Source: Colwellia sp. Arc7-635 (GTDB lineage: Bacteria; Pseudomonadota; Gammaproteobacteria; Enterobacterales; Alteromonadaceae). From it: DNA of 64,000 nucleotides. The position numbers and the translations under genes are program-made. The notes under the pieces were generated by a model, which was not told the origin of the DNA, searched no databases, and worked only from the letters and a program-made list of their open reading frames with translations. How positions within the stretch are numbered: position 1 is the stretch's first letter; each line of letters starts with the position of its first letter. Of the stretch, positions 1 to 64,000 are shown in pieces. The stretch is taken from NCBI RefSeq assembly GCF_003971255.1, contig NZ_CP034660.1:1550001-1614000 (forward strand), given 5' to 3'.

Positions 1-597
1 TCGAATATGGAAGCCTTAACATCAGCGTTAACGCGTTTACCGGACCATCAGGATGATGAACAGGTTTATCAAATAAAAAATGTCTCCCACGTAAAAGAAC
101 AAGCGATTCGCATGATAGATAATGCAGAAAATGTCCTCCTTGCCAATGTCGAACCAAAAGCAATGAAATGGGTAGCTGAGCCTTTAATAGCTGCTGCCGC
201 TCGTGGGGTTGAAGTACGCATTAAAGTCTATGAAGAGATTCAACTGCCTGGTGTTATCGTTGTGCTTAGGAAAGAAGGTACGCAAGTCTATGCCAAAACT
301 AGTGATGTTCAGCTGAATATTTGTTCTGATGGTAAAGAAATGTTAAATGCGCTTTTAACATTAGACACTAATAGCGTTATTCAAGCGTTTCGCAGTAAAA
401 GTGCATTGATGACATTGATGTTATACAACCAATTACTTTATGAATTAGTGCTTACTGAGTTAAAAGAAGCTATTCCATTAGGCGATATTGAAAAAGCTCA
501 GGCCATACTAAGAGACACGGAACATCTTCATGTATTTGGTAGTGAAAACACTGTTTTTGACAGTTTTAATCAAAAATACAAAAACTTAAGGGAATAA
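1..597 (+). CDS. TrmB-like transcriptional regulator, C-terminal part (5' end outside window)
   Basis: The frame is open to the left edge of the window, so the protein very likely starts upstream; the first in-window ATG is at base 7. The visible 196 residues resemble the effector-sensing half of TrmB-family regulators: a segment reading AENVLLANVEP, then PLIAAAARGVEVRIKVYEE, the RGV-V pattern of a phospholipase-D-like sensor fold. The winged-helix DNA-binding half, if present, is not visible. No membrane segment or signal peptide is seen. The serine hydrolase gene follows after 15 bases on the same strand, so the two are probably cotranscribed and the regulator may control it; that is inference. 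The family call is from recognition of pattern only; an unrelated protein with the same fold is possible. Confidence 0.5.
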   Translation, partial: SNMEALTSALTRLPDHQDDEQVYQIKNVSHVKEQAIRMIDNAENVLLANVEPKAMKWVAEPLIAAAARGVEVRIKVYEEIQLPGVIVVLRKEGTQVYAKTSDVQLNICSDGKEMLNALLTLDTNSVIQAFRSKSALMTLMLYNQLLYELVLTELKEAIPLGDIEKAQAILRDTEHLHVFGSENTVFDSFNQKYKNLRE

Positions 598-612
598 AAA
601 TAAAGGAATATT

Positions 613-2130
613 ATGAAAATAAATTTTAAATTAATGACATTGTTAATACCAATCGCTTTTTTTACTCATGTCGCTTTAGCCACTGAAGATTTCTCTGCTA
701 TTGATAGGTATGTAAAATCTGCTAAAGAAGAAGTTGGACTTCCCACGGGAACAGCAATCGCTATTGTGAAAAATGGTAAAATTATCTATGAAGGTTATTT
801 CGGTTACGCTGATATTAAGGCCAATAAAAAGGTTAACAAAAACACCGCGTTTTATATCGCTTCTATCACCAAGCCAATGTTTGCCTTATCAACATTATTA
901 ATGGAAGAAAAAGGTGATATTAAAGATACAAGTTCAATGGCTGATATGTTTCCAGATCAAAATTTTCCTTATATAAATGCTGAAAAAATTCAGTTAAAAC
1001 ATTTAATGTCTTGCTCTGCAGGAATAGTAAACTACCCATTATTAGCTACTCTCGCTTATACGGGTAACCATGATGTAGAGCAAAGGTATGACCTTTTAGC
1101 GAATTCAACCAACAATGAAAAATATCAATTAGGTAAGTTTAAGTATACCAACTTAGGTTTTAATATTGCCAGTGTGTGGGCTGAAAATTATTACAAACAA
1201 GATTGGCAGCAAACTATCGCTGAATTGATTTATAAACCACTAGGCATGTCCCATACATCATCCTATATGACCGATGCGGCTAAACAAGGTTTTGAGGTTG
1301 CAAGACCTTATTCACTCTTTAGTAATAACCCAAGGGAGATTTACGCGTTTGAGAAAAGTAATTTGAACATGCATGCCGCTGGAGGAACGATTTCAACAGC
1401 AGCAGATTTGGCTCGTTTTTTAATCGCGCAACTTAATGAAGGAAAAGTTGACGGTAAACAAATATTTCCCGCTAAAGTCATTAAAAAGTCTCATCAGCAA
1501 TTAGCGGTGAATGATGTTATGTTCGATGACTTTATGCGAGAGGGTTATGCTTGGGGTTGGAATATGGGGCCTTATAAAGGTCAGGAGATGTATCATCATT
1601 TTGGCGGTGTTCTTGGTGCAAACACGCATAGCTCTTATATGCTAAAGCATAATATTGGTTTAATCATTTTAAACAATCAAGCTGAAATAAGTGATGTACT
1701 GTCAAATGGAATAGCTGATATAGCTTATAGTATTTTGCTAAATCAAGGTGATGCAGATGAAATAGCGGACACGCGTATTACTCAGATGCAGAAAGAATCA
1801 ACTGAACTAAAAACACGTATTCAAAAGTCAAACCAACGTACAGCAAAAATAAATGCTAGTCGTGTCATGATGCTTAGTGAAGCTAAATCTAAATACCAAG
1901 GCTTGTTTCATAATTCATTATGGGGTGATTTACTTATTGAACTATTACCGACAGGTGAGTTTAACTTTACATTAGGTGAACTATCCACAGTAGCCTCCGC
2001 TTATACCGAGCAAGATGCCATGAGAGTTGAATTTCCATCGACGAGGAGCGGAAAGGTTGTTACTTTTGACATTGTAAACAATGAAACTCAAGGGCTAAAA
2101 CTGTTTGGTGAATATTTTAACAAGCGCTAA
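613..2130 (+). CDS. exported serine hydrolase, class C beta-lactamase-like family
   Basis: A 505-aa protein with a signal peptide of about 23 residues (hydrophobic LLIPIAFFTHVALA, likely cut after ALA). It carries the penicillin-binding-protein/class C beta-lactamase signature: SITK (S-x-x-K with the nucleophilic serine) near residue 93, YTN as the Y-x-N motif near residue 178, and HFGG near residue 330 at the place of the K/H-x-G motif. Members act as periplasmic esterases, D-amino peptidases or carboxypeptidases; which one cannot be told from sequence. About 130 residues follow the catalytic domain, including a K/E-rich stretch around residues 385-410 and a probable beta-rich tail, as in many members of this family. 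The start ATG follows an AAGGAA ribosome site. Probable operon with the preceding regulator-like gene. Confidence 0.85.
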   Translation: MKINFKLMTLLIPIAFFTHVALATEDFSAIDRYVKSAKEEVGLPTGTAIAIVKNGKIIYEGYFGYADIKANKKVNKNTAFYIASITKPMFALSTLLMEEKGDIKDTSSMADMFPDQNFPYINAEKIQLKHLMSCSAGIVNYPLLATLAYTGNHDVEQRYDLLANSTNNEKYQLGKFKYTNLGFNIASVWAENYYKQDWQQTIAELIYKPLGMSHTSSYMTDAAKQGFEVARPYSLFSNNPREIYAFEKSNLNMHAAGGTISTAADLARFLIAQLNEGKVDGKQIFPAKVIKKSHQQLAVNDVMFDDFMREGYAWGWNMGPYKGQEMYHHFGGVLGANTHSSYMLKHNIGLIILNNQAEISDVLSNGIADIAYSILLNQGDADEIADTRITQMQKESTELKTRIQKSNQRTAKINASRVMMLSEAKSKYQGLFHNSLWGDLLIELLPTGEFNFTLGELSTVASAYTEQDAMRVEFPSTRSGKVVTFDIVNNETQGLKLFGEYFNKR

Positions 2131-2160
2131 CATTTATTGATTAGGTAACCTACACGGATC

Positions 2161-2194
2161 CTGCACCTTTTTAATCTCAGAAGGTGTAGTGTTT
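2161..2194 (+). terminator. probable rho-independent terminator after the serine hydrolase gene
   Basis: A stem pairing CTGCACCTTT with AGAAGGTGTAG, followed by a short T-run (GTTTTCC), lies 30 bases after the stop codon. One G-U pair is needed. Confidence 0.6.
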
Positions 2195-2665
2195 TCCTAT
2201 CAATAGCGTCAATTCAGAAAGTATCTGTACTTTAATTAGGTTTGTGTAGGCCGTTATTATTTTCAGCCCTCTATCAATATCGTCTTTTAGCGAAAAGATG
2301 ACAAGTTCATCTTTGTTTATAATATCCGCTTTATTAATGAAGCTTAAGGATTAACGAGCGGCTAACTTCCGCTTAGCTCAAAAAGTCATCTTAAAGACAG
2401 CAAATTGAGCCTCAAGCAATATGACTTGAAAGTCGTCTTTCAACAAAAACGATCTTTTCTGCATCCCTTTAAAAAATTAGCCTAAATGAGATAAATATCA
2501 ATCAATATGCGTAGTCGCAGCTAAAATGGGAATATTCAAGTTTTTCAATGGCAATGACTAAATTGATTAAAGCACTTAAGATTAAGTGAATTACATCTAT
2601 AGCGAAAGGCATTACTTATCATTCAGATCTGCTTTCGACAGGACTAAATAAGCTATAACTGCCAA
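2195..2665. other. intergenic stretch without a recognisable gene
   Basis: About 470 bases between the plus-strand hydrolase and the minus-strand DUF2937 gene. No convincing reading frame. A perfect 8-bp hairpin (AAAGATGA, loop CAAGT, TCATCTTT) lies at 2294-2314. Nothing else was recognised. Confidence 0.5.
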
Positions 2666-3184
2666 TTAAAGTGTGTCTAATTTCTTCTTTTTAAATGGAT
2701 ATTTAACAAGATAAACCGTTAACTCTTTCAAAATTAGCGCGCCAATAGCGATTGTACCACCGGTAGCAATGGCATTTAACTCTAGCGGTATTGCCATCGA
2801 AAAGTGCTCGGCAGTGCCGCTGGCAATTTGTTGATCTAAATGCCAGATAAATTGATAAACACTATGTAGGTAATCTGCTTTAGTAATTTGCGCTAAATGA
2901 CTAGATAGGTAATCAACACGCAATGACAAATGCTCGATCAGTTCACCGGTACTAATAATAGACGGCTCATTATTGTCTTTATAACTGGTGATCATAGCGA
3001 CTAAGCTACCATCAAAATGCTGCTGCGCTATGATGGTGAACTGGTCTAATTGTGATTGCGCTTCGCCGAGATGGCCTGTTAGGCGTTGTTGATATTGCTG
3101 AATAAATTCAGGCAATTGCACACCTATTATAAAAGTAACAGTAAAGAAGCAACGATCAATAATATTGTTAATTAAAGCAAGCAT
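2666..3184 (-). CDS. DUF2937 family protein
   Basis: A 172-aa protein matching the DUF2937 pattern: a short hydrophobic N-terminus (CFFTVTFIIGVQLPEFIQQY), the block QRLTGHLGEAQSQLDQF around residues 33-50, a helical middle, and a C-terminal membrane segment around residues 136-160 (AIATGGTIAIGALIL) ending in a strongly basic tail KYPFKKKK. Function unknown; the likely topology is an inner-membrane protein with two membrane passes and a periplasmic helical middle. It stands alone, divergent from the plus-strand ABC transporter gene, with a 266-bp repeat element in the space between. The ATG at 3184 is the only good start. Family assignment is from recognition of the N-terminal block. Confidence 0.65.
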   Translation of the reverse strand: MLALINNIIDRCFFTVTFIIGVQLPEFIQQYQQRLTGHLGEAQSQLDQFTIIAQQHFDGSLVAMITSYKDNNEPSIISTGELIEHLSLRVDYLSSHLAQITKADYLHSVYQFIWHLDQQIASGTAEHFSMAIPLELNAIATGGTIAIGALILKELTVYLVKYPFKKKKLDTL

Positions 3185-3380
3185 GATTGCGAGTTACAGT
3201 AGTAAGACAATGGCTCACATTAGCATAATTATGGAAAAATTTCATGGGGGAATAATTTATATCTGACTTATAATAGGCAAATATTGTTTTGCTATTCATC
3301 TTATCAACATAAGCTATAGTGAGTTTAGGGAAATCACCTAACGGAATGTTTTTTCAGACCTTGTTCGGTATCAATGTTAA

Positions 3381-3646
3381 TATACCCAAGCCGCTTGAAG
3401 ATACAGGATTCAGCAAGTCGAGAAAGGGTTAGCACCAAGGCATTGGTTGAAGAGAATGGTTGTTCCATTGTCGAAATCAATAACGCTGGAGATGACCCTT
3501 TATCGCCTTGCCCGAAGGGAACTAAGCTAGAAAACCAGCTCCGCGTTGCAGCACTTGATAAGGGAATAACCATTGTCTTCGTGCTGCGCCTTGATCTGAT
3601 TTCCTAGCTTGGCTCTGAAACTGCATCTTCAAGTGGTTTGGGTATA
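3381..3646 (+). repeat. 266-bp foldback element, copy 1
   Basis: First of three copies (others at 6188-6453 and 33140-33405), all exactly 266 bp. The ends are 26-bp terminal inverted repeats starting TATACCCAAG and ending TTTGGGTATA, 23 of 26 matched in this copy. Whole halves align as an imperfect palindrome. The left half contains a 7-bp stem ATTGGTT/AATCAAT that keeps pairing through one G-U pair; the right half has GCAGCAC/GTGCTGC. The outermost TA on both sides fits insertion at a TA dinucleotide. It contains overlapping short open frames on both strands, but these are best explained by the palindrome and not by a gene. It lies between two divergently transcribed genes. Confidence 0.9.
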
Positions 3647-3715
3647 TACCAATGAATAGCTTGATAGATTGCGTCATACACCTCACTAAAATTTAATTGG
3701 AATAAACTAGCCATA

Positions 3716-5503
3716 ATGCGTAGATCCTCTCATCAACCAGAACATGAAGTAACCACCTTTAATTGGCGAGTTGTTAAACTTTTATTGCCTTATTTATTTG
3801 AGTTTAAAGCACGCATTTTTTTAGCATTATCATGTTTGGTATTAACAAAGATTGCCAGCGTATATTTGCCTTTCATTTTGAAAGATATTGTCGATATTTT
3901 AGATACTCAACAAGAAAATAGAGTTTACTTAGTGCCTTTTGCGCTGGTGGGTGCTTATGGTCTAGTTAGACTGACTATCGTTATATTTGCTGAAATTCGT
4001 GATACTTTGTTTGGTCGTGTTACTGAACGCGCGATCCGCCGGATCGGTTTAAAAGTTTTTCAACATTTACATAAATTAGACTTAGACTTTCATTTGAATC
4101 GTCAAACCGGTGGTTTGTCACGTGATATCGATCGCGGCACCTCTGGCATTAATTTTTTAATGCGCTTTATGATTTTTAATATTATTCCAACGTTAATCGA
4201 AATCGTTTTAGTGGTCGGTATTTTATTCGTCAATTATGGTATTTGGTTTGCGGTGATCACACTTTCTTCAATTGTGCTTTATGTCGGCTATTCAGTTTAT
4301 GCCACCGATTGGCGTACGCGCTTTATACGCGAGGCTAACAAAGCCGACTCGTCCAGTAACACGCGTGCTATCGACAGTTTGCTTAATTACGAAACCGTTA
4401 AATATTTTACCAATGAAGATTTTGAAGCCAAAGCTTACGACGACCAATTAGCGACTTGGGAACAGGCAAAAATTAAGAATCGCTTATCTCTATTTGCTTT
4501 AAATGGTGGACAAGCCCTCATTATTTCTTGCTCTATGACTGCAATGTTAGCACTGGCCGCTTACCAAGTTACCTATGAAAAAATGACTTTAGGTGATTTC
4601 GTACTGATCAATGCCTTTATGATGCAGCTTTTTATTCCTTTGAATTTTCTAGGGTTTGTTTATCGAGAGATTAAAGGCTCACTCGCCAATATTGAGCATA
4701 TGTTTGACTTAATGTTGAAAAAACCTAAGGTCGAAGATAATGAAAATGCTGAGGTGTTGGCTTTGTCTCAGGCTGAAATAAAATTTGAAAATGTATCTTT
4801 CGCTTATGATATTAAGCGGCCCATTATCAAAAATATATCTTTTACCATTAAGCCAGGGCAAAAAGTTGCAGTGGTCGGGGAGAGTGGCTCAGGGAAGTCT
4901 ACCTTAGTAAAATTACTGTTTAGATTCTACGATTGTGACAGTGGTAATATCTCTATTGATGGACAAAATATTCGTCAAGTAACTCAACACTCTTTAAGAA
5001 AAAACATTGGTATTGTGCCACAAGATACTGTGCTATTTAACGATACACTTTTTTCCAATGTGCATTATGGTGAGCCCGAAGCCGAAATAGAACAAGTTAA
5101 TAATGCCTTTAAACTGGCACACTTATCCGACTTTGTAACTAGGCTTCCAGAAGGTATGGACACTATTGTTGGTGAGCGCGGCTTAAAGCTTTCTGGTGGT
5201 GAAAAGCAACGGGTAGCGATTGCTCGGACTATTCTAAAAAATCCTCCAATACTGGTGTTTGATGAAGCAACGTCGTCGCTGGACAGTCAATCTGAACAAG
5301 CGATATTAAAAGCGATTAAAGAGGTTGCCGAGCACAGGACTAGTCTAGTTATAGCTCATAGACTATCAACCATAGTAGACGCAGATAACATTATTGTGAT
5401 GCAGCAAGGTGAGATCATTGAGCAGGGCACGCATCAAAATTTATTAGCAGAAAAAGGCCACTATTATCAAATGTGGCAACTGCAACGTAGTGATAATAGT
5501 TAG
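3716..5503 (+). CDS. ABC exporter, ATM1/HMT1-type (fused permease and ATPase)
   Basis: A 595-aa half-transporter. Residues about 20-320 form a six-helix ABC exporter membrane domain with the ATM1-like element FGRVTERAIRRIGLKVFQHLHKLDLDFHLNRQTGGLSRDIDRG. The nucleotide-binding domain follows with Walker A GESGSGKST, Q-loop VPQDTVLFNDT, signature LSGGEKQRVAIAR, Walker B ILVFDEATSSLD and H-loop IAHRLS, all intact. It should act as a homodimer in the inner membrane. ATM1/HMT1 relatives export glutathione-bound metals, Fe-S precursors or thiol conjugates; the substrate here is unknown. The DUF1415 gene follows after 26 bases and is probably cotranscribed. The ATG at 3716 is accepted although no strong ribosome site is seen; nothing better lies near. 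Confidence 0.9.
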   Translation: MRRSSHQPEHEVTTFNWRVVKLLLPYLFEFKARIFLALSCLVLTKIASVYLPFILKDIVDILDTQQENRVYLVPFALVGAYGLVRLTIVIFAEIRDTLFGRVTERAIRRIGLKVFQHLHKLDLDFHLNRQTGGLSRDIDRGTSGINFLMRFMIFNIIPTLIEIVLVVGILFVNYGIWFAVITLSSIVLYVGYSVYATDWRTRFIREANKADSSSNTRAIDSLLNYETVKYFTNEDFEAKAYDDQLATWEQAKIKNRLSLFALNGGQALIISCSMTAMLALAAYQVTYEKMTLGDFVLINAFMMQLFIPLNFLGFVYREIKGSLANIEHMFDLMLKKPKVEDNENAEVLALSQAEIKFENVSFAYDIKRPIIKNISFTIKPGQKVAVVGESGSGKSTLVKLLFRFYDCDSGNISIDGQNIRQVTQHSLRKNIGIVPQDTVLFNDTLFSNVHYGEPEAEIEQVNNAFKLAHLSDFVTRLPEGMDTIVGERGLKLSGGEKQRVAIARTILKNPPILVFDEATSSLDSQSEQAILKAIKEVAEHRTSLVIAHRLSTIVDADNIIVMQQGEIIEQGTHQNLLAEKGHYYQMWQLQRSDNS

Positions 5504-5529
5504 TTGGTTAACCTACATGCGATAGCGAC

Positions 5530-6135
5530 ATGAAGATGTTAGATGAAAAAGTAGATAAAAAGTTAAATGAAAAAGAGCAAGATGTTATGAGCTTAGTACT
5601 AGAAGTAGAACACACTAAACAATGGTTAGCACAAGTGATCATTGAACTAAATTTTTGTCCGTTTGCAAAAAAAGAGTTTGTAAATCAAACTATTCACTAT
5701 CACTTAAGTGCTGAAAAACAACTAAAGTCCGCTTTAGTTGAATTGTTAGCGCAATGTCATTACCTGCAAGATAATGCGGCCATAGAAACAAGCTTATTAA
5801 TCTATCAAGATGGCTTTAGAGATTTCAATCGCTTTTTAGACTTGGTTGATTATGCCAATGACGTCGTGGTAGAAAATGGCTTTGAAGGAATATTTCAAAT
5901 AGCGACCTTTCATCCGGAATATTGCTTTGCCGATGCTAACTATGATGACGCTAGTAACTTCACTAATCGTTCTCCGTATCCTACCTTACATTTAATTCGC
6001 GAACAGAGTATGGAGAGGGTACTCAGTGTTTATAAAAACCCTGAAGCGATCCCTGATAATAATATTGCCTTAGCTGAGAAAAAAGGTGCTGATTTTTTTA
6101 AACACTTATTAATGAACATTAAAAATAGTGGTTGA
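5530..6135 (+). CDS. DUF1415 family protein
   Basis: A 201-aa soluble protein of the DUF1415 family, recognised by TKQWLAQVIIELNFCPFAKKEF (residues about 28-49), the central FLDLVDYANDVV-x-N-GFEGIFQIATFHP-Y-FA, and the late NRSPYPTLHLIRE. The conserved NFCPFAKKEF cysteine and the ATFHPEYCFA block suggest a catalytic or metal-binding centre, but the role is not established for the family. No signal peptide. The start at 5530 gives an extra charged N-terminus (about 20 residues, K/E rich); an internal ATG at 5587 (MSLVLEVEH) would give a form closer to the family core. It follows the ABC exporter at 26 bases and precedes a repeat element. Confidence 0.8.
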   Translation: MKMLDEKVDKKLNEKEQDVMSLVLEVEHTKQWLAQVIIELNFCPFAKKEFVNQTIHYHLSAEKQLKSALVELLAQCHYLQDNAAIETSLLIYQDGFRDFNRFLDLVDYANDVVVENGFEGIFQIATFHPEYCFADANYDDASNFTNRSPYPTLHLIREQSMERVLSVYKNPEAIPDNNIALAEKKGADFFKHLLMNIKNSG

Positions 6136-6187
6136 GCAGTTTATTTGACACGCTACAAAGGCAAGCTATTTCTTTATGAGCCGTTTG

Positions 6188-6453
6188 TATACCCAAGCCA
6201 CTTGAAGATGCAGTATTCAGCAAGTCGAGAAAGGGTTAGCACCAAGGCATTGATTGAAGAGAATGGTTGTTCCATTGTCGAAATCAATAACGCCGGAGAT
6301 GACCCTTTATCGCCTTGCCCTAAGGGAGCTAAGCTAGAAAACCAGCTCCGCGTTGCAGCACTCGATAAGGGAATAACCATTGTCTTCGTGCTGCGCCTTG
6401 ACCTGATTTCCTAGCTTAGCTCTGAAACTGCATCTTCAAGTGGTTTGGGTATA
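6188..6453 (+). repeat. 266-bp foldback element, copy 2
   Basis: Same length and orientation as copies 1 and 3. Terminal repeats begin TATACCCAAG and end GGTTTGGGTATA. In this copy the left hairpin stem is ATTGATT (6249-6255) with AATCAAT (6282-6288), and the right hairpin stem is GCAGCAC (6355-6361) with GTGCTGC (6388-6394). Both loops are 26 nt. The left loop holds an inner AATGG/CCATT stem; the right has the matching one with one mismatch. It sits between two genes of the same strand. Confidence 0.92.
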
Positions 6454-6566
6454 TAACAGTAATAACTAACTCTCCTTATTCACACATGGTCGCGAATTAC
6501 GATATACTCACGGCAATTAAGAGATAATAAGCGTTAATGATACGCTTGCTAATTAGGTAAATTTTT

Positions 6567-7355
6567 GTGGAAGAACATCCTGTAGTAAAAGTAGGTGGTA
6601 GTATTGAAGAGGCAGTTAAAGGTGATTATTCACTTGATGTCGCCGCCATATTAAAAGAAGCATGGCAGATAACCTTAAAGTCACGCTTAGCGATAAATCT
6701 AGGGCTATTTACCTGTTTGATCATTGGTATGTTAGTTTCAGTATTGGTTAGTAGCCAACTCGGTGGTATTGAGGTGGCAATTCAAGATCCTCAATCTGCA
6801 ACTTTACTCAATATCATTGTTACTTTAGTCGTTTATCCCTTCATTGTTGGCGTTGAAATGATGGGGGTTTTTCATTCCGTTGGTTTGAAAACCAAACCAC
6901 AATTAATTTTCGCTTTTTTAAAGCGTGGTAGTTGGGTTGCCGTTAGCGCCTTGTTAACTTCGACCTTAGTGACCATAGGTTTAACGCTATTCTACTTACC
7001 GGGTATATTTTTGGCTGTAGCCTTATCGCTTGCTTTACCTTTAGTGGTTGAAAAGAAGATGTCACCGATAAAAGCCGTCGTGGTAAGTATTCAAGCAACA
7101 CGTTTTCAGTGGTTTAAGATTTTTGCCCTTTATGTGATATTAGCTTTAGCTGTAGTCGTATCTGCATTACCTATTGTCGCATCTGGTCAGTCTGAATTTG
7201 GTTTTATTGCAATAGCATTTTTTCTTTTCTGTTTGGCTTATTTAGCGCCATTGTTCTATAACGTAAAAGGTATTTTATATCGTGAGATTTTCGGCTTACA
7301 AATGCAAACCTCACCCGATCAAGAAAATACCATAAGCGGTACTTTTTCTGCTTAG
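6567..7355 (+). CDS. multi-pass inner-membrane protein of unknown function
   Basis: A 262-aa protein starting at a GTG codon. The N-terminal 45 residues are soluble and acidic (EEHPVVKVGGSIEEAVKG-D). About five to six hydrophobic segments follow, at roughly residues 46-65, 84-105, 115-140, 143-160, 184-205 and 210-230, with short charged loops. The pattern ALLTSTLVTIGLTLFYLPGIFLAVALSLALPLVVEKKMSPIKAV resembles the stress-related YciC/glycerophosphodiesterase-membrane-domain superfamily, where the FYLPGI..A..L.LPL..E block recurs, but I would not name a family firmly. It precedes the Bax-like gene by about 60 bases on the same strand. A role in envelope maintenance is possible from that neighbour and is inference. 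Confidence 0.75.
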   Translation: MEEHPVVKVGGSIEEAVKGDYSLDVAAILKEAWQITLKSRLAINLGLFTCLIIGMLVSVLVSSQLGGIEVAIQDPQSATLLNIIVTLVVYPFIVGVEMMGVFHSVGLKTKPQLIFAFLKRGSWVAVSALLTSTLVTIGLTLFYLPGIFLAVALSLALPLVVEKKMSPIKAVVVSIQATRFQWFKIFALYVILALAVVVSALPIVASGQSEFGFIAIAFFLFCLAYLAPLFYNVKGILYREIFGLQMQTSPDQENTISGTFSA

Positions 7356-7414
7356 TAACTACGTTTTCTTCACCATGAGCCATACTAAGCATAATTGTAT
7401 AAGGAGCCATTGGC

Positions 7415-8260
7415 TTGACAAAATTTAATAAAAATTACTTTATAGCATTACTTTTTTTGCTCTTGTTGGGCGCGGGTCTAATTGCCCCCTTTACTTTTTT
7501 AGCGTTGCAAGAAGATGCAGAAGTAGTGATACCAGTAGTACCTAAAGTCGTTAAAAAAGTAGTTAAGAAAGTAGAGCAGCCTTTACATGATGTTGATTTA
7601 CCCGACTTTGCTGAAATTCGTGATGTGAAAGAGAAGAAAAGGCAGTTTTTTGCTTTTATTCGACCAGCAGTTGTTGCTGAGAATGCAAAAATATTAGCTT
7701 CTCGTGCTGAAGTTGAACGGTTAATTGCACAATTAACCCTTGAAGAACCGTTTACTCAAGAAGAACATGCTTTAGTCGCGAGTTTAATAAAAAAATACAA
7801 AGTTAGTAAAAAGTTTTCTCTTTTAAGGCAGCTATACGAGCTACAACTTAAAATTGATGTTATTCCTCCGGCATTAGTACTTGTACAAGCGGCCAATGAA
7901 TCTGCTTGGGGTACATCGCGCTTTGCTCGAATAGGCTTAAACTTTTTTGGTGTTTGGTGCTATCGAGAAGGTTGTGGCATGGTGCCAGGTAGTCGTAATA
8001 GCGGCGCCAAGCATGAAGTCGCCGCTTATGACTCAGTTCGCATTGGGGTTGCTCGTTATTTACATAACATTAATACTAATGCAGCTTATAAAGTCTTTAG
8101 AAGCATTCGAGGACAGTTAAGAGAGCAAAATCAGCCATTAGCTCCAGAAATACTTGCCACTGGTTTAACGCGTTATTCTGAGCGTGGTACTGACTATGTG
8201 TTGGAGTTAACTGAAATGATCCGACATAACCGTCGATATTTCACACCGGAGCAAAGATAA
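7415..8260 (+). CDS. Bax-like glucosaminidase-domain protein
   Basis: A 281-aa protein starting at TTG, preceded by an AAGGAG site eight bases upstream. Residues 8-31 form one N-terminal membrane segment, then a V/K-rich linker (VVPKVVKKVVKKVEQP), then a soluble domain. The C-terminal part carries the Bax/GH73 glucosaminidase signature: IPPALVLVQAANESAWGTSRFA around residues 149-170 with the catalytic glutamate in ANESAWG, then NFFGVWCYREGCGMVPG and the late FRAIRG-like and YSERG blocks. The enzyme should cleave N-acetylglucosamine linkages in peptidoglycan, tethered to the periplasmic face. Length fits Bax (about 270 aa). A strong terminator follows within 50 bases. Confidence 0.85.
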   Translation: MTKFNKNYFIALLFLLLLGAGLIAPFTFLALQEDAEVVIPVVPKVVKKVVKKVEQPLHDVDLPDFAEIRDVKEKKRQFFAFIRPAVVAENAKILASRAEVERLIAQLTLEEPFTQEEHALVASLIKKYKVSKKFSLLRQLYELQLKIDVIPPALVLVQAANESAWGTSRFARIGLNFFGVWCYREGCGMVPGSRNSGAKHEVAAYDSVRIGVARYLHNINTNAAYKVFRSIRGQLREQNQPLAPEILATGLTRYSERGTDYVLELTEMIRHNRRYFTPEQR

Positions 8261-8306
8261 GAGCAAAGCCGACCTTATTGACAACGTTACAATCGCATTA
8301 AATGAA

Positions 8307-8356
8307 AAGACCGTATTGAACTGAGCTTAAACTCAATTCAATACGGTCTTTTTTAA
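8307..8356 (+). terminator. rho-independent terminator after the Bax-like gene
   Basis: AAAAGACCGTATTGAA pairs with TTCAATACGGTCTTTT, with CTGAG/CTCA extending the stem inward, and a T-run follows. One of the clearest terminators in the window. The A-run ahead of the stem means it may work in both directions. Confidence 0.88.
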
Positions 8357-8403
8357 TGTCTGGTTATCGCATAGCTATCCTACGTTAACTATTTTCAGTA
8401 CTT

Positions 8404-8613
8404 ATACCAATTGAAATAAGCAATCGATCTTTTTAAGACGGTTTAAATCGTCAATAACTACGTTGCTTTCAATCCCAATAGCCCGCTATTACTCGGCAAT
8501 ATGCTCCTGCATTGCGCTAATGACTTACATCCATGTAAGAATCAATCAAGCGCCTTGTTCTTGAACAATTTATCCGCGCTTAAAATTGATCAATAACCTA
8601 TTACATTTGGTAT
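8404..8613 (+). repeat. second intergenic repeat family, full-length copy (about 210 bp)
   Basis: Ends are inverted repeats (ATACCAATTGAAATAA at the left, TATTACATTTGGTAT at the right). The halves align weakly as a palindrome (GATCTTTTTAAG on one side, GATCAATTTTAAG on the other strand from the right end). Internal hairpins include TTACAT-CC-ATGTAA and GCAATATGC-TCCT-GCATTGC. A shortened copy in opposite orientation lies at 25245-25315: it matches about 55 bases of the left end and the last 17 of the right end, lacking the middle. The deletion ends fall at the repeated word TCAATAAC. It occupies the space between the convergent Bax-like gene and ttcA. Confidence 0.85.
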
Positions 8614-8627
8614 TAAACGTACGAGTA

Positions 8628-9563
8628 TTATTTTACTTGTACTACCTGCAATAAATCACTGGCATTAACCTGAAGGGCATTACTTTCAAGGTTAGTGGGC
8701 TGAGAGAAGGTTTCTTGATCAAAAGCTGTATCGCCACCATCAATAATACCAGAATTGGAATCTATGGTTTTAAAGTCAAAGAGTTCACTATCACAAAGAT
8801 GTGAAGGTACAACATTTTGAATGGCGGTGAACATTGACTCAATACGACCTGGATGGTTTTTATCCCAATCTTGCAACATAGCTTTAATATTTTGGCGTTG
8901 TAAATTCGGCTGAGAGCCACATAAGTTACAAGGAATAATAGGAAACTGTTTCAGTTTTGCGTATTGGATCAGCTCTTGTTCTTTACAAAAGGCGAGTGGA
9001 CGAATAACCACATGCTCACCATTATCAGACACCAATTTTGCCGGCATGGATTTAAGCTTGCCACCGTAAAACATATTTAGCATTAAGGTTTCAACCATGT
9101 CATCACGGTGATGACCTAGGGCAATTTTAGTTGCGCCTAATGCTTTGGCTGCTTTATATAATAATGCACGACGCAGACGTGAACATAAACTACAGGTTGT
9201 TTTTCCTTCAGGAATTTTCTCTTTTACAATCGCATAGGTGTCTTCTTCAACAATTTTATATTCGACACCAAGCGCTTCTAAATAGTTTGGTAATATATGC
9301 TCAGGAAAGCCCGGTTGTTTTTGGTCAAGATTAACCGCAATTAAGTCAAAATGAATTGGGGCTGATTCTTTCAGGCGCATCAGGATTTCTAATAATGCAT
9401 AACTGTCTTTGCCACCAGATAAACACACCATAATTTTATCGCCGTCTTCAATCATATTATATTGGGCAATCGCTTGACCTACATGACGTCGTAAACGTTT
9501 TTCGAGTTTATGTAATTGTGTTGTTTGGCTTGGTGTAAGTGGTGACTTTAAATCTGCGCTCAT
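8628..9563 (-). CDS. ttcA: tRNA 2-thiocytidine(32) synthetase TtcA
   Basis: A 311-aa protein with the PP-loop SGGKDS at residues 49-54, the CSLC pair (C124, C127) and the CNLC pair (C212, C215), and [32 protein letters not shown] between them. TtcA uses an Fe-S cluster and ATP to thiolate cytidine 32 of certain tRNAs in the cytoplasm. Length matches the family (about 310). The C-terminal tail after residue 260 is low in conservation and rich in N, S and Q. It lies downstream of uspE and fnr, an order also seen in related gammaproteobacteria; a terminator separates it from uspE, so it probably has its own promoter. Confidence 0.97.
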
Positions 9564-9613
9564 AGTTAATTCCTGATAAATTGCGGCGCGTAGTATAGCC
9601 TAAGCAACTAAAT

Positions 9614-9656
9614 GAAAAAAGTTGAACGAGGTAATTAATTACCCTGTTCAACTTTA
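9614..9656 (-). terminator. terminator between uspE and ttcA
   Basis: On the minus strand AAAGTTGAAC...GTTCAACTTT, with GGTAATT/AATTACC continuing the stem, followed by TTTTTTC. It lies about 45 bases after the uspE stop. Confidence 0.8.
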
Positions 9657-9686
9657 AATGATTAAATGATTAAATGATTAAATGAT
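9655..9686. repeat. short tandem repeat, four copies of TAAATGAT
   Basis: Four perfect 8-bp units in a row just after the uspE stop and beside its terminator. Copy number could vary by slippage; no function is evident. Confidence 0.85.
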
Positions 9687-9699
9687 TTTGCTAAAGTTA

Positions 9700-10632
9700 T
9701 TATTCAACATCAAATGGTGAAACGTAACCATCGGGCTTTAACGCTAATACATCACAATTAAGTCTGTCGATAACATGCTCAGCAGTGTTGCCTATTAATG
9801 CTGCAGATAAGCCTGTACGACCAACAGTGCCTAAAATAACCAATTCTGCATCTAATTTGCTGGCGACGCTTTGGATAACATCCTCAGGTAAACCTTCTTT
9901 TATATGAGTGTTTTCCGGAGCAATATTAAATGCTTTAGCATGTTCTTGCATCGCGTGTTTATGATGCTTTAGCATTGAAAGATTGTAATCGTTGGCGTTA
10001 AACTCAGGGATCTCAATAGCTATATTTACGGGCGTACCAGGGAACGAATTGACTAAGTGTAAATTAGCTTTCATCACTTTTGTTAACTGTTTAGCCTCAG
10101 CAGTAATTTTATCATTGAGCGACTTATGCTCTTCTTCATTACTGCCAATGTTTAATGCAGCGACGATATTACCGTTATCAGGCCATGAATGCTCTTTTAC
10201 TAATAACACAGGGCATGGACATTTGCGTAATATATGCCAATCAGTTGGCGTGAAAATAACCGATTTAAGTTTATCATGCTGATGAGTGCCTTTAATGACA
10301 ATGTCATAACCATTTTCTAGTACTTGATTAATAATTTGCTCATACGGGCGATTGTGCCAAATCACTTTGCAGTCAATACTGAGTTCGTTAATGTCAAGAT
10401 CGGCAAGAATAGCTTGTAGCCATTGAGTTCTGTCGTTAATTACCGACTGACGCATCGCTTCTCGCTCGTCGCTTGAAAGCATAGTGGTCATTTCATAAGA
10501 AAAGTCATAAATACTCAAAAATGCGGTAATACTAGCGCCTGTTTTTCGTGCTAATTCTATTGCACGTTTTAACGCTTTTTGATCTTCTGTTGTCGGGTCA
10601 ACAACAGCGAGAATTTTTTGATACTTTTCCAT
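9700..10632 (-). CDS. uspE: universal stress protein UspE (tandem Usp domains)
   Basis: A 310-aa protein of two Usp domains, about residues 1-150 and 155-305. The start MEKYQKILAVVDP is preferred because AAGGAA lies seven bases ahead of it; the frame extends 18 bases upstream to a TTG, which would overlap the ribosome site. The second domain ends with the nucleotide-binding pattern LVILGTVGRTGLSAALIGNTAEHVIDRLNCDVLALKP (G-2x-G-9x-G-S/N type, with N). UspE is a cytoplasmic stress protein linked to motility, adhesion and survival. It lies next to fnr as in Escherichia coli, and an FNR-like box stands about 90 bases ahead of the start, which fits oxygen control. Confidence 0.93.
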   Translation of the reverse strand: MEKYQKILAVVDPTTEDQKALKRAIELARKTGASITAFLSIYDFSYEMTTMLSSDEREAMRQSVINDRTQWLQAILADLDINELSIDCKVIWHNRPYEQIINQVLENGYDIVIKGTHQHDKLKSVIFTPTDWHILRKCPCPVLLVKEHSWPDNGNIVAALNIGSNEEEHKSLNDKITAEAKQLTKVMKANLHLVNSFPGTPVNIAIEIPEFNANDYNLSMLKHHKHAMQEHAKAFNIAPENTHIKEGLPEDVIQSVASKLDAELVILGTVGRTGLSAALIGNTAEHVIDRLNCDVLALKPDGYVSPFDVE

Positions 10633-10722
10633 AGTAATTTCCTTAATCAATTGTCAGCTTTATAGCAAATAATATAATTCGTCTATTGATATAACAATAG
10701 TCTACTTAGAAATAATAATAGT

Positions 10723-10736
10723 TGTTTTAAATCAAT
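10723..10736. promoter_or_regulatory. FNR-like box upstream of uspE
   Basis: TTGTTTTAAATCAA matches the FNR consensus TTGAT-N4-ATCAA with one mismatch. It lies 91 bases upstream of the uspE ATG. Confidence 0.6.
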
Positions 10737-10812
10737 TTATTATCGTTTCAAAGCAAGACCAATGGAATTGAATGAAAGCCAGTTTAATAAAGCAATTTAA
10801 TCTATTTTATAT

Positions 10813-10847
10813 ACAATATTTCACGTTAGCATAACGTGAAATATTGT
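10813..10847. terminator. 15-bp perfect inverted repeat after fnr
   Basis: ACAATATTTCACGTT pairs with AACGTGAAATATTGT around a 5-nt loop, 38 bases after the fnr stop. There is no T-run on the fnr side, so it may be a terminator helped by other factors, an RNA stabiliser or an operator of the uspE promoter region. Confidence 0.5.
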
Positions 10848-10884
10848 AATATGGAAGTTTACTAAGACAGGAAATAAAGTGGAA

Positions 10885-11604
10885 CTATAGTGCAGCACAC
10901 TCATTGAGTTTTGCAATATCAAGGATAGTAATTAATTTACCATCAACTTGAATTAAACCGTTTTTATGAAAACGATTAAGTAAGCGACTGATTGTTTCTA
11001 CCGTTAAACCAATATAGTTACCAATATCACTACGGGTCATTGTTAAGCGAAACTCAGATGCTGACAACCCACGAGCGTGATAGCGAATACTCAACGTACT
11101 GATAAATGTAGCCAGCCGTTGTTCTGCATTTTTGCGGTTAAGTAGCGTTAACATTTCTTGGTCACCACGAATTTCAGTACTCATCATGCGCAAAATTTGT
11201 TTTTTCAATTTCGGCATCGTATTCGATAAGCTATCGAGAGTGTTGTAAGGTATTTCACACACCATTGATGTTTCTAGGGCTTTAGCGAAGCTTGGGTGTT
11301 CTGAATCTGCGATAGCGTCAAAACCAAGTAAATCACCCGCTAAGTGAAAACCGGTAATTTGTTCTTCGCCTTGTTCATTAACAGTATAGGTTTTAAAAGT
11401 ACCTGAACGAATAGCATAAAGCGCGTGCATTGCCTGCCCATCGGTAAATATTTGCTCACCTTTATGAATAGGACGTTTTCTATCAATAATATTGTCTAGA
11501 CTGTCTAATTCTTTGTCATTAAGTGTAAAAGGCAGGCATAACTCACTAATACTGCAATTTTGACAATGAATGTGTTGCTGACCCGTACATGAAGAATTAC
11601 TCAT
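10885..11604 (-). CDS. fnr: oxygen-sensing regulator FNR (EtrA)
   Basis: A 239-aa CRP/FNR-family regulator. The N-terminal cysteine block [14 protein letters not shown] supplies C14, C17 and C23, and a fourth cysteine lies in SMVCEIPY near residue 118; together they match the [4Fe-4S] ligands of E. coli FNR. The cyclic-nucleotide-like domain spans about residues 30-150, then a dimer helix, then a helix-turn-helix with [23 protein letters not shown], holding the E-x-x-SR residues that read TTGAT half-sites. It lies between the cco maturation genes and uspE. Together with the paralogue at 19494-20225 it likely controls the cco operon and uspE, both of which carry boxes. Confidence 0.96.
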
Positions 11605-11654
11605 AATAGCCTGTAGTTTTTTATATTTTTAATGAGAAGAGCATATTAGATGCG

Positions 11655-12317
11655 CTATAGATATGCAATCAGTATAGTATAAAAGCCGTATATGATCACA
11701 AAAATAGCGGCTAACTTCCTGAATAGTTTGTGACTGAGTAATGACTTAACACTTATCGTGCCCAGCGACACCGAAAGTAAAGCGGGTAAAGTGCCCAAGC
11801 CAAAGAAAAACATGATCAAAGCGCCATTGACAACATCAGCACTGGCCAATGCCCAAGTCAATGTTGAGTAAACTAACCCACAAGGTAACCAACCCCAAAG
11901 TCCACCTAAGGCAAAGGCACTTCTGACATTTTTAATGGGAATAAATTTTTTAGTTTTAGGCGATATATAACGCCAAACATTTTTACCTAAATGTTCAACA
12001 TGGCTAAGCCACATTAACCATTGCCCTAAATACAAGCCTAATAAAATGAGAAAAACACCCGCCAGTGTTTTAAGTAATGAAACCGGTAAGCCGATGTTTT
12101 TTGTCGCCATGGAACTTGTAAATGCGACAAGGGCGCCGATAACACTATAAGAAGCAATGCGGCCAAAGTTATAAGCAAAGATGATGGCATATTTGTTCTT
12201 ACGCGAGGTATCTGATATCGCTGAAGTAAGCATGGTACTTATACCACCGCACATCACAACACAGTGCCCTGAGCCTAATAAGCCAATAACAAAAGCAGAA
12301 AAGAAATCAAGCGTCAT
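11655..12317 (-). CDS. TauE/SafE-like membrane protein linked to cbb3 oxidase biogenesis (COG2836 type)
   Basis: A 220-aa protein with about six membrane segments. It begins FFSAFVIGLLGSGHCVVMCGGISTML, the G-S-GHC-x-MCGG block characteristic of the heavy-metal-transport type of TauE/SafE protein that commonly sits behind ccoS. A second half repeats the motif as GGLWGWLPCGLVYSTLTWALASADVVNGALIMFFFGLGTLPAL. The paired cysteines suggest copper handling for oxidase assembly; that is inference from context and family. It starts 4 bases after the ccoS stop, so it is part of the ccoI-ccoS run, and fnr follows downstream. Confidence 0.85.
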   Translation of the reverse strand: MTLDFFSAFVIGLLGSGHCVVMCGGISTMLTSAISDTSRKNKYAIIFAYNFGRIASYSVIGALVAFTSSMATKNIGLPVSLLKTLAGVFLILLGLYLGQWLMWLSHVEHLGKNVWRYISPKTKKFIPIKNVRSAFALGGLWGWLPCGLVYSTLTWALASADVVNGALIMFFFGLGTLPALLSVSLGTISVKSLLSHKLFRKLAAIFVIIYGFYTILIAYL

Positions 12318-12321
12318 AATA

Positions 12322-12579
12322 CTACTTTTTTTCCTGTGGAGAACTCAACTTATTATTACTCTTGTGCGAAGGTCTGTGTTCATCAGATGGCATATTTGTC
12401 TCGGTATTATTTTCGCTGCTAGCATTATTTTTTTGATCGTCTTTATGATCAAATAAAATGCTCATGCCTTGTTTTTCCAAATCATCAAACTGCTCAGTTT
12501 TAACTGCCCAAAAAAACAGGTAGATACCCAGTGCGGTAAGTAAAATGGCAATAGGAATTAATATGTAAATGACACTCAT
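12322..12579 (-). CDS. ccoS: cbb3 oxidase maturation protein CcoS
   Basis: The start MSVIYILIPIAILLTALGIYLFFWAVKTEQFDDLEKQGMSILFDHKD gives an 85-aa protein; its ATG forms an ATGA overlap with the ccoI stop, which decides the start against the longer open frame reaching back into ccoI. CcoS is a short single-pass membrane protein needed to mature cbb3 oxidase, probably for cofactor insertion into CcoN. The WAVK-x-x-QFDDLE block is typical. The hydrophilic tail of about 40 residues, rich in N, S and K, is longer than in many homologues and low in complexity. Confidence 0.93.
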   Translation of the reverse strand: MSVIYILIPIAILLTALGIYLFFWAVKTEQFDDLEKQGMSILFDHKDDQKNNASSENNTETNMPSDEHRPSHKSNNKLSSPQEKK

Positions 12580-14975
12580 TTTTTCAATAGCCTTAAAGAG
12601 TTGCTTACCACTAAAATTGAACTGGCCGACATGCCAACAACGGCCATGTAAGGTGCAATGTATCCCATCACGGCCAATGGTAATACAATTGCGTTGTAAC
12701 CAAAGGCCCAAAGATAGTTCTGTTTTATAATTCGATTTGTTTGCTGAGAAACTTGTCGCAAGGTTCGCACACAGTTAAGTTTGTTATTGAGTAATATCAC
12801 ATCCGCGCCATTTTTAGCAATATCAGTACCGCTGCCCATGGCGATCGATAAATGAGCAGCGCCTAAAACGGGTGTGTCATTCACTCCATCGCCAATCATG
12901 GCGACAGTATGCGACTCTTGCAGTTCTTTAATGGCATTAACTTTATCTTGCGCTGATAAATTAGCCTGTACATTATCGAGTTTCAGCTGTGTTTGTAATT
13001 TATTGCAGCCCGAAAGGTGATCACCAGAAAGCATGGTTGTCTCGATAGCTTCGTTATGAAGAAATTCAATAAGCTCTTTTGCATCATCTCGTAAACCATC
13101 GTGCAAATAAAATTCAGCAATTAACTTATCATCTTGCAACAATACACACTGCGCACTATGTCCGCTTGCATTATCATTGTTTAATAGCCATGAGCTTTTA
13201 CCAATTCGGTAATGCTGTTCATTAACCTTGCCAGAAATTCCTGCACCAGGCACCACAACTACTTCTGTTGTCATTTGATTAAAATCGCGAAAGGGGTTAA
13301 AAGCTTTAGCTAGTGGATGTGCCGAATGTGCCTCAAGCGCTGAAGCAATAGCTAAAACACGTTGTTGACCCTCTTTAGCGTTATTATCAGCAAATTCGCC
13401 ATAGGTTTTCACTTCTGCAATCGTAAATTCACCTGTGGTCAGTGTGCCGGTTTTATCAAACGCAATAGAGTCAATTTCAGGCATTGTTTCAAGTACGTGT
13501 GCCGACTTTATCAAAATACCTTCACGGTTCAAACGAGTGGTAGCACACGTGAGGGCGGTCGGGGTTGCTAGTGACAATGCACAAGGACAAGTAACCACTA
13601 ATACCGATAAGGTTATCCAAAAGGCTTCTTCTGGCAGATGTTGTGACCAATATATCGCCGTAAGCGACGTAACAAAGAGAATGAGTGCAACAAAATACTG
13701 CGCAATTTTATCGGACAGTTTGGCTAGTTTAGGCTTATGGCTTTGTGCATTTTCACTTAAACGAATTAATTGGCTCAAAAAAGATTCTTGATTACTATGG
13801 CTAACTTTGGCAGTTAAATTGCCGTCACCGTTGATGGTACCTGCATAAATGGTGTCATGAGCGGTTTTATTTAAAGGTAATTGCTCACCAGACAACATGG
13901 CTTCATTTATTTGACTGCTACCGGTGACTATCTCACTATCGGCCGGTATGGTTTCACCGGGCTTAACTAAAATAATGTCATCAGCTTTTAAGTGTGTTGC
14001 TGCGATAAAACATTCAACGCCATTGTCAATTTTAGTGGCGGTCATCGGCATTAATTTTAGTAGATTAGCGGAAACATCAGCAGCACGTGTACGTGCTCTA
14101 AATTCAAGGAATTTACCAATCAATAAAAGGAAGGTGAACATAGAAACTGATTCGAAATACACCTCACCTTGTTGAGTGAAGGTCGCCCAAGCGCTGGCAA
14201 TAAAAGCCAAACTGATCGCTATCGATACCGGTACATCCATCGAAAGTTGTCGTGCTTTTAAGGCAAAAAAAGCACTTTTATAAAATGGGAACGCGCCATA
14301 AGTGACAATAGGAACCGTTAAGAAAAAGCTAGCCCAACGTAAATAAAGTAAATTATGCTCCGCCATATCGGCAAAAGCGCCAAAGTACAAACCAAAGGCG
14401 ATCATCATCACTTGCATCATTAAAATGCCAGAAATACCTAAACGCTTAATAAAGTTTTTCGTCTGCTTTTTATTACTCTCTTCAGCTGTACTCGCTTTAA
14501 AGGGCAGGGCGTGATAGCCGATTTTGTCAATTAAACTGAGGATCTCGCTAAGTTTTACTGCACTTTCCTGCCACTGTACTGTGGCTCTTTGTGTTGTTGC
14601 GTTAACATTGACTTTATTAATGCCGGCAAACTTGCTGACTTGCATTTCTATTAACCAAGCACAAGCTGAGCAACTTATGCCTTCAATGGTTAGTATGGTT
14701 TCTTTGAAGCCATCATGATAATAGGTAAACTCATTTTGTAGGTTTTCATCATCAAGAATTTCATTGCGCTGCAATTGTTCAGGGACTAATAATTCGCCTT
14801 TTTGTGCGGGAGCACTGCGAAAGCGGTAATAGTCAGTTAAGTTGTTATCGACAATAGTTTGCGCCACAGCCTGACAACCTATGCAACACATAGGTTGGGT
14901 GATGCTATCTATATTGGTGGTTAAATTAATACCTTTGGGAACAACTTCGCCGCAATGAAAGCAATCTATCGTCAT
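12576..14975 (-). CDS. ccoI: copper-exporting P-type ATPase CcoI/FixI for cbb3 oxidase
   Basis: A 799-aa P1B ATPase. The N-terminus has a cysteine cluster (C5, C8, then C30, C31, C34) and an HMA domain with GISCSACAW (C102, C105). The membrane domain carries the CPC motif in VVTCPCALSLATP; the phosphorylation site is DKTGTLTTG and the hinge GDGVNDTPVLG. HP is present in SAHPLAKAF. CcoI delivers copper to the periplasm for the CuB site of CcoN. The MCCIGCQAVAQTI start is typical of CcoI and not of CopA. It heads the ccoI-ccoS-TauE run, with fixH just upstream. Confidence 0.96.
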   Translation of the reverse strand: MTIDCFHCGEVVPKGINLTTNIDSITQPMCCIGCQAVAQTIVDNNLTDYYRFRSAPAQKGELLVPEQLQRNEILDDENLQNEFTYYHDGFKETILTIEGISCSACAWLIEMQVSKFAGINKVNVNATTQRATVQWQESAVKLSEILSLIDKIGYHALPFKASTAEESNKKQTKNFIKRLGISGILMMQVMMIAFGLYFGAFADMAEHNLLYLRWASFFLTVPIVTYGAFPFYKSAFFALKARQLSMDVPVSIAISLAFIASAWATFTQQGEVYFESVSMFTFLLLIGKFLEFRARTRAADVSANLLKLMPMTATKIDNGVECFIAATHLKADDIILVKPGETIPADSEIVTGSSQINEAMLSGEQLPLNKTAHDTIYAGTINGDGNLTAKVSHSNQESFLSQLIRLSENAQSHKPKLAKLSDKIAQYFVALILFVTSLTAIYWSQHLPEEAFWITLSVLVVTCPCALSLATPTALTCATTRLNREGILIKSAHVLETMPEIDSIAFDKTGTLTTGEFTIAEVKTYGEFADNNAKEGQQRVLAIASALEAHSAHPLAKAFNPFRDFNQMTTEVVVVPGAGISGKVNEQHYRIGKSSWLLNNDNASGHSAQCVLLQDDKLIAEFYLHDGLRDDAKELIEFLHNEAIETTMLSGDHLSGCNKLQTQLKLDNVQANLSAQDKVNAIKELQESHTVAMIGDGVNDTPVLGAAHLSIAMGSGTDIAKNGADVILLNNKLNCVRTLRQVSQQTNRIIKQNYLWAFGYNAIVLPLAVMGYIAPYMAVVGMSASSILVVSNSLRLLKK

Positions 14976-15045
14976 TAATCTCTGCTCGTTAATCTGTGGG
15001 CGTTAGTCTTAGCTTATTAATCTTGGCTAATTAAGTGTGGACTAA

Positions 15046-15546
15046 CTAATTTGCTGTCGATGGGTCTGGCGCTAAAGTAATAAATTCAGATTGAGGTAAG
15101 GTGATCTCTGCTTGAATTTTCCAGTGGTTTTCGAATGGACTGATTGTTACCTGCCACTTACCTGAAACATCCTGGTCAGCTTCAAAATGATGAGTAAAGT
15201 TGCCATTACCATCTGCTGTTAATGCTAAATAGAAGTCTTTTTCTTCTAACGTAGGGTGATAAAAGTTAACGTTTAATAACGGGAACTCTTTTTCTATACC
15301 GGTAGGGCGAACAGTTAACTGATCACCAACAAGCTTTAAGCCAAAGCGCATACCTAGTTTTTCTGCTTGTTTAATTTTTCCAAGCTCAAGGTTAATAGCC
15401 TTACCTTTTTTATAATAATCACCAACGACGAGCGTGTCAGGGTTAGTGTTAGCAATAATAAAGGTTGTAATACCAGCCACAACGGCAGTAAAAGGCAAAA
15501 TAAATACAAGCCATGCCCAAGGCTCTTGATACCAAGATGTTTTCAT
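15046..15546 (-). CDS. ccoH: cbb3 oxidase assembly protein CcoH/FixH
   Basis: A 166-aa FixH-family protein. The start MKTSWYQEPWAWLVFILPF is chosen because the family begins there and a GAAGAAA site lies ahead; the open frame runs 21 residues further upstream without support. One membrane segment spans about residues 10-33; then NPDTLVVGDYYKKGKAINLELGK, the conserved VGDYYKKG block, and a periplasmic beta domain. CcoH binds CcoP-containing assembly intermediates and stabilises the cbb3 complex. It lies between ccoP, from which a terminator separates it, and ccoI, 70 bases downstream. Confidence 0.92.
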   Translation of the reverse strand: MKTSWYQEPWAWLVFILPFTAVVAGITTFIIANTNPDTLVVGDYYKKGKAINLELGKIKQAEKLGMRFGLKLVGDQLTVRPTGIEKEFPLLNVNFYHPTLEEKDFYLALTADGNGNFTHHFEADQDVSGKWQVTISPFENHWKIQAEITLPQSEFITLAPDPSTAN

Positions 15547-15651
15547 GAGAGTTTCTTCTTTACTGAAAAGAGCTGCATTATACGGCTTTTCTTGGTGGGT
15601 AACTATCAAAAAAGTGTTAATTTCATTAACTTTTACAAACCATTAAAACTA

Positions 15652-15692
15652 AAAAAGCCTTGATGTTATAAAACAACAAGGCTTTGTTTTTC
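15652..15692. terminator. bidirectional-looking terminator after ccoP
   Basis: AAAGCCTTG pairs with CAAGGCTTT; T-runs lie on both sides, TTTTTTAG on the minus strand. It separates ccoNOQP from ccoH. Confidence 0.85.
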
Positions 15693-15709
15693 GTGATTAT
15701 TTTTAGTTG

Positions 15710-16750
15710 TTAGTCTTGCGACAAACTATAAACATAAGCACTGATCACGTGAATTTTTTCTTCACCTAGGATTTTATCCCAAGCTGGCATAACACCGGCA
15801 CGACCGTTAGCAATAGATGTTTCAACAGCACGTTGTGAACCACCGTATAACCAAGTGTTGTCGGTTAAGTTAGGCGCACCTAATGGGATGCCCATTGCTG
15901 CACTACCTTTACCTTCGCTACCGTGACAAGCTGCACACAATGCAAATTTAGCTTTACCTGCTTCTGCTGCTTTAGCATCAACTTCACGACCACTTAAACT
16001 TAACACAAAAGCCGCAACTTCTTTAACGCCTTGTTCGCCACCTAATGCAGCACTCCAAGCCATCATGCCATTGGCTTTTCGGCCATGCATAAGCGTTGCT
16101 TTGATTGTTTCAGGTGAACCACCGTATAACCAATCTTTATCAGCTAAGTTCGGGAAACCCGTGGTACCACGAGCATCAGAACCATGACATTGTGAACAGT
16201 TTTGTAAAAATAGGCGTTGGCCTACTTTTAGTGCTTCTGTGCCATCAAACGTTGCTTTTTGCGCTACTGACAGTGCTTCGTAATTGCTGGTATCGAAATC
16301 AATCTCTGCATTTTTCGTTGCAGCAATATCTTCAATTGAAAGAGCGGCATATTTAGCAAATATTTTACCGTACTTTTCATCAGCAGCAGATACTTCACGA
16401 TCGTATTGAACTAATAAACCATTTTCTTTCGCTAAAGCTGATTTTTCTTTTGATTCAGCAAGGTTTAAAATACCTTGGTTAGAACTCTGCCAGCCAGAAA
16501 GACCTGTCCAACCACCAAGGCCATAAACAGCAATGTAGAAAAAGCCCCAAAGGATAGTAATTAAAAAGAAATTACTCCACCACTTTGGCAACGGGTTATT
16601 TAACTCTTGAATACCATCAAAGGTATGGCTCATCGCCTCACCTTCAGGGACACCTGCAAAGTTCTTTAAACACATACGTAGTAAAATAAAACAACCTACT
16701 AGTGTGCCAAGGGTTAGAACTGATACCCAAATAGTCCAGAAGCTAGACAT
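15710..16750 (-). CDS. ccoP: cbb3 oxidase subunit III, CcoP (di-heme cytochrome c)
   Basis: The start MSSFWTIWVSVLTLGTLVGCF gives 346 aa; the longer open frame reads back through ccoQ and is rejected. An N-terminal membrane segment (about residues 5-27), the conserved FDGIQELNNPLPKWW, a second membrane segment (60-80), a linker, then two cytochrome c domains with CSQCH (C185-H189) and CAACH (C272-H276). CcoP passes electrons from cytochrome c to CcoO and CcoN on the periplasmic side. It overlaps the ccoQ stop by 8 bases with CAGGAGA as ribosome site. Last gene of the ccoNOQP operon. Confidence 0.97.
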   Translation of the reverse strand: MSSFWTIWVSVLTLGTLVGCFILLRMCLKNFAGVPEGEAMSHTFDGIQELNNPLPKWWSNFFLITILWGFFYIAVYGLGGWTGLSGWQSSNQGILNLAESKEKSALAKENGLLVQYDREVSAADEKYGKIFAKYAALSIEDIAATKNAEIDFDTSNYEALSVAQKATFDGTEALKVGQRLFLQNCSQCHGSDARGTTGFPNLADKDWLYGGSPETIKATLMHGRKANGMMAWSAALGGEQGVKEVAAFVLSLSGREVDAKAAEAGKAKFALCAACHGSEGKGSAAMGIPLGAPNLTDNTWLYGGSQRAVETSIANGRAGVMPAWDKILGEEKIHVISAYVYSLSQD

Positions 16751-16931
16751 TATTAGTCTCCTGCTTGTTATTTTTATCTTTGTTTTTAATTTCCGTTTCT
16801 TCTTCGAAAATTGAATTTGCTGCATCATCAAACGCTGATTTACGTTTCTTTGAGTATGACCAAACCACAATGATAATAAATAGTGCAAATATTAATAGGG
16901 CGATTAAGCCTCTAAGCGTTCCATAGTCCAT
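16743..16931 (-). CDS. ccoQ: cbb3 oxidase subunit IV, CcoQ
   Basis: A 62-aa protein MDYGTLRGLIALLIFALFIIIVVWSYSKKRKSAFDDAANSIF with one membrane helix and a basic then acidic tail, typical of CcoQ/FixQ, which stabilises the oxidase. I take the ATG at 16931 because the family begins MDYGT or similar. An ATG two codons upstream and a GTG overlapping the ccoO stop are alternatives; ribosome-site evidence does not settle it. The tail after residue 45 is unusually N/K/E-rich. Confidence 0.9.
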   Translation of the reverse strand: MDYGTLRGLIALLIFALFIIIVVWSYSKKRKSAFDDAANSIFEEETEIKNKDKNNKQETNNV

Positions 16932-16936
16932 AGTCA

Positions 16937-17581
16937 TCACTTCAATGCATGGCCAAGAGACTGCAAGTATGCAATCAACGCACTCATTTCTGTTTTACCT
17001 TTAACTGCTTTTTTTGCACCAGCAATTTCGGCTTCAGAATAAAGTGGAATAGCATTACCTTCTTCGTCTTTATGGCTACGATTACGAGTTAAGAAATTGA
17101 ACGTCGATAATTTCTTCGCTGTTAATTCACCGTCTAGCTTATTTTCAGCTAACCAGCTGTACGAAGGCATATTCGACTCAGGCACAACTGAACGTGGGTC
17201 AAGTAAATGCGCACGATGCCAATCGTCACTATAACGACCGCCAACACGGGCTAAATCTGGCCCTGTACGCTTAGAACCCCATAAAAATGGATGTTCCCAT
17301 ACGCTTTCACCGGCAACTGAGTAATGACCATAGCGTTCTGTTTCCGCACGGAAAGGACGGATCATTTGGCTATGACATACGTGACAACCTTCACGGATAT
17401 AAATATCACGACCTTCCATTTGCAAGGCGGTGTAAGGTCGTAAGTTATCAACCGGTGTTGTTGTTGCTTTTTGGAAAAAAAGTGGTGTAATTTCAACTAA
17501 ACCACCGATGCTGATCGCAAGAATAGTAAAGATGAAGAATAAGCCTACGTTTTTTTCAACTTTTTCATGTTTGTTGATCAT
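16937..17581 (-). CDS. ccoO: cbb3 oxidase subunit II, CcoO (mono-heme cytochrome c)
   Basis: A 214-aa protein with one N-terminal membrane anchor (about residues 12-34, [18 protein letters not shown]) and the heme site CHVCH at C66-H70 in [32 protein letters not shown], a highly conserved CcoO block. A methionine in SNMPSY is the likely distal heme ligand. It sits between ccoN (11 bases upstream) and ccoQ, with no gap to the latter. Confidence 0.97.
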
Positions 17582-17592
17582 GGTCTGGCTCC

Positions 17593-19014
17593 TTAAGCTA
17601 CTTCAATTGGCTTAAGACTTCCGTCTTTAGCACCAATAGTTTTGAACATGTTATAAGCCATTAATAAAAAGCCAATAACAACCAATACACCGCCAACAAA
17701 GCGGATAAAGTAGAACGGATATGACGCAGTTAAACTTTCAACAAAACTGTAAGTTAACGTACCATCAGTGTTAACAGCTCTCCACATTAACCCTTGCATG
17801 ACACCTGAAATCCACATGGCAACAATGTATAAAACAACACCCGCTGTGTGCATCCAGAAATGAACATTGATCAAGCGAATGCTATACATGCGGCCTTGAT
17901 TAAATAACACTGGAATTAAATGGTACAGAGCACCAATTGATACCATAGCAACCCAACCTAGCGCACCTGAGTGAACGTGACCTACTGTCCAGTCAGTGTA
18001 ATGAGAAAGTGCATTTACTGATTTAATCGCCATCATTGGACCTTCAAACGTAGACATACCGTAGAATGATAATGAAACAATTAAGAATCGAAGAATAGGG
18101 TCATGACGAAGCTTATGCCATGCGCCAGACAGTGTCATTATACCGTTAATCATACCACCCCAAGATGGCAGGAATAATACGATAGACATAACCATACCAA
18201 CAGACTGAGCCCAATCTGGTAGCGCTGTATAATGTAGGTGATGAGGACCAGCCCAAATATACAAAGAAATTAGTGCCCAAAAATGCACAATGGATAAACG
18301 GTAAGAATAAACTGGACGTTCAGCTTGCTTAGGAACGAAGTAGTACATCATACCTAAGAAACCAGCCGTTAGTAGGAAGCCTACGGCATTATGTCCATAC
18401 CACCACTGCATCATTGCATCGATTGCACCAGGGTATATTGAGTAAGACTTCATCATCGACACAGGAATAGCCATGCTGTTACCGATATGAAGAACCGCCA
18501 CAGTGACAATAAAACCACCAAAGAACCAGTTGGCAACATAAATGTGTGAGGTTTTACGCTTGACTAAAGTACCAAAAAATACAATCGCATAACAGATCCA
18601 GACCACAGCGATTAAAATATCAATCGGCCATTCTAACTCTGCATACTCTTTAGTAGATGTGTAACCCATAGGCAATGTTATTGCAGCAAGTACAATAATT
18701 GTTTGCCAACCCCAGAATGTAAATGCGGCTAATTTGCCACCATAAAGGGTCGTTTTACACGTTCGCTGAACAACATAGTATGAAGTTGCAAATAGTGCAC
18801 TGGTACCAAAAGCAAAAATTACCGCATTGGTATGCAGTGGGCGAAGACGAGAATAGGTTAACCAGGGTGTTTCAAAATTTAGTGCAGGCCAAATTAATTG
18901 TGCTGCAATAAGAACACCTACTAGAGTACCAACGATCCCCCAAATAACTGTCATTACGGTGAATTGACGCACCACATTGAAGTTATAGGACGGATGATCA
19001 AGCGTTGTTGTCAT
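17593..19014 (-). CDS. ccoN: cbb3 oxidase catalytic subunit I, CcoN
   Basis: A 473-aa heme-copper oxidase subunit with about 12 membrane helices. The conserved histidines are visible in [13 protein letters not shown] (heme b), [27 protein letters not shown] (CuB and the active-site helix), and [30 protein letters not shown] (heme ligands). CcoN reduces oxygen at low concentration and pumps protons. First gene of ccoNOQP. A perfect FNR box lies 166 bases upstream and a long hairpin lies in the presumed 5' leader. Confidence 0.98.
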
Positions 19015-19047
19015 TTTTATTGTTCCGTTACTAGGTTATATTTTGTA

Positions 19048-19082
19048 TTTTTCTATAAAAAACAGTCTTTTTTATAGAAAAA
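19048..19082. promoter_or_regulatory. 15-bp perfect hairpin in the ccoN leader
   Basis: TTTTTCTATAAAAAA, 5-nt loop, TTTTTTATAGAAAAA, lying 34-68 bases upstream of the ccoN start. The position between the FNR box and the start codon places it in the transcript if transcription starts near the box. It could be a leader hairpin affecting mRNA stability or an attenuator; the A/T-only arms also allow a weak terminator. Confidence 0.5.
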
Positions 19083-19179
19083 CACTGAGAAGCTATGATA
19101 AATGTCACACTCTGTAGCGAGTTGTTTCAAATTCCATGTGATTTTACCTTTCGCGTATGACATAAATCAACCGCAAAGC

Positions 19180-19193
19180 TTGATTTAAATCAA
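19180..19193. promoter_or_regulatory. perfect FNR box upstream of ccoN
   Basis: TTGATTTAAATCAA matches TTGAT-N4-ATCAA exactly. With the usual centre at -41.5, transcription toward ccoN would start near 19145. A further half-site-like GACATAAATCAA lies at 19159-19170. Confidence 0.85.
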
Positions 19194-19493
19194 CAAAAAA
19201 TAGATGTTGGCGATATCTAGGTAAATATGGTCGTTGTCAAGTTATCAATCTCTGTTTTACCGATAAAAGCTTAGGCTAATTTAAGTAAAACAGCGAGTTA
19301 AGTTTCGGTTAATATTTGCACAATGTTTTTGTAATTAACTTGGCGAGTAAATCGTGTTTTTCTAGGGTGGATACATATGACATTAAAAATGATTGGCAAA
19401 AAATTTGGTCCGGTTTATCACTAACGGCGTGTTATGAGTTTTTTTGTCGAAGCTTGTAATAAAACGGGAAAATACGAATAAGTATTCAACAGA

Positions 19494-20225
19494 CTAATTA
19501 TAAGCAATATTTTTTAGCCCCTCTAAGTCTAATAATTCAATATCTTTCGCATGGATAGATAATAACCCTTTGTTCTGAAACTTAGAGAAGATACGACTGA
19601 GTGTTTCTCTGCGAAAACCAAGGTGATTAGCGATCACGTCTCTTCCTATCGGTAAATGAAGTTTTGTGTCACTTTCTTGGTATAGAGCGTTTCGTTTTAG
19701 CATATTAAGAATAAATGCTGCTAATAAGCTATCTGCCGTGTGTTTAGCAACCACAGAACTAAACTCTTCTCGTAACATTGAATTTTGTTTGCTCAGCAGA
19801 GAGATTAAGCTTAATTGTAGTTCGGGCATAAGTTTTCCGCATTCATTAAGTTCAGTTAAATCAACTTTACACACTGAAGTCGTGCCCACGGCAATGGCAT
19901 TATAATTGTAGTTTTGGGTGTGAATCGCATCTTCACCAATGAGTTCGCCAGGAAAACGAAAACCAATTACTTTCTCTTGATTATTAGGTGAAGTTTCCGT
20001 TAACTTAAAACTCCCTGAGCATACAGCATACATAGCATCTGCGGCTTCCCCCGCTTGAAAAAGTGGAGTGGAAATATTGACAATATTACGTTTTGATAAA
20101 TAACTGTCCATGATTGACACTTCTGTTTTTCCTGCTTTCAACGGCAAGCAAATAGGTTGCATTGAGCAGTTGTTGCAGTCTACGTATTTAATATTGTCTT
20201 GTTTAAATTTGATGCATGTTGTCAT
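19494..20225 (-). CDS. second FNR-family regulator with a cysteine cluster
   Basis: A 243-aa CRP/FNR-family protein, clearly a paralogue of the fnr product. Its N-terminus has C4, C17, C20 and C26 (VDCNNCSMQPICLPL), and another cysteine lies in TTSVCKVDLTEL near the place of the FNR fourth ligand. The helix-turn-helix GRDVIANHLGFRRETLSRIFSKF keeps E-x-x-SR, so it should read TTGAT half-sites too. The cluster spacing C-x2-C-x5-C equals that of FNR, so an oxygen-labile Fe-S cluster is likely; the gene product may differ in oxygen or NO sensitivity. It lies upstream of ccoN on the same strand, with an FNR-like box ahead of its own start. Confidence 0.88.
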   Translation of the reverse strand: MTTCIKFKQDNIKYVDCNNCSMQPICLPLKAGKTEVSIMDSYLSKRNIVNISTPLFQAGEAADAMYAVCSGSFKLTETSPNNQEKVIGFRFPGELIGEDAIHTQNYNYNAIAVGTTSVCKVDLTELNECGKLMPELQLSLISLLSKQNSMLREEFSSVVAKHTADSLLAAFILNMLKRNALYQESDTKLHLPIGRDVIANHLGFRRETLSRIFSKFQNKGLLSIHAKDIELLDLEGLKNIAYN

Positions 20226-20307
20226 TTCGCTGCCTATTCTAAGACGGTTTGAAGTATCAATAGTCGAATGTCATGCAAAATTATAATCAATAGCTATTAA
20301 ACAAGTT

Positions 20308-20321
20308 TTGTTTCAAATCAA
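20308..20321. promoter_or_regulatory. FNR-like box in the divergent region ahead of the FNR paralogue
   Basis: TTGTTTCAAATCAA, one mismatch from the FNR consensus, 83 bases upstream of the regulator start and also upstream of the divergent lipoprotein gene. Fits autoregulation. Confidence 0.55.
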
Positions 20322-20338
20322 CAATAGCGTGCAAAAAA

Positions 20339-20352
20339 GTGATAAATATCAC
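20339..20352. promoter_or_regulatory. palindrome GTGAT-AAAT-ATCAC
   Basis: A perfect 5+5 palindrome with a 4-base centre, 18 bases from the FNR-like box and about 50 bases ahead of the plus-strand lipoprotein start. The half-sites are those of the CRP/FNR superfamily (GTGAT instead of TTGAT), so CRP or a DNR/HcpR-like protein could bind; unproven. Confidence 0.45.
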
Positions 20353-20401
20353 CCTAGGTTGTGTATTATGGCGAGCAAATATCTTTCTGCTGTATTATGT
20401 G

Positions 20402-20983
20402 ATGAATCTCCTAAAACAATTCGTATCTAAGTTATCCCTTGTGATTTTTACCTTATTATTAACTGCTTGTAGTCCTCAAAATGAAAATAACGCATCAGTG
20501 AATGCTGAAAGCGCTCGAACCGCGCAATGCCTTGCATTACAAAGTCAGTGCCAATTCGATTTAATGTCAGGGCAAGTAGAAGTGTTATTTGATGTTGAGA
20601 AAATTATTGCGGAGCAATCTTTTAATATGGTGGTGAATTATCACGGCACAGAAACCTTGATGAGTATTAGCGGCTACCTTGAAGGCGTTGATATGTTTAT
20701 GGGAAAAATCCCCTTATTTATTGAAGAGCGTTTGTCAGGCAGCTTGAAGGATAATTCGAAAAAAAGTTCAGCCGCTAACACACTACTTATTGATGTTGAT
20801 GCAAAATTACAATCAAAAGAAAATGCTTTGGTTATTGATGAGATAAGACAAACTTTTCAAGGTGAGGTATTAGTTGGTAGCTGTTCAGCAGAACAAATGA
20901 CATGGCGTATATGGTTAACTTTCACTACAAATGAAAATAAAACCTATAACAAAACATTCACGGTAGAGAGTTACCGTATGTAA
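20402..20983 (+). CDS. lipoprotein of unknown function
   Basis: The start MNLLKQFVSKLSLVIFTLLLTACSPQNEN gives 193 aa with a classic lipobox LTAC; the longer open frame to 20339 starts inside a regulatory palindrome and is rejected. The mature protein is about 170 residues with four further cysteines (AQCLALQSQCQFDL early; VGSCSAEQMTW late), probably disulfide-linked, and a beta-rich pattern such as NMVVNYHGTETLMSISGYLEGVDMFMGKIPLF. Family not recognised. Divergent from the FNR paralogue, sharing its upstream sites, so it may be expressed with low oxygen; inference. Confidence 0.75.
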   Translation: MNLLKQFVSKLSLVIFTLLLTACSPQNENNASVNAESARTAQCLALQSQCQFDLMSGQVEVLFDVEKIIAEQSFNMVVNYHGTETLMSISGYLEGVDMFMGKIPLFIEERLSGSLKDNSKKSSAANTLLIDVDAKLQSKENALVIDEIRQTFQGEVLVGSCSAEQMTWRIWLTFTTNENKTYNKTFTVESYRM

Positions 20984-21072
20984 ATATTTACGCTAAGCCG
21001 TTGCTTTTAAGGGGCGATAGCCACACAGCAGCTAGTCTCGTAATAGCTTGCCACAAGCTTAAGCATAAATTA

Positions 21073-21693
21073 CTAGCTACTAGCTAACCAAATAGCGACT
21101 AATATCATTAAACTTCCTGATATTTTATTCAGCAGTTGTACATTGTTGCGTTGGGTTAGTACCTTACCAATAGTTTTTCCGCCGGTGGCATATATTGTCA
21201 TACAGATAAATTCTGATATTAATATCACGGTTACTAAAATACTTAGCTGTGGCGCTAAGGGTAGTGCTTGACTGATAAAAGGTGGCAAAAGCGAGATCAT
21301 AAATGCCCAACCTTTTGGATTGGCAATGGCGGTAAAAAAACCTTGTTGAAATAGACTACGCTTTTTAATCACTTGCAACTCTTGGCTTGTCGCTGTCGCT
21401 AGTTTACCTTTTGCTCGCCACATATTAATTCCAACATAAAGCAGATAAAGCGCGCCAAGTAATTTAAATGCTTGAAATAGCTGCGGGAATTTTGTCATTA
21501 TTGTAGCAACACCTAGCACTGATGCGACGGCAACAGTGGCAACGCCTAATAACTCACCATACATCATCCAAAATGTTTTTCTTACCCCAATCGTGATCCC
21601 TAAGCTCATGGCTAATGTCATACACATGCCTGGCGTTAAGCTAACAATAAAGAATGTTGGAATAAATAAACTAAGTAAGGTGATATCAATCAA
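21073..21693 (-). CDS. LysE/RhtB family amino-acid exporter
   Basis: A 206-aa protein with about six membrane helices. The N-terminal block FLVSLTPGMCMTLAMSLGITIGVRKTFWMMYGELLG matches the LysE/RhtB pattern (TPGP..L.....G...G). The middle has LLGALYLLYVGINMWRAK and the family element FFTAIANPKGWAFMISLLPPFI (NPKG). It should export an amino acid or homoserine lactone-like compound; substrate unknown. Monocistronic by layout. Confidence 0.88.
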   Translation of the reverse strand: MIDITLLSLFIPTFFIVSLTPGMCMTLAMSLGITIGVRKTFWMMYGELLGVATVAVASVLGVATIMTKFPQLFQAFKLLGALYLLYVGINMWRAKGKLATATSQELQVIKKRSLFQQGFFTAIANPKGWAFMISLLPPFISQALPLAPQLSILVTVILISEFICMTIYATGGKTIGKVLTQRNNVQLLNKISGSLMILVAIWLASS

Positions 21694-22059
21694 GGGTCAT
21701 AGATCCATTTGGAGAGAATAACGATTTGCGACAATAATAACGCAATTTTACTGATTGTTATAAAGTTAATTTAGGCTGCAAGGTGATTAAAGGTTGAGAT
21801 GAAAATTGAACAGAAAACAGGATTTAACATTGAATGCTGGCTCTTTTGTTAAGGGAAAGCTTGAGCTCAGCTTGGCGCTTATTTTAGGACTGACATTGAG
21901 ATATGAACAGGTACTTAACTAGGTTTTAACTAAGCTTTTGTTAGGCTTTAAGTAAACCTTAAGACTTTCTTAAGGAAAAGCACATAAAGTTAACAGCCAG
22001 AAGCTAGAATAACGAGTATTACTGCATATGTTAAAACCTTTGCATCAACGCGTACACCA
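21694..22059. other. intergenic stretch ahead of the TlpA/ApbE module
   Basis: About 360 bases. It contains a small palindrome CCTTAAG-ACTTT-CTTAAGG near 21957-21975 and no reading frame of note. The promoter of the plus-strand module is expected here but no clear hexamers stand out. Confidence 0.4.
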
Positions 22060-22482
22060 ATGCATTCATCAACAAATTCACTGTCTCAGTCTGAAAACAC
22101 ATTAAAGCAAGCGTTAGCAAAGCATAAAGGGCAAGTGATTTATCTTGATTTTTGGGCTTCTTGGTGTGGACCCTGTCGCAAATCGTTCCCTTGGATGAAT
22201 GCAATATCAAAGAAATATCAAGAGCAAGGTTTTGTCGTGATTAGCGTTAATCTCGATGCGGATAAAGCCCTAGCACAAGACTTTCTCAGCAAAAATACTG
22301 CAAACTTTTCTGTTATCTACGATCCCCAAGGGGATATTGCTCAACGTTTTAGTGTTCAGGGCATGCCAAGCAGTTTAATTATTGATCGGCAAGGTAAAAT
22401 ACAACAAGCACATACCGGTTTCTTTACAAAAAAAATAAAACTTTATGAAGCGCAATTAATGGCGTTATTAGCAATTAAATAG
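22060..22482 (+). CDS. TlpA-like thioredoxin-fold protein
   Basis: A 140-aa thioredoxin-fold protein with the active site WASWCGPCRKSFPWMN around residues 30-45 and the cis-proline in VQGMPSSLIIDRQG. Family members reduce or isomerise disulfides, usually in the periplasm behind a signal peptide. No signal peptide is seen from the ATG at 22060, and the open frame only extends to about 21994 without a start codon or hydrophobic stretch. So either it acts in the cytoplasm, or an upstream frame break removed the signal; the neighbouring frame has ATG TTA AAA at 22028. It begins a plus-strand run with DUF4266, DUF3570 and ApbE, a known conserved neighbourhood. Confidence 0.85.
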   Translation: MHSSTNSLSQSENTLKQALAKHKGQVIYLDFWASWCGPCRKSFPWMNAISKKYQEQGFVVISVNLDADKALAQDFLSKNTANFSVIYDPQGDIAQRFSVQGMPSSLIIDRQGKIQQAHTGFFTKKIKLYEAQLMALLAIK

Positions 22483-22493
22483 GGAGTTAATCG

Positions 22494-22772
22494 ATGAAAA
22501 AAACACATAATAATCATGTCAAAAAAAACTATTTTAGCGAGGTTGTCGGTTCGACAATCGTTAAGTGCTCACTATTATCGGCAACAATACTGCTAGCCAG
22601 TGGCTGTTCATCATTAGGTGTACAACCATGGGAGCGTGACTTGTTGGCGAAAGACGAAATGGCCTTAACTTCTTCACCAATAGATGCCGCATTGGACGAT
22701 CATATCTACTTCAGTAAAGAAGCATCTAGCGGCGGTAAAGGTTTTGGTGGCGGAGGTTGCGGATGCAATTAA
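22494..22772 (+). CDS. DUF4266 small lipoprotein
   Basis: A 92-aa lipoprotein: a long N-terminus, then LLSATILLASGCSS with lipobox ASGC near residue 38, then VQPWERDLLAKDEMAL, the DUF4266 hallmark PWERD-LA--EM. It ends with HIYFSKEASSGGKGFGGGGCGCN, a glycine-rich terminus with a C-G-C pair. The ribosome site is GGAG, seven bases ahead. DUF4266 almost always accompanies DUF3570 and ApbE, and surveys of flavinylated proteins have linked this set to extracytosolic electron transfer. The terminal CGC or a serine/threonine in the middle could carry a cofactor; not shown. Overlaps the next gene by 10 bases. Confidence 0.88.
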   Translation: MKKTHNNHVKKNYFSEVVGSTIVKCSLLSATILLASGCSSLGVQPWERDLLAKDEMALTSSPIDAALDDHIYFSKEASSGGKGFGGGGCGCN

Positions 22773-24103
22773 ATAAGAAAAAGACGCCAATCAATATGAA
22801 GGCGGCATTAACGATTGCTACATCTGCATTATTAGGAACAGTACCTACAGCTGTTAATGCTGCTGATGAGGTCAGCAATAGTGCGAAAGCACAGCAAGAG
22901 TCGACTTGGGATTTTGACACGGCTTTCTTGTATTACAGCGAAAGCGATCGTGTTTCAGCTGCTGAAGCGATTATTGCTGCGACTAAAACCTTTGAAAATG
23001 ATGAGGTGTTAAATCTTAAGCTAACCATTGATGCCTTAACTGGAGCTTCTGCTAATGGCGCAACGGCACAGCCGAATGTACAAACATTTACTCGGCCCTC
23101 AGGCAAAGGCAGTTATCAAACTCAAGCGAATGAAACACCACTAGATGATACTTTTAAAGACACACGTGTACAGTTGAATGCGCAATGGACACAGCCATTA
23201 GCTGAGAATTATACCGGCAGTGCAGGCGTTCATATTTCAAAAGAGTATGACTATTTATCATTAGGTGTTAATGGCAATCTTGCCTATGACTTTAATCAAA
23301 AAAACTCAACGGTTTCGCTAGGCTTAAGTTACTTCCAAGATACTTTTGAACCTGAAGGTGGTATTCCAGTAGCATTTGCTTCTATGCCAACCGCTTTTGG
23401 TGATGATGACGTTGAAAGCAGCAATGCTAAGGCCGATTTTAATACTACCCGACGCATTGATAGTGATGATAAGACCACGGCTGATATTATGATAGGTTTC
23501 ACGCAAGTGATTAATCGCCGTATGTTAACGCAGTTTAATTATTCGTATTCAAAGGTCGATGGTTATTTAAACGACCCATTCAAAATTCTCAGTGTGGTGG
23601 ATAATAAGGGTATTGCGCAAGATTATCGCTATGAAAACCGTCCTGATAGTCGCGTTAAACAAAGCTTATTTGCACAAACTAAATATCACTTTGACGAAAA
23701 TATTATCGACGTTTCTTATCGTTATATGTGGGATGATTGGAAAATTGATTCTCATACCATAGATTCAAGATTGCGCATCCCGCTATCAAGTAATAGCTAT
23801 ATTGAACCTCATCTGCGTTTTTACCAACAAACAGCAGCTGACTTTTACCAGCCTTTTTTAGCACAAGAAAACTCAATACCTGAATTTGCGAGTGCTGACT
23901 ATCGAATTGGTGAAATGAGCGCTTATACTGTTGGAGTAAAATATGGCATGAAAATGAGCGATGGCAATGATCTGTCTTTCCGCTTGGAGTACTATCGACA
24001 AGACCCTAAAGATAGCGGTCATATAGCACCTGGCGCACTTGCTGAAGTTGATTTATACGAAAGTGTTGATGCCGTTCTTTTTCAAGTTAGTTATTCGTTT
24101 TAA
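22763..24103 (+). CDS. DUF3570 outer-membrane beta-barrel protein
   Basis: A 446-aa protein starting at the ATG at 22763 with GGAGG ahead, inside the end of the DUF4266 gene. Signal peptide MKAALTIATSALLGTVPTAVNA. The mature part starts DFDTAFLYYSESDRVSAAEAIIAATKTFENDEVLNLKLTIDALTGASANGA, which is the DUF3570 signature, followed by alternating amphipathic strands and a terminal VSYSF typical of outer-membrane barrels. Likely a 12- to 16-strand barrel. Translational overlap with DUF4266 suggests that the two products act together, maybe with the lipoprotein in or under the barrel; inference. Confidence 0.9.
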   Translation: MQLNKKKTPINMKAALTIATSALLGTVPTAVNAADEVSNSAKAQQESTWDFDTAFLYYSESDRVSAAEAIIAATKTFENDEVLNLKLTIDALTGASANGATAQPNVQTFTRPSGKGSYQTQANETPLDDTFKDTRVQLNAQWTQPLAENYTGSAGVHISKEYDYLSLGVNGNLAYDFNQKNSTVSLGLSYFQDTFEPEGGIPVAFASMPTAFGDDDVESSNAKADFNTTRRIDSDDKTTADIMIGFTQVINRRMLTQFNYSYSKVDGYLNDPFKILSVVDNKGIAQDYRYENRPDSRVKQSLFAQTKYHFDENIIDVSYRYMWDDWKIDSHTIDSRLRIPLSSNSYIEPHLRFYQQTAADFYQPFLAQENSIPEFASADYRIGEMSAYTVGVKYGMKMSDGNDLSFRLEYYRQDPKDSGHIAPGALAEVDLYESVDAVLFQVSYSF

Positions 24104-24231
24104 GGTTTAATACCCGTAATAACTCGCTTATTGCGCAAGGACGCGATAATAAAGAATCATTCAGTAAAGTATTGATATTAAGATGGTTAATATCAATACA
24201 TATTATACCAGTAAAGAACAGAGGAAATTAC

Positions 24232-25134
24232 TTGAATAAAAAGCCAATAAGGAATGTTGAAGTAAGGATAACTGATGATGGCCATGCTATTAGCTTTGAC
24301 GCGATGGCTAGCCCTTGTGAAGTGATTGTGGCCAGTAAAGATTACCAACTTGCACTAACCTTGGGAAAACTTATTGCAGAAGAAGTTTGGCGTATCGAAG
24401 ATAAATATTCTCGTTACGATCCAACAAGTATGTGCTCAGCTATTAATAATAGCGCAGGACATGCAGTCGCGATTGATCAAGAAAGCTATCTTTTACTCAA
24501 CTTTGCCGATACCTGTTATCAGCTCAGCGATGGCGTTTTTGATATAACTTCTGGTGTGTTACGAAAAGTTTGGCAATTTGATGGTAGTGATAATATTCCT
24601 AGTGCCACAGCGGTAGAAAATTGCTTAAGCAATGTTGGTTGGCATAAAGTCATCTTTAATCAACAGCATATAATTTTGCCAGAAAATATGGCTTTAGATT
24701 TTGGTGGTATTGGTAAAGAGTATGCCGTCGATCGCGCAATGCAGATTGCTAATAGTTTTACTGAGTTACCTGTATTGGTTAATTTAGGTGGCGATTTAGC
24801 GGCCAATAAACCAAGAAAACCTAATGTGCCATGGCAAGTCGGTATCGAACATCCTGGCTTTATTCAACGTCAACCTATGGTGGTAAGTTTACTTCAAGGT
24901 GCTTTGGCCACTAGTGGTGATGCTAAGCGCTTTTTATTAAAAGAAGGTGTTCGCTATAGCCACATCTTAAATGCTAAAACGGGATGGCCGGTTGCACAAG
25001 CGCCACGTTCAATTACCGTTGTGGCACCGCAATGTATTCAAGCGGGTATATTAGCGACTTTAGCTTTGATGCAAGGTGAGCAAGCGGAACACTTTTTAAC
25101 CGAGCAAGAAATAAAGTTTTGGGCTATTCGTTAA
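24232..25134 (+). CDS. apbE: FAD:protein FMN transferase, ApbE family
   Basis: About 300 aa from a TTG start with GAGG seven bases ahead; the frame extends 60 bases upstream to another TTG without a ribosome site. ApbE signatures: FDAMASPCEVIV near the start, KYSRYDPTS, DGVFDITSGVL, LDFGGIGKEYAVDRA, LVNLGGDLA and HILNAKTGWPV with the metal-binding histidine region. ApbE attaches FMN to threonine or serine of exported proteins. No lipobox or signal peptide is visible at either start, unlike typical periplasmic ApbE, and a cytoplasmic or otherwise exported form must be considered. It completes the TlpA-DUF4266-DUF3570-ApbE run, 128 bases after DUF3570. Confidence 0.9.
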   Translation: MNKKPIRNVEVRITDDGHAISFDAMASPCEVIVASKDYQLALTLGKLIAEEVWRIEDKYSRYDPTSMCSAINNSAGHAVAIDQESYLLLNFADTCYQLSDGVFDITSGVLRKVWQFDGSDNIPSATAVENCLSNVGWHKVIFNQQHIILPENMALDFGGIGKEYAVDRAMQIANSFTELPVLVNLGGDLAANKPRKPNVPWQVGIEHPGFIQRQPMVVSLLQGALATSGDAKRFLLKEGVRYSHILNAKTGWPVAQAPRSITVVAPQCIQAGILATLALMQGEQAEHFLTEQEIKFWAIR

Positions 25135-25182
25135 CATACGCTCAAGTGTATATCTGTCCCTTATCATATTACTTTTCTTGAG

Positions 25183-25216
25183 CACAAAAAAAACGTGCTG
25201 TTCAGGCACGTTTCAC
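25183..25216 (-). terminator. terminator for the DUF3083 gene, possibly bidirectional
   Basis: AACGTGC and GCACGTT pair around CTGTTCAG; on the minus strand a run of T follows directly. It also stops readthrough from the plus-strand apbE side in part. Confidence 0.8.
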
Positions 25217-25244
25217 AAATTTAACATTCAAACCATCACGCTTT

Positions 25245-25315
25245 ATACCAAATGTAATAAGTTATTGACGATTTAAACCGCCTTAAAAAGATCGATTGAT
25301 TATTTTAATTGGTAT
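25245..25315 (-). repeat. second intergenic repeat family, internally deleted copy (71 bp)
   Basis: Read on the minus strand it matches the left 55 bases of the element at 8404-8613 almost exactly, then jumps to the last 17 bases. The junction falls in TCAATAAC, present at both edges of the missing 135-140 bases. Its end touches the stop codon of the DUF3083 gene at 25315-25317. Confidence 0.85.
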
Positions 25316-26430
25316 TATTCCTGATAAAAACCAATGTGTTGATGAAAACGCACAGTTAGCTCTTCTTTATCATTAATGTATTTTAATTTTTGCGCAATGC
25401 TGTGTAAGGCATGTTCTATTTGTATTAAAAATTTACCAAAGCCATGGCTTGTTTTGTCTTGCTCTGTTGCAACAAAAACAAATTGTACACTGTCGACTAA
25501 TTTATCTGCATTCCATTTGCAGGTGTAGCCGCCACCGGTATTTTTAGGATTAAAGCCAATCATCATTAACTCACCTTTGGCGATAGTATTTTCATCGTCA
25601 CTTCGACGAACGATAGGCACTAAACCATTGGCGATAACGGCACCGTTATTGAGTTGATGCTTTTTAGCAGCACTAACAAAGGCATCAGCGATAAAATTAT
25701 AAAGTGGTCCATAGTTTTCACCTTCACTATGATCAAGTTCTACAAGTTTACGAATACGGCGGTTAATTGGCATATCAACAATGGCATAAGTTAATTCGTC
25801 AGTGTTTTCAGGCAAAGATATTTCATCGGGCGCATAACGGTTAGAAATACTGCGTAACTTATGTACTTGGTTACCTTGAACGCCTTTATCTTTAGCGAAT
25901 AAATCATAAGTTAAATGCTGGTGATCACAAATCCGCATTTCTTGAACGGGCATATCGATCTGCTGAGTAAACTTGGTGATAGCTTTAACTACTTTTTGAT
26001 GAAATATTGCTGAATTGTGTCTAATGTCATCGCCATTTGATAAAAATAGTAAGTGTATTTTGCTGGCTTTTTTACTGGCATCAAAATAAGCATTTTGACT
26101 GAAATGGTATCGAGAGTTGTATAAAAATAGAATCTGCTGCTCAGTTTGAGCGGTTAATTTTTCAGGACTAAAGCGAATACGGGCAAATTTATCGTTAGCA
26201 ATGAATTGTCCACTTTCAATATCGAGTTCATCGTTTATCTTAAAAAACAATTCAGCAAGCTTTTTGTAAAAAGCTAAAAACGGTTGTTTACTGTCAAGAT
26301 CAATAGGGCCTGCAATTTTCTCAATTAATTCATCTGTGATGGCAAATTTGGCCAGTAGATATTGGTTTTCACGAGCTGATGATGGAATGTAAACTTTGTG
26401 CTGAACGCTTCTTTTACGCGATAGTGGCAT
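25315..26430 (-). CDS. DUF3083-like cytoplasmic protein
   Basis: A 371-aa soluble protein without signal peptide or membrane segment. It starts MPLSRKRSVQHKVYIPSSARENQYLLAKFAI, which I associate with DUF3083 proteins of Alteromonadales. Further blocks include KIHLLFLSNGDDIRHNSAIFHQKVV, PINRRIRKLVELDHSEGENYGPLYNFIADAF and HGFGKFLIQIEHALHSIAQ. No enzyme motif is recognised. It is a single gene on the minus strand with its own terminator. Another conserved lineage-specific family is possible. Confidence 0.6.
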   Translation of the reverse strand: MPLSRKRSVQHKVYIPSSARENQYLLAKFAITDELIEKIAGPIDLDSKQPFLAFYKKLAELFFKINDELDIESGQFIANDKFARIRFSPEKLTAQTEQQILFLYNSRYHFSQNAYFDASKKASKIHLLFLSNGDDIRHNSAIFHQKVVKAITKFTQQIDMPVQEMRICDHQHLTYDLFAKDKGVQGNQVHKLRSISNRYAPDEISLPENTDELTYAIVDMPINRRIRKLVELDHSEGENYGPLYNFIADAFVSAAKKHQLNNGAVIANGLVPIVRRSDDENTIAKGELMMIGFNPKNTGGGYTCKWNADKLVDSVQFVFVATEQDKTSHGFGKFLIQIEHALHSIAQKLKYINDKEELTVRFHQHIGFYQE

Positions 26431-26854
26431 AACAATTACCTATTGATTAAAAACGTTAGCATAGTAGCAACAATAATAAGGGTCAAATATGATATATATC
26501 AAAGACTAAATAATCATTACTGACAAAAGTTAAAAACATAACTAACAAATTGATAAATAGCATAGTTAAGCTTTATTAGTCCGTAAATATTCTGGTTAAA
26601 TTTTACTACTTTGATGTATTGCTAATGAGTAGAAAAATAATAATTTAACGATTAACTCAGTAACAATTAAAAGTAGGGATAAAGCAATACTTCTTAGTAT
26701 CGTGAAGCGCTAAAGAGGGTATTTCTAGCGTTTTTTGATGAATACCGTTAATCTATCTCGTCATTTAAATTCACCATTAATATCAAGCGGATGAATAAAT
26801 TAAATTGCTTGTATAACTTTTAAGCTGTGGTGAATAAATTAGAGGAGAATACCG
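26431..26854. other. divergent intergenic region between DUF3083 and the M28 peptidase
   Basis: About 420 bases. A short stem CGCTA/TAGCG followed by six T lies at 26708-26736 on the plus strand with no gene ahead of it, so a small RNA ending there cannot be excluded. No reading frame is convincing. Confidence 0.35.
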
Positions 26855-28504
26855 TTGAATTATATTCGTGAGAAACGCCAACAAATACTATCTGGTGCTG
26901 GTGCTTTATTACTATCAATGAGTGCTTGCGCTCATGACAACTTTACTCAGGCATATCAATCGTTTGATATTAACGCTATTAAAGCGGATGTAAAAACATT
27001 GTCTTCAGATAAATTTGCCGGTCGAGAGCCCGCCACTGAAGGTGAAATATTAACAACAAGCATGTTAATTTCTCGCTTTAAAGAATTAGGTTTAGCCCCA
27101 GGTAATGGTGACAGCTATCTTCAAGCTGTACCAATGAATAGTATCGTTAGTGAACCGGTAAGTAACTTAACCATCGCTGATATGAGTTTTGACTTCCCAA
27201 AAAACTACGTAGCGAGTTCTCGTCAAACACGGACAAATATCAATTTAGAAAACTCAGAATTGGTCTTTGTTGGTTACGGAATTACCGCGCCAGAATATCA
27301 ATGGAATGATTATAAAAACGTTGATGTCAAAGGTAAAACCGTGGTTATTCTAGTGAATGACCCTGGCTATGCAACACAAGACCCCGCATTATTTGATGGC
27401 AATACCATGACGTATTACGGTCGTTGGACTTATAAATACGAAGAAGCAGCCCGCCAAGGTGCTGCGGGCGCTATCATTATTCATGAAACCAAACCTGCTA
27501 GCTATGGTTGGAATGTTATCGAAAGTAGCTGGACTGGTGCGCAATATCATTTACCAGCAAAAGAAGTCAATGAGCCGGTAGTTGATGTTGAAATGTGGAT
27601 CAGCACTGAGAAAGCACATGAATTAATGGCTAAAGCAGGTTTGGATTTCGAAACGTTAAAAGCAAAAGCATTATCTAAAAAATTCCAAGCAGTGCCTCTT
27701 AAGCTTAGCGCTAATATAAAAGTTAAAAATACCATTACTGATTCCGTATCAAATAATGTTATTGCGACTATTGCGAGCACTAAACGACCTGATGAACATG
27801 TACTTTATATGGGACACTGGGATCACTTAGGTTCTACCGTTATTGATGGAAAAAAAGTTATTTTCAATGGCGCGCATGACAATGCAACAGGTACCGCAGG
27901 TTTAATGCATATCGCTAAAGCTTATACATTGCTAGAAAAAGCACCTGAGCGTTCAGTTACTTTTGTCGCCGCGACGGCTGAAGAACAAGGTCGTTTAGGT
28001 TCTCGTTATTTTGCAAACCATCCAACGATGCCACTAAACAAAGTGGTAGGCCTAATTAATATGGATAGCTTAGACATTACCGGCTTAAAAAAAGACTTAA
28101 CTGTTGTTGGTTTTGGCAAATCAGAGATGGAAGAGTACTTAGCAAAAGCAGCGAAGCGCCAGGGACGTACATTAACGCCAGAGCAAACACCTGAGCGTGG
28201 TTACTATTATCGTTCTGATCACTTCAGCTTAGCTAAGAAGGGCGTTCCTGCATTAAGCGCAGGCGGAGGCTCTACATGGCTTAACGCTGAACAAAAAGCG
28301 ATAGGCGATCAGGTGTCAGCTTTAGTGGCGAAGTGTTATCACCAAACCTGTGATGAATACAACGAAAATTGGGGCTGGCAGGGCATGGTGGCCGAGCTAC
28401 AAGTTTTCTTTGAAACAGGCTTGATGTTAAGCAATACAAAAGACTGGCCAAACTGGCATGAAGGGACTGAGTTCAAAGTCACACGTGATGCTATGATGAA
28501 ATAA
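26855..28504 (+). CDS. M28 family zinc metallopeptidase, exported
   Basis: A 549-aa protein starting at TTG with GAGGAGA eight bases ahead. The N-terminus has a signal sequence ending SMSACAHD, compatible with a lipobox (C at residue 27) or with signal peptidase I. A protease-associated insert occupies about residues 110-280. The M28 zinc ligands are visible: HWDHLGS (His), DNATGTAG (Asp), EEQGRLGS (catalytic Glu pair), NMDSLDI (Asp) and YYRSDHFSLAK (His). It should cleave N-terminal amino acids from peptides in the periplasm or outside. A terminator follows within 30 bases. Confidence 0.92.
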   Translation: MNYIREKRQQILSGAGALLLSMSACAHDNFTQAYQSFDINAIKADVKTLSSDKFAGREPATEGEILTTSMLISRFKELGLAPGNGDSYLQAVPMNSIVSEPVSNLTIADMSFDFPKNYVASSRQTRTNINLENSELVFVGYGITAPEYQWNDYKNVDVKGKTVVILVNDPGYATQDPALFDGNTMTYYGRWTYKYEEAARQGAAGAIIIHETKPASYGWNVIESSWTGAQYHLPAKEVNEPVVDVEMWISTEKAHELMAKAGLDFETLKAKALSKKFQAVPLKLSANIKVKNTITDSVSNNVIATIASTKRPDEHVLYMGHWDHLGSTVIDGKKVIFNGAHDNATGTAGLMHIAKAYTLLEKAPERSVTFVAATAEEQGRLGSRYFANHPTMPLNKVVGLINMDSLDITGLKKDLTVVGFGKSEMEEYLAKAAKRQGRTLTPEQTPERGYYYRSDHFSLAKKGVPALSAGGGSTWLNAEQKAIGDQVSALVAKCYHQTCDEYNENWGWQGMVAELQVFFETGLMLSNTKDWPNWHEGTEFKVTRDAMMK

Positions 28505-28531
28505 CATTAATATTGAGGTTAAATATTATAT

Positions 28532-28558
28532 AAAGGCTGCGATATTCGCGGCCTTTTT
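28532..28558 (+). terminator. terminator after the M28 peptidase gene
   Basis: AAAGGCTGCG pairs with CGCGGCCTTT around ATATT (one mismatch), followed by a T-run. Confidence 0.8.
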
Positions 28559-28716
28559 GCTATTTATCTGCCCAATTCATTAATCTAATTGATGTAAATT
28601 ACTGAATTTAGCCTTTATTCAATAATATGAACTAATATTATCTCTATCGCTAAAACAAATGACAACTTACATAATGCTAAATGCATATGTAATAAAAATA
28701 TGAGGTACGCCTATTA

Positions 28717-31191
28717 ATGAGCAGTGCAATAAGTCCTCACTTACAATTATTTGAAAAACAAATACTAAGTTTAGTTCCATATGCCAGTAACGATAGACTA
28801 GGGTACTTAGTAAAAAAACTATTACCTGAAGAAAACCCTACTCAGCACCTTGCGGTTAAAAATGAAATAAAAAAGCTTGCGCAACAATCGACTAAAGTAA
28901 TTGATTTACGTCTACTTTTCGTTGATTGTGAAGAGGTAGAGCATAACAACCTGACTCATTACCTAGATCCTGAAGGCAAAGCACTATTTGATCAAAAGCT
29001 TCTTGAATATCAACATCTTTATACCATTGCTATTTATCATGAAATTTATGCAAACGCTCAAGAGCGTTCAGAAGTTAAAACAGTTAAAAATAGTGGAAAT
29101 AAAGCCTCTGCGTTCACAACAGATAAAGCTGAACCTAAACCTTTAGTAAATAAAAATAGAATCAATCATGAGGTAAAACAACTTAATTCTTCTTGTAAGG
29201 TCTTTGTTAACCCTATCATGGGCATGACAACGCAAGGAAAAGTAGATATTGGTGTTACAGCAAGTATTGAAAAAATGAATAACCGAAAAGTGGTTATTCG
29301 TACGACAAATGAAATAAGAGATATTAAATCTAATAAAGTATATTTATGGTTATACGACCATCATGCAGAAGTCGACTTCTCTGAAGAACTTGAACTTGGC
29401 TTTGTTATTATTGATAGTCAAAAGTCTTCGACGCATAACACCTTTGAGTACCTTCTCGAATACTCCGATCCTTTAACCGATAAACAAATGCGGGTTTTTT
29501 TCGGCTATTACCTAAGAAAAAAAAATCTAGCGATCATTGGACCAACAGAACAATTCATTACTCCGTTATTTGACTCTATTACCTCAAAAGGCTACGAGCA
29601 ATTATATTTAAACAAAACGCATGATATTCCATTACTTTGTTATAAAAGAAATGAGGAATGGCATGCAAAAATAGCGATGAAAACATCAGGTAATGATGAG
29701 CTATGGAGTTTTTTTAGTGATAAAAATCAAAACTTCCACTTACCAATATTACTTGGGCATAAAGATATTCAACGTGCTCTAAATGAGCGAAAAACAGTTG
29801 ATAAGTACGCATTGTTATTGAAATCTAGTTATAAGGAAACACTGAGTTACGCGCTTATTTGGTATGAAGATTTTGTCAATGACAGCAGTGTTAAAACCAT
29901 CTTTAATCGTTACTTTAAAAATGGTTTATTTAGAGTATTAAAAATATCGTCTTCATTTATTAACGCAGAAGAAGATGCTTATGTACCTTCAGCACTTCCT
30001 TGTCATGTTCACCCTAAAATGGCGGTTTTAAATAGAGCGACGCCTAAAGGGGCTTTAGACATGCTTAGTGGCTGTGATCACATGCTCACAGTGTCAGATA
30101 TAACGAGTTTATATGAAATCATATATCAGCCAATAAAAGGAGAGCTCACTGAGTTAGAGAGTTTATTACCCGAACGTTATCAGCTAAATGCAGTTGATGA
30201 GCTTTCTGCAACTGAAATAGTTACGGCTGAAAATGATGACTCAAGAAACGAAGACCGCTTTATTTTATCATTTGAGATGGCTGTTACACGCAGTAATAAT
30301 GTTGTTACACTTATTCCGGGTAAAACTAAAAATGTTTCTATACAAGGCTTATTAGTTACGCTAGAAAAAGCAACCGCATTCAAGGCGGGTGAAGAGATTG
30401 AAATTGAGCTGACTATACCTTTTATCGATCAAAAACGTACGCTTGAAAAGCAAAAATATGTAGTGCTTGGCTATGATAGTGATGGTGCTGTGCGCTTGCT
30501 AATGAATGCAATTGAAAGTAAGCATTTAGCTTGTAAAGCGATACGAAAGTATCTTTATCAACATATTGATAATCTTGAAGCTTGTGGGAAACGTGGTAGT
30601 CGCATTTATGGGCTACAAAAAGCGATGAGAAATATTTATGCTCATAATCATTTCTCAATTCCATTTTATTTAAAAGCAACTAAGCATCAACAATACATCA
30701 ATGCAGCAAGTTTTAGTGGTAATTCAGCCCTTAAGCACCTTGTCTATAAAAATGATAACAGTGAAGAAATAATTCTCAACTTATTAAGTAATCAAGGCTT
30801 TCGAAATTCATGCTTATCGATTATTGCGGCTTTGTCATACCAAAAGCTATCTGCACGTGCTTTCTATATTTTAGTTTTGCCTAAAGACAAAAATGAAAAC
30901 GAAGAATATTCGTTTTGGTACCGTGATATCTCTGCTTTAAAGAAATCGTCAGAACTACAAAGCTACACAAGAAAAGCTACAAACTTAGGACAACCTGCCA
31001 TTTTAAAAATTGAATTGAAAAAAAGTAATGAAGTTAGGAATATGTATTACCGCGACGAAATAAGTTATTTAAAGAGCTTAGATAAAGAGCTAGCTGAAGA
31101 GTTAGAGATTCAATTAAAAAGCACGATTGGTATCGGAGAAGTAACCGACTTAACTGACATCGCAATCGACATGATCACTAATACTAAATAA
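28717..31191 (+). CDS. large PilZ-domain-like protein (possible c-di-GMP effector)
   Basis: An 824-aa soluble protein. It resembles the roughly 800-aa PilZ-domain proteins of Shewanella and relatives. PilZ-like blocks are seen around residues 180-235 (NRKVVIRTTNEIRDIKSNKVYLWL) and 520-600 (MAVTRSNNVVTLIPGKTKNVSIQGLLVTLEKATAFKAGEEIEIELTIPFI); the second has the N-x-S-x-x-G-x-x pattern of PilZ, while a clear RxxxR is lacking, so c-di-GMP binding is not certain. The N-terminal third is helical and charged, with a Lys-rich linker near residues 120-150. No membrane segment. Alone on its strand; the tRNA array begins on the other strand just downstream. Confidence 0.65.
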   Translation: MSSAISPHLQLFEKQILSLVPYASNDRLGYLVKKLLPEENPTQHLAVKNEIKKLAQQSTKVIDLRLLFVDCEEVEHNNLTHYLDPEGKALFDQKLLEYQHLYTIAIYHEIYANAQERSEVKTVKNSGNKASAFTTDKAEPKPLVNKNRINHEVKQLNSSCKVFVNPIMGMTTQGKVDIGVTASIEKMNNRKVVIRTTNEIRDIKSNKVYLWLYDHHAEVDFSEELELGFVIIDSQKSSTHNTFEYLLEYSDPLTDKQMRVFFGYYLRKKNLAIIGPTEQFITPLFDSITSKGYEQLYLNKTHDIPLLCYKRNEEWHAKIAMKTSGNDELWSFFSDKNQNFHLPILLGHKDIQRALNERKTVDKYALLLKSSYKETLSYALIWYEDFVNDSSVKTIFNRYFKNGLFRVLKISSSFINAEEDAYVPSALPCHVHPKMAVLNRATPKGALDMLSGCDHMLTVSDITSLYEIIYQPIKGELTELESLLPERYQLNAVDELSATEIVTAENDDSRNEDRFILSFEMAVTRSNNVVTLIPGKTKNVSIQGLLVTLEKATAFKAGEEIEIELTIPFIDQKRTLEKQKYVVLGYDSDGAVRLLMNAIESKHLACKAIRKYLYQHIDNLEACGKRGSRIYGLQKAMRNIYAHNHFSIPFYLKATKHQQYINAASFSGNSALKHLVYKNDNSEEIILNLLSNQGFRNSCLSIIAALSYQKLSARAFYILVLPKDKNENEEYSFWYRDISALKKSSELQSYTRKATNLGQPAILKIELKKSNEVRNMYYRDEISYLKSLDKELAEELEIQLKSTIGIGEVTDLTDIAIDMITNTK

Positions 31192-31240
31192 ATTGCTCAC
31201 AGTTCATCGCGCGGATTAGTAAGAGGGCTTTAGAGCATAA

Positions 31241-31293
31241 ACGTTATCGGTTAACAGCACAGTCCATTGCTCTACCAACTGAGCTATTGATAT
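31241..31293 (-). pseudogene. tRNA-Asn remnant 7 (partial)
   Basis: Only the D-arm and altered anticodon-arm side remain (matches from the D-arm through GGACTGTGCTGTTAACC); the T-arm and 3' acceptor are gone. The last member of the array. Confidence 0.7.
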
Positions 31294-31313
31294 GTTGAAC
31301 TCAAACTCAAGAC

Positions 31314-31340
31314 GAAAAAAAAACTGCTAAAAGCAGGTTT
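31314..31340 (-). terminator. array terminator, fifth copy
   Basis: Copy of the repeated terminator, minus strand: CCTGC-TTTTA-GCAG followed by seven or more T. One stem mismatch compared with the first copy. Confidence 0.7.
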
Positions 31341-31348
31341 CTTTAATG

Positions 31349-31434
31349 TGGCTCCTCAACCTGGACTTGAACCAGGGACAAACGCTATTTGTTAACAGCA
31401 CAGTCCGTTGCTTTACCAACTAAGTTATTGATAT
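31349..31434 (-). pseudogene. tRNA-Asn remnant 6
   Basis: T-arm and CCA end are intact, but the 5' acceptor strand is replaced (ATATCAATA) and cannot pair with TTGAGGA. Anticodon arm of the type ending CAAATAGCG. D-arm mutated (AACTTAG for the GCTCAG region). Confidence 0.8.
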
Positions 31435-31479
31435 GTTGAACTTAAACTTAAACTTAAACTTAAACTCAAATTCAAGACG

Positions 31480-31509
31480 AAAAAAAACCTGCTAAAAGCA
31501 GGTTTTTTT
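31480..31509 (-). terminator. array terminator, fourth copy
   Basis: Minus strand: AACCTGC-TTTTA-GCAGGTT followed by a run of T. Intact stem. Confidence 0.75.
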
Positions 31510-31513
31510 AAAG

Positions 31514-31599
31514 TGGCTCCTCAACCTGGACTTGAGTCAGGGACAAACGCTATTTGTTAACAGCACAGTCCGTTGCTCTACCAACTGAGCTATTGTTCT
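31514..31599 (-). pseudogene. tRNA-Asn remnant 5
   Basis: D-arm intact, altered anticodon arm (GCTGTTAACAAATAGC), one T-arm change (CTGACTC), 5' acceptor strand lost. Confidence 0.8.
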
Positions 31600-31648
31600 T
31601 TCTAATATAACCGCTATCAATAAAATTGTTAGCCATTACTTAATAATG

Positions 31649-31736
31649 TGGCTCCTTAACCTGGACTTGAACCAGAGGCAAACGCTGACTTTTATAACAG
31701 CACGGTCCGTTGCTTTACCAACAGAGTTATTAATAT
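31649..31736 (-). pseudogene. tRNA-Asn remnant 4
   Basis: Anticodon arm replaced by a hairpin GCTG...CAGC with 10-nt loop; D-arm mutated, 5' acceptor strand replaced by ATATTAATA, T-arm CCTCTGG. Confidence 0.8.
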
Positions 31737-31749
31737 CAAATTCCAGACG

Positions 31750-31779
31750 AAAAAAAAACTGCTAAAAGCAGGTTTTTTT
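31750..31779 (-). terminator. array terminator, third copy
   Basis: Minus strand: CCTGC-TTTTA-GCAG-T followed by eight T; one stem mismatch. Confidence 0.7.
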
Positions 31780-31783
31780 AAAG

Positions 31784-31869
31784 TAGCTCCTCAACCTGGA
31801 CTTGAATCAGGGGCAAACGCTATTTGTTAACAGCACAGTCCGTTGCTCTACCAACTGAGCTATTGAGGA
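31784..31869 (-). pseudogene. tRNA-Asn remnant 3, acceptor stem intact
   Basis: The best-preserved altered copy. It keeps the 7-bp acceptor stem TCCTCAA/TTGAGGA and the D-arm; the anticodon arm carries an insertion (CTGTG before CTGTTAA, then CAAATAGCG), the T-stem has one mismatch, and the encoded 3' end is CTA, not CCA. Confidence 0.82.
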
Positions 31870-31926
31870 ATTGTTCTTTCTAATATAATTGCTATCAATA
31901 AAATTGCTAGCCATTACTTAATAATG

Positions 31927-32014
31927 TGGCTCCTCAACCTGGACTTGAACCAGAGGCAAACGCTGACTTCTACAACAGCACTGTCCGTTGCTTTACCAAC
32001 AGAGTTATTAATAT
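31927..32014 (-). pseudogene. tRNA-Asn remnant 2
   Basis: Anticodon arm hairpin GCTG-TTGTAGAAGT-CAGC; 5' acceptor strand replaced; T-arm and CCA retained. Confidence 0.8.
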
Positions 32015-32027
32015 CAAATTCCAGACG

Positions 32028-32057
32028 AAAAAAAACCTGCTAAAAGCAGGTTTTTTT
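32028..32057 (-). terminator. array terminator, second copy
   Basis: Minus strand: AACCTGC-TTTTA-GCAGGTT followed by eight T. Confidence 0.78.
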
Positions 32058-32061
32058 AAAG

Positions 32062-32149
32062 TGGCTCCTCAGCCTGGACTTGAACCAGGGACAAACGCTG
32101 ACTTTTATAACAGCACAGTCCGTTGCTCTAGCAACTGAGCTATTAATAT
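32062..32149 (-). pseudogene. tRNA-Asn remnant 1
   Basis: Anticodon arm hairpin GCTG-TTATAAAAGT-CAGC; one D-loop change (GTTGCTAG); acceptor 5' strand replaced by ATATTAATA; T-arm and CCA intact. Confidence 0.8.
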
Positions 32150-32162
32150 CAAATTCGAGACG

Positions 32163-32190
32163 AAAAAAAACCTGCTAAAAGCAGGTTTCT
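32163..32190 (-). terminator. array terminator, first copy, after the last intact tRNA-Asn
   Basis: Minus strand: AAACCTGC-TTTTA-GCAGGTTT followed by a T-run and CG. It lies 7 bases after the third intact tRNA and should end the functional transcript. Confidence 0.88.
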
Positions 32191-32196
32191 TTAATG

Positions 32197-32272
32197 TGGC
32201 TCCTCAACCTGGACTTGAACCAGGGACAAACGGATTAACAGTCCGTTGCTCTACCAACTGAGCTATTGAGGA
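32197..32272 (-). tRNA. tRNA-Asn(GTT), third gene of the array
   Basis: 76 nt with CCA encoded. Acceptor TCCTCAA/TTGAGGA, D-stem GCTC/GAGC, anticodon arm ACGGA-CTGTTAA-TCCGT with GTT anticodon at 32237-32239, T-arm CCTGG-TTCAAGT-CCAGG. Identical to the other two intact genes. Confidence 0.97.
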
Positions 32273-32329
32273 ATTGTTCTTTCTAATATAACCGCTATCA
32301 ATAAAATTGTTAGCCATTACTTAATAATG

Positions 32330-32405
32330 TGGCTCCTCAACCTGGACTTGAACCAGGGACAAACGGATTAACAGTCCGTTGCTCTACCAACTGAGCTATT
32401 GAGGA
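32330..32405 (-). tRNA. tRNA-Asn(GTT), second gene of the array
   Basis: Same 76-nt sequence as its neighbours; GTT anticodon at 32370-32372. Separated from each neighbour by a repeated spacer of about 57 bases, so all three are probably cut from one precursor. Confidence 0.97.
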
Positions 32406-32462
32406 ATTGTTCTTTCTAACATAACCGCTATCAATTTAATTGCTAGCCATTATTTAATAATT

Positions 32463-32538
32463 TGGCTCCTCAACCTGGACTTGAACCAGGGACAAACGGA
32501 TTAACAGTCCGTTGCTCTACCAACTGAGCTATTGAGGA
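32463..32538 (-). tRNA. tRNA-Asn(GTT), first gene of the array
   Basis: Promoter-proximal copy. Full cloverleaf, CCA encoded, GTT anticodon at 32503-32505. It begins about 36 bases downstream of a consensus promoter. Confidence 0.97.
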
Positions 32539-32574
32539 ATTGTTTTGAAAGCCACTAGTGGCTAACGGGGCGGA

Positions 32575-32603
32575 ATATTAAAGGGCGCCAGTCATACTGT
32601 CAA
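32575..32603 (-). promoter_or_regulatory. consensus promoter of the tRNA-Asn array
   Basis: Minus strand: -35 TTGACA (32598-32603), 17-base spacer, -10 TAATAT (32575-32580). The bases after the -10 are TCCGCCCC, a GC-rich discriminator typical of stable-RNA promoters under stringent control. Confidence 0.9.
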
Positions 32604-33139
32604 CACTAAATGTTGAAAAAAATCATTTAAATTGTCGTTTGCTCAAATTGCAACCAAACTAGCTGACTTTTGATTAGGTTTTGTCGAAAAAACAGTCAGC
32701 GATATAAAAGGCAATATAAAATGTCCGCGTAACTTTTTATATTTTGGCTGGTGTTAATAAATATTTTTATGAAATAAAGCATTCTTACAGCTAAATTCTA
32801 TCGAATATATATTTTCTCTGCTCTATTTTTTACAAATAAACAGCTATTAAAAAAATTTAAGCTAACTAGAAGTAACTAAAAACCAACAAAGCTAAAGTAT
32901 TTTAAGGGTGGGTGATGTTCTATGCTGTAAAAATCGTGATAAAAGTACTTGTTCTCGTTAGTGGTTTCGCCACTTCATAACACCATAGCGTTAGTGCCGT
33001 TATTTATTGTCACCGTCGTTTATTATTAGATCATGAGTTCATCAACGCTTAAATGCCTGTGCATGATGTATTAACTAAGCAATATTCGCTCACTTGCTAG
33101 ATAGTAAAGTCATAAAGGCAACCCCAGGTAATAAGTGTC
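32604..33139. other. intergenic stretch between tRNA promoter and repeat copy 3
   Basis: About 530 AT-rich bases without a convincing reading frame or RNA gene. Confidence 0.4.
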
Positions 33140-33405
33140 TATACCCAAGCCACTTGAAGATGCAGGATTCAGCAAGGCGAGAAAGGGTTAGCACCAAGGC
33201 ATTGATTGAAGAGAATGGTTGTTCCATTGTCGAAATCAATAACGCCGGAGATGACCCTTTATCGGCTTGCCCGAAGGGAGCTAAGCTAGAAAACCAACTC
33301 CGCGTTGCAGCACTCGATAAGGGAATAACCATTGTCATCGTGCTGCGCCTTGACCTGATTTCCTAGCTTAGCTCTGAAACTGCATCTTCAAGTGGTTTGG
33401 GTATA
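33140..33405 (+). repeat. 266-bp foldback element, copy 3
   Basis: Same length, orientation and ends as copies 1 and 2 (TATACCCAAG...GGTTTGGGTATA). Stem pairs ATTGATT/AATCAAT and GCAGCAC/GTGCTGC are both kept. Differences from copy 2 are scattered: G for T in GCAAGGCGAG, G for C in ATCGGCTTG, A for T in GTCATCGTG. Changes in the internal open frame hit all codon positions, which argues against a coding role. Confidence 0.92.
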
Positions 33406-34266
33406 TATCATGTTAGGAATTTTCAACGCTTTTAATTAACATCTTTAAGGATACTTAATCGAGCCTACTGTATGAAAGCAACCTTGCGAGCGAAATAACT
33501 CACCAAGTTATATCAGTAGCAAAATTTCCTGTTGTATACGTTTTATTAAATCCCCAACTATTGTGGTGTGACTTTATGTCATGACAGTAGATTTAACATT
33601 GTGTGGAAATAAAGAGATGTTAACGTCTAATGTCGTGTGGAAATATTACGCATTGAGACAATAAATGAAATAACTCACAATTTCTGTGGGTAACTTTGTT
33701 AATAAGCAGTCTTAAAAGTACTTAAAGCTATATTTTATAGGCTCTTCAGCTCTAGGTTGAAAAGTAACCATCATAGAGTAAAGCCTCTAGTTTTCAAATT
33801 TACGTTTATCTTCATGTTCAAATTCACCACATTAATGCGAAAAAAACGCTCTGTTTTGCATTAATGTCAACAAAATCTTAATTATTATTAACTATTGTGC
33901 TCTTGCTGTGACTATAAAAATTATACCTGTGGATAACTGTGTGGGTTAAAATGTAAGCTTTAGTAACATGACATATTAAGTTACCTCTTGATGATTGGCG
34001 CTTGTAATTTTTTGTGCGAAAGTAATCGCGAAACAATAGTTAAGCGGGCAATGTACTAAAGGAACGTATTAATATTTCTTTATCTCAGTGTTACAACGTC
34101 GGTAGGCGCTTACAAACGTAAAAATTGATATTTAATTAAACTGGCTTTAGTTCTTTTCGTTATTTTAGTTTTGAAGCCTTGAAATAAAATATTTACGTAG
34201 CGAGTCCTATCACTATCTTTTACAATGGTAAATGCATTCGATTTATCATCAGTTTTGAAATTATTA
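33406..34266. other. intergenic stretch ahead of the MATE-uvrB pair, with a DnaA-box match
   Basis: About 860 bases without a gene. One perfect DnaA-box word, TGTGGATAA (33928-33936), and a close one, TGTGGGTAA, near 33686. Two direct repeats of the word TGTGGAAATA occur at 33601-33650. The promoter for the downstream pair should be here. Too few boxes to call an origin. Confidence 0.4.
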
Positions 34267-35637
34267 ATGACTAAAATTAAAAAAAATCGCCAACTAAATC
34301 TCCTTAAAGACCCCGTAGCCCCCACCTTGAAATCAATGACGATTCCCATGATTTACGGCATGATTTTATTGATGACGTTTAACTTAGTTGACACATTTTT
34401 TGTTGGTTTACTTGGTACCGAGCCATTAGCGGCGATTAGTTTTACTTTTCCTATTACCTTCACCGTGATCAGTTTGACCATAGGTTTAGGAATTGGCACC
34501 TCAGCTGTTATCGCGAGAGCGCTAGGTAAGGGCGACAAAGAATCAGCTAAAAGTTTAGCCACGAGTGCCTTATATTTAGCGTCAATAGTTGTTGGCATAC
34601 TTGCGGTTGTTGGTTATTTTCTTATTGATGAAACTTTTTTACTTTTAGGGGCAAGTGAAGCACTACTGCCTTTAATTCATCAATATATGGATATTTGGTT
34701 TTTAGGTTGTATTTGTTTAATTGGCCCAATGATTGGTAACGCAGTTTTACGCGCCTCGGGCGATACTAAAACACCCAGTCTAATCATGGGGAGTGCGGGC
34801 TTAATCAACGCGATATTAGACCCTATTTTGATTTTTGGTTTTGGCCCAGTGCCTGCCATGGGTATTCAAGGCGCAGCCATTGCAACTTCAGTATCATGGA
34901 TATTTGGCTTAGGGTACGTGTTATATATTCTGGCTAAACGTGGACTCATTCATCAACAGTTGATGTCGATTAAAGACTTTATTAGTTCAGCACGGGGTAT
35001 TTTACATATCGGTTTACCGGCCGCGGGAGCAAACATGTTAACACCTGTTGCTTCTGCCGTATTAACCGCAATTGTCGCAAATTATGGCGCATCAGCAGTT
35101 GCTGCTTTTGGTGTTGGTTCAAGAATTGAATCTATTGCATGCTTGGTGGTACTAGCGCTATCAATGACCTTGCCACCTTTTATTAGCCAAAATTTTGGTG
35201 CCGGCAACATGAAACGTGTTGAAGATGGTTACAAAACATCAATAAAATTTGTTTTAGCCTGGCAAGTGCTTATTTATGTGGTGTTAGTACTGGCTGCACC
35301 TTACATAGCCCAAGTTTTTTCGAAAGAACAAGCGGTAGCCGACATTATTAAATTATTCATCTGGATTTTGCCATTAGGTTATGGCTTTCAGGGGGTTATC
35401 ATTCTAACGAACTCATCTTTTAATGCTCTGCACAAACCTATGGTCGCGTTATCGTTAAGTATTATTCGTTTATTTATTTGTTATGTGCCGCTCGCGTACA
35501 TCGGCAGCATTTGGTATGGGCTCGAAGGCTTTTTTATCGGCGCATTGATTGGTAACGTCGTCATGGCGACACTTTCATACCGCTTGTTTGATAAACAATG
35601 TAAAAAAGATCAGACAACGGTAGAGGTTATTGCTTAA
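34267..35637 (+). CDS. MATE family multidrug efflux transporter
   Basis: About 456 aa with twelve membrane helices in two six-helix halves. The first half has [37 protein letters not shown] and the second [40 protein letters not shown], both typical of MATE proteins, which exchange Na+ or H+ for cationic drugs. The ATG at 34267 ([10 protein letters not shown]) is preferred because it gives the family-like N-terminus; an ATG 42 bases upstream is also open and no ribosome site decides. Its stop overlaps the uvrB start as TAATG, so the two are translationally coupled. Confidence 0.93.
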
Positions 35638-37637
35638 TGAAAGCGTTGAAAATACATTCAGATTATACCCCAAGTGGCGACCAGCCAAAGGCGATTGCTA
35701 AATTGCTTGACGGTATCGAATCAGGTCTAGCCCATCAAACCTTGTTAGGTGTTACAGGCTCAGGTAAAACATATACTATTGCTAATGTTATTGAAAAACT
35801 TAATCGTCCAACCATGATGTTAGCGCCAAATAAAACCTTGGCAGCACAATTGTATGGCGAAATGAAAGAATTCTTTCCTGAAAACGCTGTTGAATATTTT
35901 GTTTCTTATTACGACTATTACCAACCCGAAGCTTATGTGCCCACCACGGACACATTTATTGAAAAAGATGCTTCGGTAAATGAGCATATAGAGCAAATGC
36001 GCTTGTCGGCCACCAAGTCATTGCTAGAGCGAAAAGACGTTATTATCATCGCTTCTGTGTCGGCTATTTATGGTTTGGGTGATCCTGACTCTTACTTAAA
36101 AATGATGTTGCACATTAGTGTTGGCGATATTATTAATCAGCGTGATATTTTAAGGCGCTTAGCGGAGCTGCAATACACTCGTAACGACGTAGCCTTTCAA
36201 CGAGCAACATATCGTGTGCGCGGTGATGTTATTGATGTTTTTCCGGCTGAATCAGACCGTATGGCATTACGCATTGAACTATTTGATGAAGAAATTGAAC
36301 GTATTAGCGTATTTGACCCACTTACTGGTGAAGTCGAACGCACGTTAGCGCGGGTGACTGTTTATCCTAAAACCCATTACGCGACGCCACGTGAAAAAAT
36401 ATTAGCTGCGGTTGAAAAAATAAAAATTGAATTAGTCGATAGATCTACTCAATTAAAAGAAAACAACAGACTGGTCGAAGAACAACGCATAGTACAACGC
36501 ACGCAATTTGATATTGAGATGATGACTGAGCTTGGTTACTGTTCTGGCATCGAAAACTACTCTAGATACTTATCGGGTCGAGGCGCAGGTGAAGCGCCAC
36601 CAACCTTATTTGATTATCTACCTAGCGATGGTTTATTAATTATTGATGAATCGCATGTCACCGTACCGCAAATTGGTGCTATGTATAAAGGCGATCGCTC
36701 ACGTAAAGAGAACTTAGTCGAATATGGTTTCCGATTACCCTCGGCACTCGATAACCGCCCGATGAAGTTTGAAGAATTTGAAGCTTTAGCACCACAAACT
36801 ATTTATGTTTCTGCCACACCAAGCAACTATGAAATTGAAAAGTCGGCCGGTGAAATTGCCGAGCAGGTTGTTAGGCCAACCGGATTACTCGATCCTCAAA
36901 TAGAGGTTCGCCCCGTTGAAACACAAGTTGATGATTTGCTATCAGAAATTCGTAAGCGAGTAAAAATAGATGAACGCATTTTAGCAACAACACTAACCAA
37001 GCGTATGGCGGAAGATTTAACTGATTATTTAGATGAACATCAAGTAAAAGCGCGTTATTTGCATTCTGATATTGATACCGTTGAACGCGTAGAAATTATT
37101 CGCGATTTCCGTTTAGGTAAATTTGATGTGCTGGTAGGTATTAACTTATTACGTGAAGGGTTAGATATGCCTGAGGTTTCTCTGGTTGCGATCCTTGACG
37201 CCGATAAAGAAGGCTTTTTACGCTCTGAGCGCTCTCTTATTCAAACAATTGGACGAGCAGCACGTAATATAAATGGCCGGGCGATTCTTTACGCCGGACG
37301 AATTACAGGCTCGATGCGTAAGGCGATTGATGAAACCGATCGACGTCGCGCCAAACAGCATCAATATAACCTTGATAATAATATTACTCCACGTGGTGTT
37401 AGACGTAATATCTCTGATGTGATGGATCTCGACGGCGGCAAAGCAAGGGCTGCAGCGGTATTAAAAGCTGCTGAGCCTGATGCAGATTATATCAATTTAA
37501 CAACTAAGCAAATTGACGTTAAGGTGCAAGAACTAGAAACCATGATGTTTAACCATGCACAAAATTTAGAGTTTGAACTGGCGGCTTCGGTACGTGATAA
37601 AATTAAAAAGCTAAGAGATTTACAGTTAGTTAGTTAA
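35637..37637 (+). CDS. uvrB: excinuclease ABC subunit B, UvrB
   Basis: A 666-aa protein with the standard UvrB layout: Walker A GVTGSGKT near residues 39-46, the damage-probing hairpin [26 protein letters not shown] near residues 90-115, helicase motifs LIIDESHVT and VSATPSNYE, motif [11 protein letters not shown], and a C-terminal UVR motif ([30 protein letters not shown]) that binds UvrC. It verifies damage in nucleotide excision repair. Start codon overlaps the MATE stop. Coupling of uvrB to a drug exporter is unusual in my knowledge and may put uvrB under a second promoter. Confidence 0.98.
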
Positions 37638-37782
37638 GCGATTGATGCTTTGTTATGGGCTAATAGCTTAAGTCATTTTAGTTAAGTGTTCTTAGTTAAT
37701 AAACTTAATCGAGAGTGAGTTTTTAGGTGGTAAGCGCTGTGCATTTTTGACTATTTTGATAACAAGCCGTGATTAAATATAA

Positions 37783-37816
37783 CGCTAACATTAATTATAT
37801 CCTTTTAGTGTTAGCG
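37783..37816. terminator. inverted repeat between uvrB and a small minus-strand gene
   Basis: CGCTAACA pairs with TGTTAGCG around an 18-nt loop. It lies between convergent genes and may terminate either, though T-runs are weak. Confidence 0.4.
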
Positions 37817-37852
37817 TGAATTGTTATAATTTTATTGCCTAAATTAACAAAA

Positions 37853-38065
37853 TTACTTTATTTCGAACATCATATATTTACTAATAATCCCCGCAACTTG
37901 TTCGGAGTTACAATGTTTTAACTGACTGACATCATTGATTATCTTATCTTGAATATCAACAGGGAAAAGCATTAATTGCTCTAAATATAAATGAGCATTT
38001 GTTTCATTATTACTGTTAATAAGTTCTATTAACTTTTCAGCATGATTCTTCCAAATAGCACTCAT
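37853..38065 (-). CDS. small hypothetical protein, 70 aa
   Basis: MSAIWKNHAEKLIELINSNN..., a helical, mildly acidic soluble protein. The start is well supported by AAGGAG seven bases ahead of ATG. No signal peptide, membrane segment or known motif; the second half has DKIINDVSQLKHCNSEQVAGIISKYMMFEIK. Family not recognised. Stands alone on the minus strand between uvrB and an intergenic stretch. Confidence 0.65.
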   Translation of the reverse strand: MSAIWKNHAEKLIELINSNNETNAHLYLEQLMLFPVDIQDKIINDVSQLKHCNSEQVAGIISKYMMFEIK

Positions 38066-38498
38066 ACAAACTCCTTACTCAATTAATCACCTTAGGTACA
38101 TTACATCCTGTTTTTTCTTATTTAATTGTTTCTAAATAGAAAATATAAAATGGCTTATAAACTAATGATGCAACGTCGTTACGATTTACATTTTAGGTGC
38201 AGTGCTTGGCCATTTCTTATAAAAAGATGATTATTCAATTTATTAAACAGATATTACCTAAGAAGTCTTGGTGGCAATAAGGCAGTTATTCGCCACTTTA
38301 TTAAGTTTAGAACATGGGGAGAAAGTCATTATACGCATTAGTAATTAAAACGAAGTACTGGCTATCAAGTAATCTAATACTGACACATATTTTGACAATT
38401 GTTGTGCAGTTCAAATGTCGCATGAGTAAGATAACAGATAACGGCTAGGAGATACGAAGTTGAGCTCAAAATGGGATGTTTACTAGTTAGCTGTCATC
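38066..38498. other. intergenic stretch
   Basis: About 430 bases with no reading frame or repeat recognised beyond the mini-element that follows. Confidence 0.4.
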
Positions 38499-38544
38499 TA
38501 TACCCACTCCACTTCAAAATGCAGCTTAAAGTGGAACGGGTATA
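38499..38544. repeat. 46-bp mini-element with the termini of the 266-bp family
   Basis: TATACCCACTCCACTT and AAAGTGGAACGGGTATA are inverted and separated by 13 bases. The outer TATACCC/GGGTATA and the -CCACTT- word match the 266-bp elements, but the whole interior is missing. It could be a deletion product or an independent short relative. Confidence 0.65.
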
Positions 38545-38672
38545 TACGCAGCACAGGTAAATAAGGTGCTACGCATAAGTGTATTTTTAATAGTTGTTAT
38601 CGAGTTGCAGTTACCGGTTGAAGAGCTCGATTTCTAGTCTCAATTCACGTTACTGATTGCTGCTATCAAATG

Positions 38673-39533
38673 TTATAAACGAGTGAGTAAACTTGATGTA
38701 TCCCATCGACTACCGCCATTTTTTTGTACATCAGCATAAAACTGATCAACTAAAGCGGTTAATGGCAGGGTAGAGCCGTTATTTTTTGCTTCTGTTAGTG
38801 CAATGTCGAGATCTTTTCTCATCCAATCAACAGCAAAGCCAAAATCATATTCGTTGTTTAACATGGTTTTATGACGATTATCCATTTGCCAAGAGCCCGC
38901 AGCCCCTTGACTAATTACCTCAACAACTTGTGTACAATCTAAACCAGCATTTTGGCCAAAATGTAATGCTTCAGCTAAACCTTGCACAACGCCTGCTATA
39001 CAAATTTGATTCATCATTTTCGCTAATTGGCCACTACCGACAGGACCCAATAATTTACTAAATTTAGCATAAGATTGTATTGCACTTTCAACAGCGCTAT
39101 AAGTGCTAGGCTCGCCACCCACCATAATGGTTAATTGACCATTTACTGCCCCTGCTTCACCACCAGAAACTGGTGCATCGACAAATGCCAAATCAATTGA
39201 TGCAGCTTTGTGTGCAAGCTCACGAGCAACCGTTGCTGAGGCCGTCGTATGATCAACAAGAATAGCCTTAGCTTTCATGCCTGAAAATGCCCCATTAGGC
39301 CCTAATACAACTTGGCGTAAATCGTCGTCATTACCAACACAAACAAAAACTATATCACTATCTTTTACTGCTCTAGCGGGGGTCGTGGCCATTGTACCAC
39401 CGTACTGCTGAACCCAACTTTCTGCTTTCTTTGGGCTGCGATTATAAACGGTGACTTGATAACCAGAGTTTTGCAAATGGCCCGCCATAGGAAAACCCAT
39501 AACACCTAAGCCAATAAAGGATACTTTTTTCAT
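38673..39533 (-). CDS. NAD(P)-dependent beta-hydroxyacid dehydrogenase
   Basis: A 286-aa protein from the ATG at 39533 (MKKVSFIGLGVMGFPMAGHL); three further codons to a TTG are open but unsupported. Signatures of the 3-hydroxyisobutyrate/tartronate-semialdehyde reductase family: nucleotide-binding GLGVMGFPMA, the substrate-binding DAPVSGGEAGAVNGQLTIMVGG, and the catalytic lysine in GQLAKMMNQICIAGVVQGLAEAL. The glycine-rich KKDLDIAL-like element appears as RKDLDIALTEA. It oxidises a 3-hydroxy acid or reduces the aldehyde; the exact substrate cannot be fixed. No operon partner. Confidence 0.9.
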   Translation of the reverse strand: MKKVSFIGLGVMGFPMAGHLQNSGYQVTVYNRSPKKAESWVQQYGGTMATTPARAVKDSDIVFVCVGNDDDLRQVVLGPNGAFSGMKAKAILVDHTTASATVARELAHKAASIDLAFVDAPVSGGEAGAVNGQLTIMVGGEPSTYSAVESAIQSYAKFSKLLGPVGSGQLAKMMNQICIAGVVQGLAEALHFGQNAGLDCTQVVEVISQGAAGSWQMDNRHKTMLNNEYDFGFAVDWMRKDLDIALTEAKNNGSTLPLTALVDQFYADVQKNGGSRWDTSSLLTRL

Positions 39534-39810
39534 ATAGTTCAATTTACTATCATTAAATATTGTTAATGTTTATAGCATATATTCCTTGATAATATGTAGT
39601 TATTTTGAGGTGGTAAGAGGCTATTTTCTTTGCATTTTAATCGCACAATATTAATGAATACCTGAGTGTGCAATAAGTGTCGAGTATTTCACTGATTTTA
39701 GCCTGCCGAATTATCTACAACTTAAAATTGTTAATAAAGATGATGCTAGCGAGTTAAATTTATTGTTGTTTTAGCATATACTCATGTGAAAAAAATAAAG
39801 ACAAATAACT

Positions 39811-40620
39811 GTGAGTTTTACGATGAAGTATCGTTATTTTAGCCTCATTGTCTTACTGTATTTACCGTTCACTAGCGCAGAAAACATCAGTGTAGAAAAC
39901 AGTGGCGCTGAAAAATTCTGTGCAGCAAAATCTGTTCGACTCATTATTCCCGGGTCAACGGCACCCTTTAAAGTTAGAAACCCTTTTATTGAACAGTTGT
40001 TAGATATTATTTTTCTAAAACAAAACCTGACACTTGATCTTGTTTACGCCAAAGAACATATTACGCAGGGCAGAGCATTGAAAGAGCTCAACAATAATGC
40101 TGCCATAGACTTAACGTGGAGCGTTACCACCTCAGCAAGAGAGCGATCACTTACTCCCATTCGTATTCCGCTTTATCAAGGCCTGATTGGCTGGCGTGTA
40201 TTTATTATTAATAAACATCAGCAAGAAAAGTTTGACGAAATAAATAATTTAACGACATTAGGTGAAATGCTGGCGATACAGCGATTTGACTGGCCAGACT
40301 ATCAAGTATTTATCGAAAACAATTTAAATGTAGATGGCAATTTAGCATTTTCATAAATGTATAAAGCAATTGAAAACGGCTTAGCCGATTATTTTCCTCG
40401 TTCAGTGCTTGAAGTCACGAGAGAGTTAAAGTCGATTAATGCCAATAAGCTTGCGATTGAAAAAAGCGTGTTATTGAAATATCCATCATCATATTATTTT
40501 TTTGTCGGCAAACAGAACCCTGAATTAGCGAAAACTATTAAAAAAAGCTTTGAACTTGCTTTAGCTGACGGCAGTTACCAACGGCAGTTACCAACGGCTA
40601 TTTCAACAGCATTTTGGTAA
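39811..40620 (+). pseudogene. periplasmic amino-acid-binding-like protein interrupted by an in-frame stop
   Basis: Two open frames in the same reading frame, joined by TAA at 40354-40356, together make about 270 aa of an ABC-type solute-binding protein (SBP_bac_3-like). The first part has a signal peptide (YFSLIVLLYLPFTSAE) and RLIIPGSTAPFKVRNPFIEQLLDIIF. The second starts MYKAIENGLADYFPRSVLEVTREL, the usual place of a G-RADYFPRS block, and ends ADGSYQRQLPTAISTAFW. So the join is where a continuous protein is expected. A nonsense mutation is the simplest reading; two separate proteins are unlikely because neither half folds alone. The first-part start is GTG at 39811 or ATG at 39823. Confidence 0.8.
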
Positions 40621-40825
40621 AACGTTAGCGGCATTAAAGCTTGATGACAGGAAAGTGTTTCATTTAAGCAGCTCATTGTTATCCGGGCAATAAGCTGCTT
40701 AATGATATGAATCAAGGGGATGGCCTAAAAGTATGACTTAAAGGTAATAACTCAAAAGTGTGGATTGAAATGCATAAATTAACAAATATAGCTTAGCAAA
40801 TATAACTTAATACATTAGCAAAAGC

Positions 40826-42289
40826 TTATTTACTAATATATTCAAATAATGCCTTTAATAGCTGCATTTTATCCGTGTTATTTTCATATTCAAAAGCCAA
40901 GTTTTCTAACTTCATCATAAACTCGTCAGCGCTTAATAAACCTTTAGTACCGTATTGAATACGGTTTTGGCAGTGTGCTTGCCACTTCTGTTGTTCACTA
41001 TCATTTAGTGTTAACGGAAAATTACGGGCTCGATAAATAAATAATAAGGTATTTAATCGTTCATCTTGAAACTGGAATGGATGTGTACCCAACTGCTCTG
41101 GCGGTAGTTGATGTAAAATGTCCATTTGCGCTTTATCACTGTGCGAGAAAAACTTGCCGCCGTAAAGGGCAAATTCGGCCTCAACTGGCTCATCACCAAA
41201 ATCACTAGTAGCAAAAACGTCAGTTAGTTTATCTCTCAACTCATCGTATGCTTTGAGTTTTTTCAGATTGGCGAGGCAAAGTTCGCGTGGAATAGCCAAG
41301 CGCTCAGCATTTTCAGGTAAAAGTGTTTTCGCTGGTGCGACGATTGGACACTTATTCAAGTGAATTAGCTTAATTGGAATAGGTAATTCATCTTCAGCTA
41401 ATTCATCATAACGGGTATATAAACGCGCTTTAATTTCTTCACTAGAAAGCTCAAATAACGGCGTAGGATCTCGCGCTAAATCTATCGTAATAACCGCATT
41501 TTTATTTATTGGATGATAACAAACAGGCGCAAACCAACTGGTACAGCCGTGAGCAGAAGAAACTTTACTCGACGTATGAACAACGGGTGTCATGTTGTAG
41601 ACATCAATTAACTCAGCCACTTGCTTTTTATTTTTCAAACTAAAAATAAAATCATATAGTTTAGGCTGCTTTTCTTTAATCAGTTTAGCCATTGCAATAG
41701 TGGCATAAACATCACTCATGGCATCATGAGCTGCTTCATGGCTAATGCCATTCGCTTTAGTTAGCAGCTCTAAGCGAAAACTAACCACTTGTTCGCCATC
41801 GCGCTCAACCGTCGGCCATTCAATACCTTCAGGGCGTAATGCATAACAAGCACGTACCATATCGATAATATCCCAACGACTATTGCCGTTTTGCCATTCG
41901 CGGGCATAAGGGTCGTAAAAGTTACGATAGAGCAGGTAACGAGTTACTTCATCATCAAAACGAATACTGTTATAACCCGCAACACAAGTGTTAGGTTGCG
42001 TAAACAATCCATGAATACGATCCGCAAACTCCGCTTCAGTTAAACCTTCTCGCAAAGCTTTTTGTGGTGTAATACCCGTAACTAAACAAGCTTCAGGTTG
42101 CGGTAAGTAATCTTGTGGCGGCTGACAATAAAACATCTCAGGCTCACCAATAATGTTTAAATCAAGATCGGTTCTAATACCGGCAAACTGTGACGGTTTG
42201 TCAAATTTTGGCGATATACCCCACGTCTCGTAATCGTGCCACAAAATGGTAGGTTGGTCGCTGGTGTTTACAGGTGGTTTATTATTCAT
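40826..42289 (-). CDS. sbcB: exodeoxyribonuclease I
   Basis: A 487-aa protein with the 3'-5' exonuclease motifs: ILWHDYETWGISPKFDKPSQFAGIRTD (ExoI; D and E of DYET), NSIRFDDEVTRYLLYRNFYDPYAREWQNGNSRWDIIDMVRACYALRPEGI (ExoII), and HEAAHDAMSDVYATIAMAKLI (ExoIII). Length and the SH3-like and C-terminal domains match E. coli SbcB. It degrades single-stranded DNA from 3' ends and works in mismatch repair and recombination. Downstream of it on the other strand the helicase fossils begin. Confidence 0.97.
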   Translation of the reverse strand: MNNKPPVNTSDQPTILWHDYETWGISPKFDKPSQFAGIRTDLDLNIIGEPEMFYCQPPQDYLPQPEACLVTGITPQKALREGLTEAEFADRIHGLFTQPNTCVAGYNSIRFDDEVTRYLLYRNFYDPYAREWQNGNSRWDIIDMVRACYALRPEGIEWPTVERDGEQVVSFRLELLTKANGISHEAAHDAMSDVYATIAMAKLIKEKQPKLYDFIFSLKNKKQVAELIDVYNMTPVVHTSSKVSSAHGCTSWFAPVCYHPINKNAVITIDLARDPTPLFELSSEEIKARLYTRYDELAEDELPIPIKLIHLNKCPIVAPAKTLLPENAERLAIPRELCLANLKKLKAYDELRDKLTDVFATSDFGDEPVEAEFALYGGKFFSHSDKAQMDILHQLPPEQLGTHPFQFQDERLNTLLFIYRARNFPLTLNDSEQQKWQAHCQNRIQYGTKGLLSADEFMMKLENLAFEYENNTDKMQLLKALFEYISK

Positions 42290-42639
42290 GATTTTTATTG
42301 ATTAACATCCATGGAATAGATCTATTCTAAGCGCGGACTTTACCAGAGAAAGTATTAATAATCCAAGGCTAGCAGAAAACATTAAAGCAGGCTAGTTGCT
42401 GCAGTGATAACGGTAATAGGTATGTGCTTATCTTACGACTTAATTTCGGCTAGTACTTTCTGTGAGTAATATATACAAAAATAGGCACAAGTTATTATGT
42501 CTTGATAAGTTATATTGAAAAGAAAGATGAAGATAACTTTTATGCGGAGTTAATACGATTATTCGATAAGGACTTTCAGTGCTTTAAAGAATATACCGTC
42601 TTCAGAGGGTATGTAGCTCAGTTCAAGTTTTTTACTGTT
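42290..42639. other. intergenic stretch, with a short open frame ending in the helicase fossil
   Basis: About 350 bases. A 62-codon frame (42502-42690, TTG start) reads into the fossil of the helicase 5' end; its first 40 codons show no family. Probably not a gene. Confidence 0.4.
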
Positions 42640-42710
42640 CATAGGGGAAGCAGACAAGTTGATTTTTATGATATGGGGTTGTCGTTTTAGTATAAATAGC
42701 TTAATTGATG
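42640..42710 (+). pseudogene. older decayed fragment of the helicase IV-like 5' end
   Basis: Bases 42653-42688 match 55824-55859 of the intact helicase gene at about 28 of 36 positions, and AGCTTAATTGA recurs at the matching distance beyond. The encoded end, RQVDFYDMGLSF, parallels RQINLNETGLSF of the intact protein and is then cut by TAG. More divergent than the fossil at 43733. Confidence 0.65.
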
Positions 42711-42766
42711 GTTAAGCAAATAAGCTATTTGAGCTGAAAAATTACACATATCAATCCAGTTTAACC

Positions 42767-42961
42767 TTATTCGTTATCATCTTCAGGTTGTTCATCGTCA
42801 TCATCAATAATATCTGGTGTTACTGCGTCAACAACGTCGATAGCGCCACCAACAACTGATGTTGTCACTTCTACCGCGGTAGAGACAACAGTAACTGCAA
42901 TACAGCCAGATAAGCTAAAAGCAACGGATAATAGTAACAAGCCTTGTAGCATTTGTTTCAA
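42767..42961 (-). CDS. small lipoprotein, 64 aa
   Basis: MKQMLQGLLLLSVAFSLSGCIAVTVVSTAVEVTTSVVGGAIDVVDAVTPDIIDDDDEQPEDDNE: a lipobox LSGC at residue 20, a valine/threonine-rich middle and a very acidic end. Similar small lipoproteins are widespread in marine gammaproteobacteria, often with TAVDVAV-like repeats; function unknown. It lies between the two helicase fossils, so it may belong to an earlier inserted segment. Confidence 0.7.
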   Translation of the reverse strand: MKQMLQGLLLLSVAFSLSGCIAVTVVSTAVEVTTSVVGGAIDVVDAVTPDIIDDDDEQPEDDNE

Positions 42962-43454
42962 AGTAAGATTTCCAGATGAATAAGTATTTGAATACGGAGA
43001 ATACGCTAATTTATTGGTGAATCAATCGCTGACTTCATGCTGTTTGAAATTAATTTTAGATTAAAAAGCAAGTATATAGCGTCAGAATACACCTTGACGG
43101 GCTTGTTTATATGCTGATTAATGGTAACAGTCATCTTATTTTTTTGGCGCTGTTTGTCAGGTCGCGGTTATATGAAGCAAAATAACCGAGGGCGAATTTT
43201 CTTATGCTTTACCTATTTTGCTTTGTGATTATCATGTGTTCGGCAAATTTTTATCGCCAGTTAACGAACGGATAAAAACTAAGCTCACGAACACTAGCAC
43301 TGACACTAATAAAGGTTCATTGCTTTACAGGCAAAAAGATAGCAACCACGAAGTTGGGCAATTCGTTGTAGATAATGGCTTGATGTTGTATTTGCTATTA
43401 CGACGTTTGAGCTAGGCTAGCAATTTAGCGGCTGTATATTTACTTACTCGTTGC
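42962..43454. other. intergenic stretch
   Basis: About 490 bases. A perfect 7-bp hairpin CGGTTAT/ATAACCG lies at about 43165-43188. A 65-codon open frame at 43218 shows no family or ribosome site and is not called. Confidence 0.4.
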
Positions 43455-43694
43455 TTACTTATTTTTACTTGCCCACTGGAAAACGAGAGCAATGGGAAAA
43501 GGTGACACGAGTACTAAGCCTAAACCAATCAAACTACTGATCGCTACCATTCCTGTTACATTTTGCCCAATGTCTGTCATGAACAGGCTTATTACACCAG
43601 CAAGAAACAGGACTAATCCTATGATGTGTAGTATTTTAAAAACTCTAATTATTGGGTATTGTGCTTGAGTCATACGTAGTAGCCTTTTCTTCAT
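43455..43694 (-). CDS. small membrane protein, 79 aa
   Basis: MKKRLLRMTQAQYPIIRVFKILHIIGLVLFLAGVISLFMTDIGQNVTGMVAISSLIGLGLVLVSPFPIALVFQWASKNK. Two membrane segments (about residues 23-43 and 48-73) with a basic N-terminus inside. GGGAAA precedes the ATG closely. No family recognised. It ends up between two helicase fossils, beside the acidic lipoprotein gene on the same strand. Confidence 0.6.
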   Translation of the reverse strand: MKKRLLRMTQAQYPIIRVFKILHIIGLVLFLAGVISLFMTDIGQNVTGMVAISSLIGLGLVLVSPFPIALVFQWASKNK

Positions 43695-43732
43695 TTTCCC
43701 GCATTATACTTTTACCGTTAAACTTTCTCTAT

Positions 43733-43916
43733 CGATCAAAGGGCAATTTCGTCACCACTAATACTAGGATGCTTGCCTGAGGAAAAGTCTCCTTTCGTAT
43801 TCGGATTTGTTGTGTAAATGAATGCTATATCTGCAGGTGTTTTTGGTCGTTTAGTTTTTAAAAACAGAAACATGAATTTTGATAAAACTGGGCTGTCGTT
43901 TGAGTTTAAAAGTTAA
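43733..43916 (+). pseudogene. truncated duplicate of the helicase IV-like promoter and 5' end
   Basis: From GATCAAAGG to GTCGTTTGAG this stretch aligns with 55694-55866 with a few small gaps. It includes the intact gene's upstream region (TTCGTATTCGG-TTTGTTGT-TAAATGAAT) and its ATG (43818 here, 55776 there). The frame reads MNAISAGVFGRLVFKNRNMNFDKTGLSFEFKS and stops; 18 of 32 residues equal the start of the intact helicase. After that homology ends. Many of the differences are conservative, so it diverged from a once functional copy. Confidence 0.85.
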
Positions 43917-44207
43917 TATGGGTGTCTTGATAAGTTTAACGTAGGTATTCCAAGAGTATCTGGCTGCAGAAATAAAATATGGTATTACTCTCCAAATATA
44001 ATCGAGTTATTCACAATGATTATCCCAATGCTACTTATTCCTAACATCATTTTATAATTCGTAAATATAGAAAACTGTGAATTCCTCATTAAACTATTTA
44101 TATGTTTTTAAAGAATTTTTACATCCATTAATAGGAACATCCTAACTTTTCTATTTTTAGAATTCTGGTCATACCGGTGTCACCAAAATAAATATTAATT
44201 TACTATT

Positions 44208-44229
44208 GCAAATGAAAACGATTATCAAT
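44208..44229. promoter_or_regulatory. Fur box ahead of the lipoprotein–TonB receptor operon
   Basis: TGAAAAC-G-ATTATCA (44213-44227) matches the 7-1-7 Fur pattern TGATAAT-N-ATTATCA at 12 of 14 positions, 36 bases ahead of the first ATG. This suggests repression by iron-loaded Fur. Confidence 0.72.
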
Positions 44230-44262
44230 AAGATCTACGCGATAAAATTAAAGGGATAAATA

Positions 44263-47064
44263 ATGAAAAAGAATAGCGCGTTTATTTTGTTAACGGCTAC
44301 AGCATTGTCGGCATGTGGCGGCGGCTCTAGTAGCAATACTACACCGGTTTTTAGTCAGTCAAATTACCAAATTAGTACCAATGAAGACCAATCCGCTAGC
44401 ATGACGGTGTCAGCAACGGATAATAATAGTAAAGATACGGTGACTTATTCATTAGGAAACGCATCCGCCAATGCGAACGTCGATATAAATGGTTCAACGG
44501 GTGAGATTACCTATCAGCCACATGATAACTTTAATGGTCAAGACTCTTTTGAAGTAAGCGCTTCTGATGGTTCAGGGGCCGTCTCAGTGACTGTAAATGT
44601 TACGGTAGCAGCGGTAAATGACCTACCTGAGCTTCCTGATAATGAAATCTTGGTTTCGGGTGGCGAATCTAAAAAAGGTATGATTCAGGCTAAAGATGTT
44701 GACGGCGATATACTGAGCTATCATGTAACAGCAACGACTAAAAACGGTGAATTAAGCGTTGACCCTGCATCTGGAGAGGTCACTTATACGCCAACAAATC
44801 TAATTGATGTTAATGATAGCTTTACTGTGCTTGTTAGTGACAATAACGGTGGAGAATTAACAAAAGAGCTAACCATTAAAAGCAGTTTAGCAAGCAATGC
44901 TGACCGAGCATATTACTATTATGCGAGTGAGCACTCTCACCTAAAGCAGGCTGAACAGCACGTACAGTCATTAAATAATGATATTAACCAAGGTGTAGTT
45001 TATCAAAACCTTGCTGTTGGTTACGCACAGTCTGGGTTGACTGTGCAGGTAGAAAGATTACTTGCCGAAGATAGTATTATTCGTGATGAAACTCGAGCGT
45101 TAGCACTCTTGCAAGTTGCTAATGTATACAATGACTTAGATTTTTTAGAAAAAGCTGACGCATATCGTACTCAAGCAAATACACTTTATACACAATATGT
45201 AGCGGCTAAAGGAATAACAGCATTTAATCAAGCAGATGCTGGTTTCTTTACGTCATTATCCGAGAGTTATAAAGAAGTTGGTGATACCGACAAAGCCGAG
45301 CAAGTACTTAGTATTTTGGATGTACTTTTTGGTGCTGCACTAGAAGGTGATGCCGATACGGCGGCTTTATTAACCTTTTTTGGTTACCGAAACTTAGTTG
45401 ATGAAGTTATTGCTGATTGGCAAGAATCACGATCTCAATCAGACTATGACTTAGCTTCATCTATGGTTAATCGTATGTATAGTTATGCCAATATGATAGG
45501 GCATGGTTATGTAAGTAATGATAGGAATGGCAACGAAGGCAAGGCTTATCATAGCATTCGTCAAGTCGCATTGACGGACGTAGTGAACTCATTTATTGAC
45601 ATTAATGAATTCGATAATGCGAAAGAAGTCTTACATGATATTCTGGCTTTATATGGTGTTGTTGGTATTGACACTAACTACCCTCGAACAGCAAATCAAT
45701 ACGCTGAAGTAACTAAAGTGGAATATAATTTTTCTTTATATGACATGGCAGGGCCTTTAGTCACCTTATATCCTGACAATGATTTAGCACTATATTTAGC
45801 AGGCTTTCCTGAAGGAAGTTTTTGGGCTTCTTTGGCCGAGCAAGATGCCGAAGACGCACGTCTAATGGCGCAAGTACTTAATATGGAAGATAAAGATGCT
45901 GCCCTAGCGCTAGTGAATAATGCAAAAGATCCAAACGACTTACGTAATCATTTTACTAACTTGGTTTCGTATAATGCTCGAACGCCTGGCGCTGCTGTAT
46001 TGTTAAAAAACCAAGGTGAATATAACGCCGCCGCTAATTTTTTGGCTGAAGCACTAACCTTAGTGAGTTCAGATGATTATATTAGTGAAAACCTTAGAAT
46101 AGAGCTTTTTGTTACGGGCACATCAGGGTGTGAAAAAATAGTAAGAGAACTTCTTGATTTACAAAAGATTACTGGTAATGATGATTATAGAACACAAGCG
46201 CAATCATCTATCGAAACTTGTATTAATATGGCTCAGACTTATTATATCGACGGTGTTGATGGTCAAGACGTAGAAATCAGTGACGCTATCAAGGCTAACT
46301 CTGAATTTATTGTTCATGCTAGCAGTTTAGACATTGATGAAGAAATAACCGCATCATTAGCTATTACTGAAAATAATCTTGCAAAAATCGAAGAAAATGC
46401 TTACTCCGACCGTATTAGTAACCTAAAAAATATTGCTATGAGTTTGGCTAAAGCGAATAGGTTCACTACAGCACAAAGCTACTATAATCGTGCTATTGAA
46501 CAACTCAACTTGTTAGAGGCTACACAAATTATTGAAGAAGTAGGGGATGAAACATCTAAGTTTTTCAGCGAAGAACGCTCATCGTCTAGCTATAACAATT
46601 ATCTATCTGTCATTGAAAGTAACGCCGGAAAAATGGACAATTATGCACAGATAAAAGCTACTGCCTATAATGCATGGCAAACCATTATTTCAAGCAGAGT
46701 AACGCTATTGGAAGAAGGTGCTAACCAACAAAAGTTAACTTATTTACCCTCTTACGCTGAACAATATACACGATTAGGTAAATATAATGACGCCATCACG
46801 TTAGCAAATAATGAAGCTTTAGGCGTAGTCGAAAAAGATTCAATTATCACCTTTGTTGCATCTAGCTTAAGTGTTAAAGATGACTTTAATGCAACACTAG
46901 TTGCATCAGTTGATACCGATGGCGATGGCAAAGCAAACTTCTTCCTTGAAAGTGTAAGTGATGACGTTATTGCAAGCTCTGGCATCAGTTTAGATGAAGA
47001 TAGTGATAATGACGGTGTTAATGACGAATCTGACGCCTACCCATTAGATCCTGAACAACAATAA
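44263..47064 (+). CDS. large lipoprotein with cadherin-like N-terminus and helical-repeat body
   Basis: A 933-aa lipoprotein (lipobox LSAC, C18, then GGGSSS). Residues about 25-205 hold two cadherin/Big-like beta domains of the kind ATDNNSKDTVTYSLG...GEITYQPHDNFNGQDSFEVSASDG and VTYTPTNLIDVNDSFTVLVSDNNGG. Residues 210-880 are almost all helical with TPR-like spacing (YQNLAVGYAQSG, ALLQVANVYNDLDFLEKAD, AKANRFTTAQSYYNRAIEQL). It ends in two calcium-binding-type DxDxDG segments: DTDGDGKANFF and DEDSDNDGVNDESDAYPLDPEQQ (thrombospondin-3-like). It probably lies on the outer membrane and pairs with the TonB receptor gene that starts 2 bases after its stop; a SusD-like partner role is inference. Confidence 0.85.
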   Translation: MKKNSAFILLTATALSACGGGSSSNTTPVFSQSNYQISTNEDQSASMTVSATDNNSKDTVTYSLGNASANANVDINGSTGEITYQPHDNFNGQDSFEVSASDGSGAVSVTVNVTVAAVNDLPELPDNEILVSGGESKKGMIQAKDVDGDILSYHVTATTKNGELSVDPASGEVTYTPTNLIDVNDSFTVLVSDNNGGELTKELTIKSSLASNADRAYYYYASEHSHLKQAEQHVQSLNNDINQGVVYQNLAVGYAQSGLTVQVERLLAEDSIIRDETRALALLQVANVYNDLDFLEKADAYRTQANTLYTQYVAAKGITAFNQADAGFFTSLSESYKEVGDTDKAEQVLSILDVLFGAALEGDADTAALLTFFGYRNLVDEVIADWQESRSQSDYDLASSMVNRMYSYANMIGHGYVSNDRNGNEGKAYHSIRQVALTDVVNSFIDINEFDNAKEVLHDILALYGVVGIDTNYPRTANQYAEVTKVEYNFSLYDMAGPLVTLYPDNDLALYLAGFPEGSFWASLAEQDAEDARLMAQVLNMEDKDAALALVNNAKDPNDLRNHFTNLVSYNARTPGAAVLLKNQGEYNAAANFLAEALTLVSSDDYISENLRIELFVTGTSGCEKIVRELLDLQKITGNDDYRTQAQSSIETCINMAQTYYIDGVDGQDVEISDAIKANSEFIVHASSLDIDEEITASLAITENNLAKIEENAYSDRISNLKNIAMSLAKANRFTTAQSYYNRAIEQLNLLEATQIIEEVGDETSKFFSEERSSSSYNNYLSVIESNAGKMDNYAQIKATAYNAWQTIISSRVTLLEEGANQQKLTYLPSYAEQYTRLGKYNDAITLANNEALGVVEKDSIITFVASSLSVKDDFNATLVASVDTDGDGKANFFLESVSDDVIASSGISLDEDSDNDGVNDESDAYPLDPEQQ

Positions 47065-47066
47065 CA

Positions 47067-49802
47067 ATGAAATATCTTTTTACCTTATTCATGGTCGGCT
47101 TCATGCTGACCATGACTACTTCTTTTGCGCAAGATCTCGAGCAAAATGTAGCTGTTAAAAACAAGGCACCTGTGGTCATTGATAGCAATAAAAAAATTGT
47201 TAAAAGTGAGTATGTACCATGTGATAAGAGCGTCAAAGATTGCAATGGTTACATTGAGCATATTGAAGTTGTTGGAAGACAAATCACTCCCATTTCGTAT
47301 TCGGCAGAAGGAGCTTATACCTTAGATAAACAGATGCTGAAGGAGTACTTGTACGGCAATGGGAATTTAAATGACATTTTAGGTCTTTTACCTGGCGTTC
47401 AATTTAGCGACGCTGCTTATGCGGCTAACCAAGTGACCAATATAAAACCTAACGAAGTTTCTATTGCGGGAGCATTAGGCTATCAATCTGGATATCAAAT
47501 TGATGGCGTAGGTAATAATTCCAAGTTGAGTAAAGGCGATGGCAGTGCGGGTTATAACCATGCTCATAATGTTGAAGGTCATAGTCAAGAAGCCTTTGTT
47601 AACCTAAAAATATTAGAACAAGTAGAAGTATATGACAGTAATATACCAGCAAGGTATGGTCAGTTTTCTGGTGGTTTGGTATTAGCAAAAACGCAAAATG
47701 CGGGTAAAGAAACAAGATTTGGCTTGAGTTATCGTCAAACAGCAGATCAACTTGTTGAATATCATAAATTCTATGCACCTGATTTTAGTGGTGATGATGT
47801 ACTAGAAACAGCTGTTTTTAATAAGAAAGATTTTAATGCCTATTTATCTATGCCTATTAATGATGTTAGTGGTGTTGTCGCACAAATTCAGGTACTGAGA
47901 TCAAGTGAGTCATTAAACCAACTGGGTAATATCAGGGAGCAAGAACAAACAAACTATAATGCCCTGTTAAAATATCACTACAATGTTACAGCTCAAGATC
48001 AATTGATATTTAGATACTTAAATGCACCTTATGAAGGAAGTTACTTTGATGTTGATGCTATTAATAGTAACTATGATATTGATGGTGGTGGTCAGTCATT
48101 TATGGCCAAATGGCAAGCTGATCGTCAATGGGGAAGAATGGATAGCCAATTTGACTGGCGACAAAGTCAAAATAGTAAGAAAACGGCTTCTGCAAGATAT
48201 GTATGGGCTAATCTCCCTGGAAAAGCATGGGGTAGTTACAATGACTCAACGACTAGCTTAGCTGGTGGTTTTGGTGACATTAAAAAGGTACAAGACACCT
48301 TTAGTTTAAAACAAGACTTTGAAATCTCAAATATATTAGAAACATACGGCTATCATGATTTATCTTTCGGTTACCATTTAGAATATCAACAGACGGTTTT
48401 TGATCGATTGGAAGATTCAGTAACTTATAATGGCGCGGTGGTATCTCCTAATATTAATTGCAATGGTTATGTTAATGATTGTATTGAAACCAGTTTTGCG
48501 AGACAGCTAGAAGAAATAGAAACCGAACTCGGAAGATCTCTTGACTTGGCTGACCCTGCTGATTTTAACCTGTATCAAGATAACTTATTAACAACGGGGC
48601 AATACTTTCAGTCACGTCAAGTTTCGCCTAGTTCTACCGCAGAAGCGAATATTGGCTATTTCTCAGCCTATGCGGAAGATAATATCAACTTTCAAGAACT
48701 TAATATTGCTGCTGGGTTACGTTATGACTATAACGATTTCTTTCAAAATCATAATATTGCACCAAGATTAAGACTCAGCTATGAGTTTATATCAGGTTAT
48801 CAAATGATTTTAGGCGCCAATCGTTATTATGAAAGTGATTTAGCCGATTATAAATTAAACCAAGCAATACAACCTACCCATAATGAAGTGCGAGCAATCT
48901 ATAATAATAGGCCACAACAATGGCAAGCAGCATTACTCACCCAAGGTTATCGCTATGAATATAATGATACGAAGACACCGTTTAGTGATGAGTTAACAGC
49001 AGCTTATCGACAACCCTTATTTGGTGGAATTGTTGAATTAAAATGGGTTCGCCGCGCAAATAAAGACAGTATTAATCGAATTAAAGGCTATAACGATCAA
49101 GGTGAGTCTGTGTTATATGCTGGTAATGATGGCGGTAGCGACTATCGTCGGTGGTCACTATCATGGATGGCGCAATTTGAAAATCAACATGTAGAATTTA
49201 ACCTTTCGCACGCAAGCAATACCACAAGCCGAAAAAGCTTTGATGGTGATACCACACTAGAAGAAGAAGGAGATGGTAGAAATACAAAAACGCTAAATTA
49301 TAGTTATGATGATAACGAATTAGTATTTTTGCGCACAGACTCTGTTGGTGAAAATGGTCTAAATAAGACAGACTTTCAGTTGGTTACCCGTCACGATATT
49401 AATTTAGAACGTCAGGATGCAAATCGCCCTATAGTGGTCAATTTAAGCTGGGCGGGAAATTGGAATAATTGGCAGTTTTCTGCATATGCACGCTTCAATG
49501 GTAGCCAAGATGCTATTTATCCAACGGGCATAACTCAGTCAATAAAAGAGGCTGATACGATCTGTGATGAATGTAATCCTCAGCAAAAAGAATACCCTGT
49601 TTACCGCGCTAAAAAACGACCAAGTTTTTGGTTGGTAAACGGCAGTATTAAATATAACTGGTTACTTAAAGATGACAGTTATTTAACGTTAAGTATTGAC
49701 GGTGAAAATTTATTAAACCAACGAACCTATCAAGTTAGTCCATCTACAACTGGTTTAGAGCTAGGTAGACGATTTTGGTTAGGTATTAGTTACGATTATT
49801 AG
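47067..49802 (+). CDS. TonB-dependent outer-membrane receptor
   Basis: A 911-aa receptor. Signal peptide MKYLFTLFMVGFMLTMTTSFA, then a cysteine-bearing N-terminal extension (YVPCDKSVKDCNGY), a TonB-box-like IEHIEVVGRQ near residues 64-73, and a plug with LNDILGLLPGVQFSD, GYQIDGVGNNSKLS and VEVYDSNIPARYGQFSGGLVLAKT. About twenty-two barrel strands follow and the protein ends in ISYDY with an aromatic tail. Ligand unknown: no siderophore-receptor subgroup is evident. Fur control and the neighbours (peroxidase, M16 protease, PepSY) point to iron or an iron-bearing peptide or protein. It sits 2 bases after the lipoprotein gene and 8 ahead of the 77-aa gene. Confidence 0.93.
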   Translation: MKYLFTLFMVGFMLTMTTSFAQDLEQNVAVKNKAPVVIDSNKKIVKSEYVPCDKSVKDCNGYIEHIEVVGRQITPISYSAEGAYTLDKQMLKEYLYGNGNLNDILGLLPGVQFSDAAYAANQVTNIKPNEVSIAGALGYQSGYQIDGVGNNSKLSKGDGSAGYNHAHNVEGHSQEAFVNLKILEQVEVYDSNIPARYGQFSGGLVLAKTQNAGKETRFGLSYRQTADQLVEYHKFYAPDFSGDDVLETAVFNKKDFNAYLSMPINDVSGVVAQIQVLRSSESLNQLGNIREQEQTNYNALLKYHYNVTAQDQLIFRYLNAPYEGSYFDVDAINSNYDIDGGGQSFMAKWQADRQWGRMDSQFDWRQSQNSKKTASARYVWANLPGKAWGSYNDSTTSLAGGFGDIKKVQDTFSLKQDFEISNILETYGYHDLSFGYHLEYQQTVFDRLEDSVTYNGAVVSPNINCNGYVNDCIETSFARQLEEIETELGRSLDLADPADFNLYQDNLLTTGQYFQSRQVSPSSTAEANIGYFSAYAEDNINFQELNIAAGLRYDYNDFFQNHNIAPRLRLSYEFISGYQMILGANRYYESDLADYKLNQAIQPTHNEVRAIYNNRPQQWQAALLTQGYRYEYNDTKTPFSDELTAAYRQPLFGGIVELKWVRRANKDSINRIKGYNDQGESVLYAGNDGGSDYRRWSLSWMAQFENQHVEFNLSHASNTTSRKSFDGDTTLEEEGDGRNTKTLNYSYDDNELVFLRTDSVGENGLNKTDFQLVTRHDINLERQDANRPIVVNLSWAGNWNNWQFSAYARFNGSQDAIYPTGITQSIKEADTICDECNPQQKEYPVYRAKKRPSFWLVNGSIKYNWLLKDDSYLTLSIDGENLLNQRTYQVSPSTTGLELGRRFWLGISYDY

Positions 49803-49810
49803 GAGAGAAA

Positions 49811-50044
49811 ATGAGTATTTTATTTGCAGCAGCAATAGGTTTAGGGCAGTTATGTTACAACGCGGACCATGATATTGGTTCTGGCGAGATTATGCGTGGT
49901 GCTGTTACGTTTGAACAGTTATTAGGTAAAGCAATGAAAAATAGAGAGTCTACCTGTTGGTCTATTCATTCTGAAGCGCAGCTTGCAGAGGCAAAAAAGC
50001 TAGTGCTAATGGATGCAACGGGTAAAACTTTAATCATAAAATAG
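49811..50044 (+). CDS. 77-aa protein of unknown function inside the receptor operon
   Basis: MSILFAAAIGLGQLCYNADHDIGSGEIMRGAVTFEQLLGKAMKNRESTCWSIHSEAQLAEAKKLVLMDATGKTLIIK. A strong AGGAGAG site stands just ahead of the ATG, 8 bases after the receptor stop, and the MauG-type gene follows 14 bases later. The first 16 residues are hydrophobic but lack basic residues, so it is not a standard signal peptide. It holds two cysteines (C15, C49), the second in TCWS. No family recognised. It could be a regulator, a chaperone or a substrate of the neighbouring enzymes. Confidence 0.7.
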   Translation: MSILFAAAIGLGQLCYNADHDIGSGEIMRGAVTFEQLLGKAMKNRESTCWSIHSEAQLAEAKKLVLMDATGKTLIIK

Positions 50045-50058
50045 TATGAGAAATATGA

Positions 50059-51213
50059 ATGTTTTTTATTAAAGCGGTAATTCGAGTTAGTAGTGTTGCC
50101 GTTTTAATAATAAGCAGTTGGCAAACAGCTGCAGTTGATTTTAATGAACTACGTAAAGTTTATAGCCAACCTAGTATAACGTGGCCTAAGGCCCAGATAG
50201 AAGAGAGCGTAAAGGTAAAGGAAATTGGTTTATTGCCAGCCATAACGTTCCCTAAAAACAATCCTTATTCTAAGGAAAAAATAACATTAGGTGAAATGTT
50301 ATTTCATGATGGAAAGTTGTCTCGCTCTAAACAAATCGCGTGTGCAAGTTGCCACGATAATGAACTTGGTTGGAGTGATGGAAGACAGACGTCATTTGGC
50401 CATGATCGTCAGCGCGGTCACAGAAATGCGCCAACAATTGAAAATGTTGCATTCAGCAAAAGTTTTTTTTGGGATGGTCGGGCAGAAACATTAGAGCAGC
50501 AAGCATTGATGCCTATTCAAGACCCCAAGGAAATGAATTTTTCTTTGCCTGAACTCATTGTTCGTTTAGCCGAAATTAAGACTTATCGCATAGCATTTGA
50601 AGCTGCATATGGTGATGAGGCTATCACAGCGAAAAGAATAGGCTATGCACTGGCAACTTATCAGAGAACGATTAGGTCTCGTTTGAGTGATTTTGACCGT
50701 TTTCTATCTGCGTCTACGCAAAAAAATGAAATGCTCAAAGTTCGTTATCGGCAATCTATGTCAAATAAGGCTATTTGGGGCTTACATTTATTTCGTACAA
50801 AAGCCCAATGTTTGAATTGTCATAATGGGCCAACATTTAGTGATCAACAATTTCATAATGTTGGTTTAACTTATTACAAAAGGACGCTACAAGACTTAGG
50901 TCGATATAACGTAACGAAAAATACAGACGATGTTGGTAAGTTTAAAACACCTAGCTTACGAGGCGTTATGAACTCGAAGCCATGGATGCATAATGGTGTA
51001 TTTTCCGATATGACCGGCTTACTGCATTTTTATAATGCTGGAGGCATAAAGTTTGAACGTGATGATAAAGATAAGCTTTCGCCGCAAACATCCCCTTTGT
51101 TAAAGCCGTTATCGTTGACGAAAGCAGAAATTGAAGCGCTCAGCGCCTTTCTTGAGTCAATTACAGCTCCTCCCGCGATAGGTTCTTCGGCTGCCTTTAT
51201 TCAAGGAAGGTAA
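50059..51213 (+). CDS. di-heme cytochrome c peroxidase / MauG family protein
   Basis: A 384-aa exported protein with a signal peptide (about residues 1-25). Two heme c sites: CASCH at C95-H99 and CLNCH at C251-H255. Family blocks: LGEMLFHDGKLSRSKQIACASCH, RNAPTIENVAFSKSFFWDGRAETLEQQALMPIQDPKEM and FKTPSLRGVMNSKPWMHNGVFSDM. M310 in PWMHNG takes the axial-methionine place of classical peroxidases; MauG and MbnH use tyrosine nearby, and here the preceding residue is tryptophan 309 in place of the usual tyrosine. So either a peroxidase or a protein-modifying oxidase; the operon context favours a dedicated task. Confidence 0.9.
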   Translation: MFFIKAVIRVSSVAVLIISSWQTAAVDFNELRKVYSQPSITWPKAQIEESVKVKEIGLLPAITFPKNNPYSKEKITLGEMLFHDGKLSRSKQIACASCHDNELGWSDGRQTSFGHDRQRGHRNAPTIENVAFSKSFFWDGRAETLEQQALMPIQDPKEMNFSLPELIVRLAEIKTYRIAFEAAYGDEAITAKRIGYALATYQRTIRSRLSDFDRFLSASTQKNEMLKVRYRQSMSNKAIWGLHLFRTKAQCLNCHNGPTFSDQQFHNVGLTYYKRTLQDLGRYNVTKNTDDVGKFKTPSLRGVMNSKPWMHNGVFSDMTGLLHFYNAGGIKFERDDKDKLSPQTSPLLKPLSLTKAEIEALSAFLESITAPPAIGSSAAFIQGR

Positions 51214-51335
51214 ATTAAGTATATTTGGCCTAACGTGATAACGCTTAGACGACACATTTTTATTATTTTTCAAGAAAGTTCATTATCGTCACTTGTCCTT
51301 TTGCTATTGAAAATATTGAGGTATATAGATTTCAT

Positions 51336-54170
51336 ATGAAAAACATTTTTATTATTTTATTTGTTGTTACTTTTCTTACGGCCTGTGTTCGGCCACACAA
51401 CAAAATCGAAACCACAGCGTTTGATCAGCCTTTATTGACACAAATTGGTGTTGTTGAAGGAGAAATGAATAATGGTCTGCGCTATATTATTCTGCCTAAT
51501 AATAAGCCTGCAAATCAGGTGTCATTAAAAATGATGGTTAATGCAGGTTCAATGCATGAACAAGATGACCAAAAAGGCATTGCTCATTTAGTTGAGCATA
51601 TGGCATTTAATGGCACTACATTGTATCCCGCTAATAGCATTATAGAAAAACAAGAAAGTTTAGGGCTGGTCTTTGGTCGAGATGTTAATGCAACTACCTC
51701 ATATGATACAACTTCATATTATTTACACTTACCAGCAAGTACTGATGCACTTTTAAACGAAGCATTTCAAATGCTATCGCAGCAAGCAAGTGCACTGAAC
51801 TTTGAGCAATCAGAACTTGAAAAAGAAAGACCGGTTGTTGAAGAAGAGTGGCGTCGAATGCTGAGTATGCGAGCCAGATTATCGGACAAGATTCAAAAAA
51901 TAACGATGTCGGGCAGTCGATATGTAGAGCGAAACCCAATTGGAGATATGAACTTAGTTCGTCACGTTAATGCTGAAAGAATTAAAGCGTTTTGGAATTC
52001 ATGGTATCACCCTAATAATATGGTTTTTGTTGCTGTTGGTGACATAACAGAAAGCCAGGTTAAAACATTACTGAAGAAACACTTCGGTCATATGAAGAAT
52101 ACCCCTTTACCTAAAAGGCCTGATTTTAGTATTAGCGTACCGAATGAAATATCACTTCACGCTGTTTCAGATAAAGAGTTAGTGACTGAAAGCATTATGG
52201 TTAATTTCATTAGTGAAGAACCCCAAGCTACTTCTAAGCAAGAACTTAGAAAACAGTTGATTAGAGAACTGGCACTGACTATGTTCCAAGATAGATTGCG
52301 CTTTCAATATCAGGCAGGGGGCAAACATGTAAATAAATTATTCGTTTTTTCTTCAGAAATGGCGTCGAAATATGTAAATACTCGTCTGTTTGGCATTCTA
52401 GGAGAAGACAATTATTTAGATGCGATTAGAGAAATGTTTTCTGAATTAAGTCGGTTTGCTCATCATGGCTTTACACAGTACGAATTAAATGTTGTAAAAC
52501 AAGTGCTAACCAAGGAATACGATATGGCATTTGAAAATGAATCTTCTGTGCTTAATGCTGCCTTATTGCATCGAGTTTCCAGTTATGTACAAAAAAATAT
52601 GGCCATAATTTCACAAGTTGAAAAATTAACATTACAAAAAAAATTACTAAACAGTATTGGCATAGATGAAGTTAATCGTTATTTAAAAGTGTTAGTTGAA
52701 GAAAGAGAACCGTTGGTTATTGCTCAAGTTAAACCTGAAAATGAGCATAAATTGCCAACGAAACTACAGATCAAAGCTGCTTGGCAGCAATCAATGAAAA
52801 CTCCACCAGCCAAACTGTCAAGAGTGTCTATCGATAAGCCTTTATTTACTAAAGTTTTACCACCCGTAAATGTGATAAGTCATGAGGTTTTTGATCAAAC
52901 TCATGTCTGGAAGTTAGCGAACAATACTCAAGTCTGGTTTCAACCAAGTGATAAATGGCCAGATACACTCCTACTAAAATGGCAGGGTATTGGCGGAACA
53001 CAACACCTGGAACAAAAAGATCGTCGAATAGCGCAAATTGCGGTAAGTCAACTGCCTCGTTTTGGTTATGCAGGATTTGACGTAATGCAACTTGAACTCG
53101 TCAATGCCGGAAAAAGTATTAATATTGGTGCCTTTATTAATCAACAAGTACACCAACTTTCTGGCAGTAGCGCTACAGACTCATTTGAAACGTGGCTACA
53201 GAATTTTTACTTGCAATTGACCTCGCCTCAAACTAATCGCAATATTTGGCAAACGAATAAAAATATGATGTTAAAGGGTATAGAAGGAGCAGAAAACCTA
53301 CCTCACACCTTATTTACCAAGCAATGGAATAATGTACTTTTTACTCATAACCCGTCGTTAAAAATGTTAAAAACTGATGAGTTAAACTCACTTAATTCTG
53401 AAGATTTATTAACCGCATGGAAAAGTGTATTTGGCTCTGCTGAGCAACATCAATTGATTATTGTTGGCAATGCAGATCCTGAGTGGGTCATTAAAGTTGC
53501 GAGTCAATATATCGGAAATTTACCTCAAGGTCAGGGGAAATCAAAAGTAAAGTTACCGCCACTTTCTGGGTCAGATAAGGTCGTTGTGGTCAATGCAGGT
53601 GAAGAGCCCAAAGCTACAGCACTAATGTATTGGCTTGTTGATTACCCGTTCAGCGAAACCTTAAGTAGGCAGGCATCTATTTTGAGTCGAATTATTAGCA
53701 CTCGTATTCGCGAACAACTTAGAGAAACCGCGGGTGGCATTTATACCTCTTCTTTTAGTATTACTGCTGATCAAGGACGTGAACAGTTAATGGCAAGTTT
53801 ACGTTATAACCATCAACCTGAACGAGCCTCAGAGCTACAACAGCTAGCACTCAATGTTATTAAAGAACTCACAGCTCATGGGATTACGGAGTCTGAATTA
53901 CATACGGTAAAAGAGCAAAAACGTAATTTTTTAAATGCCGAAAATATTAGTGACGGAAGTCGTTTACGTTGGCTAAGCAAAAGTGCGACAAATGGTGAGT
54001 ATGTATCTATGCCGTCAAATTATTTAGAGTGGCTTGATTCATTGACTGCTGATGAGCTTTTGTCTATTGCTAAAAAGCTTTTAACTGAACCTATATCATT
54101 AGACGCTAGGCTCATGCCTAAAGACATATCTGCTTTTTCGAATAGTGAGAAAGTAAAAAGCAGTAAGTAA
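51336..54170 (+). CDS. M16 family zinc metallopeptidase, lipoprotein (PqqL/FusC-like)
   Basis: A 944-aa two-halved M16 peptidase. Lipobox FLTAC at C17. The inverted zinc motif HLVEH is at H84-E87-H88 with the third ligand near E164 in EKERPVVEEEW. The N-half keeps the R/Y substrate-binding elements only in its partner half (RIREQLRETAGGIYTSSFS near residue 790). Size and organisation match PqqL of E. coli and FusC of Pectobacterium, periplasmic enzymes that degrade imported proteins such as ferredoxin. A gap of 122 bases from the MauG-type gene may hold a promoter, but no terminator is seen. As a lipoprotein it is probably anchored to the outer membrane. Confidence 0.9.
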   Translation: MKNIFIILFVVTFLTACVRPHNKIETTAFDQPLLTQIGVVEGEMNNGLRYIILPNNKPANQVSLKMMVNAGSMHEQDDQKGIAHLVEHMAFNGTTLYPANSIIEKQESLGLVFGRDVNATTSYDTTSYYLHLPASTDALLNEAFQMLSQQASALNFEQSELEKERPVVEEEWRRMLSMRARLSDKIQKITMSGSRYVERNPIGDMNLVRHVNAERIKAFWNSWYHPNNMVFVAVGDITESQVKTLLKKHFGHMKNTPLPKRPDFSISVPNEISLHAVSDKELVTESIMVNFISEEPQATSKQELRKQLIRELALTMFQDRLRFQYQAGGKHVNKLFVFSSEMASKYVNTRLFGILGEDNYLDAIREMFSELSRFAHHGFTQYELNVVKQVLTKEYDMAFENESSVLNAALLHRVSSYVQKNMAIISQVEKLTLQKKLLNSIGIDEVNRYLKVLVEEREPLVIAQVKPENEHKLPTKLQIKAAWQQSMKTPPAKLSRVSIDKPLFTKVLPPVNVISHEVFDQTHVWKLANNTQVWFQPSDKWPDTLLLKWQGIGGTQHLEQKDRRIAQIAVSQLPRFGYAGFDVMQLELVNAGKSINIGAFINQQVHQLSGSSATDSFETWLQNFYLQLTSPQTNRNIWQTNKNMMLKGIEGAENLPHTLFTKQWNNVLFTHNPSLKMLKTDELNSLNSEDLLTAWKSVFGSAEQHQLIIVGNADPEWVIKVASQYIGNLPQGQGKSKVKLPPLSGSDKVVVVNAGEEPKATALMYWLVDYPFSETLSRQASILSRIISTRIREQLRETAGGIYTSSFSITADQGREQLMASLRYNHQPERASELQQLALNVIKELTAHGITESELHTVKEQKRNFLNAENISDGSRLRWLSKSATNGEYVSMPSNYLEWLDSLTADELLSIAKKLLTEPISLDARLMPKDISAFSNSEKVKSSK

Positions 54171-54219
54171 CACACTAAAATATGACACTACATTATTAAC
54201 TAACAGAAAGGAAAATTTT

Positions 54220-54684
54220 ATGAAAAATATCGCATGGATACTGGCCTTAACATTAAGCATTTTTATCTCGGCTCAAGCAAAAGAAGTTAATTTTGGTGCT
54301 CCCGTAGATGAATCTACTTTAGTTGATATTTCAACTATATTGTCTTCTCCTAAAGTCTATTTAGATAAAACAGTAACGGTATCTGGCATGATCGTAGGTG
54401 TTTGTAATAAAAGGGGCTGTTGGATGGACTTAGCTTCAGATACAAAATTTGAAAAGCTTCGCATCAAAGTACGTGATGGTGACATGGTATTTCCATTAAC
54501 GGCGAAAGGTCGCCAAGCATTGGCCATGGGAACCTTGAAGGCTATCCAGTTGAACTTAGAGCAAACTCGTCACTACAAAGAAAGCTTAGCTAAGCGAATG
54601 GGCGAGAACTTTGAGTCTGCAGCGATCACTGAACCCATGGCTATTTACCAAATATCTCCAGTAGGGGTGAAGATTCTTGACTAG
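54220..54684 (+). CDS. DUF4920 periplasmic protein
   Basis: A 154-aa protein with signal peptide (cut after SAQA). It contains VTVSGMIVGVCNKRGCWMDL, the DUF4920 signature with C-x4-C (VCNKRGCW), an OB-like fold, and RIKVRDGDMVFPLTAKG. The two cysteines may form a disulfide or bind a metal. DUF4920 genes often sit beside PepSY genes, as here, where the stop overlaps the next start by 8 bases. Ribosome site GGAAAA ahead of ATG. Confidence 0.85.
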   Translation: MKNIAWILALTLSIFISAQAKEVNFGAPVDESTLVDISTILSSPKVYLDKTVTVSGMIVGVCNKRGCWMDLASDTKFEKLRIKVRDGDMVFPLTAKGRQALAMGTLKAIQLNLEQTRHYKESLAKRMGENFESAAITEPMAIYQISPVGVKILD

Positions 54685-55243
54685 AAAGCTATCGATAAAC
54701 TGGTTTCGCTTAAATAGGTGTTTACATCGAGACTTTGGCTATTTAGCTATTGGTTTAACTATAGTTTTTGCAGTGTCAGGTATTGCTGTTAACCATATTG
54801 ATGATTGGAATCCCAATTATCAGGTTGAGCGAATTGAAAAAAAAATCTACGTACTTAATAGCTTGCCTGAGCCTGAGTTAAATGAAAAAATAATTCAGTT
54901 ATTTTCGATTAATCAGGCCATTAAGGCTAGTTATTGGGAAACAAGCCAGCATTACAAGTTGTTTTTAGGTGATGGAGGAACATTGTCGGCAAACTTTATA
55001 AACGATATCGTGGTTTATGAAAAAATATCAGAAAGAGTCGTATTAAAACAATTTAATACGATACATTTGAATGAAGTTAAATATGGTTGGATTATTTTTT
55101 CTGATATTTATGCCGGTATTTTATTGTTTTTAGCCATATCGTCTTTATTTATGGTGAAGGGAAAGTACAGTCCATGGAGGCCACGTAAAGGTTGGCTAGT
55201 ATTGTTAGGTATATTTATTCCAACAATATATATGTTTGTTTAA
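54677..55243 (+). CDS. PepSY-associated transmembrane protein
   Basis: A 188-aa protein starting at TTG, overlapping the DUF4920 gene. The N-terminus LNRCLHRDFGYLAIGLTIVFAVSGIAVNHIDDWNPNY is typical of short PepSY-associated membrane proteins (histidine HRDFGY, then HIDDW). A periplasmic domain of about 80 residues follows, then FNTIHLNEVKYGWIIFSDIYAGILLFLAISSLFMVKGKYSPWRPRKGW and a third membrane segment at the end. The LHLN/H residues near membrane ends could bind heme; larger relatives reduce ferric chelates or carry electrons across the membrane. Last gene of the operon. Confidence 0.87.
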   Translation: MTRKLSINWFRLNRCLHRDFGYLAIGLTIVFAVSGIAVNHIDDWNPNYQVERIEKKIYVLNSLPEPELNEKIIQLFSINQAIKASYWETSQHYKLFLGDGGTLSANFINDIVVYEKISERVVLKQFNTIHLNEVKYGWIIFSDIYAGILLFLAISSLFMVKGKYSPWRPRKGWLVLLGIFIPTIYMFV

Positions 55244-55283
55244 GCTATATTAAAACAGCAAATGTAGTGTGTTTTAATATAGC
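55244..55283 (+). terminator. 14-bp hairpin at the end of the receptor operon
   Basis: GCTATATTAAAACA pairs with TGTTTTAATATAGC directly after the PepSY stop codon. No T-run follows, so it may protect the mRNA end or need Rho. Confidence 0.55.
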
Positions 55284-55362
55284 TCTAAAATAGGCTTTAA
55301 TTTCTTAATAAAAGCAGAAAGAGATGCCTAACACCATAACATCTAACATCCTAATATTTAAG

Positions 55363-55398
55363 CATAACTCTGCCATTAATATCGGCAGAGTTATGCTC
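55363..55398. terminator. second hairpin downstream of the operon
   Basis: AGCATAACTCTGCC pairs with GGCAGAGTTATGCT around ATTAATATC. A strong stem without a clear T-run; it lies between the operon end and the short minus-strand remnant. Confidence 0.5.
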
Positions 55399-55405
55399 TA
55401 AAACT

Positions 55406-55504
55406 TTACGTAAATTCAGCTTCAATGTTGACGGTGGTATTAACGCCTGGATCAGCAAGGATACGAACTTTCAGAGGATTACCTGTACGTCTGCTAAAAA
55501 CTCA
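55406..55504 (-). pseudogene. short C-terminal coding remnant
   Basis: Minus strand, ending at TAA 55406-55408: SRRTGNPLKVRILADPGVN followed by TTVNIEAEFT. The composition is GC-richer than its surroundings and reads as a beta-rich protein end, while a stop (TGA) closes the frame only a few codons upstream. Family not identified. Confidence 0.45.
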
Positions 55505-55775
55505 TGTTACCAGGGAAAATTCAGCTAATTTAACTAATTAACTAATGCCACATTAGAGACCTTAGCCTTTAAAAATAACATATTAGTAATAAGCCTTTGA
55601 AGCTATCCATACTCCTTGCCTGTATCCGAACACATACCCAGCGCTTAAGCTTTAACGCTTCTGTCATCAGTAAACGTGTAAATTTGCTGATGTATCAAAG
55701 GCTATTACCTTACTTCTAATGCTAGAATGCTTGTCTTTGGAAAGTCTCTTTTTCGTATTCGGGTTTGTTGTATAA

Positions 55776-58742
55776 ATGAATTGTATATCTGCAAGTATTT
55801 TTGGTCGTTTTATTGGGAAAAATAGACAAATTAACCTTAATGAAACGGGATTGTCGTTTGAGATTGAGAACAGCTTAATTGAGATTAAATGGCAAGCCCT
55901 TGTTGCTCCTCCCATATTTCATATCAGTTTTTTTGGTCAAATAATTACCCTGAAAACGGCTCAGCAAAGCTATGTGCTGAATATGCATGCTTATAGTTCA
56001 AAGCTTATGAAAAAACCTGAGTGCGAGCAGCTGTGGGTTGCGGCTAATCGTCAACGTCTTGAGACCTTGTTAGCTTCGATAGAAAAAATAACGGTTAATC
56101 AATATATTCGTCAATCGAGTATTAAACGCTTTCAATTGCTTATTAAACAAGAGTTTCAACGTTGGTTTCCTTGGATTAAAAAAAGTAAAGCTTTGCCAGC
56201 GGTGACTGAAAAATTGCAGTGGCTTTCGCATTACGCCTATTGGCAGACACAAGACATAGAAGATTGTCGCGAGCGCTATATCACCCGACAATTGCAAATT
56301 CATCAAGACTTTTTTGATGGCGTTGAGTCTAACCCTTTAACTTTATCTCAGCGTCGAGCCTGTATTATCGATAATGATAATAATCTGTTATTAGCAGGGG
56401 CCGGAACCGGAAAAACCAGCGTTATGGTGGGGCGAACAGGGTATTTGCTTAATAGCCAGCAAGCTAAGCACAGCGATATTTTATTATTGGCTTATGGCCG
56501 AAAAGCCGCGGATGAAATGGACGGGCGAATAAAAGAAAAATTGTTATTAGACAAATATTCTAACGATAAAATAGGCGCGACTACTTTTCATAGTTTAGGT
56601 TTACATATTATTGCGCAAGTAGAAGGTAAAAAACCGAGTTTATCGCGATTTTCGGAGGATGAAAAAGCAAAAACTCAATGGCTTGAAAGTTGTTTTGAAA
56701 AACTGATCAATGAGCATGCACAATATCGTCGGCTTATTATCGAGTATTTCAATCAATATTATTACGTTGAGCGCAACGATTTTGACTTTAAAAGCCTAGG
56801 TGATTATTACCAATACTTGAACGACAATAATATTCGCAGCTTTAAAGGCGATAAAGTTAAAAGCTTTGCTGAGCTGTATATTGCTAATTGGTTGTTTAGT
56901 CATGGTATTGAATATCAGTACGAGGCTAATTATGCGCATGATGTTAAAACGCTGCAGCGCAGGCAATACCGACCTGATTTTTTTCTCCCTGAACTTAATG
57001 TTTATATTGAATATTATGGGCTAGACGAGAATGGTGATACCGCACCTTTTGTTGATAATAATGCTTATCATGAAACCATTAAATGGCAACGCAACACTCA
57101 TCAAATGTACCAAACTTGCTGTCTTGAATTAAGTTACGCTCAGCATAAAAAAGGCACGTTAATTAATGCATTAGATGCTTTTATTAAGAATCAACCCATT
57201 GAATTTGAATTACTACCGGACGAAGCCGTACTCGACAGCTTAAAAGAAAGTGGCGGTATAACGCAGCTGGCCAATTTATTTTCTCAGCTAGTGGGTCTTT
57301 ATAAAGCTGCTTGTTTAGATGTGTCTTTAGAGAAAAGTGTTATTGCTAACGCTGCGGATCCAAAGCAAACCGTCAAGGCCTTGGTGTTATTTAAACCTAT
57401 TTTAAGCCACTATGACGCTTATTTAAAAAAACATGCTGAAATTGATTTTGAAGATATGATCAATAAGGCACTCAGCTATGTTCAAACAGGTCAATTTCAA
57501 TCACCGTGGCGTTATATCATGGTGGATGAATTCCAAGATATTTCAGAGCCTAGGGCGCGATTAGTGAAAGCGTTACGTGATAACAATAAAGCGTGTTCTG
57601 TATTTGCGGTCGGAGACGATTGGCAGGCTATTTATCGCTTTAGTGGTGCAGACGTTACCTTAACCACTGGTTTTGCTGATTACTTCGGTGTGATTGGCGC
57701 AACCACGCAATCAACCTTAGATACTACTTTTCGGTTTAATAACCAAATTGGCAAAGTTGCCACTGACTTTATCAGCAAAAATCCGGCGCAAATTCATAAA
57801 ACTATTCATTCTTTGCAACAAGTAGCAGCGCCTGCTATTTCATTACTTCAGCGTGATAGCGCGACTTTATCTAAAGCTGCCTATAACGCGACGACCTCTG
57901 CAAACAACCATATTATTGATGAAATTAAAAATGGTGCAATTGATGATGTATTAGCCGCCATTTCAGCTAAAACTAATAAGCCTGTTAGGGTCTATTTTTT
58001 AGCACGCTTTTGGTTTCAACTGCCGAGTAAAGTCGAGCTTGAACGCTTAAGTATTCAATACCCCTTATTAACGCTTGAATCGCAATCATTTCATGCCTCA
58101 AAAGGTAAAGAAGCTGATTACGTAATTATTGTGGGATTAAAAAAAGGGGCTCTAGGTTTTCCGTCTGAGAAGGCGACACCAGCACTGCTTGAAGCATTGC
58201 TTGCGAAAAAAGAAGTTTTTGAATATGCGGAAGAACGTCGTTTGTTTTATGTGGCACTTACTAGAGCGAAAAATCGCGTTTATATTATTGCCGATATGGC
58301 CGAAACTAGTTGTTTTGTTAAAGAGCTTATAGCGGAACATGAGCACGATATTGAATTTGATGAGTTTGGTCGTGCCGCTAGTCAAAAATTAATAGACGAG
58401 ATGAACTGCTTAGCGTGTGAAACTGGCATATTAAAAAAACGCACAGGTCAGTATGGCGATTTTTATTCCTGTTCAAACTTTCCTCGTTGTCAGCACAAAG
58501 AAAACCCTTGTTCAAATTGTGAAAGCCCGATGACTCGAAAGCGTTTTACGGGGGTTAAGCTCTGCTTAAACCCCGCATGTAATACCATGATACCAATCTG
58601 TAAAAAGTGTGACGCAGAAATGGTGTTACGTTCCAGTAAAAATGGTCAGTTTTGGGGCTGTAAAAACTTTAAAGGTAATGAGCCCATGAGCTGTAAAAAT
58701 GGTATCGATGCAGCAAAAATTAGTTGGCCAGAATTAATTTAA
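55776..58742 (+). CDS. UvrD-type helicase (helicase IV-like) with nuclease-like insert and zinc fingers
   Basis: A 988-aa superfamily 1 helicase. Residues 1-110 form the helicase IV-type N-terminal domain; Walker A is AGAGTGKT (207-213 region), motif II MVDEFQDIS, and motif VI EERRLFYVALTRAKNRVYI. Residues about 362-450 form an embedded PD-(D/E)xK-like block: E366 in SFAELYIANWLFSHGIEYQYE, P400-D401 in RPDFFLPELNVYIEYYG, E412. The last 110 residues hold zinc fingers of topoisomerase type (CLACETG...CSNFPRC, CSNCES...CLNPAC, CKKCDA...C). It may process branched DNA. E. coli HelD is 684 aa. Its promoter and 5' end are duplicated at 43733-43916. Confidence 0.88.
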   Translation: MNCISASIFGRFIGKNRQINLNETGLSFEIENSLIEIKWQALVAPPIFHISFFGQIITLKTAQQSYVLNMHAYSSKLMKKPECEQLWVAANRQRLETLLASIEKITVNQYIRQSSIKRFQLLIKQEFQRWFPWIKKSKALPAVTEKLQWLSHYAYWQTQDIEDCRERYITRQLQIHQDFFDGVESNPLTLSQRRACIIDNDNNLLLAGAGTGKTSVMVGRTGYLLNSQQAKHSDILLLAYGRKAADEMDGRIKEKLLLDKYSNDKIGATTFHSLGLHIIAQVEGKKPSLSRFSEDEKAKTQWLESCFEKLINEHAQYRRLIIEYFNQYYYVERNDFDFKSLGDYYQYLNDNNIRSFKGDKVKSFAELYIANWLFSHGIEYQYEANYAHDVKTLQRRQYRPDFFLPELNVYIEYYGLDENGDTAPFVDNNAYHETIKWQRNTHQMYQTCCLELSYAQHKKGTLINALDAFIKNQPIEFELLPDEAVLDSLKESGGITQLANLFSQLVGLYKAACLDVSLEKSVIANAADPKQTVKALVLFKPILSHYDAYLKKHAEIDFEDMINKALSYVQTGQFQSPWRYIMVDEFQDISEPRARLVKALRDNNKACSVFAVGDDWQAIYRFSGADVTLTTGFADYFGVIGATTQSTLDTTFRFNNQIGKVATDFISKNPAQIHKTIHSLQQVAAPAISLLQRDSATLSKAAYNATTSANNHIIDEIKNGAIDDVLAAISAKTNKPVRVYFLARFWFQLPSKVELERLSIQYPLLTLESQSFHASKGKEADYVIIVGLKKGALGFPSEKATPALLEALLAKKEVFEYAEERRLFYVALTRAKNRVYIIADMAETSCFVKELIAEHEHDIEFDEFGRAASQKLIDEMNCLACETGILKKRTGQYGDFYSCSNFPRCQHKENPCSNCESPMTRKRFTGVKLCLNPACNTMIPICKKCDAEMVLRSSKNGQFWGCKNFKGNEPMSCKNGIDAAKISWPELI

Positions 58743-59307
58743 ATTGTCTTAAATCACCTTGAACGGGCTTAATAAATTGGCTTGAACGGACTTAAATACG
58801 AGAATAGATTTGATTCAATTTAAATTTTTTTGCTTCACGGCCTCAATACAAAGAAAATAAAACAACAATTTAATGCTATTAATTTACTCAATAAGTAAAA
58901 CCTTAGATAAGTGGCTAGCAGCATGACCACCGAGTTTTTAAGGCGCTCAAAAAGGGTAAAAAAACCTAATTTTTGACAATTTTATTTAGCTTCTTATCAA
59001 CGTACTAATTAGATTTACAGTTATTTAATATTAAAGGATAAGAGGTATTTAATTACCTTGCGGTGTTTAATATATATACTATTATTATATTTGAGAATGG
59101 AATCTACCACATCTTTATTTCTAGCTTTATCTCCCCGTATATAACTCAATTTTATTTTAGCGTTTATAAAAAAATTTATAAACGAGTTCATGAAACTTTT
59201 GTTCATATGATATGTAAATAAACATAGTTAAATATTTAATTTTAATATCACAGTTCGATATAGATAAGAGTAAACGTCGATTTTAGTGAACTAATAAAGG
59301 AAGCAGA
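58743..59307. other. intergenic stretch after the helicase gene
   Basis: About 565 bases. Near its start the words CTTGAACGGGCTTAA and CTTGAACGGACTTAA repeat 23 bases apart. A 61-codon minus-strand frame at 59021-59206 is AT-rich and unsupported. No gene called. Confidence 0.45.
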
Positions 59308-59988
59308 ATGAATCATTTTATTATATTAATATTTATTTTAATAATATCAGGGTGCAGCGCTCATGAGGCTTGGAATGGTGATAAAAAGCCAGGAGTATCT
59401 TATGTTTCAATTAATCAAGTTGGTAAGGTAACCTCTAATAATATGGGTGCACAACTCGCTGCAAATTTATTCATGAAAGTATTGGAAGACGGAACTAAAG
59501 AGGAGTTAGTCGAATTTATCGAAGAAAATAATAAACGTAGTACCCTTTTCATTTGGAGCTCTGAATATAATGGTGCGATGATAGACGGTAAAGGAAATAC
59601 TTGTTTGCAAGCAGCAAGTTATGCGCGATCTACAAACTCTACTTTGGATATATCCTCATCATTAATAACAGCATTTACCCAACTAAATTTAAAAAGTGAT
59701 AACGAGAAAGATAAGTTATTAGCCTTAAACATTAGTGAAGCAATATCAAATTTAACAACCAGTAGCAAGCAGAGTACTTATTTATCCGCGGGGCTATTTG
59801 GGCTTTGTTTATTAAATGCTAATGGTGGGCTTGTCGGCATTGATTTAAAAGACGCTCTACTCAAACTCATTGAGTCATCCTCCCTCTCGAATATTGTTGG
59901 AGATGCAGAAGATAAATTAAATATCAAGACGAGTAATAATATGGTGGAGGAGACTATAAACTCTAAAACTAAGGTTTATTTAAAGTAA
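59308..59988 (+). CDS. lipoprotein of unknown function
   Basis: A 226-aa protein: MNHFIILIFILIISGCSAHEAW, lipobox ISGC at C16, preceded by AAGGAAGC. The rest is helical, with QAASYARSTNSTLDISSSLITAFTQLNL, and two cysteines (LQAASYAR after GNTC; LFGLCLL). AT content is high. Family not recognised. A PEP-CTERM tail remnant follows within 14 bases, so this gene may have been dropped into an earlier PEP-CTERM gene; its own sequence shows no sorting tail. Confidence 0.7.
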   Translation: MNHFIILIFILIISGCSAHEAWNGDKKPGVSYVSINQVGKVTSNNMGAQLAANLFMKVLEDGTKEELVEFIEENNKRSTLFIWSSEYNGAMIDGKGNTCLQAASYARSTNSTLDISSSLITAFTQLNLKSDNEKDKLLALNISEAISNLTTSSKQSTYLSAGLFGLCLLNANGGLVGIDLKDALLKLIESSSLSNIVGDAEDKLNIKTSNNMVEETINSKTKVYLK

Positions 59989-60001
59989 TTATGTAGGGCG
60001 A

Positions 60002-60196
60002 ATAAGTGCACAAGATGGTGTCTACGCTGACGCTTGGAATACACTAAATATGAGCTTATCTCGCTCGAGTAACTTACTTTCAGCTTTGCCAACGGCCAAT
60101 ATTGTACCAACGAGCGTGCCAGAGCCAACAACATTTGCTTTGTTTGCATTAACGTTATTCGGCCTTGCGGCAAGAAAAACGCAAACAAAAAAATAA
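60002..60196 (+). pseudogene. orphan C-terminus of a PEP-CTERM protein
   Basis: The frame reads ISAQDGVYADAWNTLNMS and later VPTSVPEPTTFALF, then ALTLFGLAARKTQTKK and TAA. This is a complete PEP-CTERM sorting tail: VPEP, a hydrophobic helix and a basic end. No start codon, signal peptide or body precedes it; the upstream frame closes near 59983. It is therefore the 3' remnant of an exported protein gene. Confidence 0.85.
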
Positions 60197-60620
60197 TAGC
60201 GTAAAAGCAAATCGAGGCAAATCTCATTTACTTGTTAATTATTACGATAAGTTAAATTAATTGGGAATAGCGACCCACCACATTTAATTAATTCTTCTGA
60301 ACATTACTTTGCAGTTTATGTGTAGTTCCCTTAATCAATTTATGTTTATGGGTTACTTAAAAAATAGTGCCCTGTTGTTGGTTCTTCCTGAGTTACAGGG
60401 CTTATAAGTTTGTCTACACGAGTTTATATGGGGTAAACAGCGACAATGTCGTTACCTGTTTTAAGCGCTAAGCATTATTAAATCTTCAATGTGGTTAATA
60501 CAAGCCATTTAATATTGCAATACTTTACAAATTTTAACTATATAAGCGTAAGACTTTCTTCACTTTTAAATATTTCGAGCTAATATAAATATATAACCCC
60601 AATTAATTAGCGTCAGACGT
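60197..60620. other. intergenic stretch with a terminator-like hairpin
   Basis: About 420 bases. GCCCTGT (60369-60375) pairs with ACAGGGC (60395-60401), followed by TTATAAG, probably the terminator of the lost PEP-CTERM gene or of the lipoprotein gene. No reading frame otherwise. Confidence 0.5.
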
Positions 60621-62165
60621 ATGCCTTTCAGTTTGCTTAAAAGTGATGTAGTAAAAATACAATTGAAGCCGTGGCGAATACTTATTGTTGATGATGAAAT
60701 CGATATTCATACCGTAACTAAAATGGCGCTCAAGCGTTTTGAATTAGAAGAAAGAGGTGTGGAATTCTTAAGTGCATTTTCTTCAAAAGAAGCCAAGCAA
60801 ATTATTGAAGAAAATGATGATATAGCATTAATTTTTCTTGATGTTGTAATGGAAACCGACGACGCTGGTTTGCTCGTAGCTAAATGGCTGCGAGAAGAAA
60901 ACAAGAATGTTCTAACACGCATTATATTACGAACCGGACAGCCGGGGCAGGCGCCTGAAGAAGATGTCATTATGAATTATGATATTAATGACTATAAACA
61001 AAAAACTGAATTAGACCGAACTAAATTATTTACTGCCGTTGTAACGGCATTAAGAGCTTACCGAGATTTAATTAAAATAGATCAATCTAGAATCTATGAA
61101 AGGGCTTACAGAGTTGGTTTACAGCAGGTTATTGAATCGACAGCAGATTTACTTCAAGAGAAAACATTAAAAAACTTCTTTAATGGACTATTACAACAAG
61201 TGGTTTCCTTAATTCATGTTGATCAAGAAGGTGCGTTAGTTAAGCCAATCGACGGCGCCGGAACTATCTGTTGTGCTAACGACTATCAAGTTATTGCTGA
61301 GTGCGGAGATATTTCGCTTGAAAATGGCTTAGAGCCAAAAGCCATTGAGTTGCTTGATGAAGCAAGGCGAATAAAAGGCAGTGTTTTTGAAGGCGAACAT
61401 TACGTTGCTTATTTTCCGTCTAATAGTGATAAAGACAGCCTACTGTATTTAAAAGGTAATCAAATTGAGCAGCTAACCGATGTAAATATTCAATTACTCA
61501 ATTTATTTTCAAATAGTATCGGTATTGCTTTTGATAACTTATTGTTAAATGAAGAAATAATTAAAACTCAGGAGGACTTAATCAATCGTTTGGGTAATGC
61601 GGTAGAGTCGCGGTCGAAGGAGTCGGGTAATCATATTAAACGCATGTCAGGGTTCTGTTTTATTTTAGCGCACGAACTGGGTTTATCTGAAAGTGACTGC
61701 GAAATTCTGAAACAATCAACACCAATGCATGATGTCGGTAAAATTTCTATTCCCGATAGTATTTTGCTTAAACCTGGCAGGCTTACAGATGATGAAATGT
61801 TCATCATGAAGCAACATTCAGAATTGGGTTTTGATATTCTGGCAGGATCTGAACGACCAATACTCAACGCCGCAGCAATCATTGCGAAACAGCATCATGA
61901 AAAATTTGATGGCTCCGGATATCCGGCGGGCCTTAAAGGCGACGAAATTCATATATTCGCTAGAATAGTTGCTGTTGCTGATGTCTTTGATGCCTTAATT
62001 CATAAGCGTTGCTATAAAGAACCTTGGGCATTAGAGGACATTTTGACGTTATTTAAACAAGAAACGAATAAGCACTTTGATCCAGATGTTATCGCAGCCT
62101 TTACCCGTAGGCTTGCGGACATACTTGAATTAAATAATAAACTAACAAAAAGTGACTGCTTGTAA
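60621..62165 (+). CDS. response regulator with DUF3369 and HD-GYP domains
   Basis: A 514-aa protein. Receiver domain about residues 15-140 with DD in VDDEIDIH and the phospho-acceptor D in ALIFLDVVME, lysine in DYKQKTE. DUF3369 spans about 170-300 (SRIYERAYRVGLQQVIESTADLLQEKTLKNFFNGLLQQVVSLI). The C-terminal HD-GYP has HDVGKISIPDSILLKPGRLT and HHEKFDGSGYPAGLKGDEI, complete, so it should hydrolyse cyclic di-GMP. The kinase gene follows directly, and the pair probably forms a two-component system. Confidence 0.95.
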   Translation: MPFSLLKSDVVKIQLKPWRILIVDDEIDIHTVTKMALKRFELEERGVEFLSAFSSKEAKQIIEENDDIALIFLDVVMETDDAGLLVAKWLREENKNVLTRIILRTGQPGQAPEEDVIMNYDINDYKQKTELDRTKLFTAVVTALRAYRDLIKIDQSRIYERAYRVGLQQVIESTADLLQEKTLKNFFNGLLQQVVSLIHVDQEGALVKPIDGAGTICCANDYQVIAECGDISLENGLEPKAIELLDEARRIKGSVFEGEHYVAYFPSNSDKDSLLYLKGNQIEQLTDVNIQLLNLFSNSIGIAFDNLLLNEEIIKTQEDLINRLGNAVESRSKESGNHIKRMSGFCFILAHELGLSESDCEILKQSTPMHDVGKISIPDSILLKPGRLTDDEMFIMKQHSELGFDILAGSERPILNAAAIIAKQHHEKFDGSGYPAGLKGDEIHIFARIVAVADVFDALIHKRCYKEPWALEDILTLFKQETNKHFDPDVIAAFTRRLADILELNNKLTKSDCL

Positions 62166-62169
62166 TTAT

Positions 62170-63615
62170 ATGAGTTCAAATAAAAAAGTTAACACTGTGA
62201 CTGAAGTAAGTGCTGAAGTTAGCTCTGATTACTGTGCAATTGGAAACTCTAGTAAGAGCCACCTCAATGTTATAAATGCGTTGTTGAAGATCTCTTCACT
62301 TGTGCAATCGAAACTCACCCTAGCCGAAATCTATAAAAAAATTCATCTCATTATTGCTGAAATAATTTATGTCAAAAATATTGCTATATTTTTATACGAT
62401 CCCATTGATAAAATTATTGTTTTTGACTATTTTGTTGATGAAAAAGATCAAGGTATTATTGGTACAACTATGCCAATTGGTAAAGGCATTTCTTCTTATG
62501 TTATTAGAAAAAACAAGCCTTGTATGTTCACCAGTGCAGAGCAGAAGGATATGCAAGTTAAAGGTAAAATCTCAAATGTTATTGGTTCTTTAAGTGAAAG
62601 TTGGATGGGAGCACCTATTTCCACCAATGACGGTGTTATAGGAATAATTATACTGCAAAGTTATTCAAGCGATCATATGTATAAGGACGATGATCTACAG
62701 TTACTTTCTTTTGTCGCTTCGAACATAGGTATTGTTCTTGAGCAACGAAAGCATATCGATAAAGAAAGAGAAGATAAAGCATTTCTGGAAAGTAACTTAC
62801 AGTTAATTAAAGAACAAAATTTGGCGTTAGAGAATATGATGGAAACACTAAAAGGTGCGCAAACAGAGCTGGTACAAAAAGAAAAAATGGCTTCTCTAGG
62901 TAATTTAGTTGCAGGTATTGCCCATGAAATTAATACTCCGATAGGTATATGCGTAACAGCAATCACCAGTTTACATCATCAATATAAAAGTCTACAAAAA
63001 AAAATAACTAATAATACAGCCTCGAATAAGCACTTAAATTATTTTTTTGAAGATGTTGCTGAAACTTGCACGATAATAGAGTCAAATACGCTTCGAGCAG
63101 CCGAATTAATCAATAGCTTTAAAGAGATAGCGGTCGATCAGTCTTCAGAAGTGTCTCGTGAAATAAACATGAAGGAATATATAAACGAAATATTACTTGC
63201 GATGCGTCCAATTTTAAAGAAAACATCGCATGAAGTGCTCGTTAAATGTCCTGAAAACTTAGTGGTTAAAACAATCCCCGGAGCTATTTCTCAAATACTG
63301 ACTAATATGATAAATAACTCTATTATTCATGGTTTTAATGATGGTGATAAAGGCTGCTTAACAATAACTGTTGTCAAAGAAAGTGATAGCTTTTGCCTTT
63401 GTTATCAAGACAATGGTAAGGGCTTGGATAACGATGAGATAAAGATGTTATTTGAACCTTTTTATACGACAAAAAGAGGCCGTGGTGGTAGTGGTTTAGG
63501 TGCGCATTTGATTTATAACATTGTTACTTCTAGTTTACATGGCAAGATAAGTGTTGAAAGCGAGCCAGGTAAAGGTTTACGTTATGATTTATCCCTTCCT
63601 ATTGAGGCGCTCTAG
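62170..63615 (+). CDS. GAF-domain sensor histidine kinase
   Basis: About 481 aa from the ATG at 62170; a GTG at 62152 would overlap the preceding gene by 14 bases and neither has a clear ribosome site. No membrane segments, so a cytoplasmic sensor. A GAF domain covers about residues 45-190 (ISSLVQSKLTLAEIYKKIHLIIAEII...GIVLEQRK), a coiled coil follows (KEREDKAFLESNLQLIKEQNLALENMMETLKGAQTELVQKEKMASLG), then the H-box GNLVAGIAHEINTPIG with the phosphorylated histidine, N-box NMINNSIIHGF, G1 DNGKGLD and G2 GSGLGAHLIYNIV. Partner of the upstream HD-GYP regulator, so it likely adjusts c-di-GMP. Confidence 0.95.
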   Translation: MSSNKKVNTVTEVSAEVSSDYCAIGNSSKSHLNVINALLKISSLVQSKLTLAEIYKKIHLIIAEIIYVKNIAIFLYDPIDKIIVFDYFVDEKDQGIIGTTMPIGKGISSYVIRKNKPCMFTSAEQKDMQVKGKISNVIGSLSESWMGAPISTNDGVIGIIILQSYSSDHMYKDDDLQLLSFVASNIGIVLEQRKHIDKEREDKAFLESNLQLIKEQNLALENMMETLKGAQTELVQKEKMASLGNLVAGIAHEINTPIGICVTAITSLHHQYKSLQKKITNNTASNKHLNYFFEDVAETCTIIESNTLRAAELINSFKEIAVDQSSEVSREINMKEYINEILLAMRPILKKTSHEVLVKCPENLVVKTIPGAISQILTNMINNSIIHGFNDGDKGCLTITVVKESDSFCLCYQDNGKGLDNDEIKMLFEPFYTTKRGRGGSGLGAHLIYNIVTSSLHGKISVESEPGKGLRYDLSLPIEAL

Positions 63616-63820
63616 TTCTAGCATTATTAAGTTCAGTTCAGTTTCTTTAGCGTAAATTTAGTCATCATCAAAGCTAAAATATGAACCTATAAATTCAGAA
63701 AGATCCTCATCACATTATCTAAGCCATTGATTCTATTTAAACATCAAACACTAATTATCCAGAGTTCAGCTTAAGCACAGTGAAGCAATGAACATATACT
63801 TATTTATTGTGTAATATTGC

Positions 63821-64000
63821 CTACAAGTAGCCTTTTTCAGCTTTGATTACTTTCTCCAAGTAGCGACGAGATTCTGTTTTTGGGTGCTTTCGGGTCAGTA
63901 AATAATAAACATCTTTCGGCAATTTAGCATTGAGCATTTTCATCGCTGTTTTACGGTTGCTATGAAAGGTTTTTAATACATTACCGCTGCCACCATTATA
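63821..64000 (-). CDS. mltC: membrane-bound lytic murein transglycosylase C, C-terminal end (partial)
   Basis: The last 59 codons on the minus strand, running out of the window. The sequence reads YNGGSGNVLKTFHSNRKTAM, then LPKDVYYLLTRKHPKTESRRYLEKVIKAEKGYL. The YNGG-x-GNVL-x-F block and the HP-x-x-ESRRYL-x-KV end match MltC, which cleaves peptidoglycan with 1,6-anhydro product. The catalytic glutamate and lipobox are outside the window. Confidence 0.85.
   Translation of the reverse strand, partial: YNGGSGNVLKTFHSNRKTAMKMLNAKLPKDVYYLLTRKHPKTESRRYLEKVIKAEKGYL

Follow-up and report, generated by a model that had tools for sequence, protein, structure and literature searches.

What is conserved in a small repeat whose hairpins continue to pair while their stem sequences differ completely? 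The question is raised by three copies of one two-arm element in the window, by which we mean the whole 64-kb stretch of DNA that was analyzed. Copy 1 occupies positions 3381..3646, copy 2 positions 6188..6453 and copy 3 positions 33140..33405, all on the plus strand. They were delimited by sequence comparison, together with folding for copy 2, and a gap-free alignment confirmed the positions and the common length of 266 bp given in a preliminary description of this DNA. The shared foot and loop motifs and the differing 7-bp stems reported there were likewise found. The left arm reads AAGGC-ATTGATT-loop-AATCAAT-AACGC and the right arm, as its reverse complement, AAGGC-GCAGCAC-loop-GTGCTGC-AACGC, and both stems pair. 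In copy 1 the left stem is ATTGGTT/AATCAAT, and its pairing is saved by one G.T pair, also as described.

A covariance-model search of the window (E up to 1) returned six matches, which are the six arms of the three copies. With model R2, the core hairpin of each left arm was located on the plus strand, in the CAAGGC...AACGC sense, at 3435..3488 in copy 1 (E 1.3e-12), 6242..6295 in copy 2 (E 2.2e-13) and 33194..33247 in copy 3 (E 2.2e-13). The right-arm cores, whose sense is the minus strand, lie at 3541..3594 (E 2.6e-13), 6348..6401 (E 9.1e-13) and 33300..33353 (E 2.5e-12), respectively. When copy 2 was folded as RNA (z -12.7) or as DNA (z -12.0), 0 of 200 shuffles were as good in either case. 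The terminal inverted repeat (TIR) pattern had 11 matches in the window, compared with a shuffle mean of 0.98 and a shuffle maximum of 5. Two of these, at 38501-38522 (plus strand, 0 mismatches) and 38521-38542 (minus strand, 2 mismatches), make up a palindromic relic of a related element at about 38499..38544, unassigned to a strand, in which both terminal repeats are present without arms within some 46 bp. Similar TIR-only forms of 46-56 bp occur elsewhere in the same genome (L124, L132).

The arm core has a constant order: CAAGGC, a 7-8-bp stem of free sequence, GNAG(G), an inner hairpin, TCAA, the returning stem and AACGCNG. The inner hairpin has the form AATGGTTATTCC(N)TT or similar, as in AATGGTTATTCCNTT, and the core sits at the apex of a long hairpin arm, with left and right arms mutually inverted. 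One-arm elements are about 157-175 bp long. Two-arm elements, at about 260-274 bp, consist of two inverted arms, a small central hairpin of the CCCGAAGGG type and paired ends. The foot pattern CAAGGC-N32-60-AACGCNG had 113 matches in the host genome, compared with 3 for a reversed control pattern; many of them are arms of the 266-bp family, and some come from families with other ends and other stems. The distance from the terminal TA to AAGGC was 52-58 nt in 211 of 237 arms (47 of 64 with one value per terminal 8-mer), as measured over a bounded search range in a set where 183 of the 237 arms came from 260-274-bp elements and a two-arm element may contribute a value for each of its arms. Between families, the foot, the loop core and this spacing persist, while the stems and terminal repeats change in matched pairs. 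Families in GC-rich hosts have GC-rich stems and ends on an unchanged plan; ends were resolvable at only part of the loci compared. In some non-Colwellia elements (L351, L354, L355, L361) the ends are of the kind TAAGGAGCCTCTGATTAAT or TTAAGGAAACGCTGATC. These recall the MITEPsy1 repeat of P. syringae, given as GGAAGGTCTGAAAAAGCC (PMC3189936), so that the ends may imitate different IS families.

The host genome is a single contig of 4.74 Mb. At least 40 long copies were counted in it, from 40 of 119 candidates scored: 32 of 265-266 bp, five of 314-315 bp and three divergent. The 32 are dispersed and share at least 94% identity with copy 2 (range 94-100%, copy 2 included). The 314-315-bp copies carry an insert of about 49 nt within one arm. 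This insert is common to the 315-bp forms and appears by eye to form a hairpin; length classes of about 315 and about 363 bp were seen (L033-L037, L067, L112, L121-L123), and L112 has a loop insert in place of the arm insert. Among L001-L030, 22 copies are in plus and 8 in minus orientation. A second family in this genome (L070, L074-L077, L079-L082) is single-armed, about 160 bp long, with ends ATACCAAATG...CAATTGGTAT and the same CAAGGC/AACGCNG foot. A third repeat type (locus L071, positions 590428-591278 of the genome) has ends AACCTGAACTCTGGATAA, the same foot motif and the stem AAAACGT/ACGTTTT.

The covariation proposed in the preliminary description proved strong across genera, with double changes at 7/7 stem pairs in each of three alignments. 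In an alignment of 20 arms, the stem was 99.3% paired. Among 103 distinct arms found with model R1 (69 loci), 95.8% of stem cells were paired, with 43 distinct 7-mers (one gapped) serving as stems. The covariation score of these arms was 0.607; slid structures scored 0.029-0.068 and shuffles 0.188. In 84 distinct arms found with model R2 at 65 further loci, mostly in other taxa, 96.4% of cells were paired and the score was 0.641, compared with 0.057-0.125 for slid structures. The arm alignments were fitted to the model, which biases them toward the structure; stem A, the part of the arm stem that the model leaves out, is free of this fit. The inner hairpin is weaker, with one of its five pairs unpaired in about half of the rows of the 103- and 84-arm alignments. 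Uncompensated stem mutation, which the preliminary description had set against its own proposal, does occur in some copies (e.g., L009), but the high proportions of paired stem cells in the R1 and R2 alignments hold across families. Within the genus, depletion of shared variants in the core, compared with singletons, was not significant (36/175 and 31/118, p 0.26).

A protein-coding signal in the internal frame, the other counter-argument raised there, was not supported. An internal stop interrupts the 89-aa frame in 23 of 75 genus-level copies, and shared variants fall at codon positions 1, 2 and 3 in the numbers 55, 50 and 40; on these grounds a coding element was rejected. Singletons in this frame (window 6145-6414, 75 genus-level copies) show a mild third-position excess, at 26, 31 and 47.

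Matched stems could also arise without selection. Quasi-palindrome correction, in which one side of a stem is rewritten from the other by template switching at replication, is a known mutational process at palindromes and would yield covariation by itself; the terminal repeats, which also change in matched pairs between families, are in keeping with it. This neutral process, however, predicts no asymmetry between G.T and A.C mispairs, and it leaves unexplained why foot, loop and spacing are alike across families. In a strand test, the two sides of stem A were aligned, each arm was read in its CAAGGC...AACGC sense, and G.T and A.C were scored alike. The 107 distinct arms of set A3 gave 88 G.T and 30 A.C in stem A, and 26 and 6 in stem B. 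With one arm per 75%-identity cluster of A3 and A5 combined (203 arms, 76 clusters), the G.T:A.C ratio in stem A was 85:16, with a bootstrap 95% interval of 0.77-0.90 for the G.T share over the 76 clusters. We thus regard neutral correction as a very improbable explanation.

The same test separates the strands. One RNA read from one strand would be expected to show the reverse mispair bias in one arm of an element. By arm, the clustered G.T:A.C ratios were 19:2 for first arms, 37:4 for second arms and 29:10 for arms without a detected partner. When the 75 genus-level copies were instead read on one fixed strand, G.T and A.C were about equal (160 and 189 cells), with 53:30 in left arms and 74:109 in right arms, matching the arm-sense prediction. 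The G.T excess in both arms, on opposite strands, argues that each strand folds whichever arm lies toward its 5' end and disfavors an RNA from one strand. In 23 single-arm elements the ratios were 36:8 in the outer stem and 33:14 in the inner stem; over 12 clusters they were 14:6 (p 0.12) and 20:11 (p 0.15), neither significant, so the strand bias in single-arm elements is suggestive only.

Pairing is thus kept while sequence changes, and what is conserved in each arm is the fold of its own sense strand. The preliminary description had proposed a folded RNA or single-stranded DNA under selection. Its single-stranded fold stands, and a single RNA bearing both hairpins does not, since each arm is selected in its own sense and the two senses lie on opposite strands. 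The two hairpins seem not to be under joint selection on one strand. Single-copy variants at the genus level, in arm sense, were 20:18, compared with 114:36 in diverged arms (Fisher p 0.008). The contrast between unbiased singletons and biased diverged arms leads us to infer that selection acts when elements spread; it seems to fall on spreading rather than on resident copies.

A rival reading is a structured RNA made from either strand. Its hairpin would act in transcripts, through stability, antitermination or protein binding, and the inverted arms would make it independent of orientation. Tolerance of G-U pairs predicts the excess of G.T over A.C, and the copies are mostly intergenic: 30 of 30 with 1.5-kb flanks by a simple ORF rule, while a second count placed 9 copies inside an ORF. 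Against an RNA function, the unbiased singletons give no sign of selection on resident copies. Orientation relative to co-directional flanking genes showed no significant preference in one count (38 sense, 43 anti); a second count of few cases gave 13 sense and 6 anti. No Rfam family reached its gathering score within the elements tested. One match, to MIR447 over the L332 element, had 56.7 bits (E 1.5e-8) compared with a gathering score of 200. Relative to replication, the sense strand likewise showed no consistent bias in three genomes (leading:lagging 31:41, 12:16 and 13:4, the last nominally p 0.049). IS200/IS605-type transposition is coupled to replication, and the lack of a consistent replication or transcription bias argues weakly against such a route as well as against a cis-acting RNA. 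A structured RNA is, in our judgment, an improbable account of the element.

The element is widespread, with relatives in marine and other bacteria. It was found by blastn in 23 of 40 relatives. Covariance models found related arms in 53 of the 148 species sampled from the order, at E up to 1e-4; the figure for the class was 51 of 369, at E up to 1e-6, and that for a sample of the phylum 16 of 299, including 8 from outside the class. Thresholds differ among these four counts, all of which include the host genome. Hosts among the 80 stretches listed, of at least 120, include Colwellia, Shewanella, Psychromonas, Moritella, Thalassotalea and Catenovulum. Metagenome-assembled genomes labeled, for example, as Nitrosomonas or Bacteroidetes may be binning errors. 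A search of phages gave no match, and viral contigs gave none for one exact pattern. Copies do occur in plasmid records of Pseudoalteromonas, Azotobacter, Halomonas and P. aeruginosa. In a plasmid of P. aeruginosa PA83, typed as IncP and conjugative, a two-arm copy (within locus L368, 7049-10319) lies between acyl-CoA dehydrogenase and CoA-transferase genes.

The TA flanks described earlier were found in part: the context A-TA-CC...GG-TA-T is constant, but there is no regular extra TA outside TATACCC...GGGTATA. The context A-TA...TA-T was present in 213 of 217 elements beginning with CC, and C-TA...TA-G in 13 of 20 beginning with GT or GG; 24 elements begin otherwise. The overall NTAN context was seen in 241 of 261 elements, in a search that required TA ends and in which many CC-type elements came from Colwellia and its kin. 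For one copy an empty site was found in a congener (G001; 85% identity over the joined flanks). This site is 2 nt longer at the junction than the flanks joined without TATA at either end, which would fit a TA duplication, but the TA repeats there allow only a tentative reading. Mobility is indicated by this empty site, by the dispersed copies 94-100% identical to copy 2 in the host genome and by the copies on Azotobacter, Halomonas and P. aeruginosa plasmid records. A dispersed TA-context repeat for which a gene of its own was not supported agrees with the TA-targeting non-autonomous element suggested at the outset.

Such a context is also what an ordinary IS630 (Tc1/mariner)-dependent MITE would show, with a DDE transposase binding the terminal repeats as duplex and inserting at TA, and with the internal hairpins incidental. 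IS630-family elements insert at TA with TA duplication, and CTAG is preferred by an IS630-associated composite transposon according to a title cited in the same source (PMC2170065); both fit the A-TA-T and C-TA-G contexts. At 5 of the 9 loci examined, the IS630 elements of two congeners have ATACCAATCTGCA ends, much like the ATACC ends of the element. The end ATACCAA is common to the element and to the IS630 of those two congeners, not to an IS630 of the host genome, from which the IS630 transposase models NF033545 and PF13358 were absent. One Azotobacter copy adjoins an IS630 gene. DDE_3, however, was present in 7 of 21 high-copy genomes and absent from 14, the host included, and it was present in 4 of 19 genomes without an element match, in one case with a score under the family cut-off. 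IS630 therefore does not track the element, and with no co-occurrence and none in the host genome it was rejected as a general mobilizer. IS630 dependence also leaves unexplained the conserved core with its free stems, the strand-specific tolerance of G.T and the terminal repeats that change in matched pairs. We consider it unlikely.

Other candidate enzymes were sought. The Y1 transposase family PF01797 had 0 matches in the host genome, in a search that was positive in 5 of 14 control genomes, and a Y1/RAYT origin was rejected on this basis. Recurrent neighbor genes formed 9 clusters of at least 3 loci each, none bearing a label that we recognize as a transposase. In 20 stretches surrounding listed TIR ends, plausible pairs of ends give spans of 46-363 bp. 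Longer spans, from 905 to 5832 bp, exist on paper, where they cross ends with nearer partners, and some ends are partnerless within their stretch. The 16 ORFs beside TIR ends that had no near partner or that bounded long gaps contained no Pfam transposase family, and 4 of the 16 had no Pfam match. An autonomous copy was rejected on these spans and ORFs among the first 100 of 202 TIR ends; one may have been missed beyond this scope.

On balance, we regard the repeat as probably a non-autonomous, MITE-like mobile element in TA context, belonging to a widespread superfamily and recognized by its folded shape. The evidence suggests that a folded single strand, rather than sequence, lets it spread. 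In such a mechanism, a trans-acting enzyme would recognize the extruded or single-stranded core hairpin and would act at a TA in the context A-TA-T or C-TA-G. With two inverted arms, each strand, or each end, would have a recognition hairpin to itself; selection would operate during spreading, and copies would drift after insertion. More tentatively, we propose that the superfamily may represent a class of mobile DNA identified by its folded single strand and not by terminal sequence. Members would share an enzyme that recognizes a core hairpin, some 54 nt long and set at a constant distance from a TA, which would leave stems and terminal repeats free to drift in matched pairs in Gammaproteobacteria and outside them. 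Thanks to the two inverted arms, either strand, or each end, could serve as a substrate.

The usual way of classifying small bacterial repeats is by sequence, with their ends used to trace them to an insertion sequence. Families unlike in stems and ends, and united by a fold, a spacing and a few unpaired letters, could have their kinship missed by repeat finders based on sequence. The question of what moves MITEs without a matching IS becomes testable, as a search for a protein that binds the CAAGGC/AACGC hairpin. The strand-resolved comparison of G.T with A.C gives new evidence, of an evolutionary kind, that the working form of each arm is a folded single strand.

Among known systems, the integron attC site is a DNA hairpin that is recognized through its structure, folds in a strand-specific way and leaves its stem sequence free; the element as proposed here would resemble it in these respects. 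Unlike attC sites, which are cassette junctions, the element forms dispersed TA-context insertions with paired ends. The IS630-type MITEs share the A-TA-T or C-TA-G context, and the ends of the element are like those of IS630 in two congeners; they differ in that the terminal repeats here change between families in matched pairs around a conserved internal hairpin core, and in that DDE_3 is missing from most high-copy genomes. REPINs and BIMEs are described as non-autonomous, intergenic pairs of inverted units, with compensatory changes and with hairpins predicted in ssDNA or mRNA (PMC3116915). The element likewise has two inverted hairpin units (and single-arm forms besides), is non-autonomous and mostly intergenic, and shows compensatory changes. 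It differs in its length of about 266 bp, its paired ends and TA context and its CAAGGC/AACGC foot, where REP tags are GTAG or CGTC by the title of PMC3733652. REPINs and BIMEs are also linked to RAYT Y1 transposases, whereas the host genome is without Y1. ERIC, NEMIS, YPAL and other structured bacterial repeats are presented as small, mostly intergenic palindromes with predicted shared folds (PMC2267715, PMC10969869), as the element is. The families in those sources were built by sequence clustering, whereas the families described here keep their fold and core through the replacement of stems and ends. No named family had been known to the preliminary description, which agrees with the Rfam result and with the open-licence PMC literature, where no description was recognized as of the CAAGGC/AACGC family. 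Of the families tested, the element belongs to none, the REPIN and the IS630-type MITE each failing a defining test here; by analogy, it may work like structure-recognized mobile DNA such as REPINs or attC sites.
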